Source: Thermococcus chitonophagus (GTDB lineage Archaea > Methanobacteriota_B > Thermococci > Thermococcales > Thermococcaceae). From it: a stretch of 64,000 nt of DNA. Below, in pieces: positions 1-64,000 of this stretch. Below the pieces are notes generated by a model. That model worked only from the letters and a program-made list of their open reading frames with translations, did not search any database and was not told where the DNA came from. The stretch covers positions 538,978 to 602,977 of the forward strand of contig NZ_CP015193.1 of the NCBI RefSeq assembly GCF_002214605.1, given 5' to 3'. The number at the start of each line of letters is the position of its first letter. Positions within the stretch are counted from its first letter, which is position 1. The translations under genes and the position numbers were made by a program.

Positions 1-1
1 G

Positions 2-190
2 AGTGCAGATCTCATGATAGGTCAGAAGAACGTTGAAGTAGCAAAGCGGGAGCTCAAAAGGCTTGGAATAAGGCTTGTCGCTGAAGATACTGGTGGAAAG
101 GGGGGTAGAACAATTTACTTGGATTTATCCACTGGAAAGGTTCGAATGAGGAAAGTCTCAGGAGGAAAAGTTATTGAGAAAGTCTACTAG
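2..190 (+). CDS. cheD: CheD, chemoreceptor glutamine deamidase (3' end only)
   Basis: Sixty-two C-terminal residues of a reading frame that enters from the left edge. They match the end of CheD: the stretch SADLMIGQKN, then a helix, then GIRLVAEDTGGKGGRT, followed by the short beta strands that close the fold. CheD deamidates glutamines on chemoreceptors and, in archaea as in Bacillus, tunes CheA/CheC signalling. The catalytic Cys and His lie outside the window. The stop is followed 13 bases later by the chemoreceptor start, so the two are probably co-transcribed. The family call is good even from the fragment because the GG-KGGRT-type ending is characteristic. Confidence 0.85.
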   Translation, partial: SADLMIGQKNVEVAKRELKRLGIRLVAEDTGGKGGRTIYLDLSTGKVRMRKVSGGKVIEKVY

Positions 191-203
191 GGGGTGGTGA
201 AGG

Positions 204-2450
204 ATGGAGTTCAAGAAGAAAGTTGCAGGGACAGTCATTGTAGGGATGCTATTACTTGCACTAATTTCAGGAGCACTAATGCTTTACGGTTCAAAGAGGG
301 CAGCTAAAAGTGCTACAGAAAGAGTATTACCGGTAATGCAGAATTTCGCAGAGAAGGAGGTTTTGGCAGAAGTCAACAGAATAGGTGGGCAGTTTGATGC
401 ATTCTTTGAAGAAATAATAGCCCTGGGAAAAGTAGCTCAGAATATGGTATTAAATTCCCTGCAAGATATGAAAACAATTTATGGAACAGACTTTGGAGAG
501 CCAGGCTATGACAAAGTTCTAAGGATGCTGTTATTAAGCAGGTTTAAGTTGATTCAAGAAGCTGAGCCTAGGATATACTATGTCTACTTTGGAGACATAA
601 ATGGAAATATGTACATGTACCCTCCAGAGGAACTTCCTCAGGGTTACGACCCAAGAGAGAGGCCATGGTATAAAAAGGCAGTTGAGGCAGGTCACGCAGT
701 CTTTACTGACCCCTACCCAGATGCCACAACAGGAAAGTGGGTAATCACATATGCGATTCCGGTATACTACAATGGCCAGCTGATAGGGGTTATTGGGCTT
801 GACGTGTTTATAGACACGCTTGTCAAAGAAATAAAAGAATCTAAGGTTGGGAAAACAGGTTACGCCTTTATATTAAACAAAGATGGTCTTACAATAGTAC
901 ATCCAAACGAGGAATACATAATGAAGCTCAACGTGAACGACTATCCTCAGCTTAAGCCTATAGCCGACTTCCTCAAGAGTGGCAAGGAGGAGGGAATAAT
1001 AACCTATGAATGGCAAGGAGTAAAAGTAATAGCTGCGGGTAGGAAGATTAAGGGCGTTGATTGGTACGTGTTTGCGAGAGCCCCAGAAGAGGAAATCACT
1101 GGGCCTGCACTGAATGCTATTTCCCTAATGGAGAAGGACATGCAGAAGAGCGCGCTACTGACGGTTGCAATATTAATAATACTTGCAATAGCGTTCATCG
1201 TGATTATGTACAGGATCATTGCTTCATCTCTAAAGCCGCTCATAAGCCTGGCCGATGTTGCTCAAGCGCTTGCTGAGGGTAAATTGAGTGAAGTTAGGGA
1301 GAAGCTCTCGAGAATCAGGTACCTTGAGAATGACGAAATTGGTGCACTCATAAGAGCATTTGAGGCAGTAGGAAAAGACATGATAGGGGCCCTACAGGCA
1401 ATAAGCCAGAGACTGGAGAGGTTAGCCGAGGGAGATTTGAGTAACGGCCTGAGCGTTGAAGCTAAAGGTGAACTTAGAGAAGTCATTGAAGACGTCAAAA
1501 CAGTGACTCAGAAACTCAAAGAGACCATGGGAGCCCTAGTTGAAATGACGAATGAGCTTGAAAAGAAAGCGAATGTCCTTGCTCAAGTTGCTAATGATGT
1601 GACAGAATCAATAAACCAAGTTACAGAGGCGATCCAGCAAGTTAGTACCGAAGCACAGAGGCAACAAGAGACTATTAACGAGATAACAGAGGGAGTAAGG
1701 CTCGTCTCACAGGTCAGCGAGGAGAGCGTTAGGGCTATGGATGAGTTTGAAACGGCTGTCAATGAAGTCGTCAACATAGCCAATGAGGGTAGCAAGAAGG
1801 GAGACGAAGCTCTCCAGAGGATAAGTGATATCCAGGAGATGATGAATGCAATCGAGGAATCAGTAAGTAAGGTTGCTGAGATGAGTAGGAACATTGAGGA
1901 GATAACAAACGTAATCACCAACATAGCTGAACAGACTAACCTTCTGGCATTAAACGCGGCAATTGAAGCTGCTAGAGCAGGAGAAGCTGGTAGAGGGTTT
2001 GCAGTAGTCGCTCAGGAGATTAGAAAGCTTGCCGAGGAGAGTAAGCAGGCGGCTGATAACATTAAGAGCATAATTGACCAGATTACTGACGAAATAAGAG
2101 AAGCAGTTGAAACAACGAAGAAAGGAGTACAGGTCATTGGAGAATCCTCCGATACGCTCAGGGATTCAATAAGCTACCTTGGTAACATAGCAGAGTTACT
2201 TCAAGAAACAAGTGACAGAATGGGTAATGTTAAGTCCCAGATAGTTAAGACACAAGAAGAGATCGAAAATGCACTTAGAGCTCTTGAGAACCTCGCTGCA
2301 AGCGCTGAAGAAACCACCGCAAGTGCAGAAGAAGTCAGCTCTGCGATGGAAGAGCAAACTGCTGCTATTGAAGAACTTAGAAGGGCCTCCCAGGATCTCA
2401 AAGACATCGTGGACAGGCTGAGGGCAGTTATATCAAAGTTTAAGCTTTAG
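204..2450 (+). CDS. mcp: Methyl-accepting chemotaxis protein with dCache sensor domain
   Basis: A 748-residue transmembrane chemoreceptor. Membrane segment 1 is at about residues 9-29, followed by a roughly 285-residue extracellular domain of dCache type (for example the RPWYKKA motif typical of the family), membrane segment 2 at about 317-338, a HAMP linker, and a long cytoplasmic coiled-coil hairpin. The signalling tip, with [19 protein letters not shown], sits near residues 575-600. Glu/Gln pairs in the flanking helices ([11 protein letters not shown]) are candidate methylation sites. The start has a clear GGTGA ribosome site at 195-199. It lies between cheD and cheF, so it should signal through CheA/CheY to the archaellum. 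The ligand cannot be read from the sequence; small organic acids or amino acids are usual for dCache. Confidence 0.95.
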
Positions 2451-2487
2451 TTTTTCCCTATTTCATAATTTTTGGGAGGTGATGTGA

Positions 2488-3246
2488 ATGGATATCCTAA
2501 CAATAATTGTCTTGGTGGTCGCGGTAGTAATTGCAGTGCTACTATCTTCAATGCTAATATCCAGCATGCTTTCAAAGCAGATGAGAGCTATCCAAGCAAT
2601 GATAGCGACCAGTACCCTTGAAACACCAACTAGAGAAGTTACTACTCCAACGAAGTCCATTGGAAGCAAAAAGGCTGAGGAAAGCTTTGAAAAAGAAAGA
2701 AAGAAGGTTTTCCAGGGAGGAGTTAATGAGGAAGAGATCCTTAAGAAGTTGAAGCAAGTTATAGACGAGAAAGTGCAAAATGTGCTGAATGAGGCTAAGC
2801 GGAAGAAAGAGAGACTACTAATGTTGCTTGATGTTGCAAGGGGATACGCTCTAGGTTTCATAAGCGAGGACGAATATAATGCATTCCTTATGAAAGTCTT
2901 GGCGGAACTTGATGAGTTCAAAAGACTATGGCTTGCAAGGTTTCCCTCTCAAAGTGATAGGGACAGACTAAACCAGATGATAAGCTACGTTGCTAGAACT
3001 AAACTGCCCATAGAAGTCAGGGAAAAGGGAAAAGAAAGAACAATAACTTTATCTCCCGATGAAGCGCTTATAAGGATAACCTCAAACATCAACAGCGCAC
3101 TTTCAATACTAGATGATCTTATAAAGAAGAGGGGTGAAAATCCTGCCGTAACGCCACTTGAAATCCAACTTAGTCAAGAAGTTGAAAAGTTGAGAAAGAA
3201 AGTGGAGCAACTTGAGGCGAGGCTTCAAGAACTAGAGGCCCTCTAA
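2488..3246 (+). CDS. Membrane-anchored coiled-coil protein in chemotaxis operon
   Basis: A 252-residue protein I do not recognise as a named family. Residues 2-28 form a single strongly hydrophobic membrane segment with almost no N-terminal tail. The rest is charged and cytoplasmic, with a helical middle and a C-terminal heptad-rich coiled coil (QEVEKLRKKVEQLEARLQEL). A strong GGGAGGTGA ribosome site precedes the ATG. It is sandwiched between the chemoreceptor (37-base gap) and cheF (13-base gap), so it is likely part of the taxis operon, perhaps as a scaffold near receptor arrays or the archaellum base. That role is inference from position only. Confidence 0.75.
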   Translation: MDILTIIVLVVAVVIAVLLSSMLISSMLSKQMRAIQAMIATSTLETPTREVTTPTKSIGSKKAEESFEKERKKVFQGGVNEEEILKKLKQVIDEKVQNVLNEAKRKKERLLMLLDVARGYALGFISEDEYNAFLMKVLAELDEFKRLWLARFPSQSDRDRLNQMISYVARTKLPIEVREKGKERTITLSPDEALIRITSNINSALSILDDLIKKRGENPAVTPLEIQLSQEVEKLRKKVEQLEARLQELEAL

Positions 3247-3259
3247 TGGGGGCACAAAT

Positions 3260-4285
3260 ATGGCGATAGCTGAAACTAGAGTTAAAGTGGCTATTCAGTC
3301 CTCTTGGAAAAGCCTGAGGGGGGTTAGTTGGAGAGATGCCATAGCCCAGTTAGACTCGGATAGGCTTATAATAAAATATCTAAAAATGGGCGAGGTAGTT
3401 GGCGAGGACAGTTTTCCATTTTCGGCGTTGAGTGATATTAATGTTAGGATACCTGATGAAGTTAAGCTAAATCCTGAGAAAGAACACTTTGGAATGAAAT
3501 TCTATATCCCCACGAGAGGAGAACTCCTTCTTATTCTAACGATAGAGGAAAATCTCCTCATATATGACGAAAAGAAGTTTTTGGAGTTCATACACAAGAT
3601 ATTTGAAACGCTAATCAATGGAAAGCCTGCAATGATACAGCTCGCGAGGATAGTTGGTGGAGCAATAAATATGGAGTCTAAGTGGCAGAAAGGATGGCTT
3701 AGGGTAGTTAAGGTAAAATCAGCCAGGACACAAAAGACTGAAAGGAGTGTCGTTGTTATTACTGAGGAAAAGAAGCCAGTTTCAATATTCTCGGATATTG
3801 AGGATATAGAAATTGAGGAAGTCGATATGGATGGCAAGAAAGTTAGAGCGTGGAAGATAAGACACTATCACATTAACCAGAGTGTTACATCTTATCTCTA
3901 TATCCCCGAAAGACAAACTCAATTGTTCGTGCTTAGATACCTTCTAAAATACAACCCTGGGTTAATGGAGTTTATAATGAAGATAGCGGATGACTTTCCA
4001 ACGCTGAAAGCAGAGTTTCAGGAGTTCATGGAGAGAGAATTAAAGGAACTTGAGGCTTTAGATGAAATGGAAAAGCAGATATTGGTGGCCCTTTACTCTG
4101 GAATAGATCCTTTAGAGTTGCACCAATTCTTGGGCGTTAGTGAGAAGGAAATTGAGGAAATATATGATAGAATGATTGACAAGGGGCTTTTGAAGATTGT
4201 TATGATCCGAAAAGTTGTTGATTTAACAAACGAGGGAAGAAGGCTAGTAAACAAACTACTCAAGTACGGACTTGTTTCAATGTAA
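3260..4285 (+). CDS. cheF: Taxis protein CheF (DUF439 family)
   Basis: A 341-residue archaeal-only protein of the DUF439/CheF family. CheF links phosphorylated CheY and the Che machinery to the archaellum motor; in Halobacterium its loss abolishes tactic switching. The N-terminal two thirds are a beta-rich CheF core (residues 1-250, containing VSWRDAIAQLDSDRLIIKYL). The last 80 residues (EMEKQILVALYSGIDPLELHQFLGVSEKEIEEIYDRMIDKGLL) look like a winged-helix module. The gene ends the chemotaxis transcript and overlaps the 3' end of the opposing DUF257 gene by 26 bases. Family assignment is by sequence pattern; the function is carried over from haloarchaea. Confidence 0.85.
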   Translation: MAIAETRVKVAIQSSWKSLRGVSWRDAIAQLDSDRLIIKYLKMGEVVGEDSFPFSALSDINVRIPDEVKLNPEKEHFGMKFYIPTRGELLLILTIEENLLIYDEKKFLEFIHKIFETLINGKPAMIQLARIVGGAINMESKWQKGWLRVVKVKSARTQKTERSVVVITEEKKPVSIFSDIEDIEIEEVDMDGKKVRAWKIRHYHINQSVTSYLYIPERQTQLFVLRYLLKYNPGLMEFIMKIADDFPTLKAEFQEFMERELKELEALDEMEKQILVALYSGIDPLELHQFLGVSEKEIEEIYDRMIDKGLLKIVMIRKVVDLTNEGRRLVNKLLKYGLVSM

Positions 4286-4964
4286 ATAGCAGACTCATGA
4301 TAGTTGGAGTTGTTATCTCTATTGTTCTTTTTATAATCCCAACTATTGGCATTTTTTCAACTCTGAATACTCCCGCCCCTTCTCTAGGCTCAGCTTTAAC
4401 TACTGTAGTCGCTATTCTCTCAAGCTCTGGTAGGGGATCTAGTGGGAGCTTTTTTGTGACACTGGTGTCAATTACATAGATTGTTATGATCTTCTTATGC
4501 CCTAATAGTTTTTGTGTTTCAATTATTATCTGATAGAATTCGCTAAATCTTGAGAGCAAGGCCATTAGTCTTTCACACCCTAGGACTAGAACAATAACAC
4601 TCTCCTTCTTGTCCTTTAAGTACTCTTCAAGAACGTCTCTGTATCTCTTTACATAGAGTAGATGCTCTCCGGCAACGCTAATTCTTTTTATGACCTTTCC
4701 AACATTAATTGTACCTCCAACCTTTATTACGGGAGTTTCTTGGAATATGTCTTGGAAGCCAAGTATCTTGAGGTGCTCTGAGAATACATGCAGTGTGTCG
4801 AGCATGTCAACTATAACGAGTTCTCTGCCCCTGAGCTCTGAATATTTCTCTAATAGGACTGCAAAGAATTCTGGGCCATAAGAACTTGATTCAGCTTTCA
4901 TTAGTACTAGTTCCCCTGGGTTAAGAGTGTCAAGTAAGTTAAAAAGTTCATTCATGGACTCCAT
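4260..4964 (-). CDS. DUF257 family protein (degenerate RecA/KaiC-like)
   Basis: A 234-residue cytosolic protein of the Thermococcales-restricted DUF257 family. It shares the block DxLDTL ... LG ... PVIKVGGxIxVGxV with the protein at 26777-27439, so the two are clear paralogues. The start of the fold, LNPGELVLMKAESSSYGPEFF, resembles the beginning of a KaiC/RecA domain whose Walker A lysine has been lost, so nucleotide hydrolysis is unlikely. I chose the ATG at 4964 because GGTGTGGGG sits just upstream and a TATA element lies at about 5002-5010; an in-frame TTG at 4982 would fall almost at the transcription start. It converges on cheF. The function is unknown. Confidence 0.75.
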   Translation of the reverse strand: MESMNELFNLLDTLNPGELVLMKAESSSYGPEFFAVLLEKYSELRGRELVIVDMLDTLHVFSEHLKILGFQDIFQETPVIKVGGTINVGKVIKRISVAGEHLLYVKRYRDVLEEYLKDKKESVIVLVLGCERLMALLSRFSEFYQIIIETQKLLGHKKIITIYVIDTSVTKKLPLDPLPELERIATTVVKAEPREGAGVFRVEKMPIVGIIKRTIEITTPTIMSLLFTLKQVRT

Positions 4965-5000
4965 AAGAGTCCCCCACACCAAAACTTATGAATGCAGGGG

Positions 5001-5011
5001 ATATTTAAGGT
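5001..5011 (-). promoter_or_regulatory. TATA element for DUF257 gene
   Basis: The minus strand reads CCTTAAATAT here, with a GGGAAA stretch just upstream as a BRE. It is about 25 bases ahead of the inferred transcript start near 4980 and overlaps the stop codon of the glycerate kinase gene, so the DUF257 gene has its own promoter. Confidence 0.5.
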
Positions 5012-6300
5012 TTCCCAATTATTGCAATAACTATTGAGTTTACATTGGTGCCTGTTGGTCCCGTAAAAAGTAGGGCCCCAACTTTCTTTAGGGTTTCATA
5101 GGCATTATGAGTAAATAATTCCTTCTCGACGTCAATTCCTGCGTTTCTCAGCTTTTCATACGTTTCTCCATCAACTATTCCTCCAGCGGCGTCAGTTGGT
5201 CCGTCTGTTCCGTCTGTGTCGAATGCGACTATAGTAACGTTAAGGCCAGCTATCTTCCTTGAAGCACTAAGAGCTATTTCCTGATTTGGTCCCCCCTTTC
5301 CACTTTCTCCTCTAATTGTTACTGTTGTTTCTCCTCCGAACACTAAAACTACTGGGGGCTTAAAGGGCCTTTTTCTTTCAAGGATCTCCCTAGCTATAGA
5401 TGATATAAAGATCCCTGCTTCTCTTGCTTCACCCTCTAAAACTGTGGTTAGAATATGAGCGTCGAATCCCCTCTCTTTGGCTTTCCTTACAATTGCCTCA
5501 CAGGACTTGGAATTGCTTGCCACTAGGAAGTTGTATATGTTTGGAAGATCCTCTTTCAGAGTTTCTTCAATTTCTCCCTTTAATCCCTTCTCTATTACCA
5601 TTCTAACACTTTCTGGTATTTCCTCCCATATTCCATACAGTTTAAGTATCCTTTCTGCATCTCTAAAAGTCGTTGGATCTTTAACCGTCGGGCCCGAGGC
5701 TATAGCTTCCAAGTTGTCTCCCACGACATCTGAGATTATAAGAGCTATTCCAATACCTTTAATTCTCTTTGCAAGTTTTCCTCCCTTGACCTTTGATATG
5801 TGCTTTCTTACGGTATTTATCTCATGGATCGTTGCTCCACTTTTTATTAGAAGTTCGTTTGTTTTCTTTAGATCTTCGAGGGTTATTCCCTCTTCTGGGA
5901 GCTCGAAAAGTGCTGATCCTCCACCTGAAATAAGGATAAATACTATGTCCTCTTCTCTTACCTTGCTAAGAAGCTTGAGTGCCTCCTCAGCACCTTTTAT
6001 CGAATTTTCATCAGGAATTGGGTGCCCTGCTTCTATGACTTTCACAGTCCTTAAAGGCCTTCCATAGCCGTACTTGGTTACTGCAATGCCCTCTTTGACT
6101 TCGACAGTGTCCTCTACAGCTCTAGCCATCTCGCAGGCAGCTTTCCCAAAGGCTATAACGTAAATATCTCCGCTTTTTGTAAACTCCTTTCCATTTACGA
6201 TCAACTTATTTCCCTGTACTGCTATTGCCCGTTTTACTGCCTTATATGGATCGGCGGCATTTATTGCTTCTTTAACGAGTTCTAATGCCAGTTCCTTCAT
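5005..6300 (-). CDS. gck: Glycerate 2-kinase (MOFRL family)
   Basis: A 431-residue enzyme that phosphorylates D-glycerate with ATP to 2-phosphoglycerate, feeding it to enolase. It has the N-terminal GCKA fold (IAFGKAACEMARAVE; glycine-rich ISGGGSALFELP near residue 125) and the C-terminal MOFRL domain (VLVFGGETTVTIRGESGKGGPNQEIALS, then FDTDGTDGPTDAAGGIVD). Length and motifs are typical of the Pyrococcus enzyme. The ATG is preceded by GGGGTGAGAAG. It starts 11 bases after the RNA ligase stop, so both belong to one minus-strand transcript, although no functional link between them is obvious. Confidence 0.95.
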   Translation of the reverse strand: MKELALELVKEAINAADPYKAVKRAIAVQGNKLIVNGKEFTKSGDIYVIAFGKAACEMARAVEDTVEVKEGIAVTKYGYGRPLRTVKVIEAGHPIPDENSIKGAEEALKLLSKVREEDIVFILISGGGSALFELPEEGITLEDLKKTNELLIKSGATIHEINTVRKHISKVKGGKLAKRIKGIGIALIISDVVGDNLEAIASGPTVKDPTTFRDAERILKLYGIWEEIPESVRMVIEKGLKGEIEETLKEDLPNIYNFLVASNSKSCEAIVRKAKERGFDAHILTTVLEGEAREAGIFISSIAREILERKRPFKPPVVLVFGGETTVTIRGESGKGGPNQEIALSASRKIAGLNVTIVAFDTDGTDGPTDAAGGIVDGETYEKLRNAGIDVEKELFTHNAYETLKKVGALLFTGPTGTNVNSIVIAIIGKP

Positions 6301-6311
6301 CTTCTCACCCC

Positions 6312-7454
6312 TTAGTCAACGAAGGCCTTTCCTCCAATTAACTCTCTAATTTCACTTGTAGCATCTGAATAAACCCTCTTGAAGGTTACCCTCCACATGC
6401 CGTTACTTAGTTCTTCTATATCAACTATTTCTATGTTGAGGCCAAGCTTTTCGAAGTGTGTTACCATTTTGTATGCTGTCTCTATCTTCTTTACCCTTAT
6501 TTTGAAGACTTCGGCAATATCCTCTCCCTGTTCAACATCGAGTATGCTTTCAACGAGGGGCTGGAGTAATGCCATCCCTAAGTCTTCGGCGAGCTTTCTT
6601 AGGCTCTCTCCCTTTAGCCTCTTTTCTGCAATATAAAATGCTAGCCTTGAGATTCTGCTTGTAAAGTATCCTGGGGGCAGTTCGTAGAAGACTCTTGCCC
6701 CTATCCTTATGTCGTTGATGTTAGCGAAGGGCGTAACGTATTTTACAATCCTCTTCATGTCAGGACTTTTCATGACTATGCCCTCTCTTCCCTCCCTGCT
6801 CAGTCTCTCTATTAGCTCGTATAACTCCCCCAAGTCATTTCGCGTGAACTTTCCGAACACTTCAACATGGGGAATTCCATACTCCTCCGCTATTTTGAGC
6901 CTTTCTTCAACTGGTAAACTCTTTCCAGTGCCCTTTTCCTGAACGTCAAAGAGAAAGAACATTATGTCTTCCTTAACGTATGGGGGTCCTTCAACAAGGT
7001 ACGGACTTTCAGGACCTGCCATTTCCCCAACAAGGATTAGATTTGGATTATCTTTAAAGAACTCTTCAGGTACGAAGTCAGCTATCCTCTCTGTTGTAAA
7101 GGGGCAGATAAAACCTCCTCTAGTTATCGCCACTATTTTGTCATTGACTTTGGCAACCCTTACATTGTAACCATCGACCTTCTCTTCGACGTAGAATTCC
7201 CTGTTCTTGAAGGCTCTTCTTATACCTTCTTCTAGATTAACGACCCTCTTTATATGGGGAAACCCTAAGATTACTTCCCTCTCATTAAAAATCACAGTGC
7301 CCCTTCTAAGCTTACCTGCTGAATCTTTGAACCTTAAATACCTAATTCCATCGAATTCGTCTTCAACTATTCCTCCTTTCATTTCTAAAGTTTCTATCCT
7401 CTCTTGGGATACTCCAAGCTTTAGGAGTATTTCCTTAAACTTACTGCTGACCAT
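6312..7454 (-). CDS. ATP-dependent RNA ligase (Rnl3 type)
   Basis: A 380-residue homodimeric-type archaeal RNA ligase related to the P. abyssi and Methanothermobacter enzymes, which join or circularise 5'-phosphate RNA ends. The nucleotidyl-transferase motif I is EEKVDGYNVRV, whose Lys (about residue 94) forms the AMP adduct. Further motifs are visible: GEMAGPESPY, FFLFDVQEK (motif IIIa), and EGIVMKSPD ... KYV (motifs IV and V). The C-terminal 110 residues form the helical dimerisation and accessory domains. The ATG at 7454 follows a GGTGGGAATGT site. A TATA-like TTTATAACC lies near 7502-7508 on this strand. The RNA substrates in the cell are unsettled. Confidence 0.92.
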   Translation of the reverse strand: MVSSKFKEILLKLGVSQERIETLEMKGGIVEDEFDGIRYLRFKDSAGKLRRGTVIFNEREVILGFPHIKRVVNLEEGIRRAFKNREFYVEEKVDGYNVRVAKVNDKIVAITRGGFICPFTTERIADFVPEEFFKDNPNLILVGEMAGPESPYLVEGPPYVKEDIMFFLFDVQEKGTGKSLPVEERLKIAEEYGIPHVEVFGKFTRNDLGELYELIERLSREGREGIVMKSPDMKRIVKYVTPFANINDIRIGARVFYELPPGYFTSRISRLAFYIAEKRLKGESLRKLAEDLGMALLQPLVESILDVEQGEDIAEVFKIRVKKIETAYKMVTHFEKLGLNIEIVDIEELSNGMWRVTFKRVYSDATSEIRELIGGKAFVD

Positions 7455-7501
7455 ACATTCCCACCGAAGAAACTTCTCTTTGGGGTATTTTAAGTCGTAG
7501 G

Positions 7502-7543
7502 GTTATAAACTGCAAAAATTTTATTAATTGTACATTGTTTATA
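7502..7543. promoter_or_regulatory. Divergent promoters for RNA ligase and Dac
   Basis: The 120-base gap between the RNA ligase and the deacetylase holds two TATA-like elements: TTTATAACC read on the minus strand near 7502-7508, and TTTATAAGTG read on the plus strand near 7535-7543. The plus one precedes a GGAGGTG ribosome site at 7561-7567. Confidence 0.5.
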
Positions 7544-7574
7544 AGTGAAGGAAATTTGTAGGAGGTGCGCTGAA

Positions 7575-8378
7575 ATGTTCGAGGAGATAAATGATTTTGA
7601 GACTGCCTTTAAGAGATTACTCAATGAAGTCCTTGAATTCGATCTCCAGAATCCACTAAAAGACGTAAAGAAGGTTCTTTGTATTGAACCTCATCCTGAT
7701 GACTGTGTTATAGGAATGGGAGGGACAATTAAGAGGCTAACGGACAGGGGGATTGAGGTGATATACATCTGCATGACTGATGGTTACATGGGGACTACTG
7801 ATGAGAACATAACAGGACATGAATTAGCTCAAATCAGGAGAAAAGAAGAAGAGGAAAGTGCAAAAATGCTTGGGGTAAAGAAAATTTACTGGCTCAATTA
7901 CAGGGACACGGAGTTACCTTATTCTCGAGAAGTTAGGAAAGATCTTGTTAAGATAATAAGAAAAGAGAAGCCAGATGGGGTGTTTCTCCCCGATCCATGG
8001 TTGCCGTATGAAGCTCATCCTGATCATAGAGCTACTGGATTCTTAGCTTTAGATGCGGTAGCATTCTCACCGCTCCCCAACTTCTCAAATATTGATCTTG
8101 ATATAGGACTAAAACCACATTCAGTCTCATTTATAGGTCTTTATTATACAAGCAGGCCAAACTATTTTGTTGACATAACCGACGTCATGGATCTAAAACT
8201 CAAAGCCATTAGGGCCCATAAAAGCCAATTCCCTGATGACATCTGGGAAACTTGGGAACCTTTCCTTAGAACTGTGGCCTTATACTATGGGCAGAAGGCG
8301 GGAGTTAAGTATGCAGAGGGATTCAGAATAATGCCAGGGCTCTTTTATCACATCACGCCCTTTGCTGAACTTATATGA
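7575..8378 (+). CDS. dac: Diacetylchitobiose deacetylase (PIG-L family)
   Basis: A 267-residue zinc-dependent deacetylase close to the P. horikoshii Dac, which removes an acetyl group from diacetylchitobiose or GlcNAc during chitin degradation. The family signature PHPDD (zinc-binding His and Asp, with the second Asp catalytic) is near residue 39, and the third zinc ligand is in EAHPDHR near residue 150. The ATG at 7575 is chosen because GGAGGTG lies 7 bases upstream and the known enzyme also begins MFEE; a GTG at 7545 would add ten residues without support. The 3' end overlaps the opposing PIN gene by 8 bases. In Thermococcales the partner enzymes are an exo-glucosaminidase and a chitinase, absent here. 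Confidence 0.93.
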
Positions 8379-8820
8379 GCTCTTTTTCTACCATTAACTC
8401 TACTTCTTTTAGAAATTTATTGAGAGGCATTGTATCCAAGCCAAACCTTCTTATCGGGTCATATCTCTTTGCATCGTCTGCAATTAAGAGGCTTCCTGTT
8501 TGAATGGCTGTTGCTGCGGTCAATATATCCTCTATGTCTAAAATTATACCCTTTCTGAGCAGGTTTGCTTCAATTTGTGATGCCCTAATGATTATATCTT
8601 CGGTTAATGGGACTATCGTGTAAATATCTTTAAGGATATCAAATTCAAGCTCAACGTTTTTCTTAAGGTATGCCCTTGCTGTTAGGTACCTGTATATTGT
8701 GACTATTGATAAATTAACGTTAAACTTTGCCAGGGTTATCTCGAGTATCCTTTTTCTACTCTTCGAATGCATCTTTAGGAGGGCAGCACTATCAAATGTA
8801 ATTTCTGGAGGAAGTGGCAT
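8371..8820 (-). CDS. vapC: PIN-domain protein, VapC-like toxin
   Basis: A 149-residue PIN-domain protein matching the gene position of the structurally known P. horikoshii PIN protein between the deacetylase and the GH1 enzyme. Acidic metal ligands are visible in [11 protein letters not shown] (Asp near residue 10), an internal Glu/Asp pair ([13 protein letters not shown], near residue 97) and IADDAKRYD (near residue 115). VapC proteins are ribonucleases that usually cut tRNA or rRNA. The small ribbon-helix-type gene directly upstream, 3 bases away, fits a cognate antitoxin. Toxicity itself is inferred from this arrangement. Confidence 0.8.
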
Positions 8821-8823
8821 GAT

Positions 8824-9033
8824 TCAACTCTCCTTTTTCTTTTTGATTATACTGATAAGGGTTTCAGCTTCATCGTCATTCATTACTACTTTGTCGACTT
8901 TCTTATCAAGTTCAACTAAGTGCCATGTCTCTATAAGTTTTTGGAGTACTTCGTCATATGATCTGGCTTCTAGCTTGTCCTTTAGCATTTTAATTTTCTT
9001 CCAAGTGCTTTCATCAACGGCTATAGTCTTCAT
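8824..9033 (-). CDS. vapB: VapB-like antitoxin
   Basis: A 69-residue charged protein beginning MKTIAVDESTWKKIKMLKDKL, the pattern of VapB antitoxins of thermophilic archaea: an N-terminal beta strand and two helices for DNA binding, then a helical tail ending in lysines that would wrap the PIN partner. It ends 3 bases before the PIN gene and its ATG overlaps the stop codon of the GH1 gene by 4 bases, so GH1, antitoxin and toxin can be read from one transcript. The antitoxin role is inferred from position and length. Confidence 0.7.
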   Translation of the reverse strand: MKTIAVDESTWKKIKMLKDKLEARSYDEVLQKLIETWHLVELDKKVDKVVMNDDEAETLISIIKKKKES

Positions 9034-10484
9034 TCAATCCCCTCCTCAACAACCTTCTTATAAGTCTCAACGCTCTTTCTTCTTGGAATCCTCTCCTTTG
9101 TTATGAGATCAACTTCATAGAGTCCAAACCTTATCTTGAATCCCATAGCCCATTCATAATTGTCCGTTAAAGCCCAGTGGAAGTATCCACCCACTTTTAT
9201 TCCGTTCTCTATGAGGTTTTTAACCTCCTTAACATGGTCAACGATATACCTTGGCCTTAGGATGTCTTTTGAATCCGCAATGCCATTCTCAGTTATGAAA
9301 ACGTTCTTGTTATACTCATATGCCTCTGCCGTCGAGTCATAAAGACCCCTTGGGAATACTTCCCATCCAAAATCGCTTGTTGGATTATTGTCGGGAGATA
9401 CACTGTTTGGATTTCCTGAGTATCCGTATCCCTCAACTCCGACAAATGAAACAAGAGGTAATTCTTCGTATCTTGGCTCTATATACTTCACAACTTCTCT
9501 CGTATAATAGTTATTCCCTATCCAGTCGTTTCTCTTTAAGTGAGGTATTTTTACATACTCTCCAGATATCTCTATATCGAGTCTTCCCTTGTTCACCGCC
9601 TCTAAGAATAGCCTGTTGTGGAATAAATCATAATTCTCTGCAGCTTTTTGGTCTTTTGGATTATTCGGGTTAAGGGGATATGCTGGTATTATATTTAGGA
9701 TTATCCCTACTGGCTTATCTGAGAACTTCTTAATTGAATCATAAGCTCTAGCATGTGCTATCACTTGATTTAGAATTACCTTCTTAGCGGCAGTTGGATT
9801 TAGTATCCCTGGGGGCCATCCTACATAAGGGGCCAGATAACCCAGCTCTGCGGTTACCATTGGCTCATCAAAGGTTGCCCAGTAGTCTACGTACTCATCA
9901 AACTTCCATGCTACATATGCTACAAACTTTGCAAACTCTATTATTGCCTTTTCATCGACCCATCCTCTTGCTCTTGCCTTTTCTATGTTCGCTCTAACTT
10001 CAATAGGGTCATGAATCCATACTGGATTAGTTTGATGATTGAGAGTTACAAATGTTGTAAAGCCTAATTTTTTCAGGTTTTTTAGTACATCCATGTAATG
10101 TTGTACTTCTCTCTTATTTGCGAGCTCGTCGAGTTGTTCGAGATGCTCTTTCCTTATCTTGATTTTCTTTATGAAGCCATAACCATCTTGCTCTATACTT
10201 ACATCAACGCTGAATGTTGGGCATGGAAAAATTCTGCTCCACTCTATTGTCAGCTGATATGCGTTTAAACCTAGATTCTTCGCTAGCCTATGATCAATCT
10301 CATAGAGATCATAGTTGTTTATTCCTTCCTCTGGGAGATCTCCACTAACAAGCTCATTTTTGATGTTATAAGGATCACGAACCCATATCCACCAGTCGCT
10401 TCTTGAGTCGATATTCCTTCTATAAGGATCTCCCATTTCGAATTGGAATGCCGATTGAACAACTCCCCAATAGAATTTCATCAT
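9030..10484 (-). CDS. bmnA: GH1 beta-glycosidase (beta-mannosidase/beta-glucosidase type)
   Basis: A 484-residue cytosolic glycoside hydrolase of family 1, closest in pattern to the P. furiosus beta-mannosidase BmnA, which is also encoded beside a cellobiose importer. It should release monosaccharides from imported beta-linked oligosaccharides. The N-terminal QFEMGD segment and the nucleophile motif ITENG (Glu399) are intact. The acid/base motif reads TFDEP (Glu207) instead of the nearly invariant TFNEP: the substrate-contacting Asn is Asp206. The start may be ATG 10484 or 10481 behind GGGGAAAG. It is transcribed divergently from the importer operon, sharing the 216-base control region. Confidence 0.92.
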   Translation of the reverse strand: MMKFYWGVVQSAFQFEMGDPYRRNIDSRSDWWIWVRDPYNIKNELVSGDLPEEGINNYDLYEIDHRLAKNLGLNAYQLTIEWSRIFPCPTFSVDVSIEQDGYGFIKKIKIRKEHLEQLDELANKREVQHYMDVLKNLKKLGFTTFVTLNHQTNPVWIHDPIEVRANIEKARARGWVDEKAIIEFAKFVAYVAWKFDEYVDYWATFDEPMVTAELGYLAPYVGWPPGILNPTAAKKVILNQVIAHARAYDSIKKFSDKPVGIILNIIPAYPLNPNNPKDQKAAENYDLFHNRLFLEAVNKGRLDIEISGEYVKIPHLKRNDWIGNNYYTREVVKYIEPRYEELPLVSFVGVEGYGYSGNPNSVSPDNNPTSDFGWEVFPRGLYDSTAEAYEYNKNVFITENGIADSKDILRPRYIVDHVKEVKNLIENGIKVGGYFHWALTDNYEWAMGFKIRFGLYEVDLITKERIPRRKSVETYKKVVEEGIE

Positions 10485-10613
10485 CTTTCCCCAAGTTTAC
10501 TTTATAGATCCATTCATTTTTATAATTTTTCCAGCCCTGGAACTTGGAGGATATAATTCTGTCTTTTGGTGATGACTGGCAATAACATCAGAACGAATGT
10601 AAAAATAAATCCA

Positions 10614-10637
10614 TTGGTGCTTTAAATTTTTCACCAA
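10614..10637. promoter_or_regulatory. Inverted repeat, candidate operator of glucan genes
   Basis: TTGGTG at 10614-10619 and its exact reverse complement CACCAA at 10632-10637 flank a 12-base AT-rich spacer. The repeat ends just before the BRE/TATA of the binding-protein gene and lies in the control region shared with the GH1 gene. A related TTTTGGTGATGACTGG occurs at about 10564-10579. Which regulator binds is not visible. Confidence 0.4.
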
Positions 10638-10640
10638 AAA

Positions 10641-10650
10641 CCTTATATAC
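10641..10650 (+). promoter_or_regulatory. TATA box of the oligosaccharide importer operon
   Basis: CCTTATATAC preceded by AAAAA (BRE). The expected transcript start is near 10675, leaving a leader of about 25 bases that carries GAGGTGGT at 10688-10695. Confidence 0.65.
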
Positions 10651-10700
10651 ACTGGCACTCTTTTACAAATTTGACATGAATTATAATGAGGTGGTCTGCT

Positions 10701-12605
10701 ATGAAAAAGTACCTAGCCACAATGTTGGTGGCCTTGTTCTTCCTCAGTACCGTTGGGGTAGTAGCTGCCCAAGAAGAACTTCCAAGAGAGCAAACCCTTT
10801 ATACAGCAAACTCAGCCCCACCAACAAACGCAAACCCTATCCAGGGAGGTAACATAATCCCAATAGCTGGTCTGGTTTTCGAGCCACTCTTCATGCTTAA
10901 CTTCATGAAGACGGAACTTGTCCCATGGCTTGCTGAATATGGAAAGTGGGTTAAGCCAAATGTCTTTGAGGTTAAACTCAGAGAAGGTACCAAGTGGCAG
11001 GATGGTAAGCCCCTTACAGCTGAAGATGTTAAATTCTCATTTGAGTACTACCAGAAGGTCGGTCTTAAGGACTGGTCAAAGTATGGCCTTCAGGAGATAA
11101 AAGTCGTTGACGATAGAACCGTCCAGTTCATATTCAAGGAGACCCCCAACGTTTGGGCATGGAGGAATGAGCTCTACAGCGTTCTAATTCTGCCAGAGCA
11201 CATCTTCAAGAACATCGACCCGCAGAAAGTTAAGACCATGACCTTCCTCGGCGATGAGCAGAAGTACCTTGTCGGTTCAGGTGCCTACAAGGTCTACAAG
11301 GTTATACCTCAGCAGAAGGCAATCTTCATTAGGAACGATGACTGGTGGGGTGCAAAGTACTTCGGCCTACCAGCTCCAAAGTACATCGTCCAGCTCTACG
11401 TTGGTTCAAACGACCAGGCGGCTAACATGTTCCTTAAGGGAGACCTTGACGTAGGTACCTACTATGTCGACATCGTCGAGCTCAAGAAGAAGAACCCACA
11501 CATCGTCAGCTGGCTTGACAGGCCACCATACTTCCCACCAGTTGTTCCAGTTATAATGTACTTCAACACCAAGCACAAGCCACTTGACAACCCACTCGTC
11601 AGGAAGGCCATAGCTGAGGCCATCTGTCCAGCACAGATCGTCAAGCAGGGACCAATAAGCGATCTCCCAGACCAGACCCCGCTCGGTAACGTCATGAAGC
11701 CATGGAAGGAGAAGATCGGCGTTGACCAGCTAATTAAGGAGTACGGATGGAAGTACTGTGACCCAGTTGATGCAGCAAAGCTCCTCGATGAGGCTGGAAT
11801 CAAGGACACAGATGGAGATGGCTGGAGAGAGTACAACGGTAAGGATCTCGTCCTAACGTTCGCTGCATGTGGTCCATGTAGCGACTGGATGCAGGCCGTA
11901 GAGATTGTCGTCAACCAACTCAAGGCTATCGGAATCAAGGTTGACGTTAAGAAGTACGACTGGGGTACAATGGTCAGCAAGCAGCAGGCTGGAGACTTTG
12001 ACCTTACCATGCACTGGGCTGGAACATTCAAGCCAGATCCATACAGCGTCTACTACGACTTAATGTACTACAAGAACGAGAGCGACAAGGGTGGAGCCAA
12101 CTTTGGTAACTACTACAACCCAGAGGCTAACCAGCTTCTAGACGAGCTCGCTAAGACCTCAGACGAGGCCAAGCAGGTTGAGCTCCTCAGAGAGCTAACC
12201 AAGATCTGGCTTAAGGACGTTCCAGCAGTTCCACTCTACATGGGTACCTTGTTCTACGAGGCAAACACCCAGTACTGGGCTAACTGGCCAAACGCTGAGA
12301 ACCCATACAGTGTCCCAATATTCTGGCCAGGCTTCGGTACCTGGGGTACAGCACTTGCATTCCTTGGTGTCAGGCCAGCTAAGGCAGTCGGCCCAGAGAC
12401 AACTACCGTAGTCCAGACCCAGACCGTCGAGAAGACCCAGACGGTAGAGAAGACCCAGACCGTTGAAAAGACACAGACTGTTGAAAAGACTGTCACAGTG
12501 ACCCAGACAGCATCGCCAACTCAGACTAAGGGAGGTATCTGTGGTCCAGCAGCAATTCTGGCCCTAGCGGCAGTACCACTCCTCCTGAGAAGGAGGAGGC
12601 TCTGA
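10701..12605 (+). CDS. cbtA: Oligosaccharide/dipeptide-type ABC substrate-binding protein (CbtA-like)
   Basis: A 634-residue surface-anchored solute-binding protein of the Dpp/Opp family 5, the class that in P. furiosus binds cellobiose and longer beta-glucosides (CbtA). A signal peptide (KKYLATMLVALFFLSTVGVVAAQ) is followed by the bilobed domain (LREGTKWQDGKPLTAEDVKFSF). Next comes a Thr-rich stalk with four TQTVEK repeats, and then the CGP-CTERM anchor: GICGPAAILALAAVPLLL plus four arginines. The ATG at 10701 is preferred over 10686 because GAGGTGGT sits 5 bases ahead of it. It precedes two permease and two ATPase genes. Sugar rather than peptide transport is inferred from the flanking GH1 and GH5 genes. 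Confidence 0.9.
   Translation: MKKYLATMLVALFFLSTVGVVAAQEELPREQTLYTANSAPPTNANPIQGGNIIPIAGLVFEPLFMLNFMKTELVPWLAEYGKWVKPNVFEVKLREGTKWQDGKPLTAEDVKFSFEYYQKVGLKDWSKYGLQEIKVVDDRTVQFIFKETPNVWAWRNELYSVLILPEHIFKNIDPQKVKTMTFLGDEQKYLVGSGAYKVYKVIPQQKAIFIRNDDWWGAKYFGLPAPKYIVQLYVGSNDQAANMFLKGDLDVGTYYVDIVELKKKNPHIVSWLDRPPYFPPVVPVIMYFNTKHKPLDNPLVRKAIAEAICPAQIVKQGPISDLPDQTPLGNVMKPWKEKIGVDQLIKEYGWKYCDPVDAAKLLDEAGIKDTDGDGWREYNGKDLVLTFAACGPCSDWMQAVEIVVNQLKAIGIKVDVKKYDWGTMVSKQQAGDFDLTMHWAGTFKPDPYSVYYDLMYYKNESDKGGANFGNYYNPEANQLLDELAKTSDEAKQVELLRELTKIWLKDVPAVPLYMGTLFYEANTQYWANWPNAENPYSVPIFWPGFGTWGTALAFLGVRPAKAVGPETTTVVQTQTVEKTQTVEKTQTVEKTQTVEKTVTVTQTASPTQTKGGICGPAAILALAAVPLLLRRRRL
12417..12488 (+). repeat. Four 18-base tandem repeats encoding TQTVEK
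   Basis: Four consecutive 18-base units (12417, 12435, 12453, 12471) each encode TQTVEK and differ only at synonymous third positions. They form the stalk between the binding domain and the membrane anchor, a likely O-glycosylated spacer. Synonymous drift shows that selection keeps the peptide rather than the DNA. Confidence 0.85.
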
Positions 12606-12619
12606 ACCCTTCTACATTA

Positions 12620-12626
12620 TTTTTTT
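12620..12626 (+). terminator. T-run terminator after the binding-protein gene
   Basis: A run of seven T residues 15 bases after the stop codon, the archaeal type of terminator. It would let many transcripts end after the binding-protein gene and only some read into the permeases, matching the usual excess of binding protein. Confidence 0.4.
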
Positions 12627-12652
12627 ATGGATAAAATCGAGGAGGGAGAGAA

Positions 12653-13645
12653 ATGGGATTTAAAAACTATCTCAAAAGAAAAATCGTCGTTTATCTTTTG
12701 ACGTTTTTCTTCGCTGTTACTCTGAACTGGCTCCTTCCAAGATTAATGCCTGGTAACCCTATAGAAATTATGATAAACTCTGCTTTGGGATTGTCTCCCC
12801 AAGAGAGACAGACATTGTTGCAATTTTATGAAGAGTTATATGGGTTAAATAAGCCCCTTTATGCTCAGTTTATAAGTTTCTGGAAATCACTGCTGACCGG
12901 GAATCTTGGGTATAGTATCCTTTATAGAGCCCCGGTCACAGATTTAATCAAGCATGCTCTCCCTTATGATATCGCAATACTGCTTCCAGCAATAGTTCTA
13001 AGCTGGATAATTGGTAACTGGCTGGGTGCATTAGCAGGAAAGAACAAGAAATACGACAAGTATGTAATGCCACTGTTCTACTTCCTAGCAAGCATCCCAT
13101 ACTTTTGGTTTGCAATGTTGCTTGTCTATGTAGTGGGTGTCAAGTTGGGATGGCTTCCATACCAGGGAGCATACAGCCCTGACCTAGTTCCTAGCTTGTC
13201 TCTAACATTCATAGCAGATTTCTTAAAACACTGGATACTTCCATTCTTGAGCCTCTTTATAGTCATGATCGGTAGCTGGGCCATAGGAATGAGGAACATG
13301 ATAATCTATGAGCTTGAGGCTGACTACGTCAGGTACCTTGAGGCTCTAGGTGCAAGCGAGAAGTTAATGACCAAGCATGCTTACAGAAATGCAATTCTGC
13401 CCCAGGTTACTGGACTTGCCCTTCAATTAGGTCTAATGGTTGCCGGAGCTATTGCCACTGAAATAGTCTTCAACTACCCCGGGGTTGGCGTTCTATTAAT
13501 GCGTGCAGCACTTAGCCAGGACTACTTCCTCCTCCAGGGCGGTTTTCTAATGATAGTTATAGCCGTTCTAGTGGCAAACTTCGTGATAGACATAGTGTAT
13601 GCATTCATCGATCCACGTGTTAGGGTTAGCTACACGGAGGGATGA
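12653..13645 (+). CDS. cbtB: ABC transporter permease, DppB type (CbtB-like)
   Basis: A 330-residue membrane protein with about six membrane segments (first at residues 11-28) and the permease EAA-type loop YLEALGASEKLMTKHAYRNAILPQ near residue 225, which docks to the ATPase. It belongs to the DppB/OppB family and forms half of the channel for the imported oligosaccharide. GGAGGGAGAGAA precedes the ATG. The stop overlaps the start of the next permease by 4 bases, so translation is coupled. Confidence 0.92.
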   Translation: MGFKNYLKRKIVVYLLTFFFAVTLNWLLPRLMPGNPIEIMINSALGLSPQERQTLLQFYEELYGLNKPLYAQFISFWKSLLTGNLGYSILYRAPVTDLIKHALPYDIAILLPAIVLSWIIGNWLGALAGKNKKYDKYVMPLFYFLASIPYFWFAMLLVYVVGVKLGWLPYQGAYSPDLVPSLSLTFIADFLKHWILPFLSLFIVMIGSWAIGMRNMIIYELEADYVRYLEALGASEKLMTKHAYRNAILPQVTGLALQLGLMVAGAIATEIVFNYPGVGVLLMRAALSQDYFLLQGGFLMIVIAVLVANFVIDIVYAFIDPRVRVSYTEG

Positions 13646-14562
13646 AAATGGAGCTAGTTAAGCTGGCATTTAAGAACAACAAGTTCAAATTTGGATTTGC
13701 TTTAATTGTCTTTTTCATAATATTTGGTCTAGTTGGCCCACTGTTCACGCCCTTCGCGAGTGACGGTCTGTATTATGAGCAAGTAGGTAAAATCAAGCTT
13801 GCTTCATATTCAACTAAGACTCTCCCACCAATGACTAGGGAGAATATAACCACATACACAGGAAAAACCGTCGAAGTCCTCCACATCCTGGGAACCGACA
13901 AGGAGGGAAGGGATGTCTACACGGAGCTCGTGTACGGTTTAAGAACCTCACTATGGATTGCATTCCTTGCGGCAATAATTGGAACTATCCTGGGAATAAC
14001 GATAGGTTTCGTCTCAGGTTACAAAGGCGGTCTAGTTGACGAGCTACTCATGATGTTCGTTAACATAATGCTGGTCATCCCTTCAATAGTCCTCCTGATC
14101 CTAGTTGCCGCATACCTCGAAGCAAGAAGCCCAGCAGTACAGGCCCTGATTATAGGTCTAACAAACTGGCCATGGGTAGCTAGGTCTGTTAGAGCTCAGA
14201 CACTTTCTCTCAAAAACAGAGAATTCGTGAACCTCTCAAGGCTAACGGGCCTCTCGGACCTCAGGATAATCTTCGAGGACATAATGCCGAACATGATATC
14301 GTACATAGTCATGGTTGGTATCCTCCAGATCAGTGGTGCAATTTTAGCATCAGCTACACTTGACTTCATAGGTCTAGGTCCAACGACAATGGTGTCCCTG
14401 GGAACTATACTCCAGAAGGCAATAATGCACAATGCCCTTCAGTTCGGCTGGTGGTGGTGGTTCATCCCGCCAGGGCTCATAATAACCCTGATAATCACGG
14501 CATTGTTCTTCATCAACCTCGGAATGGAGGAAGTGTTCAATCCTCGTTTGAGGAGGGAGTGA
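13642..14562 (+). CDS. cbtC: ABC transporter permease, DppC type (CbtC-like)
   Basis: A 306-residue partner permease of the DppC/OppC family. It has an N-terminal segment at residues 14-31, an extracellular insertion of about 60 residues containing LGTDKEGRDVYTELVYGLRTSL (typical of DppC), then five further segments. The coupling loop is FVNLSRLTGLSDLRIIFEDIMPNM. It starts within the stop of the DppB-type gene and its own stop is 2 bases before the ATPase start. Together the two permeases form the heterodimeric channel. Confidence 0.92.
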   Translation: MKMELVKLAFKNNKFKFGFALIVFFIIFGLVGPLFTPFASDGLYYEQVGKIKLASYSTKTLPPMTRENITTYTGKTVEVLHILGTDKEGRDVYTELVYGLRTSLWIAFLAAIIGTILGITIGFVSGYKGGLVDELLMMFVNIMLVIPSIVLLILVAAYLEARSPAVQALIIGLTNWPWVARSVRAQTLSLKNREFVNLSRLTGLSDLRIIFEDIMPNMISYIVMVGILQISGAILASATLDFIGLGPTTMVSLGTILQKAIMHNALQFGWWWWFIPPGLIITLIITALFFINLGMEEVFNPRLRRE

Positions 14563-14564
14563 GG

Positions 14565-15530
14565 ATGAGTATGCTTAGGGTTGAGGATCTTCGTGTTTAT
14601 TACTCTACCCCAGTGGGTTATGTTAAGGCTGTGGATGGTGTTTCGTTTGAGGTTAAAGAGGGGGAAGTGTTCGGTGTTGCTGGTGAGTCCGGTTGTGGTA
14701 AATCAACCCTAGTCCACTCTCTAATCCTTAGAAAACCCCCAATGAAGCACATGGGCGGTAAGGCATTATTCAAGGGCAGGGATCTAATGCAACTCTCTAG
14801 AGAAGAAGCTAGAAAAATCCAGTATACTGAGCTCTCAATCATTCCACAGTATGCAATGAACGCGTTAAACCCTACAAAGAAGATCAAGGATATCGTCTGG
14901 GATCTTGCTAGAGAGCATGGTTATACGGATAGGGAGGAAGTCGAGAAGTTACTCAGAGAAAGGCTTGCTATGGTCAAGCTTTCTCCTAAGGTTGCTGACA
15001 TGTATCCTGTGGAACTCTCGGGTGGAATGAGGCAAAGAGCAACAATGGTCGTCTCCACACTATTAAACCCTGACCTCTTGATTGCTGATGAAGTAACTTC
15101 AGCATTGGACGTTACAACACAAAGAGTTGTCATTGAATTACTCCATTACTTCATGGAAGAGGGTATTGTAAAATCCATAATCTTCGTTACTCACGATCTA
15201 GCACTTTTGAAGCAGATTGCTGATACTGTAATGGTCATGTATGCTGGGAAGGTTGTGGAGATTGGTCCAATGGAAGAAGTGATTAATGACCCAGCCCACC
15301 CGTACACGCAAATGCTCCTAAACTCACTACCAAGGATGGGTGTTCACTACAAGAGGCAGAAGCTTCATGGAATCAGTGGTTACCCGATAAGTCTACTCAA
15401 CCCGCCAAAGGGATGCAGGTTCTATACAAGGTGTCCATACGCCATGGATGTTTGTCCAGAGAAGGAGCCTAAGTTCGTGAGGGTTGGTGAGGATCATTAT
15501 GCTGCATGCCACATGCTTGGGGGTGAGTGA
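14565..15530 (+). CDS. cbtD: ABC transporter ATPase, DppD type (CbtD-like)
   Basis: A 321-residue nucleotide-binding subunit. Walker A is GESGCGKST near residue 40, the signature LSGGMRQR, Walker B LLIADEVTSALD, and the H-loop VTHD. The C-terminal oligopeptide-transporter domain has the cysteine-rich GCRFYTRCPYAMDVC, which in this family can hold an iron-sulfur cluster. The ATG at 14565 is used because GGAGGGAG lies 7 bases upstream; the frame is open further upstream only because it runs through the permease gene. It should pair with the DppF-type ATPase that follows. Confidence 0.92.
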   Translation: MSMLRVEDLRVYYSTPVGYVKAVDGVSFEVKEGEVFGVAGESGCGKSTLVHSLILRKPPMKHMGGKALFKGRDLMQLSREEARKIQYTELSIIPQYAMNALNPTKKIKDIVWDLAREHGYTDREEVEKLLRERLAMVKLSPKVADMYPVELSGGMRQRATMVVSTLLNPDLLIADEVTSALDVTTQRVVIELLHYFMEEGIVKSIIFVTHDLALLKQIADTVMVMYAGKVVEIGPMEEVINDPAHPYTQMLLNSLPRMGVHYKRQKLHGISGYPISLLNPPKGCRFYTRCPYAMDVCPEKEPKFVRVGEDHYAACHMLGGE

Positions 15531-15532
15531 TT

Positions 15533-16507
15533 ATGAATAACGGCAAGGAACTCGTTAAAGTAGAACACTTGACTAAAATCTTCACCTCTGGCCTTATTGG
15601 TGGTTTTGAAATTAGGGCTGTGGATGACGTCTCTTTCACAATCAATGAGGGTGAAATCGTCTCTCTCGTGGGTGAAAGTGGTAGTGGTAAGACTACTATT
15701 GGAAAGTTAATCTTGAGGTTGATCCAGCCAACCTCTGGCAGGATCTTATTCAAGGGTGAGGATATTCTACAGTTTGACAAGAAGAAGCTTAAGACTTACT
15801 ACTATAAGCAGGTGCAGGCAGTGTTTCAGGATCCCTTTGCAAGTTTTAACCCCTTGCATAAGGTTGACAGGGCTTTTGACCTAGTCTTCAGGAGTTTTCT
15901 CAGAGATGTTTCGGAGGATGAAAAGAAGGAGCTTGTTGAAAAAGCTTTGGAGAGTGTTGGCCTTAACCCCAGGGAAGTCTTGGGTAAGTATCCTCATCAA
16001 TTCAGTGGTGGGCAATTACAAAGAATATTGATTGCTAGGGCTTTGCTCGTTAGGCCTTCCCTACTAATTGCTGATGAGGCTGTGTCAATGCTCGATGCCT
16101 CAACTAGGATTGATATTCTAAACCTCTTAGGAGAATTCAGGGATAAGTATGGTACTTCAGTCTTGTTTGTTACGCATGATTTGGCCTTGGGGTATTACAT
16201 TAGTGATAAGACTATCATAATGTATAGGGGTACGATTGTGGAGTGGGGTGATACTGAGAAGGTGTTTCATAATCCGCTCCACCCGTACACGCAGATGCTT
16301 TTGGAGAGTGTTCCTGATTTGAATGTGAAGTGGGAGTTTAAGGGGATTGAGCCTGAGAGGGAGGAGGGGAAGGTTTACGAGATTAGGGGTTGTAGGTATG
16401 CTCCTAGGTGTGAGAAGGCAATGGACAAGTGCTTCAAGTTGAGACCCCCAATGGTTGAAGCCGAAAAAAACCATTGGGTAGCATGCTGGCTCTACTATAA
16501 GAGGTGA
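15533..16507 (+). CDS. cbtF: ABC transporter ATPase, DppF type (CbtF-like)
   Basis: A 324-residue second nucleotide-binding subunit. Walker A is GESGSGKTT, followed by Q-loop VFQDPFASFNP, signature FSGGQLQR, Walker B LLIADEAVSMLD and VTHD. The C-terminal GCRYAPRCEKAMDKC repeats the cysteine pattern of its partner. The ATG at 15533 follows GGGGGTGAGTG; a GTG at 15527 overlaps the stop of the previous gene. Its stop precedes the endoglucanase start by 5 bases, so the secreted enzyme is produced with its importer. Confidence 0.92.
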   Translation: MNNGKELVKVEHLTKIFTSGLIGGFEIRAVDDVSFTINEGEIVSLVGESGSGKTTIGKLILRLIQPTSGRILFKGEDILQFDKKKLKTYYYKQVQAVFQDPFASFNPLHKVDRAFDLVFRSFLRDVSEDEKKELVEKALESVGLNPREVLGKYPHQFSGGQLQRILIARALLVRPSLLIADEAVSMLDASTRIDILNLLGEFRDKYGTSVLFVTHDLALGYYISDKTIIMYRGTIVEWGDTEKVFHNPLHPYTQMLLESVPDLNVKWEFKGIEPEREEGKVYEIRGCRYAPRCEKAMDKCFKLRPPMVEAEKNHWVACWLYYKR

Positions 16508-16512
16508 CTTTT

Positions 16513-18036
16513 ATGAAATTCTTAACTTTCCTTCTCATGTTCTCTGTTTTCCTCGCACTCCTTTCCCCGGTGTTGGCTTCTTCTGTCTATTATGAGGCAG
16601 TTGATGGCAACATATACAAAGTTAACATGACAACCGGAGAAAGGGAGAGAATCTACCTGTTTGGGGTTAGTTGGTTTGGCTTTGAGCTTAAGGATCACGT
16701 TGTTTATGGCTTAAACGTCAGAAACTGGAAAGATATCCTCAAAGACGTTAAAAGACTTGGCTTTAATGCTATTAGGCTCCCCTTCTGTAGTGAAACCATT
16801 CATGGTGCGATGCCCAATCCTAACATGATAAACTATGATTTAAATCCTGATTTGAGGAACTTAACAGGCTTGGAGATAATGGAAAAGATAATTCAAGAGG
16901 CCAATAGACTCGGTATTTACGTGCTCCTTGACTATCATAGAATCGGCTGTACCGAAATTGAGCCCTTGTGGTACACGGATAACTACAGCGAGGAACAGTA
17001 CATCCAAGACTGGGTGTTTTTGGCGAAGAAGTTTGGGAGGTATCCAAACGTTATTGGGGCCGACATAAAGAATGAACCTCACGATGAGGCATCCTGGGGG
17101 ACTGGAGATAATACAGATTTTAGGTTATTTGCTGAGAGAGTTGGCAAAGCTATACTCAAAGTTGCCCCTCATTGGCTGATTTTCGTTGAGGGGACGCAGT
17201 ATACTCACGTTCCTGAGATTGATAAGGTGATCAAGGAGAAAGGTTGGTGGACATTTTGGGGAGAGAACTTAATGGGGGTCAAGTACTATCCCGTTAGGTT
17301 GCCCAGGGACAAGGTGGTCTATTCTCCTCACGTTTATGGGCCCAGCGTTTACAACATGCCCTACTTCGATTCCCCAGACTTTCCCAAGAACATGCCTCAA
17401 ATATGGGAGACACACTTCGGTTACTTGACGGGCCTTAACTATACCCTCGTGATTGGAGAGTGGGGCGGGAAATATACTGGCAAGGACAAAGTCTGGCAGG
17501 ATGCCTTCTCGGACTGGTTAATCAAAAAGAGAATTTACAACTTCTTTTACTGGTGTCTGAATCCCGAAAGTGGCGATACTGGTGGGATATTCCTTGATGA
17601 CTGGAAAACCGTGAATTGGGAGAAAATGAGAGTTATCTACAAGATAATAAAAGCAGCCGAGCCAAACTTTAATGAGCCGCTATTCATAATCTTGAAGAAG
17701 AACACTCCGGAACAGGTGTTTGATAAGGGAGAGAAGGTAACGATATACTGGTATACGAATGGTGAGGTAATTGACTCTAACTTCGCTAAGTCTAACGAAG
17801 GCGAAATAGTTTTGACGTTAAACGAGAGCATTAACCTTTACATAGTCGCCAAGAAGGGAAATGAAACCATGAGGAAAGACTTGTATCTTTCTGTAATAGA
17901 GCCGAATACTCCAATAACAACAACTTCCCAACCGATGGTATCTGAGAGAAATCCTAGAATTTTCGCAATGCTTCTAGTGTCTTTGGGTATATTGAGTTTT
18001 GTAGTTTTTCTGGTTCTCAAAAAGAAGCTTGTTTGA
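16513..18036 (+). CDS. GH5 endo-beta-1,4-glucanase, membrane-anchored
   Basis: A 507-residue extracellular glycoside hydrolase of family 5, similar over the catalytic domain to the P. horikoshii endoglucanase EGPh. A signal peptide covers residues 1-22. Conserved motifs include GFNAIRLPFC, LLDYHRIG, the acid/base in IKNEPH (Glu188) and the nucleophile in IGEWGG (Glu316). After the barrel come about 110 residues of beta-rich sequence, a short Pro/Thr stretch and a C-terminal membrane helix (IFAMLLVSLGILSFVVFLVL) with a lysine stop-transfer end. There is no long Thr-rich linker or cellulose-binding module. GAGGTG at 16501-16506 selects the ATG at 16513. It should cut beta-glucan at the cell surface for the adjacent importer. 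Confidence 0.9.
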   Translation: MKFLTFLLMFSVFLALLSPVLASSVYYEAVDGNIYKVNMTTGERERIYLFGVSWFGFELKDHVVYGLNVRNWKDILKDVKRLGFNAIRLPFCSETIHGAMPNPNMINYDLNPDLRNLTGLEIMEKIIQEANRLGIYVLLDYHRIGCTEIEPLWYTDNYSEEQYIQDWVFLAKKFGRYPNVIGADIKNEPHDEASWGTGDNTDFRLFAERVGKAILKVAPHWLIFVEGTQYTHVPEIDKVIKEKGWWTFWGENLMGVKYYPVRLPRDKVVYSPHVYGPSVYNMPYFDSPDFPKNMPQIWETHFGYLTGLNYTLVIGEWGGKYTGKDKVWQDAFSDWLIKKRIYNFFYWCLNPESGDTGGIFLDDWKTVNWEKMRVIYKIIKAAEPNFNEPLFIILKKNTPEQVFDKGEKVTIYWYTNGEVIDSNFAKSNEGEIVLTLNESINLYIVAKKGNETMRKDLYLSVIEPNTPITTTSQPMVSERNPRIFAMLLVSLGILSFVVFLVLKKKLV

Positions 18037-18189
18037 TATTTCGGCGTTCCAAATCTCTATTCCCATTATATCTCCCTTCTCATCGTATTCTACCCAAACA
18101 TCTTCCGTTACTTCGTCAGTATCAGTAACGTCTCCCTCTCTAATCAGAATGTATAGGATTTTGCTCTTTGGATCGTACCTAACTTTCAT
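17974..18189 (-). CDS. DUF2283 family small protein
   Basis: A 71-residue protein starting MKVRYDPKSKILYILIREGDV, the hallmark of the DUF2283 family (short beta-meander proteins of unknown function, common in thermophiles and phages). It runs against the GH5 gene and overlaps its 3' end by 63 bases, so its last 20 residues are encoded opposite the GH5 membrane anchor. The ATG at 18189 matches family starts; an upstream ATG at 18201 is possible. No partner gene is evident. Confidence 0.6.
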   Translation of the reverse strand: MKVRYDPKSKILYILIREGDVTDTDEVTEDVWVEYDEKGDIMGIEIWNAEISNKLLFENQKNYKTQYTQRH

Positions 18190-18213
18190 GCATTTCACCA
18201 TAGAACAGAATTA

Positions 18214-18290
18214 TGGTGGGCCCGCGGGGATTCGAACCCCGGACCTCCGCCTCGTAAGGGCGGCGTCATGACCAACTAGACCACGGGCCC
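18214..18290 (-). tRNA. tRNA-Val (UAC)
   Basis: A complete cloverleaf on the minus strand. The acceptor GGGCCCG (18290-18284) pairs with CGGGCCC, the D arm contains AGTTGG, the anticodon stem is CCGCC/GGCGG with loop CTTACGA (anticodon UAC), and the T arm has GGTTCGAATCC. The 3' CCA is encoded (18216-18214). There is no intron and the stems are GC-rich as expected in a hyperthermophile. It reads GUA valine codons. Confidence 0.97.
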
Positions 18291-18315
18291 ATGCCCATGG
18301 ATTACCTTTAAATTC

Positions 18316-18327
18316 AAATTATAAACC
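18316..18327 (-). promoter_or_regulatory. TATA box of tRNA-Val
   Basis: The minus strand reads AGGTTTATAATT, placed about 26-30 bases ahead of the tRNA 5' end. Confidence 0.55.
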
Positions 18328-18347
18328 TTTCTCTTAGATGATGATCT

Positions 18348-19151
18348 TCACGGTACCCTGAGAGGACTCTCGATGATGAGCCCCCTCTCGTCTGATTCTT
18401 GATCTACCGACTTTAATGGTAGGACGTGGGGGATTTCTCCATGAATTACCTTGGCCCTGACACCGTACACTCTCAGGATCATTTCTTCCGTTATTACCTT
18501 CCTGGGATTTCCCCTGCAGTAAACTTCTCCCTTGTTCAGAACCACAACTCTATCCCCATATCTAATGGCAAAGTCCAGCTCGTGAAGTACTAATATTGTT
18601 ACGATGTTTTCCTCCCTTGTTATCTGCCTGACCATCTCCAGAACTTTAAGCTTGTTCTTGAGGTCGAGGTTGCTTATTGGTTCATCTAACAAGAGTATCC
18701 TTGGTTCCTTTGCAAGTGCTTGGGCTATGAATACTAATTGCCTCTGACCCCCGCTCAACTCCCCTATGTACCTCTTAGCAAGGTTCTCTATGCCAACCTT
18801 CTTCATGGCATTAAATGCCGCCACTAAATCCTCTCTCTTAACCCTCCAAGACATCTGGGTTATCCTTCCAAGGAGAACGGTTTCAAGCACGGTTAAAGGG
18901 GCTCTTATGGAGTATTCCTGGGGTACGTAGCCTATCATTTTTACCCTATCCTCGTGATCCATTGGTTTTCCATTGAACGTTACTTTTCCTTTACACTTTA
19001 ACATGCCCGCTATGCACCTTAGAAGTGTTGACTTACCCGCTCCGTTAGGCCCCAAGATTACCGTTATTTCCCCAGGATGGGCTTCAAAGCTAATGTTCTT
19101 GAGTACCTCTTCATCATAGGAGAAGCTTAGTCCTATTACCTCTAAGCTCAC
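18348..19151 (-). CDS. ABC transporter ATPase, iron-siderophore/cobalamin type
   Basis: A 267-residue ATPase of the FepC/BtuD class. It shows Walker A GPNGAGKST near residue 33, Q-loop GYVPQEY, signature LSGGQRQL, Walker B ILLLDEPISNLD and the H-loop His in VLHELD. It starts at GTG within the stop of the permease (4-base overlap), so it is the last gene of a four-gene minus-strand unit. The chelate it transports is not decided by the ATPase; iron(III) complexes, haem or corrinoids are all possible. Confidence 0.9.
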   Translation of the reverse strand: MSLEVIGLSFSYDEEVLKNISFEAHPGEITVILGPNGAGKSTLLRCIAGMLKCKGKVTFNGKPMDHEDRVKMIGYVPQEYSIRAPLTVLETVLLGRITQMSWRVKREDLVAAFNAMKKVGIENLAKRYIGELSGGQRQLVFIAQALAKEPRILLLDEPISNLDLKNKLKVLEMVRQITREENIVTILVLHELDFAIRYGDRVVVLNKGEVYCRGNPRKVITEEMILRVYGVRAKVIHGEIPHVLPLKSVDQESDERGLIIESPLRVP

Positions 19152-20161
19152 CAGAACTCCCTCCTCTTTCTCATGACGAGGAACATGAAGAACGGAACCC
19201 CTATCATTGATGTGATTATTCCTATCGGTAACACGGCTCCTGGGACAACGGATTTACTGATTACCGATGCAAAGGATAGTATGAAGGCACCGCTTAGAGC
19301 TGAAGCTGGGATGAGGAACCTCTGATCCTCTCCGATTAGCATTCTAGCTATGTGCGGTCCAACGAGTCCAACGAATCCAATAGTGCCAACGAAACACACT
19401 GCAACGGCCGTTAAAATTGATATTAAAATTAGAACTTTGAGCCTTAACTCTTCAACATTTATTCCAAGGCTTTTCGCTCCATCATCTCCTAATCTCATCG
19501 CTGTTAGTTGCCATGCATTCTTAATGAGGATCAAGAACGTTGGTAAAAATCCCAGGAATATTATCCCTGCCTTAGTCCAGCTGGCCTTTAATAAGCTACC
19601 GAACAGCCAAAATACTATAGCCTGAAGTGTTTCTTCAGACGCCAAGTATTCTATAAACGCAAGGGCGGAATTGAAGAGAAATACTATCCCAATTCCAGCC
19701 AGAACCATGATCTCCGTGCTGGCACCTTTAATTTTCGCTATGGAGTATATCAGTAAGCTTGATAGCATTGCAAAGATGAAGGCGCTTATTGGAACAAAAA
19801 CTATGTTTGCTCCAAGCAGGATTGCTAGAGCGGCCCCAAATCCAGCTCCCGCAGAAATTCCAAGGGTGTAGGGACTTGCTAGGGGATTATTTAGGATAGT
19901 TTGCATTTCAACTCCTGCGATTCCCAGGGAAGCTCCAACTAAAAGCGCTGTTATTGCTATCGGGAGTCTTATGTCCCATATTATAACTCTCGTTACGTTA
20001 TCAACTGAGTTGGGCATTAAAACGCCTAACAACACATCCTTAGGTGATAAGAATGCGGGTCCTATTGAGAGATCTAGAAGGAAAGAGAGGAGGCATGCAA
20101 AAAGAAAAAGTGTAAGGAGTTGAATCCTCCTAATTATTATTCCTTTGTAAACTACCTCCAT
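19148..20161 (-). CDS. FecCD-family ABC permease
   Basis: A 337-residue permease of the FecCD/BtuC family with about nine or ten membrane segments. Family motifs include IRLPIAITALLVGASLGIAGVEMQTILNNPLASPYTLGIS (split here by position: residues about 48-87) and the C-terminal FVGLVGPHIARMLIG, the loop that contacts the ATPase. It forms a homodimeric channel for metal chelates. The gene lies 10 bases after the binding protein and overlaps the ATPase gene by 4 bases. Confidence 0.93.
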   Translation of the reverse strand: MEVVYKGIIIRRIQLLTLFLFACLLSFLLDLSIGPAFLSPKDVLLGVLMPNSVDNVTRVIIWDIRLPIAITALLVGASLGIAGVEMQTILNNPLASPYTLGISAGAGFGAALAILLGANIVFVPISAFIFAMLSSLLIYSIAKIKGASTEIMVLAGIGIVFLFNSALAFIEYLASEETLQAIVFWLFGSLLKASWTKAGIIFLGFLPTFLILIKNAWQLTAMRLGDDGAKSLGINVEELRLKVLILISILTAVAVCFVGTIGFVGLVGPHIARMLIGEDQRFLIPASALSGAFILSFASVISKSVVPGAVLPIGIITSMIGVPFFMFLVMRKRREFW

Positions 20162-20171
20162 CTTAGCTCCC

Positions 20172-21290
20172 TCATGGATCTGCTAAGCTTACTGCCCATG
20201 TTCCGTTGTACTCTACAGGTAAGAACTTCTCGTGAAATTCTTTCCATGATTTCTCTGGATCTATGTCCTTAAATGCCTCTGGATAGAACCATTTTACGAA
20301 ATACTGGAGGGCTACGAAGTCATAGATGTGTCCGTGAACGAAGTAGATGTGAATTGCATAAACCCTTTTGTTCTTTACAGCATTTAGATTTTCCCAACCT
20401 GGCTTCTTGATTATCTCTTTTAGCATCTCCTTTGCTCTCTCCCTGCTTACGGTGTAGCCTAAGTCAACGTTCCAGCCCTTCTTTCCGATGAATATTATGA
20501 CGTCTGGATTTTCCTTGAGGACATATTCTGGATTTATCTCCCCTGAGCTCTCTAGAACGTTTGCTGCTATGTTTATTCCTCCTGCGAATTCTATCATCTT
20601 CCCCCTGTAGTGGTTCCTTCCATAGCTTGTCCATCCCTTACCCAGAAGTAGAACTTTTGGCTTTGGATACTCCTTCTCGACCTTTTGAAGTCTTTCGAGT
20701 ATACTTTGAACCTGTTGCTTGTAATACTGGATTAACTCCTTTGCCCTGTCCTCCTTTCCAAGTAGAATGCCAAGGATCATGGTGCTCTTTTCGTGGGCCG
20801 TTATGTTGAATGGTTCATAGTAGTCGATAAACACAACTGGAATTCCTGCCTTCTCTATCCTTTCTATCTGCTCCTTTGCATACCTATACTGCTCTTTTGA
20901 CATTATCACAACGTCTGGCTTTAGTTCAATGACTTTCTCCGCACTGAACGTTCCCTTCCATGGGTATCCAACGTCTGGGATGTCCTTTATCCATGGGAAC
21001 TTCTTTACATAAACTTCCCATACGGTGGGTCTTCTTCCCTCCCAGTAATACCTGCTCCATCCCACTATCTTCTTTAATGCATCAACGCCACCAACGGCAA
21101 GGTATTCTTCGACGTTGAATGTTATGACAACCCTCTGCACTGGAACTTTGACTTTGACTTGCCTTCCCATCATGTCCGTAATAGTTACTACCTTTCCCGT
21201 TTGGGTTTGGGTGGCTTTGGTCCCTATGCATCCGGCTCCAAAGATTGCCATCGTTATTATCAAAACAAGAAGCAATCCGACTTTTCTCAT
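20172..21290 (-). CDS. Metal-chelate ABC substrate-binding lipoprotein
   Basis: A 372-residue solute-binding protein of the FepB/BtuF (Peripla_BP_2) class. The signal peptide ends at a lipobox-like AGC followed by a short Thr/Gln linker, so the mature protein is probably lipid-anchored. The family opening VTITDMMGRQVKVKVPVQRVVI is at residues 34-55 and the second lobe contains VYAIHIYFVHGHIYDFVALQYFVKW. The ATG at 21290 is chosen because GGAGGGTTGAA lies directly ahead; that site is inside the end of the methyltransferase gene. The ligand is unresolved. Confidence 0.9.
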   Translation of the reverse strand: MRKVGLLLVLIITMAIFGAGCIGTKATQTQTGKVVTITDMMGRQVKVKVPVQRVVITFNVEEYLAVGGVDALKKIVGWSRYYWEGRRPTVWEVYVKKFPWIKDIPDVGYPWKGTFSAEKVIELKPDVVIMSKEQYRYAKEQIERIEKAGIPVVFIDYYEPFNITAHEKSTMILGILLGKEDRAKELIQYYKQQVQSILERLQKVEKEYPKPKVLLLGKGWTSYGRNHYRGKMIEFAGGINIAANVLESSGEINPEYVLKENPDVIIFIGKKGWNVDLGYTVSRERAKEMLKEIIKKPGWENLNAVKNKRVYAIHIYFVHGHIYDFVALQYFVKWFYPEAFKDIDPEKSWKEFHEKFLPVEYNGTWAVSLADP

Positions 21291-21292
21291 TT

Positions 21293-22018
21293 TCAACCCT
21301 CCTTGACTACTTGGATTAAATAGTACTCATAATTTGACCAGACAAGCCTGTAAAGAAAAGGAAACTCCTTTCTCTGGATTTCTCTAAGCCAAGACAAGTC
21401 TTCGACTGTAATATTTTCGATACCAAGATTTCTTAGGGCTTTCACTACTGAATCAGGAACTTTCCCTCTTCTGAGGGGAAGCTTTTCATAGATCCAGGGT
21501 GGTAGATTGGTAGGTTTCCTTCTTTCGTATATAAGCGTTGCAACAGTTCTAATGGCTTTTTTAATACCTTTAGGTTGCTTCCAGTTTCCTTCTATTATAA
21601 CAATTTTACCTCCAGATTTCGTTACCCTAAGGAATTCAAGAAGGGCTTTTTCTGGGTTTGGGAGTGTCCATAGGACATGCCTGCAGATTACGCCGTCGAA
21701 CTTTTCGTCCCTAAAGGGCAAACTTTCAGCGTCACCAACTATAAACTTAATTTGTAAGTTTGCTTTCTGTGCTTTTTTCTTTGCTATTTCTATCATATTT
21801 TCTGAGATATCAATACCAGTGACCTCATGACCCAGCTCAGCTAGTCTCATCGCTAAGAATCCCGTACCTGTTCCCACGTCTAATATCTTCATTTTCTCAG
21901 GAAAAATTCTTGAGAGTAGCTTTCTCCACTCGTTAGGAGATGAGACGTGTCCGGGTAATCTATCGAATGTTTCCGCTCTTTTATTCCAGTACTCCTTAAT
22001 TACGTATTTGATATCCAT
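21293..22018 (-). CDS. Class I SAM-dependent methyltransferase in metal-uptake operon
   Basis: A 241-residue methyltransferase with the SAM-binding motif ILDVGTGTGFLAMRLAELG near residues 45-63, an acidic strand (GHEVTGIDIS) and post-motif FDGVICRHVLWTLPNPEKAL. It is of the UbiE/SmtA type but its acceptor cannot be read. The first 30 residues (YWNKRAETFDRLPGH) match a group of archaeal methyltransferases commonly found beside FecCD-type transporters. GGTGAT ahead of 22018 supports this start over an ATG at 22030. Its stop adjoins the binding-protein gene, so it is the first gene of the transport operon. Confidence 0.85.
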   Translation of the reverse strand: MDIKYVIKEYWNKRAETFDRLPGHVSSPNEWRKLLSRIFPEKMKILDVGTGTGFLAMRLAELGHEVTGIDISENMIEIAKKKAQKANLQIKFIVGDAESLPFRDEKFDGVICRHVLWTLPNPEKALLEFLRVTKSGGKIVIIEGNWKQPKGIKKAIRTVATLIYERRKPTNLPPWIYEKLPLRRGKVPDSVVKALRNLGIENITVEDLSWLREIQRKEFPFLYRLVWSNYEYYLIQVVKEG

Positions 22019-22130
22019 TTGTATCACCATCTTAAAATATCTTCAAATGATGTATTACCAACATCCAAAAGAGTAACACAAAGTGCCAAAATTTAAGAAT
22101 TTTTTAATATGCAGGTTTAAAACGAAAAGT

Positions 22131-22892
22131 TCAAATCTTTCGGGCAAATGTTATGTAGCCCGTGTGAGCGAGAATTGTCGTTGTGGGCCGCATGCATTCT
22201 CTCTTTACTTCCTGCTCAAAAATTACCACATCAATAGTCCTTGGCTTCATGAAAACGTCCTTGAACTCCCTTAGTTTTTCTCTAAGCCTTATCACTTGGT
22301 TGGCACAGGGGGTGTAGGCGACGAAAAATCCTCCGGGCTTGAGTGCTTTCATAGCGTGCTCCACGACCTTTTCGGGTTGGGGGAGATCTAGGATCACATG
22401 ATCCACGTTTTCCTCATCTATACCCTCATATATGTCTTTCAGCTTTATTGTTACTCGATCATCAAAGCCCGCCCACTTTATGTTCTCCCAGGCGAGCTTT
22501 GCGAAGTCTTCCCTAATCTCATAGCTGACTATCTTTCCCTGGGGGCCGACTATATTAGCTAGGAAGAGGGTTAAGGCCCCACTCCCTACTCCTGCCTCCA
22601 CTATGAAATCCCCTGGGGAAATTCCTGCGTATGCAACTATAAGTGCTGCATCCTTAGGATGGACTATCTGAGGGCCTCTTTTCATTTTGTCTAGATAATC
22701 AACTATCCTGGGCTTTAGAATTTTGAATTCATGACCTTTGTGGCTCTTTAGAGAGTCGCCGAACTCTTTTCCCACTATCTCTCCAAGCTTTAGTATCCCT
22801 AAGTCGGTGTGGAAATCCCTCTCTTGAACTGTAACGAGGTACCTCTTTCCCCTTGGGTCAACGAGAACTACCTTCTCGCCCTCTCTAATCAT
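22131..22892 (-). CDS. trmI: tRNA (adenine-57/58-N1)-methyltransferase TrmI
   Basis: A 253-residue enzyme that makes m1A at position 58, and in Pyrococcus also at 57, of the T loop of tRNA, stabilising it at high temperature. The N-terminal small beta domain (REGEKVVLVDPRGKRYLV) is followed by the SAM-binding core with DFIVEAGVGSGALTLFLA near residue 95 and VDHVILDLPQPEKVVEHA near residue 165. Length and motifs match the tetrameric P. abyssi enzyme. Its start overlaps the preceding DUF257-like gene by 4 bases, so they are co-transcribed. Confidence 0.95.
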   Translation of the reverse strand: MIREGEKVVLVDPRGKRYLVTVQERDFHTDLGILKLGEIVGKEFGDSLKSHKGHEFKILKPRIVDYLDKMKRGPQIVHPKDAALIVAYAGISPGDFIVEAGVGSGALTLFLANIVGPQGKIVSYEIREDFAKLAWENIKWAGFDDRVTIKLKDIYEGIDEENVDHVILDLPQPEKVVEHAMKALKPGGFFVAYTPCANQVIRLREKLREFKDVFMKPRTIDVVIFEQEVKRECMRPTTTILAHTGYITFARKI

Positions 22893-23503
22893 CCTTTCTT
22901 CACCAGAACTCCCTTGTTTGATGTGTAAATGACTAGCGGACTTATTTCCTCCAAAGCAGCAACGCTCTTTTCTGGAGCTAAGTCTAGGTTTATGAGGTAA
23001 ATCGACGTCCAGTCCTCTATAGGCAGAACGCTCCTGCTTAAGAGAATAGTCTCTAATGCTTTCTCTCCTCCAAAGTGCAGGTACTCTGCAAGTCCAACAG
23101 TTATAAAGATGACTCTCTTTGATGATTTTGCAAGTATTTCCCTTATCCCAGGATAATATAGCTTTATGAACTCGGATAAGTCGTATGTTAGGGGGATCTC
23201 CTCAACTATCTCGCTATAGCTTATCTTCCCGGGCCCTATTTTAACGGCCTTTACTTTTCCCACAACTTTTTCCATGACTTCTCTGTACCTATCGTGAGAT
23301 ATCCTCCTGATATATGTTCTGAAAAGCACATCGCCTATCCCAAAGAAATCGTCAATTACAACTTCGAACTCTCTAATAAAGTTCATGACCAAGCTGTCCC
23401 AGAGAAGATCGTGAACTGGAAATGTGCTAGGGTACTCTATTATCGCAACGTCGCCGTTCTTAATTTCATCCATGATCATTTTAGCTATGATATTGCGTTC
23501 CAT
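22889..23503 (-). CDS. DUF257-like protein upstream of trmI
   Basis: A 204-residue cytosolic protein resembling the other DUF257 members of the window. It has an early strand GDVAIIEYPSTFPVHDLLWD in place of a Walker A loop, then DDFFGIGDVLFRTYI and AVKIGPGKISYSEIVEEIPL, which line up with LDTL and PVIKVGGxIxVGxV of the paralogues. The match is weaker than between the 4260 and 26777 proteins. GGGGAGTG selects the ATG at 23503. Being in a tRNA-modification transcript argues against a purely chemotactic role for the whole family. Confidence 0.65.
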   Translation of the reverse strand: MERNIIAKMIMDEIKNGDVAIIEYPSTFPVHDLLWDSLVMNFIREFEVVIDDFFGIGDVLFRTYIRRISHDRYREVMEKVVGKVKAVKIGPGKISYSEIVEEIPLTYDLSEFIKLYYPGIREILAKSSKRVIFITVGLAEYLHFGGEKALETILLSRSVLPIEDWTSIYLINLDLAPEKSVAALEEISPLVIYTSNKGVLVKKG

Positions 23504-23559
23504 AATCACTCCCCAAAGATTTTAAACCCAGGAAATTTTTAAATTTTGGGGGATTTTGA

Positions 23560-23862
23560 ATGGGAAAATTCGTTGTGTGGCCTTCCGAGCTTGACGGTAG
23601 GCTCACTCGAAAATATGGGAGAATCGTTCCGAAAGGCCTGGCCATTGATAATCCATCTTTAGATGAAATAATTGATGCTTTGGAGATAGTTGGTGCCAAG
23701 ATAATTAGTGTTGAGCGAGATAAGTTAAATCCAAGGCTTTCTGGAGTTGAGGAAGATCTGAGAACATATGGAATGATAATTGTTGAGAGCCCGTACGGGA
23801 AGGCGAAAACTTTGAAGCTGGTTGCCCAGAAAATCAGAGAGCTTAGAAAGAGGAGGAGATAG
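23560..23862 (+). CDS. srp19: Signal recognition particle 19 kDa protein
   Basis: A 100-residue protein that binds the tips of helices 6 and 8 of 7S RNA and prepares it for SRP54. The family motif is visible at the start (VVWPSELDGRLTRKYGRIVPKGLAI), followed by LDEIIDALEIVGAKIISVERDKLNPR, with an arginine-rich tail KIRELRKRRR. GGGGGAT precedes the ATG. It is divergent from the trmI unit and its stop abuts, without overlap, the end of the opposing Lrp-type gene. Confidence 0.95.
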   Translation: MGKFVVWPSELDGRLTRKYGRIVPKGLAIDNPSLDEIIDALEIVGAKIISVERDKLNPRLSGVEEDLRTYGMIIVESPYGKAKTLKLVAQKIRELRKRRR

Positions 23863-24105
23863 TCACTCTTCTTCAATCTCAACGACTATTGCAGTTGTCG
23901 TGTCAATAACTCCATCTATGTTGTGAATATCGTGAAGTATCTTCCTCGTTAGCTCTCCTAAGTCTGAGGCTTCTATGTGAACTATTGCGTCATATGGGCC
24001 AGTAACGGCGTCGGCCTTTGTAACACCAGGTATCTTTTTGATTTCCTCAATAACCTTCTCAACCTTTCCAATCTCGATAGTCAATAAAACGTACGCCCTA
24101 ACCAT
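23863..24105 (-). CDS. Stand-alone Lrp/AsnC ligand-binding (RAM) domain protein
   Basis: An 80-residue protein made only of the Lrp/AsnC C-terminal domain (MVRAYVLLTIEIGKVEKVIEEIKKIPGVTKADAVTGPYDAIVHIEA), with no DNA-binding helix-turn-helix. Such stand-alone domains bind amino acids, form ring oligomers and may modulate full-length Lrp regulators. The ATG at 24105 has a strong GGTGGTGG site; the frame open upstream to 24231 reads through the divergent promoter and is not supported. It is transcribed away from nreA. Confidence 0.88.
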   Translation of the reverse strand: MVRAYVLLTIEIGKVEKVIEEIKKIPGVTKADAVTGPYDAIVHIEASDLGELTRKILHDIHNIDGVIDTTTAIVVEIEEE

Positions 24106-24217
24106 TTTCCACCACCCTTGGAAGTTTTCCCAATGAAAAGTTAGTTTACTCAGCTTATATCGTTTTCCATTGGACACCGAAAGGTTAAATTCTCCAGAGG
24201 AGTTGAGTAATAATTGT

Positions 24218-25459
24218 ATGATAAAGGTCAACTCTCAAATCTGCGCTATATGTAAAGGCAGAAAGTTGCTGTGTGGTAGGCCAGTTTGTCCGATACTTGA
24301 GAGATTTAGAGCAGTTCGGGAGGTTACACCACTAATAAATAGGGAAGACATCTTTGGATCTTCTCCACCGAGCATTTTCGTTGGTGAATATGGCTATCCG
24401 AAGGTTAGACTTGGCCCTCTAGTTCCTCCAATTGAGGGGGAAACTTCTTACTTAGACAATCCGTCATCTTGGGAAAACGTGACAATAAGGGATGTGCTGA
24501 GGTACAGATCGCTTCTCGTGATGGGCCAGGTGAGAGTTGACGTTGATGTGAGGAAATCTGGAAGGATGATAGAGAGCATTCAAGAGCTTGCACTCTCTTC
24601 TAGGCCCGTTGATAGTGAAATTCTGTTAAAGGGAAAACCAATTGTTAAAGTCCTGCCAAGCGAATTTGCTCCTCCTATAGGACCCAGAGGATTGTTAAAG
24701 AAGTTTGAGGTAGTCGAAAATCCAAAAGTTCCCAGGAAGGTTGATTCAGTTGTTAGTGATGAACTGAAGGCAAGAGATGCGGTGGTAACTCTATATGAGG
24801 CTGGATTTGATGAGTACTACATCATAAGATTACTCTCTGCAGGTCTCCTTGGTATAAAGAAGAAGATCGTTCCGACGAGGTGGAGCATCACAGCCGTCCA
24901 GGACACAATAGGGAACTACTTAAGAAAGATCATCCTGAACTATGGCACTGTAGATAAGTACGAGCTGTATCTCCATGAATTCCTGGGGAACAGGTATGTA
25001 GTGTTGTTGCTTCCCAGAAGATACTCTTTTGAGCTCCTAGAAGTTTGGCTCAAGGGTTCCCTCTTCGGTAGTGATGAGCCTACGGTAATTCACGACTACG
25101 AGGACTTTAGGGGTATAAAGGGGTATGCAGAAGAGACAAGTGGGGCTTACTATGCGGCTAGACTAAGCGTTCTAGAGCACTTGAGAAAGAGACGGAGGCA
25201 GGCAAGTGCCATTGTGTTTAGGGAAGTCACTCCTGCGTATTATGCTCCGGTTGGCGTGTGGCAAATTAGGATTGGGGTTAAAAAGGCTTTGGAAAATGAG
25301 CCGAGAATTTTTGAAACTCTTACGGAAGCTTTAAATGAAGTTGGGAAAATATTGCAACATCCCCTTGATAAGTATCTGGAGAAGAGCTGGCTACTTAAGC
25401 AGCTGAGGCAGAGGAGTATTGAGGCCTTCCTGGGGGTTTCGGGATGGAAAGGAAAATAG
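24218..25459 (+). CDS. nreA: DNA repair protein NreA with PCNA-interacting tail
   Basis: A 413-residue archaeal Nre protein. A zinc finger, CAICKGRKLLCGRPVCP, opens the protein, followed by the DUF650 core (SPPSIFVGEYGYPKVRLGPLVPP) and the DUF651 region. The last residues, QRSIEAFLG, form a PIP box that docks on PCNA. Nre proteins act in repair of DNA damage such as that from mitomycin in haloarchaea; the reaction is unknown. The ATG at 24218 is the first start just before the finger; the ribosome site is weak. The end overlaps the CBS gene by 16 bases. Confidence 0.9.
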   Translation: MIKVNSQICAICKGRKLLCGRPVCPILERFRAVREVTPLINREDIFGSSPPSIFVGEYGYPKVRLGPLVPPIEGETSYLDNPSSWENVTIRDVLRYRSLLVMGQVRVDVDVRKSGRMIESIQELALSSRPVDSEILLKGKPIVKVLPSEFAPPIGPRGLLKKFEVVENPKVPRKVDSVVSDELKARDAVVTLYEAGFDEYYIIRLLSAGLLGIKKKIVPTRWSITAVQDTIGNYLRKIILNYGTVDKYELYLHEFLGNRYVVLLLPRRYSFELLEVWLKGSLFGSDEPTVIHDYEDFRGIKGYAEETSGAYYAARLSVLEHLRKRRRQASAIVFREVTPAYYAPVGVWQIRIGVKKALENEPRIFETLTEALNEVGKILQHPLDKYLEKSWLLKQLRQRSIEAFLGVSGWKGK

Positions 25460-25962
25460 CTAGGATAATGGGGAAGAGGAAATTGGTTCTCCTTGCTCGA
25501 AAAGAAGAGCTCAGCCATAATATAAAGTACATCTCAAAGGTTCCCGTGAGAATAGTTATGGACAAGGAGTTCCTGAAAGTGCATCCTGAGACCCCCATCT
25601 TCGAGCTTATAAACATGTTTACGAGTGAAGAAACTTCGGCTGTTGTTGTTGATGAAAACGATCGGCTTATAGGATTTATAACGATGAAGGATATCCTTAG
25701 CTATTTTATTCCTCCCAGGAAGTATTCAGTTGTCGGCTTTGGAATGCTGAAAAGGTATTCCTTAACTAGAGCTTCACGAGTTGCCGATGTGATGGTCAAA
25801 AGACCTATAACGATAAGCGTCAATGATGATCTTGGACATGCAATAAAGCTCATGATTGAGACTGGGAAGCATCACCTTCCAGTCATCGATGAGAACAGGA
25901 GGGTGCACGGTATACTTGAAGTTAAGGATATAATAAGACTGATCAGGATCGTCTCAACATAG
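25444..25962 (+). CDS. Tandem CBS-domain protein
   Basis: A 172-residue protein of two CBS motifs: one at residues about 35-95 (VHPETPIFELINMFTSEETSAVVVDENDRLIGFITMKDIL) and one at about 112-170 (ITISVNDDLGHAIKLMIETGKHHLPVIDENRRVHGILEVKDI). CBS pairs bind adenosine nucleotides or SAM and act as energy sensors. The N-terminal 30 residues are basic. The gene starts inside the 3' end of nreA, so the pair is translationally coupled, hinting at a nucleotide-sensing partner for the repair protein, though no data in the sequence prove it. Confidence 0.9.
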   Translation: MERKIARIMGKRKLVLLARKEELSHNIKYISKVPVRIVMDKEFLKVHPETPIFELINMFTSEETSAVVVDENDRLIGFITMKDILSYFIPPRKYSVVGFGMLKRYSLTRASRVADVMVKRPITISVNDDLGHAIKLMIETGKHHLPVIDENRRVHGILEVKDIIRLIRIVST

Positions 25963-26003
25963 GCCAGGATGTTAGGGGATTCGGCAAGATGTGCAACCAA
26001 ACG

Positions 26004-26012
26004 TTTATAAGC
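26004..26012 (+). promoter_or_regulatory. TATA box ahead of the poly-A leader
   Basis: TTTATAAGC preceded by AAACG; the expected transcript start is near 26035, so the 20-A tract would lie at the very start of the messenger RNA. Confidence 0.5.
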
Positions 26013-26040
26013 CTCCTTTCCAAAAATTTGAAGAGGGCTG

Positions 26041-26060
26041 AAAAAAAAAAAAAAAAAAAA
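26041..26060. repeat. Homopolymer of 20 A
   Basis: An uninterrupted run of 20 adenines, far longer than any other homopolymer in the window. It is located between a TATA element and the start codon at 26086, followed by CAGTTCTAAAAACTCCGGAG. Its length is likely to vary between cells and reads. Confidence 0.95.
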
Positions 26061-26085
26061 CAGTTCTAAAAACTCCGGAGAGAAA

Positions 26086-26499
26086 ATGAGAGAGGAAGTA
26101 ATCCTAGACATCCAAAAGCTCCTTTCCCTAAGTGATGAGGAAGTGTTGAATGCAGTGCGAAAATTAAGAGGTGAGGTTATCTGTCCCTATTGTGGATCTC
26201 GTGAAATCGTTAAGATTGGTTTCATAAATAGGAAAAGCGGTTTTGAGGTTCAGCGATTTAAGTGCAAGAATTGTGGCAAGACATTCAATGAGCTTGATGG
26301 GACACCTCTGAGCGGTGTTCATTCATTGAGGAGGATAGTACTTATAGCATACTTTGCACTGTACTTGAAGTTCACACCATCAACTATTATGGCTATAGTT
26401 GACTTAAAGTATCCAACCGTTGTTAGATTATACAAAAGAGTCATTGAGAATAAGGAATTTTTCAATGAACTGTTGGAATTGTTACTAAATGAACAGTAA
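26086..26499 (+). CDS. Orphan zinc-ribbon/HTH protein of transposase (InsA) type
   Basis: A 137-residue protein with a four-cysteine zinc ribbon (CPYCGSREIVKIGF ... FKCKNCGKTF, residues about 32-66) followed by a helical, helix-turn-helix-like segment (PSTIMAIVDLKYPTVVRLYKRVI). This is the layout of the DNA-binding half of IS1/IS1595-type transposases. No DDE catalytic domain follows: the next 277 bases carry no gene. It may be a domesticated transcription factor or the remnant of an insertion sequence. The complete frame and GGAG site near 26077 favour a working gene. Confidence 0.7.
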   Translation: MREEVILDIQKLLSLSDEEVLNAVRKLRGEVICPYCGSREIVKIGFINRKSGFEVQRFKCKNCGKTFNELDGTPLSGVHSLRRIVLIAYFALYLKFTPSTIMAIVDLKYPTVVRLYKRVIENKEFFNELLELLLNEQ

Positions 26500-26776
26500 A
26501 TTTATTCAGTATTATAAATTTGTTTATTCTAAAGATATGTTCGGAAATCGAACTTGTTAATTTGTTTATACAAAATAATCCTGATTACTTTTCTGGTATA
26601 GAGTATTAAATATTTGGACCCTTTTCTATTCTCAACAATTTTTGTTAATTTTGGACATTTGTTATAAAAATATATCTATCTGTAACATCATGTAATAAAA
26701 ATTTTGAACAAAAGTGCACACAAAACTTAAAATTCTCAAATAATTGTTATATTATGTGACAGGTGGTGGGGTAGCT
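26500..26776. other. AT-rich intergenic region ahead of the second chemoreceptor operon
   Basis: A 277-base stretch without a gene, visibly richer in A and T than its surroundings, with several TTATA/AATATTT words (for example near 26606 and 26660) and AACAATTTTTGTTAATTTTGG. No coding pattern, inverted terminal repeat or structured RNA is evident. It must contain the promoter of the DUF257-chemoreceptor operon, whose exact TATA I cannot fix among the many AT words. Confidence 0.6.
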
Positions 26777-27439
26777 ATGGAGATCTCGGATGTCCTCGAG
26801 AAAGAAAAGATAAGCGTCCTTGTTGAATACACGTCCGAAGATGTGCTAGGCCCTACAGTATTTACAATACTACAAAGGATCATAGACAAATATGGGGACA
26901 GAGCCCTGATAATAATTACGGACTTCCTCGATACCCTACCAATATACAAGTATCAGGCAGAATTGCTCGGCATGAAAACTGACCTTATAGAGAATGTGCC
27001 GGTAATAAAGGTAGGAGGGAAGATTAGCGTCGGGAACGTTCTTCACAAAATTCCAATTTCAGCGTATCCAGTGTACAAGACCTTATACGAAGAGGCTCTA
27101 GGAAAGCTACTAGACAACGTTAGACATCATAATGGATTCTTCATTAACATGCAGCTCGGCATAGAAAACATAATGAACATCTTTGACAAGAAAGAGTTAA
27201 TCGAGCAGGTTCATGACATAGGGGAATACGTTGTCACGAAAAACAAGGACGTCAGAGACATAGTCTTCTTGAATACTGATTCTATGAGGAATGTTTCTCT
27301 ACAAGTCGTTTCAATGCTGAAAATGATATTTCCAATAGTTCTGAAGCTCACAAACGATGGTAAATCCTTCGTTGTTAGCAAAAGCGTTTTTCCTAACCTA
27401 AAGGGAAGCAGCGGGACAATATGGGAGGTGATGGAGTAA
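26777..27439 (+). CDS. DUF257 protein, first gene of chemoreceptor operon
   Basis: A 220-residue paralogue of the DUF257 protein at 4260-4964. It shares DFLDTLPIYKYQAELLGMKTDLIENVPVIKVGGKISVGNVLHKI with conserved spacing (long block at residues about 48-95). No Walker A or B motif is present although the strand order suggests a RecA/KaiC-like core. AGGTGGTGGGG precedes the ATG at 26777. The TAA stop is directly followed by the ATG of the chemoreceptor, so the two are made together in fixed ratio, which argues for a physical or signalling partnership. Confidence 0.8.
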   Translation: MEISDVLEKEKISVLVEYTSEDVLGPTVFTILQRIIDKYGDRALIIITDFLDTLPIYKYQAELLGMKTDLIENVPVIKVGGKISVGNVLHKIPISAYPVYKTLYEEALGKLLDNVRHHNGFFINMQLGIENIMNIFDKKELIEQVHDIGEYVVTKNKDVRDIVFLNTDSMRNVSLQVVSMLKMIFPIVLKLTNDGKSFVVSKSVFPNLKGSSGTIWEVME

Positions 27440-28945
27440 ATGAAATTCAAGAAGAAGCTGACCTTATCGATATTCCTTCCTCTCGTCTTGGCTGTTGTAA
27501 CGGCAATAGTGATAGAGAACATGGCAATATCTGACCTCTACGATAACCTTGAAAAGACTATGCAGATAGTCAGATCTGGGGGTTCTGCTGAAGCGATACA
27601 GTCTAGCATGGCCTCCGCCCTCTCTCAGCTCAAGAAAACCCTATGGATCAGCATAGGGGCTATGGCCGCAGTCGCTGTAGGGTCTGGAGTCGTTGCCTAT
27701 GGTCTAATGAAGTCTGCACTTGATCCTGTAAGTAAAATGGCAAGAGTTGCAGAGAACATAGCCCAAGGAAGGTTGAATTATGCTAGGAGAATGATAACGG
27801 AGATACAATACAGGGAAAGGGACGAAATAGGAAAACTTCTGGAGGCCTTTAGGTCAATATCCCAGGATGTTCTCAGAACCCTTGAAGTCATCACCGAGAG
27901 AATGGAGAAAATTGCCGAGGGGGACGTGAGAGACGATATAACCTTACATGCGAAAGGTGATTTCGAAAGTATCCTCAATGCTATGAGAAGAACGGTAACT
28001 CAGCTGAGAACCTTAATGAAAACTGTGAAGGATTTGGCCTTGACCCTAGAGAAGAGGGCTGATGAGCTGACCAGGATAGCTTCAGAAATCACTGAAGCTG
28101 TGAATCAAGTTGCAGAGGCTATCCAGCAGGTAAGTACTGAAGCCCAGAGGCAACAGGAAAACATAAGCATGATAATGGATGGCATGAACATAACTGCAGA
28201 TGTTACCCAGAAGACTGTCGATGCAATGGAAGAGTTCAGTGGGATTGTTAATGAGGTAATATCGATAGCTAGAGAGGGCAAGGAGAAAGGTGAGAAAGCG
28301 ATAACTCAAGTGGGAGACATTCAGGAGGCCATGAAAGTCATTAGGGATGCAGTTCAAGAAGTTGCCGAGATGAGCAAGAACGTTGGCGAGATAATAAACA
28401 CGATAGCAGATATAGCTGAGCAGACTAACCTTCTAGCATTGAATGCAGCAATAGAAGCAGCTAGGGCAGGTGAGCTCGGAAGAGGCTTTGCTGTTGTTGC
28501 CCAGGAAGTTAGGAACTTGGCTGAAGAAAGCAAAGATGCTGCTGATAGGATAAGATCCATCCTTAGGGACATCCAAGAGAAAGTCGAGCGGGCAGTCGAA
28601 GAGACCGAGAGAGGCGTTAAGATAGTAGATAACTCCGTTGATTTCCTGAAGGAGACTGTTGGCTATCTAATGAACATAGGGGAGTTGCTAGATGATGTGG
28701 AGGAGAGGCTCAATGCCGTTAAATCTGAAATCACCAATACCCAGGAGCACGTTGAGAATGCTAAGAGGGCTCTCGAAAATCTGGCGGCGAGTGCAGAAGA
28801 GATGACTGCTAGCGCACAAGAAGTTAGCGCGAGTGCTGAGGAGCAGGCGTCATCTCTAGAAGAGGTTAAGAGGAACATAATAGAGCTCAGGAACATAGTC
28901 AAGGATCTTAGAAAGGCTATTGAGTTCATAAAGGTTGAGGGGTGA
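27440..28945 (+). CDS. mcp: Methyl-accepting chemotaxis protein with minimal extracellular loop
   Basis: A 501-residue chemoreceptor. Membrane segments lie at about residues 7-27 and 67-89, with only about 39 residues between them, too few for a Cache or four-helix sensor. A HAMP region follows ([21 protein letters not shown]), then a second HAMP-like linker and the full signalling hairpin with [19 protein letters not shown] at about 327-345, almost identical to the receptor at 204-2450. With no outside sensor, it probably reads a membrane or cytoplasmic cue or a partner protein. The adjoining DUF257 and KaiC-like products are the obvious candidates. Confidence 0.93.
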
Positions 28946-28953
28946 TTTTCCTT

Positions 28954-29742
28954 ATGGATTCCTCTTTTGAATTCTTTTCTCCCATACCTATTGATATCGA
29001 GGAAATAGACAGGGCAATCGGAGGAGGGTTGATAAGGGGTACGACAATTACAATAATGTACGATGCGTTTTCTCTAGGCTGGGCCCTCGGCTTTGAAATC
29101 TTCAAGAACATGCTCTTTAGGAATTCATTTGGCGTGATCCACAATTACAGCCTCCCTGTAATAAAGCTGATATCTCGGGCTTCCTTTGTGGGATTGAATC
29201 TTCAAAGGTTGGCTCGAGAAGAGAGGAGAGTGAAGATTCTTGATATATTTGGATCAAAGTACGATATTCCTCCTTATGATGATTATGTTATCACAATACC
29301 AAATCCCACGGAGGAAACATTAACTCCAAAAATAGAGAGAGTTTATGAGGAAAGAATTTACCCAATAGCCGGTGAGAAGAGAATAGTCAAGCTAATTTAC
29401 ACCTTGGATGGTGTCGTAACGCTATTCGATGAGAATGTCACTATAAAGTTGCTGAATGCGGAGGTTGCCCATCTCGCAAAGGTGTATAAAAGGAGGGATA
29501 TAATCTCAATATTCCTCCTTAACATGGATGTCGTGTCGAGAAAGTTTGTCGCTTGGGTTTCCGGTTTGAGTGACGTTGTCATAGTATTCAACTCGAGAAT
29601 CGGGGATGGTGAGCTCGTTGAGACCATGAGCATACTCAAGTCTCCTAACCCGGACTTTGAGCCAAGTACGTATGAATTTAAAATTGCAGCTAATGATGGA
29701 GCACACTCCTTATCCTTCAGGAAGTCAGAAAGGAACGCATAA
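28954..29742 (+). CDS. Degenerate KaiC/RecA-like protein in chemoreceptor operon
   Basis: A 262-residue protein whose start, IDRAIGGGLIRGTTITIMYDAFSLGWALGFE, copies the KaiC/RecA entry sequence (xLDxxLGGGxxxG-xxxLI) but lacks the GKT/S of Walker A, so it should not hydrolyse ATP. A later IISIFLLNMDVV resembles a Walker B strand. GAGGGGTGA selects the ATG at 28954; a GTG at 28942 overlaps the receptor stop. It resembles in outline ArlH, the KaiC-like archaellum motor protein, and is distantly like DUF257. A role in receptor or motor signalling is inferred. Confidence 0.7.
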   Translation: MDSSFEFFSPIPIDIEEIDRAIGGGLIRGTTITIMYDAFSLGWALGFEIFKNMLFRNSFGVIHNYSLPVIKLISRASFVGLNLQRLAREERRVKILDIFGSKYDIPPYDDYVITIPNPTEETLTPKIERVYEERIYPIAGEKRIVKLIYTLDGVVTLFDENVTIKLLNAEVAHLAKVYKRRDIISIFLLNMDVVSRKFVAWVSGLSDVVIVFNSRIGDGELVETMSILKSPNPDFEPSTYEFKIAANDGAHSLSFRKSERNA

Positions 29743-29752
29743 CCTTTTTATT
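29743..29752 (+). promoter_or_regulatory. TATA-like element of ABC-2 exporter operon
   Basis: CTTTTTATTT lies about 26-35 bases ahead of the ATG at 29778, and no ribosome site is seen, so this transcript is probably leaderless. Confidence 0.45.
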
Positions 29753-29777
29753 TCTCTTGCTTGATTCTCTTAACGTT

Positions 29778-30734
29778 ATGAAAGCAATCGAAGTGAAGAA
29801 CCTCAGGAAGCTCTACCCTAAGAAGATCCCTCTCCCCTTCAGAAAAGTTGAGTGGTTTGAGGCGTTAAAGGGGATAAGTTTCACCGTTAAAAGGGGAGAG
29901 TTATTTGGCTTATTGGGTCCTAATGGTGCAGGTAAAACCACGACGATAAAAATACTAACCACGCTCCTTGAGCCGACATCCGGTGAGGCCAGGGTTTTGG
30001 GTTACGACGTGGTTAAAGAGGCGAGGGAAGTAAGGAAGAGGATAAATCTTGTCGCTGAAGGTGAAAGAACCCTCTACTGGAGGCTTACAGCTTACGAAAA
30101 CTTGAGGTACTTCGCCAGCATCTACTATGTTCCAAAGCGTGAAGCCGAGGAGAGGATTGAGGAACTCCTAAAGATGGTGGGCCTGTGGGAGAGGAGGAAT
30201 GACCTAGTCATGAACTACTCGAGGGGAATGAAGCAGCGCTTGGCTATAGCTAAAGCCCTAATCAACGATCCGGAAGTTCTCTTTCTAGATGAACCGACTT
30301 TAGGTCTGGATGTTCAGAGCGCGATATTCGTTAGGGAGCTTGTTAAAAGGCTCGTTGAGGAGGAGGGCAAGACAGTTCTATTGACGACTCACTACATGCA
30401 TGAGGCCGAAGAACTTTGCGACAGGATAGCGATAATAGATCACGGGAGGATAATAGCATTAGATACTCCCGAGGGTCTGAAGAAGCTCGTCAAAGATGAG
30501 ACGATAGTTGAAGTCAGAGTGAGGAACTACCCTGGGGACAATCCGTTTGGGTTAGCTAAGGTGTCTGAGGAGAATGGGGTCACGGTTCTGAGGGGTAGCC
30601 TCGATGAGGAGGACATCCCTAAGCTCGTCGAGTTCCTGGTTAGGAGAAATGCCAAGGTTCTTTCGGTCGAAGTTAAGGAGCCAACCCTTGAGGACGTTTT
30701 CATAAAGCTCACGGGGAGGGGGCTGAGGGATTGA
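29778..30734 (+). CDS. ABC-2 type exporter ATPase
   Basis: A 318-residue ATPase of the DrrA/CcmA class: Walker A GPNGAGKTT near residue 51, signature YSRGMKQR, Walker B VLFLDEPTLGLD and TTHYMHEAEELCDR, followed by the roughly 90-residue C-terminal extension typical of drug and polysaccharide exporters. The ATG at 29778 fits the strong family start MKAIEVKNL. Two permease genes follow with overlapping ends. The substrate (drug, lipid or antibiotic-like compound) cannot be told. Confidence 0.9.
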   Translation: MKAIEVKNLRKLYPKKIPLPFRKVEWFEALKGISFTVKRGELFGLLGPNGAGKTTTIKILTTLLEPTSGEARVLGYDVVKEAREVRKRINLVAEGERTLYWRLTAYENLRYFASIYYVPKREAEERIEELLKMVGLWERRNDLVMNYSRGMKQRLAIAKALINDPEVLFLDEPTLGLDVQSAIFVRELVKRLVEEEGKTVLLTTHYMHEAEELCDRIAIIDHGRIIALDTPEGLKKLVKDETIVEVRVRNYPGDNPFGLAKVSEENGVTVLRGSLDEEDIPKLVEFLVRRNAKVLSVEVKEPTLEDVFIKLTGRGLRD

Positions 30735-31534
30735 GCATACTCGCGATAATTGACAAGGAGTTCAGGATGTTCTTCCGCTATCCTCTAAGGGTTATTAGCT
30801 CCCTGCTGGTTGGTATAGTCTTCCTAGTTCAGTTCATATATTTCGGTCAAGCCATTCTTGGTGGTAGATTTTCCCCCCTCCTTCAGGCCTCGACGGGTGT
30901 GGGTGATTATCCGACGTACGTTCTCATAGGGTATACACTATGGTGGGTCTCCGTTTCGCCGATGGAAGCTTCAGTTTGGGGAATAAGGAGAGAGCTTCAG
31001 AGGGGAACGTTCGAGAGCAACGTTGCATCCCCAACGGGGATATTAAAGATGATTTTGGGCCTTGCCATAGCTTGGATGCTCATGGATTCTGCCCTAATGC
31101 TTGCCGTATTCGTGTTTGGTGTTTTAGCCTTTCACATACCGATAAGCCTAACCGCAGTGATTAAGGTAACCCCAGTTCTATTCCTCTCGTTCTTGGCCTT
31201 CCTGGGCTTTGGCTTCATGTTCTCCGGGCTAGTGATGATGCTCAAGAACATAGGGCCCCTAGCCAATATCCTCGAGTTCGCTATCCTCTTCCTTTCGGGA
31301 GTTTTCTTCCCTCTCTCTACCCTCCCCCAGGATGTAAGGGCTATTTCCTCCCTAATCCCACTAACCCATGCAGCAAACGCTATCAGAAAGCTTTTCCTTG
31401 GCTACACGTACTCCGCGGTCTCTCATGAGATAAAGTGGATGATCATCTTAATCCCATTGTACTGGGCGGTAAGCTTGGCCATATTTAAGTGGGCGGAGAG
31501 GATAACGAGGATGATGGGCTATGGAGGCTACTGA
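30731..31534 (+). CDS. ABC-2 type permease 1
   Basis: A 267-residue membrane protein with six membrane segments and the ABC-2 family block FLSGVFFPLSTLPQDVRAISSLIPLTHA near residues 188-215. The start is TTG at 30731, overlapping the ATPase stop by 4 bases. It pairs with the second permease to form an asymmetric exporter channel. Confidence 0.88.
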   Translation: MSILAIIDKEFRMFFRYPLRVISSLLVGIVFLVQFIYFGQAILGGRFSPLLQASTGVGDYPTYVLIGYTLWWVSVSPMEASVWGIRRELQRGTFESNVASPTGILKMILGLAIAWMLMDSALMLAVFVFGVLAFHIPISLTAVIKVTPVLFLSFLAFLGFGFMFSGLVMMLKNIGPLANILEFAILFLSGVFFPLSTLPQDVRAISSLIPLTHAANAIRKLFLGYTYSAVSHEIKWMIILIPLYWAVSLAIFKWAERITRMMGYGGY

Positions 31535-32339
31535 GCTTAGAGCATTAATGGGCGTTGCAAGGAAGAGCTGGAAGGTGTTCCTGAGCTATAAAGCGTGGTT
31601 CGTCAGCGAGATAGCTATGGGGCTCTTTTTTGTAGCAAACGCCCTGCTGATAGGCTTGGGCCTCACGGGGAAGAGGACATCAGAGGCACTTGCAAGGCTT
31701 ACGGGTTACTCCGACTACCTGACGTTTGCCGTCTTGGGCTTCATGGTTCTGGCATTCGGCCTTACGTTCATGAGTGGCTTCGTGTGGAGCATAGTCGATG
31801 AGCTATATGCTGGAACCCTTGAGTACTCATTTGCCGCCCCGATGAGAAGGATAACTTTCTTCCTGGGGAACGTCCTAGTTAGGCTGGTCTTAAACTTCCT
31901 ATACCTTGCAGTTTATGTTCCGCTGTTCTATTTTGTCTTTGGCCTAACTCTAAGCTTTTCCGGACTGCTGAAGGGCCTTTTGATTCTCCTTCTAGGATCG
32001 ATTGGCATGATAGGTCTTGGCATGACCGTAGCTGGAATAGTGCTTTACCTAAAAGATCCTGGACCCTTCATAAACGTCATGGAGATGCTGGTCTTTGCGC
32101 TCAGTGGTGCCATGTATCCTGTGGAGATTCTTCCTAACACTCTCCGACTTTTGGCACTTATCCTTCCATATGCTCCAACCACTGAGGCAGTTAGAAGTGT
32201 AGTTGCTCATGGGTTAGCTGAAAGTTTGGCTAAAATAGCTTATTTAACAGCAATATCCTTGGCATATCTGATCCTTGGATACTTGGGTTATAAATGGAGC
32301 GAGAAGAGGGCAAGGGAGGTAGGTCTAAAGAGCTATTAA
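31521..32339 (+). CDS. ABC-2 type permease 2
   Basis: A 272-residue membrane protein with six segments and the family block [34 protein letters not shown] near residues 192-225. It overlaps the first permease gene by 14 bases and ends head-on with a 4-base overlap against the PfkB kinase gene. Two unlike permeases with one ATPase is a common archaeal layout of ABC-2 exporters. Confidence 0.88.
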
Positions 32340-33217
32340 AGGGGGATTTCGAGCTTGAGCCCTCTGGCAATTTTTCTTATTTCATCAAGGGGTCTAATGG
32401 CTGTTCTTGCCCCTACCTCTTGAACCGTTAAATAAGCTAAGAGCATCCCGAGCTTAGCCGAGCTTACAACGTCCCATCCGTTGAGAAAGCCGTATATGAA
32501 GCCCGCATTGAATGAATCTCCACCTCCGGTTGTATCAACGACCTTAGCCGATAATCCCCTTATTTCATGTACCTCTCCACTCTCATCCCTAACGAGAGCT
32601 CCACCACCATTCAAGGTTGCTATAGCTATCCTAGCCTTCACATCCTTTATCTTTTCTAAGTTGCCATACTTTCTCTTGAATTCGTCCTCGTTCATCATCA
32701 AGATGTCAAGCTTCTCCTCGATATCCTGGGGAACTTCCATTTCTCCGGGATCAAATGAAACTGTTAATCCCAACCTTTTAGCCTTCTCAATTGCCTCCCT
32801 TATGAGCTCTATAGGGTTAGAGGAGAGGTGAAGGTGTCTTGCTCTCGCCAAGTATTCCTCCTTCACTTCTTTGAATCTGTTTGCCCCAGGATACTTGACT
32901 ATTCTCTTATCCTCTCCCTTTACCATCATTACCGCAACTCCAGTTGCGTCATCAACGATCTTAATTCCCCCAGTATCTACACCTACTTTCTTGAAGTACT
33001 CTATGTGTAACCTCCCAAAGTCATCATTGCCAACAGCCCCGATGAATCCCACTCTAAGTCTTAAGCTTGCCAGCCAGCTTGCCGTATTCCCTGCGGAACC
33101 TCCAAGCCCTGTATACACTGATTTTGCATTAACCTTCTCATGGAACTCTGGGAACTTCTCCATTAGAAACGTTATGTCGTAATTGAGGTTGCCCATACAG
33201 ATTACATCGAGCTTCAT
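32336..33217 (-). CDS. PfkB-family sugar or nucleoside kinase
   Basis: A 293-residue ribokinase-fold kinase. Signature 1 is [30 protein letters not shown] near residue 38, and signature 2 is [16 protein letters not shown] near residue 238, with the catalytic Asp in GGGDSF. The substrate is not clear: Thermococcales use PfkB relatives for ribose-1-phosphate, cytidine and sugars, and this one lacks features that decide. AGGTGATGAG selects the ATG at 33217. It is divergent from hsp20. Confidence 0.85.
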
Positions 33218-33271
33218 CTCATCACCTGACTGAGTTATGTAACCAGGGCTATTTAACATACCTGCCGAAAG

Positions 33272-33280
33272 GTTTAAAAG
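33272..33280 (+). promoter_or_regulatory. TATA box of hsp20
   Basis: CCGAAAGGTTTAAAAGCC: a BRE (CGAAAG) followed by TTTAAAAG, about 25 bases ahead of a start inside the Phr-like element. Confidence 0.6.
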
Positions 33281-33288
33281 CCATGATA

Positions 33289-33312
33289 TTTTAATAACTA
33301 TTGGTAACAAAA
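33289..33312 (+). promoter_or_regulatory. Phr-like heat-shock operator of hsp20
   Basis: TTTTAATAACTATTGGTAAC followed by AAAA matches the published Phr consensus TTTAnnTnnCnnnnnGnnAnnAAA at all but one fixed position. It lies over the expected transcript start, where Phr blocks RNA polymerase until heat shock. The same element precedes cdc48 at 33906-33929. Confidence 0.7.
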
Positions 33313-33334
33313 AAGTGAGAGGGGGGTGAGGAAA

Positions 33335-33838
33335 ATGGTGGTAAGGAGAAGAAGGTGGGACGTATGGGATCCATTTGATTTGATAAGAGAAATTCAGGAG
33401 GAAATTGATGCAATGTTCGATGAGTTCTTCAGCAGGCCAAGATTCTGGACTTATAGGAGATGGAGCGAGCCAGAGTACTACGAGGAGAGAGTCGGTGAGG
33501 TCTGGAGAGAGCCATTCGTTGATATATTCGACAGAGGCGATGAGTTCGTAATCACGGTAGAGCTCCCCGGAGTCAAGAAGGAGGACATAAAGGTCAGGGT
33601 AACCGACGATGCTGTGTACATTGAGGCCACAGTGAAGAGAGAAAAAGAGCTTGAAAAGGAGGGTGCAGTAAGGATCGAGAGGTACTACACAGGATACAGG
33701 AGGGTCATTAGGCTACCTGAGGAGGTAATCCCAGAGAAGGCCAAGGCAAGGTACAACAACGGTGTCCTTGAGATCAGGATTCCAAAGAAGCACCCAACAA
33801 AGAAGGAAGGTGAGGGCTTCGAAGTTAAGATCGAGTGA
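33335..33838 (+). CDS. hsp20: Small heat shock protein, Hsp20 family
   Basis: A 167-residue alpha-crystallin-type chaperone that holds unfolding proteins in large oligomers. An Arg/Trp-rich N-terminal arm (residues 1-50) is followed by the alpha-crystallin domain ([29 protein letters not shown] ... [13 protein letters not shown]) and a C-terminal tail whose VKI can act as the IxI anchor. GGGGGGTGAGG precedes the ATG at 33335. With cdc48 next door it reproduces the known Phr regulon of P. furiosus. Confidence 0.95.
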
Positions 33839-33859
33839 TTATCTTCCCTTAAAAGTTTC

Positions 33860-33865
33860 TTTTTT
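33860..33865 (+). terminator. T-run after hsp20
   Basis: Six T residues 22 bases after the hsp20 stop, ahead of the separate cdc48 promoter. Confidence 0.35.
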
Positions 33866-33888
33866 GGTCAGGATATTCAATCGAAAAG

Positions 33889-33897
33889 TTTATAAAG
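33889..33897 (+). promoter_or_regulatory. TATA box of cdc48
   Basis: TTTATAAAG preceded by CGAAAAG as a BRE; the expected start falls near 33915, inside the Phr-like element. Confidence 0.7.
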
Positions 33898-33905
33898 AGA
33901 TATGA

Positions 33906-33929
33906 TTTTAGTAACCGCTGGTAAAGAAA
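33906..33929 (+). promoter_or_regulatory. Phr-like heat-shock operator of cdc48
   Basis: TTTTAGTAACCGCTGGTAAA followed by GAAA fits the Phr consensus with the fixed T, C, G, A and AAA all in register. It shares TTTTAnTAACnnnTGGTAAnnAAA with the hsp20 element. Confidence 0.7.
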
Positions 33930-33947
33930 ATAGTGAGGTGATGCAAG

Positions 33948-36335
33948 ATGCCTGAGAGGAAGGAGATTAAGCTCAAGGTCGCCTCTGCCTATCAGAGGGA
34001 CGTGGGTAGGGGTATTGTTAGGATTGATAGGAAGGCTATGAGAGAGCTGGGAATTTCACCGGGTGACATTGTGGAGATCATTGGTACCAAGAATACTGCA
34101 GCTGTTGCATGGCCTGCTTATCCAGAGGATGAGGGTCTTGGGATAATCAGGATGGATGGTACGATCAGGAAGAACGCTGGCGTTGGCTTGGGTGACGAGG
34201 TTATAGTCAGGAAGGCTGAGGTCAGGGAGGCTAAGAAGGTAACACTGGCCCCAACCGAGCCGATAAGGTTTGGCAGGGACTTCGTTGAGTGGCTACACGA
34301 GAGGCTTATTGGTAGGCCGGTAGTTAGGGGAGACTACATCAGGATCGGAGTTCTCGGTCAGGAGCTAACGTTTGTAGTTACCGCAACCCAGCCAAGCGGG
34401 GTAGTTCAGATTACGGAGTTCACGGAGTTCAACGTTAGTGAGAAGCCAGTGAAGGAAGTAGAGAAGAGAATGACCACTGGAGTCACCTACGAGGACATTG
34501 GTGGTCTCAAGGACGTCATAGAGAAAATCAGGGAGATGATAGAGCTACCACTCAAGCACCCAGAGCTCTTCGAGAAGCTCGGCATTGAACCACCGAAGGG
34601 TGTTCTCTTGTATGGGCCCCCAGGAACTGGTAAGACTTTACTAGCTAAGGCCGTGGCCAACGAGGCTAATGCATACTTCATCGCAATCAACGGGCCCGAG
34701 ATAATGAGCAAATACTACGGAGAAAGCGAAGAGAGGCTTAGGGAAGTGTTCAAGGAGGCTGAGGAGAACGCTCCAGCAATAATATTCATCGACGAAATTG
34801 ACGCAATAGCACCAAAGAGGAGCGAAGTCACCGGAGAGGTCGAGAAAAGAGTAGTTGCTCAGCTGTTGGCCTTAATGGACGGTCTCAAGAGCAGGGGCAA
34901 GGTCATAGTCATAGGTGCGACGAACAGGCCTGATGCTATTGATCCGGCTTTGAGGAGGCCTGGAAGGTTTGATAGGGAGATTGAGGTTGGTGTTCCAGAC
35001 AAGCAGGGTAGGAAGGAAATCCTACAAATCCACACAAGAGGAATGCCAATAGAACCAGACTTCAGAAGGAGCGACGTGCTCAGGGCTCTCGAGGAAATTA
35101 AGAAGGATGAGAAGTTCAAGGATGTCATTGACAAGGCTATTGAGAAGGTCAAGGCAAGCAGGGAAGAAGAGATTCCAAAGGTACTCAAGGAGATTAATGA
35201 GGACTTGTACAATGAGGTTAAGGCCAAGCTGATAGACTACCTGCTCGAGGAGCTTGCCGAGGTTACCCATGGATTCGTTGGTGCTGATCTGGCAGCATTG
35301 GCTAGGGAGGCTGCAATGGCCGCACTTAGGAGGCTGATCAGGGAGGGCAAGATCGACTTCGAGGCTGAGACGATACCAAGAGAGGTCTTAGATGAGCTCA
35401 AGGTAACAAGGAAGGACTTCTACGAGGCGCTCAAGATGGTTGAGCCTTCAGCATTGAGGGAAGTGCTCATTGAGGTACCAAACGTCCACTGGGATGACAT
35501 TGGAGGACTCGAAGACGTAAAGCAAGAACTCAGAGAAGCAGTAGAATGGCCACTTAAGTACCCAGAGGCGTTCAGGGCTTATGGAATCACACCACCTAAG
35601 GGAATCCTACTATATGGACCACCAGGAACAGGTAAGACCCTGTTAGCCAAGGCAGTTGCAACTGAGAGCGAGGCCAACTTCATAGCCGTCAGAGGTCCAG
35701 AGATCCTCAGCAAGTGGGTCGGTGAGAGCGAGAAGAACATTAGAGAGATCTTCAGGAAGGCAAGGCAAGCAGCTCCAACGGTGATATTCATAGATGAGAT
35801 AGATGCCATTGCCCCGAGAAGAGGAACTGACGTCAACAGGGTAACTGACAGGATAATCAATCAGTTACTCACCGAGATGGACGGTCTCGTTGAGAACAGT
35901 GGTGTTGTAGTTATCGCAGCAACCAACAGGCCCGACATAATCGACCCAGCCCTGCTTAGGCCGGGTAGGTTTGACAGGCTGATCCTAGTTCCAGCGCCCG
36001 ACGAGAAGGCAAGGCTAGAAATATTCAAAGTACACACCAGAAACATGCCACTAGCCGATGACGTCAACCTCGAAGAGCTCGCCAAGAGAACCGAGGGATA
36101 CACTGGAGCTGACATAGCGGCCGTGTGCAGAGAGGCTGCAATGATAGCCATGAGAAGGGCACTGGAGCAAGGAATACTCAAGGAGGGCATGAAGGCGGAT
36201 GAGATCAGGAGGATAGCAAAGGTCACGATGAAGGACTTCGAAGAGGCCCTCAAGAAGATTGGACCTTCGGTCAGCAAGGAGACGATGGAGTACTACAGGA
36301 GAATCCAGGAGCAGTTCAAGCAGGCTAGGGGATGA
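33948..36335 (+). CDS. cdc48: CDC48/p97-type AAA ATPase
   Basis: A 795-residue hexameric unfoldase of the VCP family. The N domain (double-psi barrel plus four-stranded barrel, residues 1-190) binds substrates; D1 has Walker [19 protein letters not shown] near residue 224 and DEIDAI; D2 has a second [18 protein letters not shown] near residue 560 and [10 protein letters not shown]. About 40 extra charged residues sit after the D1 core (residues about 370-430), as in other Thermococcales. It unfolds proteins for the proteasome. GAGGTGAT precedes the ATG. The Phr-like operator makes it a heat-shock gene. Confidence 0.97.
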
Positions 36336-36375
36336 TCTCTCTTATCCTTTCTACCATTTTAAGAGGGGTGGTTGC

Positions 36376-36621
36376 ATGATCTATGGAGTCCTCCTGAGTA
36401 TTCCGGAAAAGCACGTAGCAAAGTACGAGGATGAAGTTAGGAAGGTAATAGGTTACGGTATTGCTAGGGGGGACATAATAAGCTTTACCGAGGCCAGGTA
36501 CAAAGGTGATGTTGCATTCGTGATGTTGGCCAGATCTCAGAAGGCTGCAGAGAGAACCGTTAATGAGCTCAAGGAGCTTCCAATAAATGTGAAGGTCATA
36601 GAGATTGAGGGAGAGAGCTGA
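36376..36621 (+). CDS. Conserved small Thermococcales protein
   Basis: An 81-residue protein with a beta-alpha-beta-beta-alpha-beta rhythm suggestive of a small ferredoxin-like fold (MIYGVLLSIPEKHVAKYEDEVRKVI ... VNELKELPINVKVIEIEGES). I do not recognise the family. GAGGGGTGGT supports the ATG at 36376. It lies 40 bases after cdc48 on the same strand and ahead of the independent alba promoter, so it may be co-induced with cdc48. Confidence 0.7.
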   Translation: MIYGVLLSIPEKHVAKYEDEVRKVIGYGIARGDIISFTEARYKGDVAFVMLARSQKAAERTVNELKELPINVKVIEIEGES

Positions 36622-36626
36622 TAACC

Positions 36627-36640
36627 GAAAAGTATTTAAC
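36627..36640 (+). promoter_or_regulatory. BRE/TATA of alba
   Basis: CGAAAAGTATTTAAC: a BRE joined to a TATA-type TATTTAAC, about 50-60 bases ahead of the ATG at 36689, which has GGAGGTGT at 36675-36682. Confidence 0.55.
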
Positions 36641-36688
36641 TTAACGTAAGCATTTGGGTGATGACAAAAAGCCAGGAGGTGTCAAGAG

Positions 36689-36970
36689 ATGGCTGAGGAG
36701 CACGTCGTTTACATTGGAAAGAAGCCTGTTATGAACTACGTCCTAGCCGTCATAACCCAGTTCAACGAAGGTGCAAAGGAGGTCGTTATAAAGGCCCGTG
36801 GTAGGGCTATTAGCAGGGCCGTTGACGTTGCAGAGATCGTCAGGAACAGGTTCCTCAAGGACACCGTAGATGTTAAGGAGATTAAGATAGGCACCGAGGA
36901 GCTTCCAACTGCTGATGGCAGGACAACAAACACCTCAACCATCGAGATCGTTCTCGAGAGGAAGATCTGA
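36689..36970 (+). CDS. albA: DNA/RNA-binding protein Alba
   Basis: A 93-residue chromatin protein. The opening [19 protein letters not shown] carries the paired lysines that bind nucleic acid and are acetylated in Sulfolobus; [19 protein letters not shown] forms the second helix, and the beta hairpin ends in [12 protein letters not shown]. Alba dimers coat and bridge DNA and also bind RNA, including RNase P and structured RNAs in Thermococcales. It has its own promoter. Confidence 0.96.
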
Positions 36971-36972
36971 AC

Positions 36973-37584
36973 TCACTTCCTTTCCTTTTCACTTTCACTT
37001 CTGAACTTCTCGACAAGTTCTTCTAGCACTTCTTTGAATTTAAATGCGTCAACCCATTTTATGCCCATCTTTTCAGCCCATGTTAGTATCCCTACGTCTG
37101 CAGAAACTATTATTCCATCAAGCTCTTTTGCAAGGAGAATCAATTCAAAGTCCTCCTTACTATCAAGAATCCCCTCTCTAAGGGCCTTTCTATAATTCCT
37201 CCTCAATTTCTGGATTATTTTATCAACGTTTTCTGTGTCGAGAACACTCTCCCTTACAGCTTTTTCTGCAACTCTCAGCCCTTTGTCTACCCTCCTCCGT
37301 ATGTCCTCTATTAGCTCGTACACTACAAATGCTGGAATCTTTATGTCGTGAACGTTTGGGGGTTTCTTTATTATATAAAGCTCCAGTTCTGGTGAAACTT
37401 CCTCTTCTTCGACGAAGTGCATGACCTCTCTGTAAATTCCTGGGGGCATGTAGAATTCCACCTTTCCGAAGAGCTTCTCCGCGTAGCTTAGGAACGTTTT
37501 CATAGCCTCCGTGGGAGTTTCACCAAACTTCTTCCTTACATCGGGGTTGACGAAGATGCTAGTGTCGAGAATGAAGCGTATCAT
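36973..37584 (-). CDS. RNA-free RNase P, HARP type (RNA ligase partner protein, PIN)
   Basis: A 203-residue PIN-domain nuclease of the HARP family, named after the protein-only RNase P of Aquifex and long annotated as RNA ligase partner. It trims the 5' leader of pre-tRNA. PIN acidic residues are visible in RFILDTSIFVNPD (residues 3-15), DSKEDFELILLAKELDG and ADVGILTWAEKMG. The middle helical spike (residues about 80-130) drives oligomerisation. AGGTGAT followed by six bases selects the ATG at 37584 rather than 37590. Archaea with HARP also keep the RNA-based enzyme, so its role here may be auxiliary. It lies 22 bases downstream of the H/ACA RNA on the same strand. Confidence 0.88.
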   Translation of the reverse strand: MIRFILDTSIFVNPDVRKKFGETPTEAMKTFLSYAEKLFGKVEFYMPPGIYREVMHFVEEEEVSPELELYIIKKPPNVHDIKIPAFVVYELIEDIRRRVDKGLRVAEKAVRESVLDTENVDKIIQKLRRNYRKALREGILDSKEDFELILLAKELDGIIVSADVGILTWAEKMGIKWVDAFKFKEVLEELVEKFRSESEKERK

Positions 37585-37605
37585 GGCCATCACCTTTGCT
37601 ATTGT

Positions 37606-37820
37606 ATGTGGCCCGCCCGTAACACCCGCCCTCATCGAAGGCTTAGCCACTCTCAGGCGGGCTAACCCAGGCGGGCCTGTGCCCGGCCAGGGTTACCCCC
37701 GGTCACGGCACTCCGTGACGCGGAAGGCACCTCCCGAGGGGACCTCGCTGAGGCCGGGCTGTCGCCCCCGCATCGCACCTGGCCTCATTAAGAATCGGCC
37801 AAGCCCTCGCTTGCGGGGGC
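37606..37820 (-). ncRNA. Three-hairpin H/ACA guide sRNA
   Basis: A 215-base GC-rich island read on the minus strand and made of three successive hairpins, each closed by a perfect stem and followed by ACA. Hairpin 1: stem 37820-37812/37772-37764, ACA 37762-37760. Hairpin 2: stem 37759-37752/37688-37681, ACA 37680-37678. Hairpin 3: stem 37677-37670/37617-37610, ACA 37609-37607. In hairpins 1 and 3 the upper stem ends 15 bases before the ACA, the spacing that sets pseudouridine position; hairpin 2 can be drawn the same way. Hairpin 1 has a K-loop: GGCC-GA ... TGA-GGCC. It should direct L7Ae, Cbf5, Nop10 and Gar1 to rRNA uridines. Targets are not worked out. Confidence 0.88.
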
Positions 37821-37842
37821 ATTAATAAATAAAGAGAAGAGG

Positions 37843-37850
37843 TATTTATT
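37843..37850 (-). promoter_or_regulatory. TATA box of the H/ACA sRNA
   Basis: The minus strand reads AATAAATA, 23-30 bases ahead of the first stem. It overlaps the stop codon of the TPR gene. Confidence 0.5.
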
Positions 37851-38883
37851 CCTTATTCTCCTTCTCTTCCCCTGGGAAGTGAGAAGTTTCCTCATTGGCC
37901 TTTATAATTCTCTGTCTATACTCCTCGTATTTCTTCCTTGCCTCTTCAGCTTTTTCTTTCTCTCCTAAGTATTCATAAGCTTCAGCAACGTGCTTCCACC
38001 ACATTGGATCTTCTTCTGCCTCCTTTAAGCAATACTCTAAGAACTTCTGGTATGCCTCTCTGGCGAGGTCTTCCATTCCGAGCTTTCTGGCTATATTTCC
38101 TACGTCTTCCCAGAATACTCCCTCTTCCTCTGCTTCCTTCTTGTAGTACTCTAACGCTTTCTGCCATGCTTCTCTCGCCTTTTCTTCATTACCCAACTCC
38201 TCATAGAGCTTTGCAACATCTTCCCAGAACCATGGTTCTTCCTCTGCATACTTCTCTAGGGCCTTTGCAGCTCTCTCCATGTCTCCCGCTTTCTTCCAGT
38301 ACTCGTGGGCCTCCTTTAGGTAGTAGGTGTCCTTCTCTTTCTCATATAGCTGTTCGTATAGCTCGGCAGCCTTTGCGTATTCTCCAGCCTTTTCATAAGC
38401 CCACGCTGCACTCTCAAGCCAACCCAGCTTAAGATACATCTCTGCAGCCTTCTTGTAGTTTCCGGCCTTCTCATACTTCCTTGCCGCCTGCTTATACCTT
38501 CCCATCCTCTCTAGTTTCTCCGCACTCCTAAATCTGTCTGCCAAGCTTAAGTCTGGCTCGCTGATGTACCAGATTCCGAATGCTACTGCAACTATGAAGA
38601 ACGCTATTATTCCGCCGACTATCTTGAGCTTCTGCCAGGTAATCGAGAGGTAGGTTCCATACGCTGATATCGCTGTGAAGGGTAGTAGCATTAATGCGTA
38701 CTTCCAGCTTTCAGCATAGATTGTCAATGCCAAGAAGAATCCCAGCATTAGTGTCAATCCCAGGAATCCGAGGCTTAATATTATCCTTATTAGCATCCAA
38801 AATCCCCATTTCCAAACAATAAATCCAGCAACACCGAGGACTATTGCTATAAACAGGCCAATATACAGCTTTAACTTGTCCAT
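37846..38883 (-). CDS. Membrane-anchored TPR-repeat protein
   Basis: A 345-residue protein. The first 105 residues hold three or four membrane segments (LYIGLFIAIVLGVAGFIVW; MLIRIILSLGFLGLTLMLGF; a third near residue 80). The cytoplasmic remainder is at least five tetratricopeptide-like repeats (GRYKQAARKYEKAGNYKKAAEMYLKLG and similar), later ones of about 37 residues rich in EDVAKLYEELGNEEKAREAW. TPR arrays bind partner proteins; none is named by the sequence. GGAGGTGGAAGG inside the end of the MGMT gene supports the ATG at 38883, so it is coupled to that gene. Confidence 0.88.
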   Translation of the reverse strand: MDKLKLYIGLFIAIVLGVAGFIVWKWGFWMLIRIILSLGFLGLTLMLGFFLALTIYAESWKYALMLLPFTAISAYGTYLSITWQKLKIVGGIIAFFIVAVAFGIWYISEPDLSLADRFRSAEKLERMGRYKQAARKYEKAGNYKKAAEMYLKLGWLESAAWAYEKAGEYAKAAELYEQLYEKEKDTYYLKEAHEYWKKAGDMERAAKALEKYAEEEPWFWEDVAKLYEELGNEEKAREAWQKALEYYKKEAEEEGVFWEDVGNIARKLGMEDLAREAYQKFLEYCLKEAEEDPMWWKHVAEAYEYLGEKEKAEEARKKYEEYRQRIIKANEETSHFPGEEKENKE

Positions 38884-39389
38884 CCTTCCACCTCCAACAG
38901 GAACTTCTTGTATTCGGGCTTTGGAGTGTATAACCAGGGATTTTCCCTGCTGATGACTCTGTGACAGGGAACTATTATCGGATATGGATTTCTCCTCATT
39001 GCTCCTCCTATTGCCCGTGGAGAGGTCTTCAATGCTCTAGCGAGCTCGCCATACGTTATAACCTCTCCCCTTTTAACGTTTTTCACAAGCCATTCGTAGA
39101 CTTTTTTCTCGAAGCTCGTTAAACCTTTTAGGGATAGATACTCAAAACCCTCGGGGTTCCCTATATTTCCTACTAAGACTTCATACACGATCTTTGGATA
39201 CTCCGACTTTTTGACTTCTGTACTTGTTAGAATTCCCCTTCTACCGAGGAACCTCACTACCTCAAGTATCCTTTCTCCTGCAAATTTTCTATCATTCAAT
39301 GAATACGCTATCCCATGGATTTTCTCATCCCAAAGCACGGCTATCGTTATTTCAACACCTTTAACTTTGAAGCTCTCAATGCTCAGCAT
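38871..39389 (-). CDS. ogt: Methylated-DNA-protein cysteine methyltransferase (MGMT)
   Basis: A 172-residue suicide repair protein that takes methyl groups from O6-methylguanine. The active-site motif is IIVPCHRV, with the acceptor Cys. The DNA-binding helix-turn-helix (VITYGELARALKTSPRAIGGAMRRNP) directly precedes it; the N-terminal RNase H-like domain is about 90 residues. Length fits the Thermococcus enzyme. The ATG at 39389 lies inside thiL with a 14-base overlap and a poor ribosome site, so translation depends on thiL; the frame open to 39437 is explained by that overlap. Confidence 0.93.
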   Translation of the reverse strand: MLSIESFKVKGVEITIAVLWDEKIHGIAYSLNDRKFAGERILEVVRFLGRRGILTSTEVKKSEYPKIVYEVLVGNIGNPEGFEYLSLKGLTSFEKKVYEWLVKNVKRGEVITYGELARALKTSPRAIGGAMRRNPYPIIVPCHRVISRENPWLYTPKPEYKKFLLEVEGWTS

Positions 39390-40287
39390 TTCCAAACCCC
39401 ACGAAGTGCTCCCATCCAAGCATGGGCATCTTTCCATTCCCTTCTAAGTACACGCCATTTCCTCTCTCAACCCTGCCTATTACCGTGAATTCAAAGGGGA
39501 TTTCATTTACTTTGTTTGGGGGTATCGTAAAAATCAATTCAAACTCTTCCCCACTTGCTAGGGCAATATCAACTGGGTCTTCGGTTAGCTCTTTAACCGT
39601 CGGGTGGATTGGTAGTGAGTTTTCGTCTATAATTATCCTCACGTTGCTAGCTCTTGCAATTTCCCAGAGCTCCTTTGAGAGCCCATCGCTTATATCTATT
39701 GCTGCATTTGCTATTTTAGAGAGTGCTTTTCCTTCCTCGATTCTAGCAATTGGATCTCTAGCTTTTTCAAGGACATCCTTTGGAATATCTTCTCCCTTGA
39801 GCCATAGGAGAAGAGCAAGAAGAGGCCTTCCTAGATCTCCCGTAACGCAGACAAGATCTCCAGGTTTTGCATTTTTCCTGAGCAGTAGTCTTTCTGAAAT
39901 TCCTAGGGCTCCTCCATCTACTACTATTTCTTTAACATCGTTTGTATCTCCGCTAACTACCCTGACACCATACCTTTTGCTACCCTCTTTAATTCCGCGG
40001 GCAATGCCTCTAAGAACATCTTCGCTGGTATCCTTTGGTATCCCTATAGAGAAGAAAAAAGTTTTTGCTTCTCCACCCATAGCTGCTATGTCGCTAACGT
40101 TCATGGTAACGACTTTCCTTCCAGCATCTTCTGGGTTCATAAAGTCTGGAACATCAGTTCTCCACACGAGCATATCTGTCGTTAGAAGTATCCATCTGTC
40201 GTCGACCCTTATATAACCTGCATCATCTCCAAGGATTTCATCCCTGATTTCTGACATGAACAGTTTAATTATCTCGCTTTCTCTCAT
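39376..40287 (-). CDS. thiL: Thiamine-monophosphate kinase
   Basis: A 303-residue enzyme that phosphorylates thiamine monophosphate to the cofactor TPP. AIR-synthase-fold motifs are present: GDDAGYIRV near residue 20, the DMLVWRTDVPDFMNPEDAGRKVVTMNVSDIAAMGG block (residues about 37-73), SGDTNDV near residue 114 and ISDGLSKEL near residue 195. GGGTGATAAC precedes the ATG. It faces an ECF S component across 66 bases, which suggests a joint thiamine module. Confidence 0.94.
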   Translation of the reverse strand: MRESEIIKLFMSEIRDEILGDDAGYIRVDDRWILLTTDMLVWRTDVPDFMNPEDAGRKVVTMNVSDIAAMGGEAKTFFFSIGIPKDTSEDVLRGIARGIKEGSKRYGVRVVSGDTNDVKEIVVDGGALGISERLLLRKNAKPGDLVCVTGDLGRPLLALLLWLKGEDIPKDVLEKARDPIARIEEGKALSKIANAAIDISDGLSKELWEIARASNVRIIIDENSLPIHPTVKELTEDPVDIALASGEEFELIFTIPPNKVNEIPFEFTVIGRVERGNGVYLEGNGKMPMLGWEHFVGFGNAEH

Positions 40288-40353
40288 GTTATCACCCTGT
40301 TAAACTTAACCTTTATATTCAAATCAAGTTTTAGCTTAACATTGGGTGGTATC

Positions 40354-40944
40354 ATGAATGAGGAGACACTCCAAGCTTACGTTCCATACTTTAAGGCTAT
40401 CGTGGCAATAGTTACAATAGTGTACTTCGGCTACATCTTCCTAAACAGAAAAAAGTTCAAGGCAGCCAACGTAGCGGCGCTCTCTGCTGTGATGGCTGGG
40501 CTAGTTACGGCGATGACAATGGTAGTTAGAATACCAATTCCAGCATCCCAGGGCTACCTTAACTTTGGAGATATTATGATTATGCTAACCGCGGTTCTTT
40601 TTGGGCCTCTCATCGGAGGATTCGCGGGAGGCGTTGGTTCTGCTCTGGCGGATCTATTGGGGTACCCATCCTGGGCATTGTTCACCCTCGTGATTAAGGG
40701 GAGCGAGGGTATTGTCGTTGGATACTTGTCCAAGGGTGATGCTAGCTATGCAAGGATACTCGTAGCAACAACTCTTGGTGGAGCGGTGATGGTGATAGGC
40801 TATGTTAGCGTTGCCTACTTACTCTACGGCCCAGCTGGTGCAATAGGGGAGTTCTACAATGACATAGTCCAAGCAGTTTCGGGAATAATAATAGGCGGAG
40901 GGCTTGGATACGTTCTGAAGAAAAGGCTTGGGAATATAATCTAA
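40354..40944 (+). CDS. ECF transporter S component, probably thiamine-related
   Basis: A 196-residue membrane protein with six segments (after an extra N-terminal helix at residues 12-32) and the ECF S-component pattern AALSAVMAGLVTAMTMVVRIPIPASQGYLNFGDIMIMLTAVLFGPLIGGFAGGVGSALADLLG (residues about 44-105). S components bind a vitamin and dock on a shared energising module. The divergent thiL points to thiamine or a precursor, but that is context only. GGGTGGT precedes the ATG. A CbiO-type ATPase in this window (53837-54679) could belong to such a module. Confidence 0.85.
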   Translation: MNEETLQAYVPYFKAIVAIVTIVYFGYIFLNRKKFKAANVAALSAVMAGLVTAMTMVVRIPIPASQGYLNFGDIMIMLTAVLFGPLIGGFAGGVGSALADLLGYPSWALFTLVIKGSEGIVVGYLSKGDASYARILVATTLGGAVMVIGYVSVAYLLYGPAGAIGEFYNDIVQAVSGIIIGGGLGYVLKKRLGNII

Positions 40945-41283
40945 TCATTCCTCACTTATCTCTGGCAACTGTTTTATTATTTCTTCCCATTCCTCTTCCT
41001 CTAGGAAGGGCTCTATGGATATTCTCTTTGATGCTTTCTTTAGCTGTCCAAGGTATTTAGAGTCTGCGATCACGGCATCGGCCCCTAGCTCATCTATTAT
41101 GTATATCTTCAAGTTGACAAGTCTTGACAGCTCTTCAGTTAGATAGCCTTTAAATTCAGGGCCAACAAGCATTATATCGGGTTCTAAGCCTTCTTCCCTG
41201 AGTTCACTAATTGCCGTTGTTATCAGATCAATTAACTGGGAGATTATATCCGAACTTCCTTTTCCCATCATGACCACTCGCAT
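40945..41283 (-). CDS. Putative A-domain (family 4) encapsulin beside GAPDH
   Basis: A 112-residue protein. After a helix (SDIISQLIDLITTAISELREEG) comes EPDIMLVGPEFKGYLTEELSRL ... IYIIDELGADAVIADSKYLGQLKKASKRISIEPF. That order, strand, helix, strand, then a displayed loop, fits the A domain of HK97-type encapsulin shells. Short stand-alone A-domain proteins (DUF1884-like, called family 4 encapsulins) are known only from hyperthermophilic archaea and are encoded next to metabolic enzymes including GAPDH, as here (48-base gap). Start is uncertain: ATG 41283 would be nearly leaderless; ATGs at 41271 and 41268 follow GAGTGGTC. Assembly is not proven. Confidence 0.55.
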   Translation of the reverse strand: MRVVMMGKGSSDIISQLIDLITTAISELREEGLEPDIMLVGPEFKGYLTEELSRLVNLKIYIIDELGADAVIADSKYLGQLKKASKRISIEPFLEEEEWEEIIKQLPEISEE

Positions 41284-41331
41284 TACACACTATTAACAAA
41301 ATCCTTAAAATAATTTTTTGGGAGAGCAAAG

Positions 41332-42336
41332 TTATTTTATTATCCCTAAACTCTTGTTAGTCTTTCTTATGCTCTCCCACTTATCAGCTAACTCAAACAT
41401 GGCTCTTATGGCATCAATGTTCTCTGGAATCACGTCACTCTCTTGATGGACTGCTTGAATGTAGAACAATCTGTTACCTTTGATGCTTATGCTCTCCTTC
41501 CATACAGCTATCTCGTATAAGTTGTTCCACTCCCTGTGTAGATCCCTCGCGAACTCTATTATTTGAGCTGTACTTTCAAAGCCTTTCTCCTTCTCGAATA
41601 GTAGAACTCTTGTGGTGCTCTCGAATATGTTAATGACGTCCTCTGGCTTGAGGGGCTTCTTGAGTTCAACCATTATTGAGTGAACGTGCATTATCGTCGT
41701 TGGAACGACAAATGCAGAGGTCTCTATGTTTATCGGAATTACAGTCTGGACGTCAGGTCCGTGGTGGGATGGAACTGTCACAGTGGGCTTTATAGCGTTT
41801 ATTGGTCCCCTCTTTATGTCATTGGGATCTGCTGCTCTTCTGATCATTACAGCATAGACGTAGTCTATGTACTCCTGAATCGCGCTTAACGTTCTAACGA
41901 GGCCAGTTGTGTTGCACGAGACTACCCTAACGTAGTCCTTTCCGAGGGCCTTCTCGTAATTTGCTTGGGCTACGAATGAAACCTCTGCAACGTCTGCCTT
42001 TTCTCCCCCCTGGAATACTGCCTTAACTCCCGCTTTCTCGTACAAGGGCTTGTTTTTTGCTCCCATTCCCCCTGGGGTTGCGTCTACAATTACATCAACC
42101 TTCTCTAGAAGGTCATTAAGTGTTCCTGCAACTTCAAACCCGGCCTTCTCGAATCTTGGGAGAAACTCTTCGCTTGCTGCGTAAACGGGAATTCCCAACT
42201 CCTTGGCCCTATAGGCCTCAAAATCTGGTTTTGTCTTTGTAACTCCGATGAGCTCCATATCATCCTGCTTCATAACAGCATAAGCAACCCTTTTTCCAAT
42301 GGTTCCATAACCATTAATTCCCACTTTAACTTTCAT
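41332..42336 (-). CDS. gap: Glyceraldehyde-3-phosphate dehydrogenase (archaeal type)
   Basis: A 334-residue phosphorylating GAPDH, in Pyrococcus used mainly for gluconeogenesis because ferredoxin-linked GAPOR takes the glycolytic step. The Rossmann opening [18 protein letters not shown] is at residues 3-20, the catalytic Cys is in [12 protein letters not shown] near residue 140, and [12 protein letters not shown] follows. Length equals that of the P. woesei enzyme. GGGTGAGAGG selects the ATG at 42336. The small A-domain protein follows on the same strand but with its own AT-rich region between. Confidence 0.96.
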
Positions 42337-42441
42337 CCTCTCACCCATTTTCCAATTTCTTTGGTGCATCTATAAGCGTTGTTTACTCACTCCCGGTGAA
42401 GTTTTATGTTGTAAGGGTAACTACCTTCAGGGTGCGGTAGA

Positions 42442-42624
42442 GTGGAAGAAGTTGAAATGTTGAAGAGAAGGATAAAGGAAATGGAGAAGCTTGTTGCATT
42501 GATGGAGAGGAAATATGAGGAGATGAAAAAGGACAATGAGCTCCTTAAAAAAGAGCTAACACGGCTTATGGAGGAAAATAAAGCCCTTTGGGGGAGGGGA
42601 TATGGAGGAGGAAGAGGAAATTGA
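42442..42624 (+). CDS. Small coiled-coil protein 1
   Basis: A 60-residue protein starting at GTG (GGTG ribosome site at 42431-42434). It is almost wholly a coiled coil (EEVEMLKRRIKEMEKLVALM ... LLKKELTRLMEEN) with a glycine-rich end. It overlaps the next small gene by 23 bases. No family is recognised; its place ahead of a ribosomal protein gene suggests a conserved leader cistron, but a chance frame is possible. Confidence 0.5.
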   Translation: MEEVEMLKRRIKEMEKLVALMERKYEEMKKDNELLKKELTRLMEENKALWGRGYGGGRGN

Positions 42625-42832
42625 AGAATTGAGAAGAAAACTCATTGAACTCTCCAAGAGGCAGGCGGCACTTAACTTCAAGATATATCAACTCTTCATG
42701 GAGAATAGAACGCTTGCAATAAGGCTTTCTGGGTACATAGCTGAAAATAAATCCCTCGGAGAGAACTATCACAACCCTGAGATTGAGAAAATAATTGATA
42801 AATACCTCTTTTCGGCTAGGAATAAGCTTTAA
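42602..42832 (+). CDS. Small coiled-coil protein 2
   Basis: A 76-residue charged helical protein ([52 protein letters not shown]) with a good GGGGGAGGGG site before its ATG. Together with the previous gene it looks like a duplicated coiled-coil pair: both have an 'E(N/D)K(A/S)L' end. It is 34 bases ahead of rpl35ae on the same strand. Function unknown. Confidence 0.6.
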
Positions 42833-42866
42833 AAATCCCTCGGGCTATGTATGCCCGGTGGTGAGG

Positions 42867-43130
42867 ATGAGAATCAAGGGCGTTGTTCTAAGTTACAGGA
42901 GAAGCAAGGAAAACCAGCACACTAATGTTATGATCATCAAGCCCCTGAACGTTAACAGCAGGGAAGAAGCTTCAAAGCTCATTGGAAGACTCGTGGTTTG
43001 GAAGAGCCCAAGCGGTAAGGTTCTCAAGGGCAAGATAGTTAGGGTTCACGGAACTAGGGGGGCAGTAAGGGCGAGGTTTGAGAAGGGACTACCCGGCCAG
43101 GCCCTTGGCGATTACGTTGAGATTCTCTGA
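42867..43130 (+). CDS. rpl35ae: 50S ribosomal protein L35Ae
   Basis: An 87-residue ribosomal protein with the family pattern [74 protein letters not shown] (residues about 5-80), a beta barrel that sits on 23S rRNA. GGTGGTGAGG supports the ATG at 42867; an open frame upstream to 42795 is not used. It is 24 bases ahead of trm1. Confidence 0.96.
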
Positions 43131-43154
43131 CTAACTTTGTTTTTTGGTGGGAAA

Positions 43155-44294
43155 ATGGAACTTTTTGAAGTTACTGAAGGGAAGGCCAAGATTTTAGTGC
43201 CAAAAGCTGAGAGTATCTATGATTCTCCAGTCTTTTACAACCCTAGAATGGCCTTAAATAGGGATGTAGTGGTTCTCCTACTGAAGGTTCTAAAACCTAA
43301 GATAGTCCTCGACGCACTCTCGGCTACGGGTATAAGAGGAATAAGGTTCGCTTTAGAAACTCCAGCTGAGGAAGTTTGGCTTAACGATATAAGTTTGGAA
43401 GCTTATGAGCTGATGAAGAGGAATGTGCTCCTGAATTTCCCTGGGGAACTTAAAGAAGAAAGCAATAGGGCAATTCTTGAGGGAGAGAAAAGGATAGTCG
43501 TTAATCATGATGATGCAAATAGGCTGATGGCCGAGAAGCATAGGTACTTCCACTTCATAGACCTTGACCCATTTGGCTCCCCAATGGAGTTCCTAGATAC
43601 GGCATTGAGAAGTGTAAAGAGGAAGGGCATTCTTGGGGTTACGGCAACCGACGGTGCTCCCTTGTGTGGGGCCCATCCAAAGGCCTGTCTAAGGAAGTAC
43701 CTTGCTGTCCCCTTGAGGGGTGAACTATGCCATGAGGTTGGCACTAGGATATTAGTGGGGATAATAGCTCGCTACGCTGCAAAGTACGACTTGGGGATAG
43801 AGGTTCTTTTAGCGTACTATAAGGATCACTACTTTAGGGCCTTCGTTAGGCTGAGGGACGGGGCTAGGAAGGGAGATGAAAGCCTAGAGAACCTTGGATA
43901 TGTGTACTTCGATGAAAGAACTGGGAAGTTTGAAATAGAGAGAGGTTTCCTACCAACTAGGCCAAATGCTTATGGCCCTGTCTGGTTGGGACCCTTAAAG
44001 AACGAAGACATTGTTAATGAAATGTTTGAGTTGGTTAAGAAGGGGGTTGAACTCGCAAGGCCCAGGGAGGCCTTAAAGCTTATGCACATGCTCCATGAGG
44101 AACTGGATATTCCTCTCTTCTATGATACCCATGCAATTGGAAAGAGGATTAAAGTTGAGACCAAAAAGCTTGGGGAGATAATAAAGGCCCTATGGAAAAG
44201 GGGATACAGGGCAACAAGAACCCACTTCTCCCCAACCGGGATTAAGACCGATGCCCCTTACGAGGTTTTTGTTGAGGTGATGAAAAGACTTTAA
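43155..44294 (+). CDS. trm1: tRNA (guanine26-N2)-dimethyltransferase Trm1
   Basis: A 379-residue enzyme that adds two methyl groups to G26 at the junction of tRNA. The SAM site is [19 protein letters not shown] near residue 52; catalytic DLDPFGSP is near residue 138; a zinc-site-like [12 protein letters not shown] follows near residue 176. Length matches the characterised P. furiosus and P. horikoshii enzymes. GGTGGG precedes the ATG at 43155. The last 53 bases overlap the small membrane protein gene on the other strand. Confidence 0.95.
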
Positions 44295-44496
44295 GCCTGT
44301 ACCACTCAAAGACCACAGTTCCAACGGCTCCGATTGTAAAAGCAATTGGTGCTGGGATGTTCTCTAATAATAGGGAGAGTGCAAGTCCTCCAGCAATACC
44401 AGAGGCTATTAATCCCTCTGTCTTCTTTCCGGTGTAATTAAAGTACGTGGCCGTTGCTATCGCTATGAGGGTAGCAATTAAAAGACCGCTATTCAT
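44242..44496 (-). CDS. Small two- or three-helix membrane protein
   Basis: An 84-residue hydrophobic protein with segments at about residues 3-19, 28-46 and 50-68 and a basic tail ([11 protein letters not shown]). No family recognised. GGTGG inside the end of the pantoate kinase gene supports the ATG at 44496, so it is the tail gene of that operon. Its 3' end overlaps trm1 by 53 bases on the opposite strand. Confidence 0.6.
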
Positions 44497-45397
44497 CCCC
44501 AATCCACCTTCCTACTATTGGCTTTCCCCAGTAGATGTCTAGTATGTCAAACCTTAAGTTCAAGTCAAGTAATAGCTCTTTAACTTTATCAACTTCCCCC
44601 TCCTTTATGAGGGCAAACAGTCCCTTGCCGAGCATTATCATTGAAGACTGTAGGGAAATCACCTTGTCTATTTCTCTGCTTATCTCCTTCAGTTCCTCAT
44701 CCATAAGGTTAGTTGCCTCTGCGAACCTCCTTGCTTCATTCATCAAAGTTTCTGGCGTTGGATTCTTTAGGAGAGTGTCTAGGGATTTTTTGCCCTCTCT
44801 GCTAATCACGTGAACAATGTCACTACTTAGGACGTCCCTGGTCTTTAGTCTTCCCAATGGGACAACTAGAACTTTGTACTCGTCCCGAAGTATGTTATCG
44901 ACAACAGCCACCCCAGGCCCACCCTCCCTAATCCTTATATCTATTCCACCAGTTAGTTGGGCAACAACGTCTCCTAGTCCTCCTCCATGGATAACCTCTG
45001 CCTCATGAGCAATCTTGGCTGCTTCAAGGAGCGTCTTTCCGAACTTGTAGGCAAGGGTGAGTGCCGTTCCTAGAGCTCCACCAGCGCTGTTGCCGAAGCC
45101 ATAGCCATTTGGGAAATCGAAGTACTGCCATATCTCCACTTCTCCTACGAAATCTTCCGGGAGCATCTTTTCAGTGACGTAATACGTTATCTTTGCCTGT
45201 TCCCTTTTCACAGGCTCTCCATTGAAGGCTACATGAATGTGCCTTTCAAGACTGGCCTCTTCAGTGTTCAAAAAAACGTTGGTTCCCTTATTGAGGTTTA
45301 TCCCGGCCCCAAGAGAACCAGAAAGCTGAGGGTTTTCCTTAATTACTGGAACAAAAAAAGCCGTTATATGGGCGGGAACAAAAGCCCTGATAAGCAT
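44489..45397 (-). CDS. Pantoate kinase
   Basis: A 302-residue GHMP-type kinase of the archaeal coenzyme A pathway, which makes 4-phosphopantoate instead of the bacterial pantothenate route. It shows an N-terminal FVPAHITAFFVP motif, the phosphate loop GYGFGNSAGGALGTALTLA near residue 98, and GGGLGDVVAQLTGG near residue 137, all typical of the Thermococcus enzyme. GGGAGGTG precedes the ATG, 4 bases after the xerA stop. The partner phosphopantothenate synthetase is not in the window. Confidence 0.92.
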   Translation of the reverse strand: MLIRAFVPAHITAFFVPVIKENPQLSGSLGAGINLNKGTNVFLNTEEASLERHIHVAFNGEPVKREQAKITYYVTEKMLPEDFVGEVEIWQYFDFPNGYGFGNSAGGALGTALTLAYKFGKTLLEAAKIAHEAEVIHGGGLGDVVAQLTGGIDIRIREGGPGVAVVDNILRDEYKVLVVPLGRLKTRDVLSSDIVHVISREGKKSLDTLLKNPTPETLMNEARRFAEATNLMDEELKEISREIDKVISLQSSMIMLGKGLFALIKEGEVDKVKELLLDLNLRFDILDIYWGKPIVGRWIGDE

Positions 45398-45400
45398 TAC

Positions 45401-46231
45401 TTACACCTCCCTTAAATGTTCTAGGAGCCTTGCTTTTTCAACGGCCTCCTTTAAATGCTTGGCCGTAACCTTCGTGTATATCTGGGTTGTTGAGAGGTTT
45501 GCGTGTCCGAGTAACTCTTGAATAATCCTAATATCAACGCCACTTTCGAGCATGTGAGTTGCAAAGCTGTGTCTTAGCTGGTGGGGGGTTAGGTTTATTC
45601 CAGCTTTCTCCCCATATACTTTAATTATCCGCCAAACGGTCTTTGGAGACAGCTTATCTTTCTTTTTCCTTCTCTTCTCCACGAAGAGGTAGGGACTGCT
45701 GTCCTTTCTGGCATCAAGGTACCTCTTTATCTCGTCTAGGAGTTCCTCGGGGAGAGGAATAATCCTATCTTTTCCTCCTTTTCCTCCTTTAACTCTCAAG
45801 AGATGATTTTCGAAATCGATATCTTCCTTCTTTAGGTTGCAGACTTCGGAGATCCTCAGCCCTGCCCCGTACATTAAGAGGATTATTAATCTGTCCCTGG
45901 GGCTGTCTATAACCTCAATTAGTCTCTTTACCTCTTCCCGTGTTAGGCTTTTTGGAAGTGTTTTTGGTACTTTTGGGTTCTTCAATCTCTCTGCTTCATA
46001 ATCAAGCCCTTCAAATCGGAAATATGCCTTCAAGGCCTGAACGACTAAATTTAAACTTCTCATTGAGTATCCCTTTTTCCTTAACTTTGCCAGAAACCTG
46101 AGGGCATCCCTTGCCGTTGGGGAGTACCCTTCTTCAAAAAATTTTGAAATGAAGTAGGTGTACATCCTTATCGTGTTCTGGCTTTTGCCTTCCAGCTCTA
46201 GGTACGTAGCAAATTCCTCGAGATCACTCAA
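45401..46231 (-). CDS. xerA: Tyrosine recombinase XerA
   Basis: A 276-residue site-specific recombinase, the archaeal single-protein Xer that resolves chromosome dimers at dif in P. abyssi. A SAM-like core-binding N domain (residues 1-85) precedes the catalytic domain. Catalytic residues are visible: Arg in GAGLRISEV, Lys in [21 protein letters not shown] (His-x-x-Arg), GH ([15 protein letters not shown]) and the nucleophile Tyr in QIYTKV. It starts at TTG (GGGAGAGAGCG ahead), overlapping the Toprim gene by 8 bases. No dif-like site was recognised nearby. Confidence 0.94.
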
Positions 46232-47087
46232 CGCTCTCTCCCTCGTTTGTAACTTCTTCTACCTCTGTCTTTTCTTCTTTTGCCTCCTCCTCGACTATAG
46301 TCTCTTCCTTCTCTTCCTCTTCTTTTTCTGTCAGCTTGAGGGCCAAATACACTGTCCTGAGTAGTTCCTCCAATAGTTTTTCATCCTCGGCGTATACGAA
46401 TCCCTGCCCGACTATAACCTTCCCTGAGAAGCCAAGAGTTTTCACTGCTTTGTCAAACAGTTCTTCTCCAGGAATCTCGATCCCCGGGAATAACTCCTTC
46501 CACTTCTCTTCCAGCTTGTAGACCTTCGCTCTCTTCTTGACTATCTCCATAAGCCTTGAATTCTCTCCTTCCGCTCTCTTTAATTCTTCTTGGGCTTCCT
46601 GATATTTTCTCTCCAACTCCTCGATTTTCTTCTTTAACTCCTCATTTTCCTTTTCAAGCTCTTCAAACTTTCCCTTCAAGTCGAGGTAATCCCGCCTAAG
46701 CTCCATGTACTCTGGGAGCCTCTGGAGGGTTTTCAGTCCGGCTCTCACTAGGGCGTTCTTTAGCTCCTTCCTAACCAGCTCTACATCTATGTGCTCTAGA
46801 TCGTGGCCCAGGGGTAACTTCATCCTCTCTATGTGCCCTACCATCTCGCTTAGCTCATTGAAAAGCCTCTCTGCAAGCTCCCTTCCTACCCTATCGGCAT
46901 CTGTTGCTATTATCAGTAAATCTGCCCCAGCAGCTGCGCTTTTCGCTATCTCTATGTTAGTCGTGGGTATAATGGATGATATCGTTATGTTGTACTCACT
47001 TCCCAGTGCGAGGCCTTGGAGTGCCTTACTAACAACTTCAACATCACTTGCTCCTTCAACGAGGATTCTAACATCGACGATTGTCAT
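46224..47087 (-). CDS. Toprim domain protein with coiled coil
   Basis: A 287-residue protein: a Toprim domain at residues about 1-95 ([13 protein letters not shown] with the catalytic Glu; [15 protein letters not shown] with the DxD metal pair), a long coiled coil at about 120-190 ([25 protein letters not shown]), a small globular part and a very acidic tail. It resembles OLD/RecR-like or primase-associated Toprim proteins of archaea without a named function. GGAGGTGGAAGGA selects the ATG at 47087. It overlaps xerA by 8 bases, which suggests a shared role in chromosome maintenance. Confidence 0.85.
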
Positions 47088-47191
47088 TCCTTCCACCTCC
47101 GGCTTTCCCGGTCGCTCTAATCTCGGCGGTCCGTTAATTAAACCTTGTCCTTTAATAACCAATAGGAATAATCCGAAGCTATTTTATATGC

Positions 47192-47206
47192 CGAAAATTA
47201 TATAAG
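47192..47206 (+). promoter_or_regulatory. TATA box of SAM synthetase gene
   Basis: CGAAAATTATATAAG: BRE plus TATATAAG, about 35-45 bases ahead of the ATG at 47241 with ribosome site GGTGAGGTGA. Confidence 0.6.
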
Positions 47207-47240
47207 TTTAGTTGGGCGTTGGGTTGGTGAGGTGACGATC

Positions 47241-48446
47241 ATGGCGAGGAACATCGTTGTTGAGGAAATTGTAAGGACACCAGTTGAAATGCAGAAGGTT
47301 GAGCTAGTAGAGAGAAAGGGAATTGGTCATCCAGATAGCATAGCTGATGGAATCGCTGAAGCCGTGAGCAGAGCGCTTTGTAGAGAGTACATGAAGAGGT
47401 ATGGAGTAATACTTCACCACAACACCGATCAGGTGGAGGTAGTTGGAGGAAGGGCCTATCCAAAGTTCGGGGGCGGTGAGGTAATTAAACCAATTTACAT
47501 TCTACTATCCGGAAGGGCTGTTGAGCTGGTCGATCAGGAGCTCTTCCCTGTTCATGAGGTTGCCATAAGGGCGGCAAAGGAGTACCTGAAGAAGAATATA
47601 AGGCACCTCGACGTTGAGAACCACGTTGTAATAGATTCAAGGATCGGTCAGGGAAGCGTTGATCTTGTGAGCGTATTTAACAAAGCCAAGGAGAACCCGA
47701 TACCGCTTGCAAACGACACATCATTTGGAGTTGGTTTTGCTCCATTAACCGAAACCGAAAAGCTGGTTCTTGAGACCGAGAGGCTCCTCAACGGGGAGAA
47801 GTTCAAGAAGGAGAACCCGGCGGTTGGAGAGGACATAAAGGTCATGGGGCTCAGGAAGGGGGATGAGATTGACCTGACGATTGCCGCCGCAATAGTAGAC
47901 AGTGAAGTTGCAGATCCCAAGGAGTACATGGAGGTAAAGGACAAGATCAAAGAGGCCGTTGAAGAGCTGGCTAAAGATATAACCTCAAGAAAAGTTAACA
48001 TATACGTTAACACGGCTGACGATCCTGATAAGGATATTTATTACATCACCGTTACTGGAACGTCTGCCGAGGCAGGTGACGATGGATCCGTGGGTAGGGG
48101 CAACAGAGTTAACGGTTTAATAACTCCAAACAGGCACATGAGCATGGAGGCTGCTGCCGGTAAGAACCCAGTTAGCCATGTGGGTAAGATATACAACCTC
48201 CTTGCAATGTTCATAGCTAATGATATAGCAGAGGCCCTTCCAGTTGAGGAGGTTTACGTGAGGATACTCAGCCAGATAGGCAAGCCAATTGACCAACCTC
48301 TAGTTGCCAGCATTCAGGTTATTCCGAAGCAGGGTCACAGTGTCAAGGAGTTCGAGAAGGATGCCTATGAGATAGCCGATGAATGGTTGGCAAACATAAC
48401 AAAGATACAGAAGATGATACTGGAAGACAAAGTCAACGTATTCTAA
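47241..48446 (+). CDS. mat: S-adenosylmethionine synthetase (archaeal type)
   Basis: A 401-residue enzyme making SAM from methionine and ATP; the archaeal class is only distantly related to bacterial MetK. Family motifs: [21 protein letters not shown] near residue 28, [12 protein letters not shown] near residue 60, [22 protein letters not shown] near residue 273 and [15 protein letters not shown] near residue 308. Length is standard. It supplies the many SAM-dependent methyltransferases in this window. The end overlaps the opposing DUF835 gene by 4 bases. Confidence 0.97.
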
Positions 48447-49225
48447 ATAATCTCGAGCTCTTTTAACTCCCTTTTTAATACTGCAAGCTGGTGCTCATCC
48501 AACGTTTTCTCTCCTACAAGTGCTATCAAAACTGATCCTTTCATCAACATATAATCCCTTGCGCTTGAGAGGAACTTCATTACGCTCTCAAAGCCATTCT
48601 CTAAGATGAGATATTCAAGGCCGTCTAGTATGAACGCAGTATTGCCGTCTGCGTGAGTTACCATAGTGTGGAGGAGTCTGGGTAAGTTGGTGGGATAAAG
48701 GGTATTTTCTCCTTCGGTCTTGGTGAGCCATATGTAAGGGATTCCTAACTTTTCATAATCCTGGGGCCTTCTCGTTATCGCTAGAATGTTCTTTCCATCA
48801 AGAAGCCTCATTACCTCCTGGAGAGGAGTTTTCGAAGATAGTAGGTACGCCCCAGGAGGCAACTTTGCCCCCTTCATGTCTATAGAAATTTGCATTGGTT
48901 CAACGTTTGGTATTTTCTTTTCAAACACCTGATAGAGATAGTATGTCACTAAACTTGCTCCCAAAATAACAAAGACGTCATCCATAGTTTTGGAGAGCTT
49001 TATCACGGTTACAGAGGTAGTTAGCTTTGGCACGAATTCGTTAGCAAAGTTGACGAGGAACCCGATCCAGATGAGAATTAATCCCCAAATTAGTATTCTT
49101 CCAAGCTTTCCGATTGAATATGGAAGTGCCCTTCTGTGTTTTATCATAAGATAAAGCCAAAGGCTTGAAATTATGACAGCTCCAAGTTCGGTCAATACCT
49201 TGAGTAGGCCCAAAGCATCGGGCAT
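48443..49225 (-). CDS. Membrane protein with DUF835 domain
   Basis: A 260-residue protein: three membrane segments in the first 110 residues (about 10-28, 43-65, 80-105) and a cytoplasmic DUF835 domain from about residue 118 ([30 protein letters not shown] ... [39 protein letters not shown]). DUF835 is a degenerate RecA/KaiC-like domain without Walker A, abundant in Thermococcales and often fused to membrane or sensor parts. It thus adds to the set of inactive KaiC-like proteins in this window. Function unknown; signalling is a guess. Confidence 0.85.
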
Positions 49226-49245
49226 TATATCACGCTCATTAAATA

Positions 49246-50686
<1,441 letters not shown>

Positions 50687-50764
50687 AGTCAACCCCCCAG
50701 AAATCTATGAATGCAGAGTTTTAATACTTTTGTTCGCTATCCCGAATTGTTTAAATATCCTTGA

Positions 50765-51840
<1,076 letters not shown>

Positions 51841-51841
<1 letters not shown>

Positions 51842-52416
51842 TGGGAATGATAGCAATAGTCCCCATTGGGGAAGTTCCTGGGGACGTTCTTTCCTTTCTT
51901 CAAACAAATCTTTCAGGATTTTACGCAAGGTATAGGATAGAGGTTAGAGTTATTGGTAGCCTCTCTCTAAACGCGTTCTCTCATGCCTTTGACATGTACA
52001 GGGGGCAGTTCTTAGGAAGAGCTTTTCTTCCAGCCCTCTCTCTCGTAAAGAGAGATTTTAAGGCCCTTGCAGTTTTGGGAGTAGTTGATGTTGATCTGTA
52101 CGAGCCTGGTTTGAATTTCATATTTGGTATAGCTCATCCTGGGTTTGGGGCTGCTCTTATCTCGTTGTATAGACTGTACCCAGAGTTCTATGGTGATCCA
52201 CCAGATAGGAAGCTTCTCAAGGAGAGAGCTCTAAAAGAGGCCATGCACGAGCTTGGCCATGTCTTTGGCTTGGAACACTGCCCAAATCCGAAGTGTGTGA
52301 TGCACTTCTCGAACTCGATCATAGATACCGATATGAAGTCGTGGATGTACTGCGAAAGCTGTTTAAGGAAGTTGGAGGAGAGAATATCGAGGAGCCATGT
52401 ACGAAGTGGAACTTAA
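51841..52416 (+). CDS. amzA: Archaemetzincin metalloprotease
   Basis: A 191-residue zinc protease of the archaemetzincin family. The zinc site is HELGHVFGLEHC (His136 onward), followed by four cysteines in CPNPKCVMHFSNS ... CESC that hold a second structural zinc, and the conserved SNSxxDxDxK pattern. Substrates in archaea are unknown. The ATG at 51841 overlaps the TET gene stop; another at 51847 is possible. The end overlaps the CYTH gene by 20 bases. Confidence 0.94.
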
Positions 52417-52948
52417 GGGATATGCGACCGATGAGATATTTGAGAGGGTAAGGGAGAAGTTTGGGTTCATGCGCAGGGAGATTCATGAGGACATCTATTA
52501 CCAACATCCCTGTAGGGACTTTTCAAAGACTGATGAGGCTCTAAGGATCAGGATAAAACGGTTTAATGGACACTTTGAGGCCTTTCTCACGTATAAAGGC
52601 CCGAAAATAGATCCAAGGTCCAAGACAAGGCTGGAGATTGAAGTTGAGATTGATGATGTCGATAAGTACTCTCAGCTCCTTGAGGCTCTCGGTTTTAAGG
52701 AAGTCCTTACAATAGTAAAGACTAGGGAGAAGTATTATGTTGACAAGGGAATCACAATAACCTTGGACGATGTTGAAGGTCTTGGCAAGTTCATTGAAAT
52801 TGAAACATTGGTAAAAGAAAAAGACGAGATTCCAGGAGCTGTTGAAAGGCTGGAGAGAATACTCAAGGAGCTTGGGGTTGAGAGATTTGAGAGGAAGTCA
52901 TATCTCGAGCTCCTGCTAGAAGCCTCTCAAATATCTCAACGTACTTGA
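52397..52948 (+). CDS. cyaB: CYTH-domain protein (class IV adenylate cyclase-like/triphosphatase)
   Basis: A 183-residue CYTH protein. It opens with YEVELKGY, the ExExK-like metal and phosphate motif (here EVELK), and continues with basic and acidic strands lining a tunnel (RIRIKRFNGHFEAFLTYKGPK; RLEIEVEID; KFIEIETLV). Family members act as adenylate cyclase, thiamine triphosphatase or inorganic triphosphatase; no cAMP pathway is known in Pyrococcus, so triphosphatase is likelier. The last 86 bases overlap the opposing cysteine synthase gene. Confidence 0.88.
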   Translation: MYEVELKGYATDEIFERVREKFGFMRREIHEDIYYQHPCRDFSKTDEALRIRIKRFNGHFEAFLTYKGPKIDPRSKTRLEIEVEIDDVDKYSQLLEALGFKEVLTIVKTREKYYVDKGITITLDDVEGLGKFIEIETLVKEKDEIPGAVERLERILKELGVERFERKSYLELLLEASQISQRT

Positions 52949-53796
52949 ATCCGTCATCGGGGAATATTAAGACCGTTGTTCCTTCGGGCTTTATCTTTTC
53001 ATAAGCTGCAACTACTGCTCCCGAACTCATTCCTATTAGTAGGCCATCATTTCGTGCTACCTTAACAATGCCTTCGAATGCTTCTTCTTCTGTGATATCA
53101 ACCACCTGGTCAATCTTAACTTTGAAAAACCATTTTGGTTTTGTCTCAAGTCTTTTTATTCCAGGAATCGTGCTCCCTTTGGCTGGAACAACGCCAATGA
53201 CCCTGGTTCCATATTTTTCCTTCAGGTACTTTGCTATCCCTGCTATATGCCCTGATGTTCCCACTCCAGCTATAACAACTTCTGGGACTTTTCCTATACT
53301 CTTTAGTTGCTCTTCTATCTCCTTTGCAGTTATGGTGTAATGAGCGAAGAAGTTGGCGTCGTTTTCAAATTGGTTTAGATTTATTGCTTTGTCGCGCTCT
53401 GCTTCTTTCTTCACGTATTCTATGAATTCCTGATCTATTACATCAAAATCCGTTCTAACAACGTCTGCCCCAAATATTTTTATTATAGTCTCCGTAGCCT
53501 TTGGGGTATTACTTGGTATGTATGCCCTGAATTCAAGGTTAAACACTGAGGATAGAGCTGCCATTGCAATGCCAACATTTCCAGAAGTGGCTTCATAATG
53601 TTTCCTTGTACCGTTGAACTTTTTCTTCCTAAAAGCTTCCATTATCATACTGTACACAGCTCTGTCCTTTATGCTCCTACTAAATGGGTTAAAGAACTCT
53701 AGCTTGGCAAAAGACATCCCCCCTCAAGCTTAACTTGACGAGGGGGGTTGGCTTATACTTTTCATATAGCTCTCTCGTGCTTGAGAACACGTTCAT
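52863..53796 (-). pseudogene. Cysteine synthase-type PLP enzyme, split by a one-base frameshift
   Basis: The longest frame (from ATG 53717, 284 residues) is the body of an O-acetylserine sulfhydrylase-type enzyme: PLP-Lys in FSRSIKDRAVY, EATSGNVGIAMAAL, VGTSGHIAGIAKYL, IGMSSGAVVAAYE. It begins abruptly at AKLEFFNP with an in-frame stop just upstream. The missing N terminus is in another frame: from ATG 53796 (GGTGAT ahead) comes MNVFSSTRELYEKYKPTPLV followed by KLSLRGDVF, which includes the family's TPLV motif. Removing one T from the TTTT at 53712-53709 (minus strand) joins them as GDVF-AKLEFFNP. This may be a true mutation, a sequencing error or recoding. The 3' end overlaps the CYTH gene by 86 bases. 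Confidence 0.85.
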
Positions 53797-53836
53797 ATAA
53801 TCACCAGTAATGGGTAATTGTTCCTAAAGTTAAGGT

Positions 53837-54679
53837 TTATGTTTGTGGCAATTTGAGTGCTTTCTTTAATTCTTTAGCGCTTACCGTAGCCCTCTTTAGA
53901 AGCCCTTTCTTCTTCAATTCGTAGCCTATCCTAATCCTCGCCGGAATCCTGACTCCAATCTTCATCAGCGTTTCAACGTCCTCAAAGACGTTTTCGGGCT
54001 TACCTTCTAGAATAATCTTGCCATCGCTGAAGACAAATACTCTATCGGCATTTTCAAGGAGAAATTCTGTGTTGTGTTCGACTACTAGTATCGTGATTTT
54101 CTCCTCCTTATTGAGTAGTTTGATTAAATTTAGAACGCTTTCCTTTCCCATTGGATCCAGTTGAGACGTTGGCTCGTCTAGAACCAAAATTTCCGGTTTC
54201 ATGACAAGAACGCTGGCTATAGCCAACCTCTGCTTCTCCCCTCCGCTTAGATTTGGCGGAAATTCCTCCCTCTTATCCCACAGTCCAACTAACTTTAGAG
54301 CCCATTTAATTCTCCTCCACATCTCGTCTCTCTCTACTCCGAGATTCTCCAGAGCGAAAGCCACTTCTTCGAGAACCGTCATGTTAAATATTTGGGAGTC
54401 GGGATTTTGGAATACTAGTCCGACTTTAGTGGAAAGCTCTGCAACTGAGTGTTCTCTCGTGTTTAATCCAGCAACTATAACATTGCCTTCAAAAGTTCCC
54501 TGAATAGAGTGGGGAATTATTCCGTTTAGGGTGAGGCAGAACGTTGACTTTCCGCTCCCACTTCCACCAATTATCCCAATGAACTCCCCTTTTTTCACGG
54601 ATAGAGTGATATCTCGAAGAGAATACCTCCCTGCTCCCTTGTACTTAAAGCTTAGGTTTTCAACTTCAATGATATTCAC
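53837..54679 (-). CDS. CbiO/EcfA-type ABC transporter ATPase
   Basis: A 280-residue ATPase of the energy-coupling (cobalt/vitamin) class: Walker A GGSGSGKST near residue 38, the group-specific Q-loop VFQNPDSQIFNMTV, signature LSGGEKQR, Walker B ILVLDEPTSQLDP and VVEHN. No T component or S component is adjacent; it instead starts 4 bases inside the end of trkH. It could energise S components encoded elsewhere, such as the one at 40354-40944. Confidence 0.88.
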   Translation of the reverse strand: MNIIEVENLSFKYKGAGRYSLRDITLSVKKGEFIGIIGGSGSGKSTFCLTLNGIIPHSIQGTFEGNVIVAGLNTREHSVAELSTKVGLVFQNPDSQIFNMTVLEEVAFALENLGVERDEMWRRIKWALKLVGLWDKREEFPPNLSGGEKQRLAIASVLVMKPEILVLDEPTSQLDPMGKESVLNLIKLLNKEEKITILVVEHNTEFLLENADRVFVFSDGKIILEGKPENVFEDVETLMKIGVRIPARIRIGYELKKKGLLKRATVSAKELKKALKLPQT

Positions 54680-56157
54680 TTCTCAGCCCTCCGGGGGAGC
54701 ATCATTGCAACACCCACGAGGAACACTAAGGTTGGGAATATTTCCAACCTTCCTATCCACATTAAAAGTATCAGCACGGTCTTCACGTCCGGGGGGAGCA
54801 TTGGGGAAGTTATTCCGACGCTCAGCCCTACGTTGCCTATCGCTGATGCGCTCTCAAATAGTGCATCAACGAACTTAACTCCAAGCCTCAGCATCATGTA
54901 CATAGCTCCAACCAAGAGGAATGCAAAGTAAGTCATAGTGAAACCGAGAACTTCCTGAATCTCCTCCTCCGAAAATTCATAATTTGCAACCTTCTTTCTT
55001 ATTACGGCCCCTTTTGGTAAGATTGCCTGCTCTATTGTCCACTTGAGGCTTTCAAATGTTAGGGCGACTCTTATCAGTTTTATTCCACCGGCAGTACTTC
55101 CGGCGCTTCCTCCTATGACCATTAAAAGTGATAGCAGAACTTTGTCGGCTTCTGGATACTTGGATAGGTCTGAAATCCCAAATCCTGTACATGTAATTGC
55201 AGATACTGCATGAAATATTGACTCCCTGAAGGCCCTTATGGGTCCTACGTGGCCGAACCTGACCAATGAGAATGCCATTAGGGGGATTATTAGAACTAGG
55301 AATATCAGCATTGCCTTAACTTGGATGTCCCTGAAGAACTCCTTCAGGGATCTGTTAACGAAAACCCTATAATGAACGGTAAAGTTCGTGGCACCTAGAA
55401 TCATTAAGAAGACGGTGATAGTCTCTATGGCTAAGGAGTGGAAGTAGCCTATACTTAAGTCGTGGCTACTCATACCACCCGTTCCAAGGCCCGTCATTGA
55501 GTGTATGACTGCGTCGAAGAGGCTCATTCCATTTACATAATATAGGTAGACTCCCAGGATCGTTAGTAATGTGTAGATCTGCACGATTATCTTGGCGGTG
55601 TTGACGAAGTTTGGGAGAATCCTCTCACTTCTTGCCTCCGCCCTGTAAAGTCTCGCGGCAGCAACTCCTGGTCTTATTAGAACCGTCAGAGCAACTAAGA
55701 CTATTCCTATCCCCCCAAGCCATTGCATCCACGCCCTCCAGAAGAGTAAAATCTTTGGATAACTCTCGAGGTGGCTCATCATGGTTAGTCCAGTACCCGT
55801 CCAAGCGCTCATGGTTTCGAAGTAGGAATCTATGAAGCTCATCTTCGCTATAGCCATGAACGGAACGACGCTCACGAAAGATGCAAACAGCCAAACGAAG
55901 GCCGAGGCCATCATTGCCTGCCTCAGGTTTACATCCTCAACCTGCTCTATATGCCGTGAGAGGTAGTAGCCCAGGAGTATACACGCAACCCCAGGGATTG
56001 CAAAGTACACTGAGAGCTTTATTTCATCTGGATAAAACCACACCAGGAGAACGGGAACTAAATATGCTAATCCAACACCTTGGAGGATTGCCCCTATTAG
56101 ATTCCTTATTACGAATATGTCCTCTGAGATGTTGATGAATCTCCTTAATTTAGCCAT
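54676..56157 (-). CDS. trkH: Potassium uptake protein TrkH family
   Basis: A 493-residue membrane channel with four membrane-pore-membrane repeats. Selectivity-filter-like turns are visible: MSAWTGTGLTMM, HSMTGLGTGGMS, AITCTGFGISD and SASAIGNVGLSVG. It moves potassium, which hyperthermophiles accumulate, and normally needs a cytosolic TrkA regulator not found here. A TATA-like CCTTTTATCG precedes it near 56182-56190, so it is separate from tiaS. Confidence 0.93.
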   Translation of the reverse strand: MAKLRRFINISEDIFVIRNLIGAILQGVGLAYLVPVLLVWFYPDEIKLSVYFAIPGVACILLGYYLSRHIEQVEDVNLRQAMMASAFVWLFASFVSVVPFMAIAKMSFIDSYFETMSAWTGTGLTMMSHLESYPKILLFWRAWMQWLGGIGIVLVALTVLIRPGVAAARLYRAEARSERILPNFVNTAKIIVQIYTLLTILGVYLYYVNGMSLFDAVIHSMTGLGTGGMSSHDLSIGYFHSLAIETITVFLMILGATNFTVHYRVFVNRSLKEFFRDIQVKAMLIFLVLIIPLMAFSLVRFGHVGPIRAFRESIFHAVSAITCTGFGISDLSKYPEADKVLLSLLMVIGGSAGSTAGGIKLIRVALTFESLKWTIEQAILPKGAVIRKKVANYEFSEEEIQEVLGFTMTYFAFLLVGAMYMMLRLGVKFVDALFESASAIGNVGLSVGITSPMLPPDVKTVLILLMWIGRLEIFPTLVFLVGVAMMLPRRAEK

Positions 56158-56195
56158 CGGCCAGAAGTGGGGAGAATTCGATAAAAGGTTTTTGA

Positions 56196-57470
56196 TCAGA
56201 GAACAGTTAAAATGCTATCCTCACCACCGGGCAACACAAGAGGCCTCGAGAGATGCTTCCTGGCATCTGGAGGAACTTCATATATTTTTCTCTTTAAATC
56301 TCTCTGCTTTTCCACGGGAATTAATATCTTGGGCATCTTGAAGCCACAGCGTTTGCACTTAAGGTAGTCACCTTTGCTCTTCATGGTCCCTCCACATTTG
56401 GGGCATTTGGGCTTCTTCAGCTCTATTCTCGGAACAAGCCTTATTGGATAGAACTTCTCGAGATTTACAGTTAAAACTCCCTCATGCTCCTTAACGCCCC
56501 CAGCAACTATTATCTCATCCCCGGGAAGGAGCTTCCTCACGTAATTCCTGAATTTCTTCGTTGGCTCGAATGCGGCAACCCTAATCTTCCCGGTTTCATC
56601 TTCAAGCTCGAAGAACACGTGCCTTCCCCTCTCCCAGTACCTGCTTGCAACTTTCCCACGGATTATCACGCTGTCATAGAGCTTCACGTCTTTAATCTTC
56701 TTTGGGACTAGATGGTCGTCGGTGCTTTGGTTTGTTTTATACAGTTGGAACATTATGACTTCCTCGTATATTTTCACCTCTTCGAAGGCCTGCAGAACCT
56801 TCCCCTTATCGATGCCCCTTATTCCAACGAGAACTGGATCCTTCCCGTGAGGGGTTATCAGCACGGTTCCCTTGTAGGGATCGACGTTATCGTATGTAAA
56901 CGGGTAGAACCTTTTGTCCATCTCGAATACCGAGTCCTTATCGACTCTTCTTTCCTTCTCCCTGTTTCTGGGGTCTCTGTATGCAAGGAGCTCATATGTG
57001 TATCTCCTGAGAGGATATCCGATAGCTGCGAGGGCTCCGATTATTCCCCTGCCGAGCTTGAACTTTGCTATCTCAGCTCCTATATTCTTTGCCACTTTTT
57101 CTGCTTCCTCTATTGTAACGTGCTCCCTCAATGCCCTTAGTGAGAATTCCGTTAGATCCTGGGGTACTTCGCCCTCAAGGAAGGCCACTCCAGGGTTAGT
57201 GTTTTCATGGGAAAAATCGGCGAGCTCTTTAACCTTCGCTATTACGAGGCTTTTTGCTTCTTCAATATACTCCTCTTCAATATCAAATATCAAAGCTACG
57301 GCACCATTTCCTCTCGTCTTGTAGGGGATGTTGGGGTTTAGCCTGATAAGTCTGGGGAGGTCTAAAGGCTCACCTAACCTCGAGAGCTCCCTGTAGAGGA
57401 GCGCTCCGAGATATGTTGTGCACATTCCGTTCGGTGAATCTGTGTCATCAATCCCTATATGCAGGAGCAC
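56196..57470 (-). CDS. tiaS: tRNA(Ile2) 2-agmatinylcytidine synthetase TiaS
   Basis: A 424-residue archaeal enzyme that attaches agmatine to C34 of tRNA-Ile(CAU) so that it reads AUA. Domains in order: the kinase-like TCKD domain ([21 protein letters not shown], residues 2-22, with the catalytic Asp pair), a ferredoxin-like region, an OB fold ([36 protein letters not shown], near residues 275-310) and a zinc ribbon ([21 protein letters not shown], near 355). The start is GTG 57470; a TTTTTAAACC element about 25 bases upstream makes the transcript leaderless. Confidence 0.96.
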
Positions 57471-57576
57471 GTGATGTGTGGGGAGGGGAGGTTTAAAAAT
57501 CTTCGAGGAGCTTTAGTGTTTTAGCTAACCTATCGAATACCTTAAGCTTATTTATCCCCTTTTCCATCCTCAGCAC

Positions 57577-58053
57577 ATGAAGGGGCTAACACACGTCGAT
57601 GAAAAGGGTGTAAAGATGGTCGAGATAGGCCACAAGGACGTCGTCTACAGGAGGGCAGTAGCAAGGGGCAGGATAAGGCTGAAGCCTGAAACCGTAAAGC
57701 TAATCAGGGAGGGAAAAATAGAAAAGGGAAATGTCCTCGCTGCAGCTCAGATAGCCGGAATTTTGGCTGTAAAGAGAACTCCAGAGCTAATTCCCCTCTG
57801 CCATCCGATTCCCCTTACCGGTGTTGACATAACTTTTGAGTTCGGCGAAGATTACATTGAGGTAACATGCGAGGTTAGGGCTTACTACAAGACGGGCGTT
57901 GAAATGGAGGCCTTGACCGGTGCTACAGTGGCCTTACTAACGATATGGGACATGGTGAAGGCTGTGGAGAAGGATGAAAGGGGCCAATACCCCTACACTA
58001 GGATTGAAGAGGTCAGGGTTGTTGAGAAGGTCAAGTCTTACAATAGCCAATGA
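57577..58053 (+). CDS. moaC: Cyclic pyranopterin monophosphate synthase MoaC
   Basis: A 158-residue enzyme of molybdopterin (here tungstopterin) synthesis. Family motifs: [35 protein letters not shown] near residues 47-82 and [28 protein letters not shown] near 108-136. Pyrococcus needs this for its tungsten ferredoxin oxidoreductases. A TATA element (CTTATTTATCC near 57546-57556) sits about 25 bases ahead of the ATG, so the messenger is leaderless. It overlaps the opposing small membrane protein gene by 23 bases. Confidence 0.96.
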
Positions 58054-58492
58054 GGTAGTATTCGAAGATCTTCGTTATTGCCGAGCCAAGGACTCCACCT
58101 AGCATAACCCCGATAAAGGAGAATTCGGGCTTCCAAATACTAACTAGCCCTCCAACCGCCATGGCAAACCCTACTGTTATTCCGAACAGTGCAGCCCGCG
58201 TGCTCTTCTTAATTTCTTTGAGGATGAGCCTCATTAGGCCTTTCTCATCTTTAACAAGGTACTCCATCTCTCCTATCTTCCTGTCCCCTCTAGCTAGAAA
58301 CTTCCTGCCTTCGTGCTCCACTATATACACGTACCTCCCGAACGTGGAGTATATGAAGTACTCAACAAGGCTTTCGAGCTCATAACCCTCTCCGACAACT
58401 TCAATAACGTGAAATCCTAGTGATTTGAACTTGTTTGGATCTTCCTTAACTTTCTTAGCTAGGAACTTTGGTCTCAGAATTTTCTCCCACAT
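58031..58492 (-). CDS. Conserved membrane protein, 153 residues
   Basis: A protein with a soluble N-terminal part (residues 1-95, with [25 protein letters not shown]) and two C-terminal membrane helices ([21 protein letters not shown] and [22 protein letters not shown]). I do not recognise the family. Its ATG overlaps the stop of the SDR gene, so they are one transcript. Function unknown. Confidence 0.7.
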
Positions 58493-59271
58493 TAGAGGTT
58501 CACCGCCCTCGTCATTGCTCCGTCAAAAACTATCGTTGAACCGAGCATGTACTCGGCATTTTCGCTTAGGAGGAAGTCAATTAGTGCGCCTAGCTCCTCC
58601 CATCGTCCGGTTCTCTTTAGCGGTGTTCTCCCGATAACCTCCCTCTTCCAGAATTCCTCAGGATCAATGCCTCTCTCTTCAGCGAGCTTTGTCAAGTTTT
58701 CCCTTGCCCCTGGAGTATCAAAACTTCCGAGCAGTACGGTGTACGCCCTTATCCCTTTTCCTCCATATGACCTTGATATTCCCTTAGCCAGCTGTATCAA
58801 CCCAGCTCTCGCAGAATCTGCCAATAAAAGGGGTGGCATTGGCTCTAAGACTGAGACCGAGCTTAGATATATTATTATCCCCTTCATCTTCTTCTCAAGC
58901 CATGCCTGAATCAAAAGCGTTGTTAGGTATCCGGGGGAGGCTAGGTGAAGGAGAGATGCCTCGGCCCAGTCCATGTACCTAGCTTCATGAACCATGCAGG
59001 GCTCGCACCTAATGTTTGGAGCATTCCATATTAAGGCATCAATTCCTCCAAGGGCTTCCCAGGCGTTCTTTACTAGCCTTTTTAGGTCATCTTTAACGAG
59101 AAGATCTGCCTTGAAATATTCAACTTTTCCGAGGTCTTTTAGCTCCTCATAGGCTTTTTTCAAGTTGTCTATGTTGCTCGATGATATTACCACAGAGTGT
59201 CCCCTTTTGAGTAGCTCCCTTGCAACGTTAAAGCCAATCCCCCTCGATGATGCCGTGATCAGGACGTTCAT
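58492..59271 (-). CDS. SDR-family protein lacking the Tyr-Lys catalytic pair
   Basis: A 259-residue short-chain dehydrogenase fold: cofactor loop VLITASSRGIGFNVARELLKRG at residues 3-24, ALIWNAPNI in place of NNAG, a Ser in YLSSVSV. The position of the catalytic YxxxK reads ADSAR (within LLLADSARAGL), so Tyr is Ala and Lys is Arg, although the C-terminal GSTIVFDGAM cofactor end is kept. It may bind NAD(P) without normal oxidoreductase chemistry or use different residues. It is often annotated as glucose dehydrogenase; I would not carry that over. Confidence 0.8.
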   Translation of the reverse strand: MNVLITASSRGIGFNVARELLKRGHSVVISSSNIDNLKKAYEELKDLGKVEYFKADLLVKDDLKRLVKNAWEALGGIDALIWNAPNIRCEPCMVHEARYMDWAEASLLHLASPGYLTTLLIQAWLEKKMKGIIIYLSSVSVLEPMPPLLLADSARAGLIQLAKGISRSYGGKGIRAYTVLLGSFDTPGARENLTKLAEERGIDPEEFWKREVIGRTPLKRTGRWEELGALIDFLLSENAEYMLGSTIVFDGAMTRAVNL

Positions 59272-59480
59272 ACGTATTCATCAATGCTCTACTCCTATTA
59301 AAGTGTTCCGTTTTGGCTGGGCAAAAGTGTTCCTTTGTCTAAAATATTTCAAAAGCTTAATACATTCTCTGAATGTTTTCAATATTGATGATATGTCAAT
59401 GTAGAGGTTTTGGTGATATGACAAGTGGTATTGGAGAAGGATGATAAGGTAGGGAAACTTAGCCACTAAAGGTGGTGAAC
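59272..59480. other. Intergenic region with repeated TGATATGxCA words
   Basis: A 209-base gap between the SDR gene and the divergent flavoprotein gene. It is AT-rich and holds TGATATGTCA near 59389 and TGATATGACA near 59412, spaced about two helix turns apart, plus the ribosome site GGTGGTGAAC at 59471-59480. No gene or stable hairpin is evident. The repeats could bind a regulator. Confidence 0.4.
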
Positions 59481-60527
59481 ATGAGGTTTTGCACCTGTGG
59501 TGAGAGAGATAAAACCAAGCCCTTCAAGGTCGCGGTCATCGGTGCAGGGCCTGCTGGACTTTCAGCAGCTTGCAATCTAGCGTGTAGGGGCTTTGAAGTC
59601 CATGTATACGACAAGATGCCAGAGCCGGGAGGAATGGTTGCCTTTGGAATTCCGGAGTGGAGGATTCCAATAAAGAGTGTGAGAGAGGGCGTTAAGGAAA
59701 TTGAAAAGCTCGGAGTAGTGTTCCACATGAGAACGAAGGTTGTCTATGACTCGCCGAAGGAGCTGGGTGACGAGTGGGCGGAGAGGTTTATCTCCCTAGA
59801 GAAGCTGATGAACGAGTTCGATGCAATCCTAATAGCCACAGGGGCATGGAGGCCGAGGATCCTTAGGATTCCTGGGCACGACCTTCCGGGAGTCATGGAT
59901 GCCCTAAGCACCCTTGTCAAGATAAAGATGGTGAGGATAGGATACCTCCCGGAGAGTGAACTCCCAGACTTTGAGGGAAAGAAAGTTATAGTGGTTGGTG
60001 CAGGATACACGGCAGTTGACATGGCTAAGGAGGCCCAGCTCCTTGGAGCAAGGGAAGTAACGATAGCCTACAGGAGATCGCTGGGACACAGCTACGCAAA
60101 GGCTGAGATTAGAAAGCTAATAAATGAAGGAGTTAAATTCGTTGAGTACGTTACCCCTGAGCGGGTAATCGGGGATGAAAAAGTTAGGGAAGTCGAGTTC
60201 GCAAAGACAAAGATTGTTGGGGGAAGTGTAATTAAGACCGATGACCGGATTACAATTCCAGCAGACTACCTAATATTCGCTATAGGTCAAATTCCAACAA
60301 ATCCAATTAGGGAGATAACATGTGCGAATGAAGAGATACTCAAGGACTCTGGGATATTCTTCGCTGGGGACGTAATAAGTCCCAGGAACATAGGAACGGC
60401 AATACTAGAAGGTAGAAGGGTTGCTGGGGAGATAGAAGAGTGGCTGATAACCCACGCACCTAGGAGATTACTCCCACCGACCTTAGCGGGCAGGCTGATA
60501 GCGGAGGTCATCGAGGGCAAATGCTAA
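59481..60527 (+). CDS. FAD/NAD(P)-dependent oxidoreductase, GltD/NfnB-like, short form
   Basis: A 348-residue flavoprotein of the glutamate synthase small-subunit family. The FAD site is VAVIGAGPAGLSAACNLACRGFEVHVYD near residue 15; a second nucleotide site is VIVVGAGYTAVDMAKEAQLLGA near residue 170; the C-terminal FFAGDVISPRNIGTAILEGRRVAGEI closes the FAD pocket. The N-terminal helical iron-sulfur domain of GltD is missing, replaced by a short RFCTCGERD with two cysteines. It may need a separate ferredoxin-like partner. GGTGGTGAAC supports the ATG at 59481. Confidence 0.85.
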   Translation: MRFCTCGERDKTKPFKVAVIGAGPAGLSAACNLACRGFEVHVYDKMPEPGGMVAFGIPEWRIPIKSVREGVKEIEKLGVVFHMRTKVVYDSPKELGDEWAERFISLEKLMNEFDAILIATGAWRPRILRIPGHDLPGVMDALSTLVKIKMVRIGYLPESELPDFEGKKVIVVGAGYTAVDMAKEAQLLGAREVTIAYRRSLGHSYAKAEIRKLINEGVKFVEYVTPERVIGDEKVREVEFAKTKIVGGSVIKTDDRITIPADYLIFAIGQIPTNPIREITCANEEILKDSGIFFAGDVISPRNIGTAILEGRRVAGEIEEWLITHAPRRLLPPTLAGRLIAEVIEGKC

Positions 60528-60535
60528 CTTTATAA
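60526..60535 (+). promoter_or_regulatory. TATA box of XRE-type regulator
   Basis: ACTTTATAAAC, about 25-33 bases ahead of the ATG at 60560; no ribosome site, so a leaderless transcript. It overlaps the stop of the flavoprotein gene. Confidence 0.6.
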
Positions 60536-60559
60536 ACTTTTTTGTCAAACATTCGATTG

Positions 60560-61498
60560 ATGGAGCTAGCAAACGTTGTCGAGAAGATACTGAAGAGCAT
60601 TGGATTTGAAACGGCGAGGTTCACTTTTAGGGGAGGATGCTTTGACCTAGTTGCCACTAGGCGTCTCCTCTTGCTATTCATAAAAACCCTCACAAATATT
60701 GATAAATTCACTGAGGAGCAGGCTGAGGACTTAAAAAAGCTGGCAAAGCTTTTTAGGGCTTCTCCTCTTTTGGTTGGCCTAAAAACAAAGAACCTTGAGC
60801 TTGAAGATGGTGTCGTGTATGAGAGGTTTGGGATCTATGCGATAACCCCAGGAACACTCTACTCCATGTTCGCGGAAGGGGAACCTCCCCTTATAATGGC
60901 CGAGAGGGGAGGCTTTTACGTTAAGATCGATGGGGAGAAGCTGAGGAAGCTCAGAGAAGAACACGGCTACACCTTAGCCGAGCTCGCTACTTACGTTGGC
61001 GTCTCGAGAAAGAGCCTCCAGAGGTATGAAAAAGGTGAGGCCGTTGTGAGTCTTGAAGTAGCCCTCAGGTTGGAGGAGATCTTTGATGAGCCCTTAGTTA
61101 AGCCTGTAGACGTTTTGCGGGCGAAACTTGAAGATGTATCCCTAGGCTCAAAGCCCGAGAGCAAGCTTGAAAGGGAAGTGTTTGAGGAGCTACACAAGCT
61201 TGGAATGGATGTCGTTAAGATTAGAAGGGCCCCCTTTAATGCCGTGGGGAAGGAGGAGGACGAGGAGACAAAGTTGCTTACCGGCATAGATGAGAAGAAG
61301 ACAAGTGCGACGCTTAAGAGGGCTAGACTAGTGAGTCAGATAACGGAGTTCATAGGGAGCGAGGGTATGTTCGTCCTTGAGAATGCGAGGGCGGAGGTTA
61401 TAAGCAAGATCCCAGTTATACCAAAGAGAGTGCTGGAAGACGTCAGGGATGTTGATGAGCTTTTCGAAATAATAAAAGAGTTGAAGTCTAAATCTTGA
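60560..61498 (+). CDS. Archaeal HTH-type transcriptional regulator (XRE, COG1395 type)
   Basis: A 312-residue regulator of a family conserved in euryarchaea. The N-terminal 125 residues look nuclease-like in outline (GFETARFTFRGGCFDLVATRRLLLLFIKTLTNID; residues about 15-48). The XRE helix-turn-helix is at about 135-190 (LRKLREEHGYTLAELATYVGVSRKSLQRYEKGEAVVSLEVALRLEEIF). The C-terminal part is helical. ATG 60560 is nearly at the transcript start. Target genes are unknown. It overlaps the MATE gene by 11 bases at the end. Confidence 0.88.
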   Translation: MELANVVEKILKSIGFETARFTFRGGCFDLVATRRLLLLFIKTLTNIDKFTEEQAEDLKKLAKLFRASPLLVGLKTKNLELEDGVVYERFGIYAITPGTLYSMFAEGEPPLIMAERGGFYVKIDGEKLRKLREEHGYTLAELATYVGVSRKSLQRYEKGEAVVSLEVALRLEEIFDEPLVKPVDVLRAKLEDVSLGSKPESKLEREVFEELHKLGMDVVKIRRAPFNAVGKEEDEETKLLTGIDEKKTSATLKRARLVSQITEFIGSEGMFVLENARAEVISKIPVIPKRVLEDVRDVDELFEIIKELKSKS

Positions 61499-62879
61499 TG
61501 TGCTTCCACTTCCCCCTTCTGAACACCAGCCAGAACAGTCCGGCGGTTATGAATGTCTCGAGACTCATCCCTATCCAAGCGGCAACCACACCTAGGCCGC
61601 TAAAGTGGAATCCCGGGAATGTATATCCAAATATGGTAAACCTTGGAATCGTGAATCCAAAACCAAGTATGTACGAGGGAATTATTCTGAAGAATAACTT
61701 GCTGATTGCGGTTATGTAGAGGGGGCTTTTTGTATCACCAGCGCCTCTAAGCGCACCGCTTAGCACGAACATTATGCCTAGCGGAATTTCGCTTATACCA
61801 ACTATGATTAGGTATATAGAGGCAAGGTTTTTGACGACCTCATAGTTTGGATCTGACCTTGAAAGGAAGGGCTCTACGAGGATACCAGGGAAAGCGACAA
61901 GTACGAAGGCCATTATCGTCATAAAAGCTGTTGTCATTTTCATTGCCTCTTTAACAACTCTTTCTGCCTGCTCTGGTTTTTTAGCTCCTAGGCTCTGACC
62001 AACAAGGGCAGAAGTGGCTATGCTAAAGCCAAAAGCTGGCATGTACGCTATGCTCTCTACTCTAAGTCCTATTTGGTGGGCTGAAAGAGCTATCTTTCCG
62101 AACCTAGTGACTATGCTCATATATAGAAAGTTGTAGAAGCTGAATAATCCTCTTTCCAGCATCGTCGGTGTTCCTATTCTAAGGATCTTCTCCACTATCT
62201 CCCATCTTATCCTTAGCTCTAGCACTGGCTTCAAAACGAGTCTGTGGGCTATAAATAGGTATAGACCAACGAGAAACGCAACCGTAATTCCTATTCCTGA
62301 AGCCCAAGCGGCACCTACTGGACCCATCCTGGGGAATCCTAACTTTCCAAACACCAAGAGATAGTCGAGGACTGCGTTTACAACATTCATTAATATATTT
62401 AGAAGCATTGGCGTTTTCGTGTCTCCCGCTCCCCTCAGGGAAGAAAAGAACGCAAAGCCAACAAACCTTATCGGATAGAAAAAGAAGAGTACTCTAAGGT
62501 AGGCGTACGCTATCTCAAAGACTTCTCCCCTAGCACCCATTATCCTGAGTATATCATCCCCAAAGAATATCCCAAAAAGCATCACGGGGATCCCTAGGAT
62601 GAATGCTATGTACATACTCTGCTCCGCTACCCTTGATGCCTCCTCATAGTTTCCCTCTCCAACTCTCCTCGCAACTACAGCTAGTGTTCCCGTGGATACG
62701 GCCATCATTATTGGAAACATGAACCAGCTTACCATTCCCCCTAAGCCGACTGCGCCAAGGGCGATTGCACTTACGTGGCCAACTATCATTGTATCAACTA
62801 AGTTGAGAAGTGTCTGACTTATGTTTCCAGCTATTGCGGGCCATGCTAGCTTCCATAGCTTTTTCCTTATCTCGCTCAT
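61488..62879 (-). CDS. MATE-family multidrug efflux protein
   Basis: A 463-residue exporter with twelve membrane segments in two similar halves. It opens LWKLAWPAIAGNISQTLLNLVDTMIVGHV, and the second half repeats the pattern (RIGTPTMLERGLFSFYNFLYMSIV). It is close to the structurally studied P. furiosus MATE transporter class, which exports cationic compounds in exchange for protons or sodium. GAGATAAGG-type charged start. The gene stands alone. Confidence 0.92.
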   Translation of the reverse strand: MSEIRKKLWKLAWPAIAGNISQTLLNLVDTMIVGHVSAIALGAVGLGGMVSWFMFPIMMAVSTGTLAVVARRVGEGNYEEASRVAEQSMYIAFILGIPVMLFGIFFGDDILRIMGARGEVFEIAYAYLRVLFFFYPIRFVGFAFFSSLRGAGDTKTPMLLNILMNVVNAVLDYLLVFGKLGFPRMGPVGAAWASGIGITVAFLVGLYLFIAHRLVLKPVLELRIRWEIVEKILRIGTPTMLERGLFSFYNFLYMSIVTRFGKIALSAHQIGLRVESIAYMPAFGFSIATSALVGQSLGAKKPEQAERVVKEAMKMTTAFMTIMAFVLVAFPGILVEPFLSRSDPNYEVVKNLASIYLIIVGISEIPLGIMFVLSGALRGAGDTKSPLYITAISKLFFRIIPSYILGFGFTIPRFTIFGYTFPGFHFSGLGVVAAWIGMSLETFITAGLFWLVFRRGKWKHIKI

Positions 62880-63020
62880 CTTTAATCACATTATCATTTT
62901 TATCTAAACGGTTAAAGTTGCATAGAATTTAAAAACCTTATTATACCAATTTGGATATTCCTTAATCAATGAAAAGCTTTGAAGCTTTGAGTTGAAGGAA
63001 ATCCAACCCCTTAGCAAAAA

Positions 63021-63030
63021 CCTTATATCT
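63021..63030 (+). promoter_or_regulatory. TATA box of the MinD/HMG-CoA reductase operon
   Basis: ACCTTATATC preceded by AAAAA (BRE), about 55 bases ahead of the ATG at 63084. It lies in the 204-base gap divergent from the MATE gene, which otherwise shows nothing gene-like. Confidence 0.6.
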
Positions 63031-63083
63031 TCTTCGTTTGAAGACTAATTTGTCTTTTGTTAAAGCTTCAGGGGCGGACAAAT

Positions 63084-63842
63084 ATGGCAGTGATCGTTGT
63101 TACAGGAAGGGGTGGAGCTGGAAAAACCACAACGACTGCAAACCTAAGCACGTACTTTGCCCAAGCTGAGTATAGAGTTTTGGCTATAGACGGTGATCTC
63201 TACCTTCCAAATCTTGGCCTTCACTTTGCCTTGGATAATGTGAAGTACACGCTCCACTCCGTTGTTAAAGACCCCAATATGGATCCTGAATGGGCAATTT
63301 ATAAGCATAAAGAAACTGGGGTTTACGTTATGCCAGGAAGTTCAAGGCTAGAAGATGTTCTAGGAATTTCAGGCCAAAGATTGAGGGAGATAATAGAGAA
63401 TCTCAAGTACAAATATCCCCTAATATTTGTAGACTCACCAACTGGAGTACCCTTTGATACTCTCCCCGCATTTGAAGTATTTGATTATCAGATAATAGTT
63501 GTGGAGATTGAAAGATCTCCAATATATTCATTTGAGACTATGGTTGAGAACGAAGTCTTGAAGCTTAAAGCATTGGGAGACAGATTTGGATTAGATGTTG
63601 GAGTAGTCATAAACAAAGTTAGGGAAGCAGCAGATGTCATTGATAAGATAGTGGAGGTTATAGAAAGCGATATAGGTGTTCCCGTTCTGGGAGTTATTCC
63701 ATTCGATGATGCAGTTCCTGAATCTGTGAATGCTGGAATACCTGTTCTAGTATATAAGCCTCATAGTGATGCTGCGATAGCTTTTAAAGAGGCTGGACAA
63801 CTAACTGAAGAGTGGATATTTGGCTCTTCTACACAGAGGTGA
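63084..63842 (+). CDS. minD: MinD/ParA-family ATPase
   Basis: A 252-residue deviant-Walker ATPase. The P loop reads GRGGAGKTTTTANLSTYFAQ: the usual deviant lysine of KGGxGKT is an arginine here. Switch motifs follow: AIDGDLYLPNLGLHF and PLIFVDSPTGVPFDTL. MinD relatives in archaea place chemoreceptor arrays, archaella and other surface structures (MinD2, MinD4 in haloarchaea). It is 4 bases ahead of the HMG-CoA reductase gene, so the two are co-transcribed. Confidence 0.88.
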   Translation: MAVIVVTGRGGAGKTTTTANLSTYFAQAEYRVLAIDGDLYLPNLGLHFALDNVKYTLHSVVKDPNMDPEWAIYKHKETGVYVMPGSSRLEDVLGISGQRLREIIENLKYKYPLIFVDSPTGVPFDTLPAFEVFDYQIIVVEIERSPIYSFETMVENEVLKLKALGDRFGLDVGVVINKVREAADVIDKIVEVIESDIGVPVLGVIPFDDAVPESVNAGIPVLVYKPHSDAAIAFKEAGQLTEEWIFGSSTQR

Positions 63843-63846
63843 GACC

Positions 63847-64000
63847 ATGAACGTTGAAGAAATTGTAGAGAAAGTTGCTAGGGGAGAGATTAAGCTCCAT
63901 CAAGTAGAAAACTATGTTAACGGTGATAAGAAGCTTGCAACCGAGATAAGAAGGAAAGCCTTAGAGAGAAAGCTTGGAATAAAGCTCGAGCATATAGGTC
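63847..64000 (+). CDS. hmgA: HMG-CoA reductase (5' end only)
   Basis: The first 51 residues (MNVEEIVEKVARGEIKLHQV, then the helix to LGIKLEHIG) match the opening of archaeal class I 3-hydroxy-3-methylglutaryl-CoA reductase, which makes mevalonate for isoprenoid lipids. GAGGTGAG precedes the ATG. The catalytic domains lie beyond the right edge. The call rests on the N-terminal pattern only. Confidence 0.8.
   Translation, partial: MNVEEIVEKVARGEIKLHQVENYVNGDKKLATEIRRKALERKLGIKLEHIG

What the first reader, a model, noticed from the sequence alone, without database searches (positions are those of the whole stretch)
26777..29742. DUF257 / minimal chemoreceptor / inactive KaiC-like operon: a possible accessory taxis signalling module
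Seen: three genes are locked together (TAA directly followed by ATG, then a 4-base region). The chemoreceptor has almost no extracellular sensor; the first protein has the DUF257 block DxLDTL ... PVIKVGGxIxVGxV; the third starts like KaiC/RecA but has no Walker A GKT. A close paralogue of the first protein lies at 4260-4964 opposite cheF, and a membrane coiled-coil protein sits inside the other taxis operon. Known: ArlH, a KaiC-like ATPase, is part of the archaellum motor, and CheF connects CheY to it. Inference: Thermococcales may use catalytically dead RecA-like proteins as adaptors between receptors and the motor, or as the true sensors for receptors that have no outside domain.
Basis: partly seen in the sequence, partly recalled or inferred. 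Interest (0 to 1): 0.8.

Follow-up and report, generated by a model that had tools for sequence, protein, structure and literature searches.

The report
Chemoreceptor operon with two dead KaiC-like proteins
A conserved four-gene unit of heat-loving archaea pairs a chemoreceptor that has almost no outside sensor with two related proteins shaped like KaiC/RecA ATPases but lacking the ATP-binding motif, and one relative keeps the unit although it has no other detected chemotaxis or swimming genes, which makes archaeal 'dead KaiC' signalling directly testable.

Summary
26777-29742 carries three tightly packed genes: A (DUF257), B (chemoreceptor with a ~40-residue outside loop) and C (KaiC-like, no Walker A). 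The unit is really four genes: an IS1/InsA-type Zn-ribbon protein (fam6, 26086-26499) always lies upstream. The block fam6-A-B-C occurs in all 9 genomes of the window's genus, 4 Thermococcus-like genomes and one genome (G030) of a third genus. A and C are homologous to each other (profile-profile P about 4e-7; controls 0.004-0.9) and both model as RecA/KaiC folds. In C's family Walker A is replaced by a conserved YDxxSxxW. The motor-adaptor idea is not supported: DUF257 is equally common with and without che genes, its position beside cheF is not conserved, and G030 keeps the whole module with no CheA/CheW, CheF, CheR or archaellum detected. B is nevertheless array-compatible: canonical hairpin tip, methylation-type sites, no indels against the Cache receptor. 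Best reading: a receptor whose input (or, in G030, output) is a pair of pseudo-ATPase KaiC-like partners. The partnership is inferred, not shown.

The parts
26086..26499 (+). fam6: 137-aa IS1/InsA-type Zn-ribbon protein with a helical C-terminal part, probable DNA-binding regulator of the module
   Evidence: NF050000 IS1_IS1595_Zn 4.5e-10; found directly upstream of A in every module genome, twice in the Thermococcus-like ones. DNA binding is inferred.
26682..26696 (.). candidate palindromic operator GTAACATCATGTAAT about 90 bp upstream of A
   Evidence: AACWW-N-WWGT type motif at -88 to -102 in most of the window's genus; absent in Thermococcus-like modules; 22% chance in a shuffled 220-bp stretch taken alone. 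Weak.
26723..26734 (+). probable BRE/TATA core (AAAACTTAAAAT) of the A-B-C operon
   Evidence: Conserved in the upstream alignment, including G030. By eye.
26777..27439 (+). gene A: DUF257 protein, 220 aa, degenerate RecA/KaiC-like fold without P-loop
   Evidence: PF03192 1e-21; AF2 pLDDT 91, pTM 0.89; Foldseek 2EKD, 3BS4, FlaH 4YDS, KaiC
27440..28945 (+). gene B: chemoreceptor, 501 aa: TM1 (~8-27), ~40-residue outside loop, TM2 (~67-90), two HAMP-type domains, MCP signalling hairpin
   Evidence: TM limits by eye
28358..28552 (+). B hairpin tip (residues 307-371), canonical CheA/CheW-contacting sequence
   Evidence: [37 protein letters not shown], kept in G030, which lacks CheA/CheW
28954..29742 (+). 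gene C: 262-aa degenerate KaiC-like protein (alternative GTG start at 28942)
   Evidence: hmmsearch with the family profile: 3BS4 1e-17, KaiC 1e-3; AF2 pLDDT 88, pTM 0.87; Foldseek 3BS4, SSO2452, KaiC
29059..29082 (+). YDAFSLGW motif (C residues 36-43) standing where Walker A would be
   Evidence: Y36, D37, S40 invariant and W43 nearly invariant in 25 family members

Best explanation
The locus is a conserved four-gene signalling module: a Zn-ribbon regulator (fam6), then an operon of DUF257 (A), a chemoreceptor with no real outside sensor (B), and a KaiC-like protein (C). Shown here: A and C are distant homologues of each other and of KaiC/RecA, with no Walker A; B can fit the ordinary chemoreceptor array; the block is old and stays together. 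Inferred: A and C form an oligomer (homo- or hetero-) in the cytosol, bind the HAMP/signalling part of B, and act as a pseudo-ATPase sensor or adaptor that sets the state of B. In che+ species B would pass this to CheA/CheW and so to taxis. In G030, which lacks CheA, the A/C pair would itself have to carry the signal on. Fam6 would control expression of the operon.
For: Order fam6-A-B-C in 14 genomes of three genera, in different flanking contexts, with genes abutting or nearly so. B forms one clade (UFBoot 95; SH-aLRT 0), G030 branching deepest. A-C homology: hhalign P 3.8e-7, C-KaiC P 2.6e-7, unrelated controls 0.0044-0.9. Folds. Walker A replaced by conserved YDxxSxxW. The B loop is ~40 residues (28 in Thermococcus-like), too short for a Cache/PAS sensor; the tip and methylation-type sites are canonical with no indel against the Cache receptor. 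DUF257/C-like neighbours without a receptor, same strand, in G016, G020 and G026 hint at an A-C partnership. PH0250, a DUF257 protein, self-interacted in a two-hybrid screen (PMC1414084). Dead KaiC domains as archaeal signalling parts are an accepted idea (iKaiC in PMC5847659).
Against: No binding, complex or phenotype data for A, B or C. No complex was modelled. Receptor-free A-C pairs are few. G030 lacks CheA, so array signalling cannot be the only role unless che was lost very recently. DUF257 matches P-loop KaiC only through C, not directly (P 0.63). SH-aLRT support for the base of the B clade is 0.
Confidence: 0.5

Rival explanations
1. CheA-independent signalling: B reports through A/C to a non-taxis output, and taxis is at most secondary.
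For: G030 (one contig, 99% complete) keeps an intact A-B-C with B as its only MCP and no CheW/CheA, CheF, CheR, FlaD/E or archaellin by HMM; tblastn of che proteins against 84% of that genome finds no remnants; B's tip there is unchanged and its branch is not long (0.24).
Against: 13 of 14 module genomes have che; a canonical CheA/CheW tip is hard to explain without CheA; only one genome shows it; its fam6 has a frameshift.
Confidence: 0.2
2. Ordinary accessory taxis receptor; G030 is a relic of a recent loss of che and archaellum genes.
For: Strong co-occurrence with che; array-compatible B; fam6 frameshift in G030.
Against: No che or archaellin remnants found in the part of G030 read; A, B and C all intact; does not explain the conserved dead-KaiC partners.
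Confidence: 0.25
3. A/C are ArlH-like adaptors between receptor and archaellum motor.
For: FlaH 4YDS is the fourth structural hit of A.
Against: Module present without archaellum in G030; DUF257 equally common without che; C is nearer to PH0321 and KaiC; position beside cheF not conserved.
Confidence: 0.04
4. Chance adjacency of unrelated genes.
For: DUF257 and C-like genes are multicopy (2-15 DUF257 copies per genome; usually 1-7 C-like).
Against: Same order and orthologues in 14 genomes of three genera.
Confidence: 0.01

Closest known systems
DUF257 (PF03192; PH0250, PDB 2EKD)
   Same: A is a member; the fold matches 2EKD (E 1.6e-15)
   Different: A's orthologous group is tied to a receptor; most DUF257 genes are not
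PH0321 (PDB 3BS4), uncharacterised KaiC-like protein
   Same: Best sequence and fold match of C; the PDB title says it holds an unknown peptide
   Different: About 21% identical; not known to be linked to a receptor
KaiC / archaeal KaiC-like ATPases and inactivated 'iKaiC' domains (DUF835, MEDS)
   Same: RecA-type fold; C aligns over its full length with P-loop KaiC relatives; inactive members are a known class
   Different: No Walker A; conserved YDxxSxxW instead; operonic with an MCP rather than fused to REC/PAS
Methyl-accepting chemotaxis proteins
   Same: HAMP, hairpin, canonical tip, methylation-type sites
   Different: Minimal outside loop; constant A and C neighbours; kept in a genome with no CheA detected
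ArlH/FlaH
   Same: Same fold superfamily; 4YDS hit
   Different: No P-loop, not in the arl operon, present without an archaellum

Membership tests
DUF257 (PF03192) | Score above the Pfam cut-off | tested here: met
   A: 78.2 bits vs 25
KaiC ATPase (PF06745) | Score above the Pfam cut-off | tested here: not met
   C: 22.8 vs 26.6 bits
KaiC ATPase (PF06745) | Walker A GxxxxGK[ST] | tested here: not met
   YDAFSLGW in its place; conserved in the family
KaiC ATPase (PF06745) | RecA/KaiC fold | tested here: met
   AF2 + Foldseek to KaiC, TMq 0.65-0.74
Inactivated KaiC (iKaiC) | KaiC-like domain without ATPase motifs | tested here: met
   C directly; A through C and fold
Chemoreceptor (MCP) | HAMP, MCP signalling domain, canonical tip | tested here: met
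Chemoreceptor (MCP) | Controls CheA and taxis | not testable with these tools
   Needs biochemistry or genetics
Archaellum ArlH adaptor | Co-occurs with the archaellum | tested here: not met
   G030 has the module, no FlaD/E or archaellin
IS1/InsA Zn-ribbon protein | Zn-ribbon profile above the cut-off | tested here: met
   NF050000 39.9 vs 28 bits

The most novel reading that the evidence does not exclude
A chemoreceptor-type protein that signals without CheA, through a pair of catalytically dead KaiC-like proteins (DUF257 plus the YDxxSxxW family), as an archaeal signalling system of its own that can plug into the Che array but does not need it.
Probability: 0.2. Interest if true: 0.85.

Novelty: new variant of a known kind. 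Interest (0 to 1): 0.58.

Why it matters
It gives the large, unexplained DUF257 family (2-15 copies in every Thermococcaceae genome of the search) a fold and a family relation: a dead KaiC-like lineage, related to the YDxxSxxW group. It also gives one member a concrete candidate partner, a chemoreceptor. The proposal that KaiC-like proteins, dead ones included, are signalling hubs of archaea then becomes testable in a genetically tractable group. G030 poses a sharp question: what does a chemoreceptor with an intact CheA-binding tip do in a cell without CheA?

Tried and rejected
DUF257 beside cheF as a taxis link: rejected, absent from 15 other che clusters. DUF257 abundance tracking che: rejected. 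Recent transfer of the module into G030 from the window's genus: not supported, its B branches deepest. DUF257 directly against P-loop KaiC by hhalign: no signal, so that link rests on C and on structure. The genome-contig scan with C returned one locus, on a contig of the same length as that of G008, so no organism names were gained. Makarova et al. 2017 (mBio, KaiC hubs) is not held, so whether DUF257 was already called iKaiC there is unchecked. The last 16% of G030 could not be read; the whole-genome HMM searches cover it for CheW, CheF, CheR, MCP, FlaD/E and archaellin only. An operator motif for fam6 is weak.

Full report
WHAT IS THERE. The three genes are as described: A 26777-27439, B 27440-28945, C 28954-29742, all on +. 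A is DUF257, B a receptor with HAMP and MCP signalling domains, C a sub-threshold KaiC match. The window is part of a 1.96-Mb, one-contig genome.

A FOURTH GENE. A 137-aa IS1/InsA-type Zn-ribbon protein (fam6, 26086-26499) lies upstream of A in every genome with the module. The Thermococcus-like genomes have two copies. In G030 its N-terminal part is frameshifted, either a real lesion or a sequencing error. In G004, B is broken at residue ~378 by an insertion carrying a 432-aa ORF that looks like a transposon protein.

HOW OLD AND HOW TIGHT. Whole-genome searches find orthologous A, B and C together in the nine genomes G000-G008 (window genus), in G030 (another genus) and in G048, G051, G057 and G069. 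In G008 C is cut by the contig end. Flanking genes differ in G030. Module receptors form one group in a tree of 40 receptors (UFBoot 95, SH-aLRT 0; 96% of bootstrap trees), with G030 deepest.

WHAT A AND C ARE. Aligning C with 24 relatives shows Walker A replaced by YDxxSxxW: Y36, D37, S40 invariant, W43 nearly so. The aspartate expected at the end of the Walker B strand is not evident either (T150 stands there; the nearly invariant D152 follows), which is read from the alignment only. The C profile finds 3BS4 (1e-17) and then KaiC (1e-3) in the PDB. hhalign relates C to DUF257 over 204 columns (P 2.8e-7 to 3.8e-7) and C to P-loop KaiC relatives (P 2.6e-7), while unrelated families give 0.0044-0.9. 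AF2 models are good (pLDDT 88 and 91). Foldseek gives C to PH0321, SSO2452 and KaiC and A to PH0250, PH0321, FlaH, KaiC, Rho and Elp456 (TM about 0.42-0.62 beyond 2EKD). So both are RecA-superfamily proteins without a P-loop. That they bind no nucleotide is inferred.

THE RECEPTOR. The outside loop is about 40 residues, 28 in the Thermococcus-like genomes, so a ligand-binding domain outside is absent. The hairpin has no indel against the Cache receptor of the taxis operon; the tip and methylation-type sites are canonical in every member. B can therefore sit in the normal array.

LINK TO TAXIS. For: 13 of 29 che+ genomes have the module against 1 of 44 che- (p=8e-6), but nine of the 13 are one genus. 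Against: DUF257 numbers are the same in che+ and che- genomes. Twenty other MCP loci show no C-like neighbour and one DUF257 pair (L134). The 4260-4964 paralogue is not beside cheF elsewhere. Above all, G030 has no CheW domain, CheF (23), CheR (53), FlaD/E (25) or archaellin (54), and tblastn of the che proteins of G000 and G021 against 84% of the genome finds only B. Yet its B tip is intact (82% identical to the window's, 61% overall) and its branch is not long.

MECHANISM. Inference: A and C, being pseudo-ATPases of a superfamily that forms rings and filaments, bind B in the cytosol and act as its sensor or adaptor. PH0250, a DUF257 protein, self-interacted in a two-hybrid screen (PMC1414084). 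Inactive KaiC domains (iKaiC) in archaeal signalling have been described (PMC5847659). In G030 the direction may be reversed, B acting on A/C, or the module may be a relic.

NOVELTY. A new combination of known kinds (MCP, iKaiC, DUF257), for which I found no description in the papers searched. The key KaiC-hub paper could not be read, so priority on DUF257 as iKaiC is uncertain.

Noticed in passing
window 2488-3246: Membrane-anchored coiled-coil protein between the Cache MCP and cheF is conserved at that place in 12 of 16 che clusters read; likely a real part of the Thermococcales taxis operon, of unknown function.
   Followed up: partly
window 22889-23509 (-): A further divergent DUF257 gene, between trmI and a small conserved ORF, present at the same place across the window's genus.
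   Followed up: partly
G025:C1:385615, G036:C1:820860, G046:C1:810154, G047:C1:76846, G049:C1:1434229: Divergent CheW-domain proteins of about 760-790 aa, in G025 and G036 within 10 kb of archaellum genes; G036, G047 and G049 have no standard CheA/CheW. Possibly an alternative CheA-like system.
   Followed up: no
L071 7327-8939 (G004): Gene B of the module is split by an insertion with a 432-aa TnpB-like ORF while A and C stay intact.
   Followed up: partly
L113-L116 and L071: A CBS-domain gene and a CPA2-type antiporter gene precede the module; in the window the CBS gene (25444-25962) is kept and the antiporter is missing.
   Followed up: no
L077 (G000:C1:1176191-1177425) and L008-L037: A tandem DUF257 pair is conserved in most Thermococcaceae genomes read.
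   Followed up: no
L134 (G031:C1:1411000-1414450): A 254-aa MCP-like protein with a DUF257 pair 1.2 kb downstream on the same strand: the only other close receptor-DUF257 neighbourhood seen.
   Followed up: no

What the first reader, a model, noticed from the sequence alone, without database searches (positions are those of the whole stretch)
40945..42336. GAPDH next to a 112-residue encapsulin A-domain-like protein
Seen: a short protein with strand-helix-strand order EPDIMLVGPEF ... IYIIDELGADAVIADS ... RISIEP, directly downstream of gap. Known: family 4 'A-domain' encapsulins are truncated HK97-type shell proteins found only in hyperthermophilic archaea and encoded beside metabolic enzymes, GAPDH among them; none has a settled assembly. 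Inference: this pair could form a GAPDH scaffold or compartment that protects the enzyme or its unstable triose phosphates at high temperature.
Basis: partly seen in the sequence, partly recalled or inferred. Interest (0 to 1): 0.8.

Follow-up and report, generated by a model that had tools for sequence, protein, structure and literature searches.

The report
Known family 4B encapsulin beside GAPDH
The small protein beside the GAPDH gene is an already described virus-derived 'A-domain encapsulin', but it is next to GAPDH only in Pyrococcus; in every other Thermococcales genome examined that has it, its gene overlaps or directly follows deoC, so the idea of a dedicated GAPDH compartment is weak.

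Summary
The ORF at 40945-41283 (-) is a family 4B A-domain encapsulin (NCBIfam encap_f4b 7e-40, Pfam ENCP4 2e-30), 48 nt downstream of archaeal type II GAPDH. Two AlphaFold models match PDB 2pk8 and then mostly HK97-fold capsids and encapsulins. What I add is context. Across 94 Thermococcales genomes the GAPDH neighbour is confined to Pyrococcus: 7 of 8 genomes adjacent, the eighth split by a permease gene. In all 35 non-Pyrococcus enc4B neighbourhoods read, the gene sits at the end of deoC, usually overlapping its stop codon, and gap lies elsewhere. Well-assembled Pyrococcus genomes have no deoC. The downstream neighbour (an ECF transporter gene) is the same in both layouts, so this is one orthologue whose upstream enzyme gene changed. 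In Pyrococcus there is no translational coupling, GAPDH has one genus-diagnostic residue and no added tail, and P. furiosus gap is listed as a single-gene transcript. A closed GAPDH compartment is unlikely. A portable accessory protein first paired with DeoC, or an incidental neighbour, fit about equally well. Already known; moderate-low interest.

The parts
40945..41283 (-). enc4B: family 4B A-domain encapsulin (112 codons as an ORF; probable true start 41268, 107 aa)
   Evidence: PF08967 1.8e-30; NF041191 encap_f4b 7.2e-40; AlphaFold2 models pLDDT 77.9 and 83.3 with Foldseek hits to 2pk8 and then mostly HK97-fold capsids and encapsulins; conserved GCGAGTG before the codon at 41268
41332..42336 (-). 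gap: type II (archaeal) phosphorylating GAPDH, 334 aa
   Evidence: TIGR01546 5.1e-183; PDB 2czc 6e-208
41284..41331 (-). 48-nt gap-enc4B spacer; holds AAATTATTTTAAGG, a block much like that in three near relatives, possible TATA element (not significant against shuffles)
40345..40944 (+). ECF-type riboflavin transporter S component (ribU-like), convergent neighbour; the synteny anchor shared by the Pyrococcus (gap) and other (deoC) arrangements
   Evidence: PF07155 3.4e-31; synteny

Best explanation
The gene encodes a family 4B encapsulin, a cellular protein reduced to the A-domain of an HK97-type capsid protein. Shown: family, predicted fold, purifying selection, and orthology with the gene that sits at the end of deoC in the rest of the Thermococcales. 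Inferred: it works as a small oligomeric accessory (a dimer or ring, not a closed shell) that docks on an oligomeric metabolic enzyme and stabilises it. The original client was probably DeoC, made from an overlapping gene. Pyrococcus lost deoC, kept the accessory gene, and it now lies next to gap, whose enzyme shares the metabolite glyceraldehyde 3-phosphate with DeoC; GAPDH may have become the new client. The 4B-specific C-terminal acidic helix with the invariant Trp99, extended by a conserved Leu-Pro in Pyrococcus, is the likeliest docking element. Confidence is near-certain for the family and about 0.4 for this mechanism.
For: Family models. Fold: 2pk8, then about 40 of the top 50 PDB hits are HK97-fold capsids or encapsulins, including M. 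tuberculosis encapsulin 9bkx (rmsd 2.1 A over 74 columns, 23% identity) and the P. furiosus virus-like particle 2e0z. ENCP4 in 92 of 94 Thermococcales genomes, mostly two copies, none found outside the order in the phylum sample. In 33 of 33 non-Pyrococcus 4B loci fetched for enc4B, plus two found through deoC (L142, L143) and 21 named contigs, the neighbour is deoC. Start/stop overlap is usually 4, 8 or 14 nt. The neighbour is a bona fide deoC (TIGR00126 2e-91), absent from the 8 well-assembled Pyrococcus genomes. The convergent ribU-like neighbour is shared by both arrangements. Pyrococcus enc4B is a clade (98/89) under purifying selection with a genus-specific Leu-Pro tail. A P. furiosus GAPDH complex is cited in PMC8346489. 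The 4A paralogue shows a parallel swap, sulfhydrogenase in Pyrococcus and OsmC/MarC elsewhere.
Against: No interaction, oligomer or activity was tested here. enc4B is missing in three genomes that keep deoC (L141, L144, L145), so DeoC does not need it. GAPDH has one Pyrococcus-diagnostic column and no extension. In G011 a Trp/Tyr permease gene lies between gap and enc4B. P. furiosus gap is listed as a singleton transcript in PMC4706686. The evolutionary-rate test is ambiguous: relative to GAPDH, enc4B evolves alike in and outside Pyrococcus (4.33 against 4.19); relative to ribU it is faster in Pyrococcus (1.55 against 0.97).
Confidence: 0.4

Rival explanations
1. Incidental neighbour. In the Pyrococcus ancestor a rearrangement that removed deoC left the enc4B-ribU pair beside gap. 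enc4B is now a separate transcription unit and its client is neither GAPDH nor, necessarily, DeoC.
For: GAPDH association only in one genus; 48-85 nt spacers instead of start/stop overlap, and 1.57 kb with a permease gene in G011; gap listed as singleton in P. furiosus; no GAPDH co-adaptation; both 4A and 4B neighbours change between clades.
Against: Order gap-enc4B kept in 7 of 8 Pyrococcus; GAPDH complex in P. furiosus cited in PMC8346489; both successive neighbours act on glyceraldehyde 3-phosphate. A separate promoter is not demonstrated (TATA scan not above shuffles).
Confidence: 0.33
2. Dedicated GAPDH scaffold: gap and enc4B form a two-gene operon and the A-domain protein forms an open scaffold or cap that stabilises GAPDH or channels triose phosphates during gluconeogenesis (the published hypothesis and the first reader's).
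For: Adjacency and same strand; GAPDH-enc4B complex by native fractionation, second hand; HK97 A-domain fold; 7 of 8 Pyrococcus share the pair.
Against: All non-Pyrococcus genomes of at least 90% completeness have a close gap, and none of the 35 enc4B neighbourhoods read there holds gap; there enc4B belongs to deoC. No targeting-peptide extension on GAPDH, 334 aa in nearly all orthologues with or without the neighbour.
Confidence: 0.22
3. Closed shell: the A-domain protein assembles into an icosahedral compartment enclosing GAPDH.
For: Related full-length HK97 encapsulins do so (established knowledge; the paper discusses a closed A-domain shell as a possibility).
Against: At about 107 aa it lacks the N-arm, E-loop and P-domain that make inter-capsomer contacts in HK97 shells; 2PK8 crystallised as a dimer (PMC8346489); no targeting peptide on GAPDH.
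Confidence: 0.03

Closest known systems
Family 4B encapsulin, GAPDH operon type (PMC8346489; NCBIfam NF041191; Pfam PF08967)
   Same: Sequence family, length, predicted fold, position downstream of gap in Pyrococcus
   Different: Nothing in the locus itself. The paper text read here does not state that the GAPDH type is Pyrococcus-only, that deoC is missing there, or that the upstream gene changed while the downstream one stayed
Family 4B encapsulin, DeoC operon type
   Same: Orthologous gene with the same convergent ribU-like neighbour
   Different: Start of enc4B overlaps or directly follows the deoC stop; shorter C-terminal tail without the Leu-Pro extension
PF0899 (PDB 2PK8), family 4A encapsulin
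   Same: Same fold, 35% identity in the structure match
   Different: 4A has a longer loop between the helices and no C-terminal acidic helix; its neighbour is sulfhydrogenase or OsmC/MarC
Family 1 encapsulin (P. furiosus virus-like particle 2e0z, M. tuberculosis 9bkx)
   Same: A-domain fold
   Different: Full HK97 fold, known shell and cargo; the window's genome has none

Membership tests
Family 4B A-domain encapsulin | Scores above the curated NF041191 encap_f4b and PF08967 cut-offs | tested here: met
   135.3 bits against 90; 105.4 against 31.4
Family 4B A-domain encapsulin | About 100 aa, A-domain of the HK97 fold only | tested here: met
   107-112 aa; models match 2pk8 and HK97 capsids over about 74 columns
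Family 4B A-domain encapsulin | Gene downstream of gap or deoC | tested here: met
   gap here; deoC in the other genera
Encapsulin in the functional sense | Self-assembly into an icosahedral shell | not testable with these tools
   No multimer prediction or experiment available; the lattice-forming parts of HK97 are absent from the sequence
Encapsulin in the functional sense | Cargo bears a targeting peptide or extension | tested here: not met
   GAPDH is 334 aa in Pyrococcus and 332-335 aa in the other Thermococcales read, no added tail; an internal docking site is not excluded
gap-enc4B operon | Translational coupling or overlapping genes | tested here: not met
   48-85 nt spacers in 7 Pyrococcus, 1.57 kb in G011
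gap-enc4B operon | Co-transcription | tested here: inconclusive
   P. furiosus PF1874 listed as singleton (PMC4706686 Table 1); promoter scan of the spacer not significant

The most novel reading that the evidence does not exclude
Domesticated capsid A-domains act as portable stabilisers that change their enzyme client while keeping their own genomic anchor: DeoC to GAPDH for 4B (both use glyceraldehyde 3-phosphate), and OsmC/MarC versus sulfhydrogenase for 4A, in both cases dividing Pyrococcus from the rest of the Thermococcales.
Probability: 0.25. Interest if true: 0.6.

Novelty: already known. Interest (0 to 1): 0.35.

Why it matters
Family 4 encapsulins are uncharacterised capsid-derived proteins. 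The neighbour exchange gives a direct test of function: compare binding of the Pyrococcus and Thermococcus 4B proteins to GAPDH and DeoC. It also warns against reading the gap neighbour as evidence of a GAPDH compartment.

Tried and rejected
Sequence profiles against PHROGs and PDB chains to reach phage capsids: no capsid hit beyond 2pk8, so the HK97 link rests on structure. A GAPDH-spacer-enc fusion read through the stops was dropped before any folding because the separate enc rows misaligned to GAPDH and no inter-domain error is reported. TATA scan of the spacer: not above shuffles. A DeoC N-terminal fragment in Pyrococcus-like G009 was dismissed as probable contamination: its contig is at most 68% identical to G010, although both gap proteins are 98-99% identical to the window's. 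Evolutionary-rate shift after loss of deoC: ambiguous. PF11495 TrmB and phosphotransferase IIB hits are weak and were ignored. The primary proteomics paper (PMC2668238) is not held.

Full report
1. Observation. The small protein is a family 4B encapsulin by curated models (PF08967 1.8e-30; NF041191 encap_f4b 135.3 bits against a cut-off of 90) and is related to the solved P. furiosus PF0899, 2pk8. GAPDH is the archaeal type II enzyme (TIGR01546; closest structure 2czc). A GCGAGTG block before the sixth codon, conserved in near relatives, suggests the start is 41268, giving 107 aa.

2. Is it an HK97 A-domain? Sequence profiles do not reach phage capsids. Two AlphaFold2 models (pLDDT 77.9 and 83.3) both give 2pk8 first and then mostly HK97-fold proteins: HK97, D3, SaPI1, FCWL1 and T1 capsids, and the H. 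ochraceum, M. xanthus, M. tuberculosis and P. furiosus encapsulins. Roughly 40 of the top 50 hits in the second search are HK97-fold by my reading of the titles. Individual E-values are modest (0.04-0.5), so the weight lies in the enrichment and in alignments such as 9bkx (rmsd 2.1 A over 74 columns, probability 0.99). Two models of nearly the same sequence are not fully independent. The viral library also returns many major capsid proteins. The fold assignment is therefore supported, and it was already published.

3. Distribution. 92 of 94 genomes of the order have the family, all 74 of high quality, and most have two copies; the 21 further genomes of the phylum sample show none. The 4B copy is next to gap only in Pyrococcus: 7 of 8 genomes at 48-85 nt, while in G011 a Trp/Tyr permease gene on the other strand intervenes. 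(The genus name is my reading of the proteins and of genome sizes; the tool gives only 'same genus'.) In the other genera deoC (TIGR00126) is the upstream gene in all 35 enc4B neighbourhoods read (33 fetched for enc4B, L072-L104, plus L142 and L143 found through deoC) and in 21 named contigs. The enc4B start usually overlaps the deoC stop by 4, 8 or 14 nt. gap is present elsewhere in those genomes. The 8 well-assembled Pyrococcus genomes have no deoC; their single PF01791 match is a longer, separate gene found in all genera. Three genomes keep deoC and have lost enc4B, with 30-122 bp left between deoC and ribU (L141, L144, L145). Downstream, the convergent ECF transporter gene is shared by both arrangements, so this is the same gene with a different upstream partner. 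The enc4B tree makes Pyrococcus one clade with G011 branching first.

4. Coupling to GAPDH. There is no start/stop overlap. P. furiosus gap is listed as a singleton transcript in PMC4706686. GAPDH length is 334 aa in Pyrococcus and 332-335 in the other Thermococcales, and only Val147 separates Pyrococcus GAPDH from the rest. enc4B in contrast has a Pyrococcus-only Leu-Pro tail extension. Selection keeps enc4B (window versus G006 pN 0.064, pS 0.728). Relative rates do not settle whether constraint changed. The positive evidence is the complex cited second hand in PMC8346489; the source paper is not held.

5. The paralogue. The 4A copy lies 32-36 nt after the sulfhydrogenase genes in six of the seven Pyrococcus genomes read and apart from them in the seventh (G007), whereas elsewhere its neighbours include OsmC and MarC-like genes. 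Both subfamilies thus changed neighbours between Pyrococcus and the other genera. The paper names these operon types but the text read here does not describe this split.

6. Mechanism. The most economical reading is a small accessory oligomer for an enzyme, originally DeoC, possibly passed to GAPDH, with the 4B-specific C-terminal helix as docking element. Oligomer, docking and stabilisation are all inferred; none was tested. An incidental neighbour is nearly as likely. A closed shell is unlikely because the lattice-building parts of HK97 are absent.

7. Verdict. Ordinary membership in a published family and operon type; the added value is the lineage restriction and neighbour exchange, which lower the GAPDH-compartment reading and supply a clean experiment.

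Noticed in passing
L146-L165 (4A neighbourhoods); own copy at G000:C1:1624768-1625043: The 4A paralogue shows a parallel neighbour change: sulfhydrogenase upstream in Pyrococcus, OsmC/MarC-like genes in other genera.
   Followed up: partly
L141, L144, L145: enc4B is missing between deoC and ribU in G073, G093 and G087 although deoC and the surrounding order remain.
   Followed up: yes
window 41332-42336 and its orthologues: The GAPDH tree does not group the eight Pyrococcus species: five sit among Thermococcus sequences (holding them together: p-AU 0.076). Possible gene exchange or weak signal.
   Followed up: partly
window 42442-42832: Two small overlapping coiled-coil ORFs lie between gap and ribosomal protein L35Ae in the window but not in the other seven Pyrococcus; relatives lie about 5 kb from gap in L132 and L140.
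   Followed up: no
L176 (G009 contig C134): A contig in a Pyrococcus-like draft genome ends in the start of deoC and is at most 68% identical to its near relative G010: probable Thermococcus contamination of the assembly.
   Followed up: yes
L071 5999-7572: In G011 a Trp/Tyr permease gene lies between gap and enc4B on the opposite strand.
   Followed up: yes
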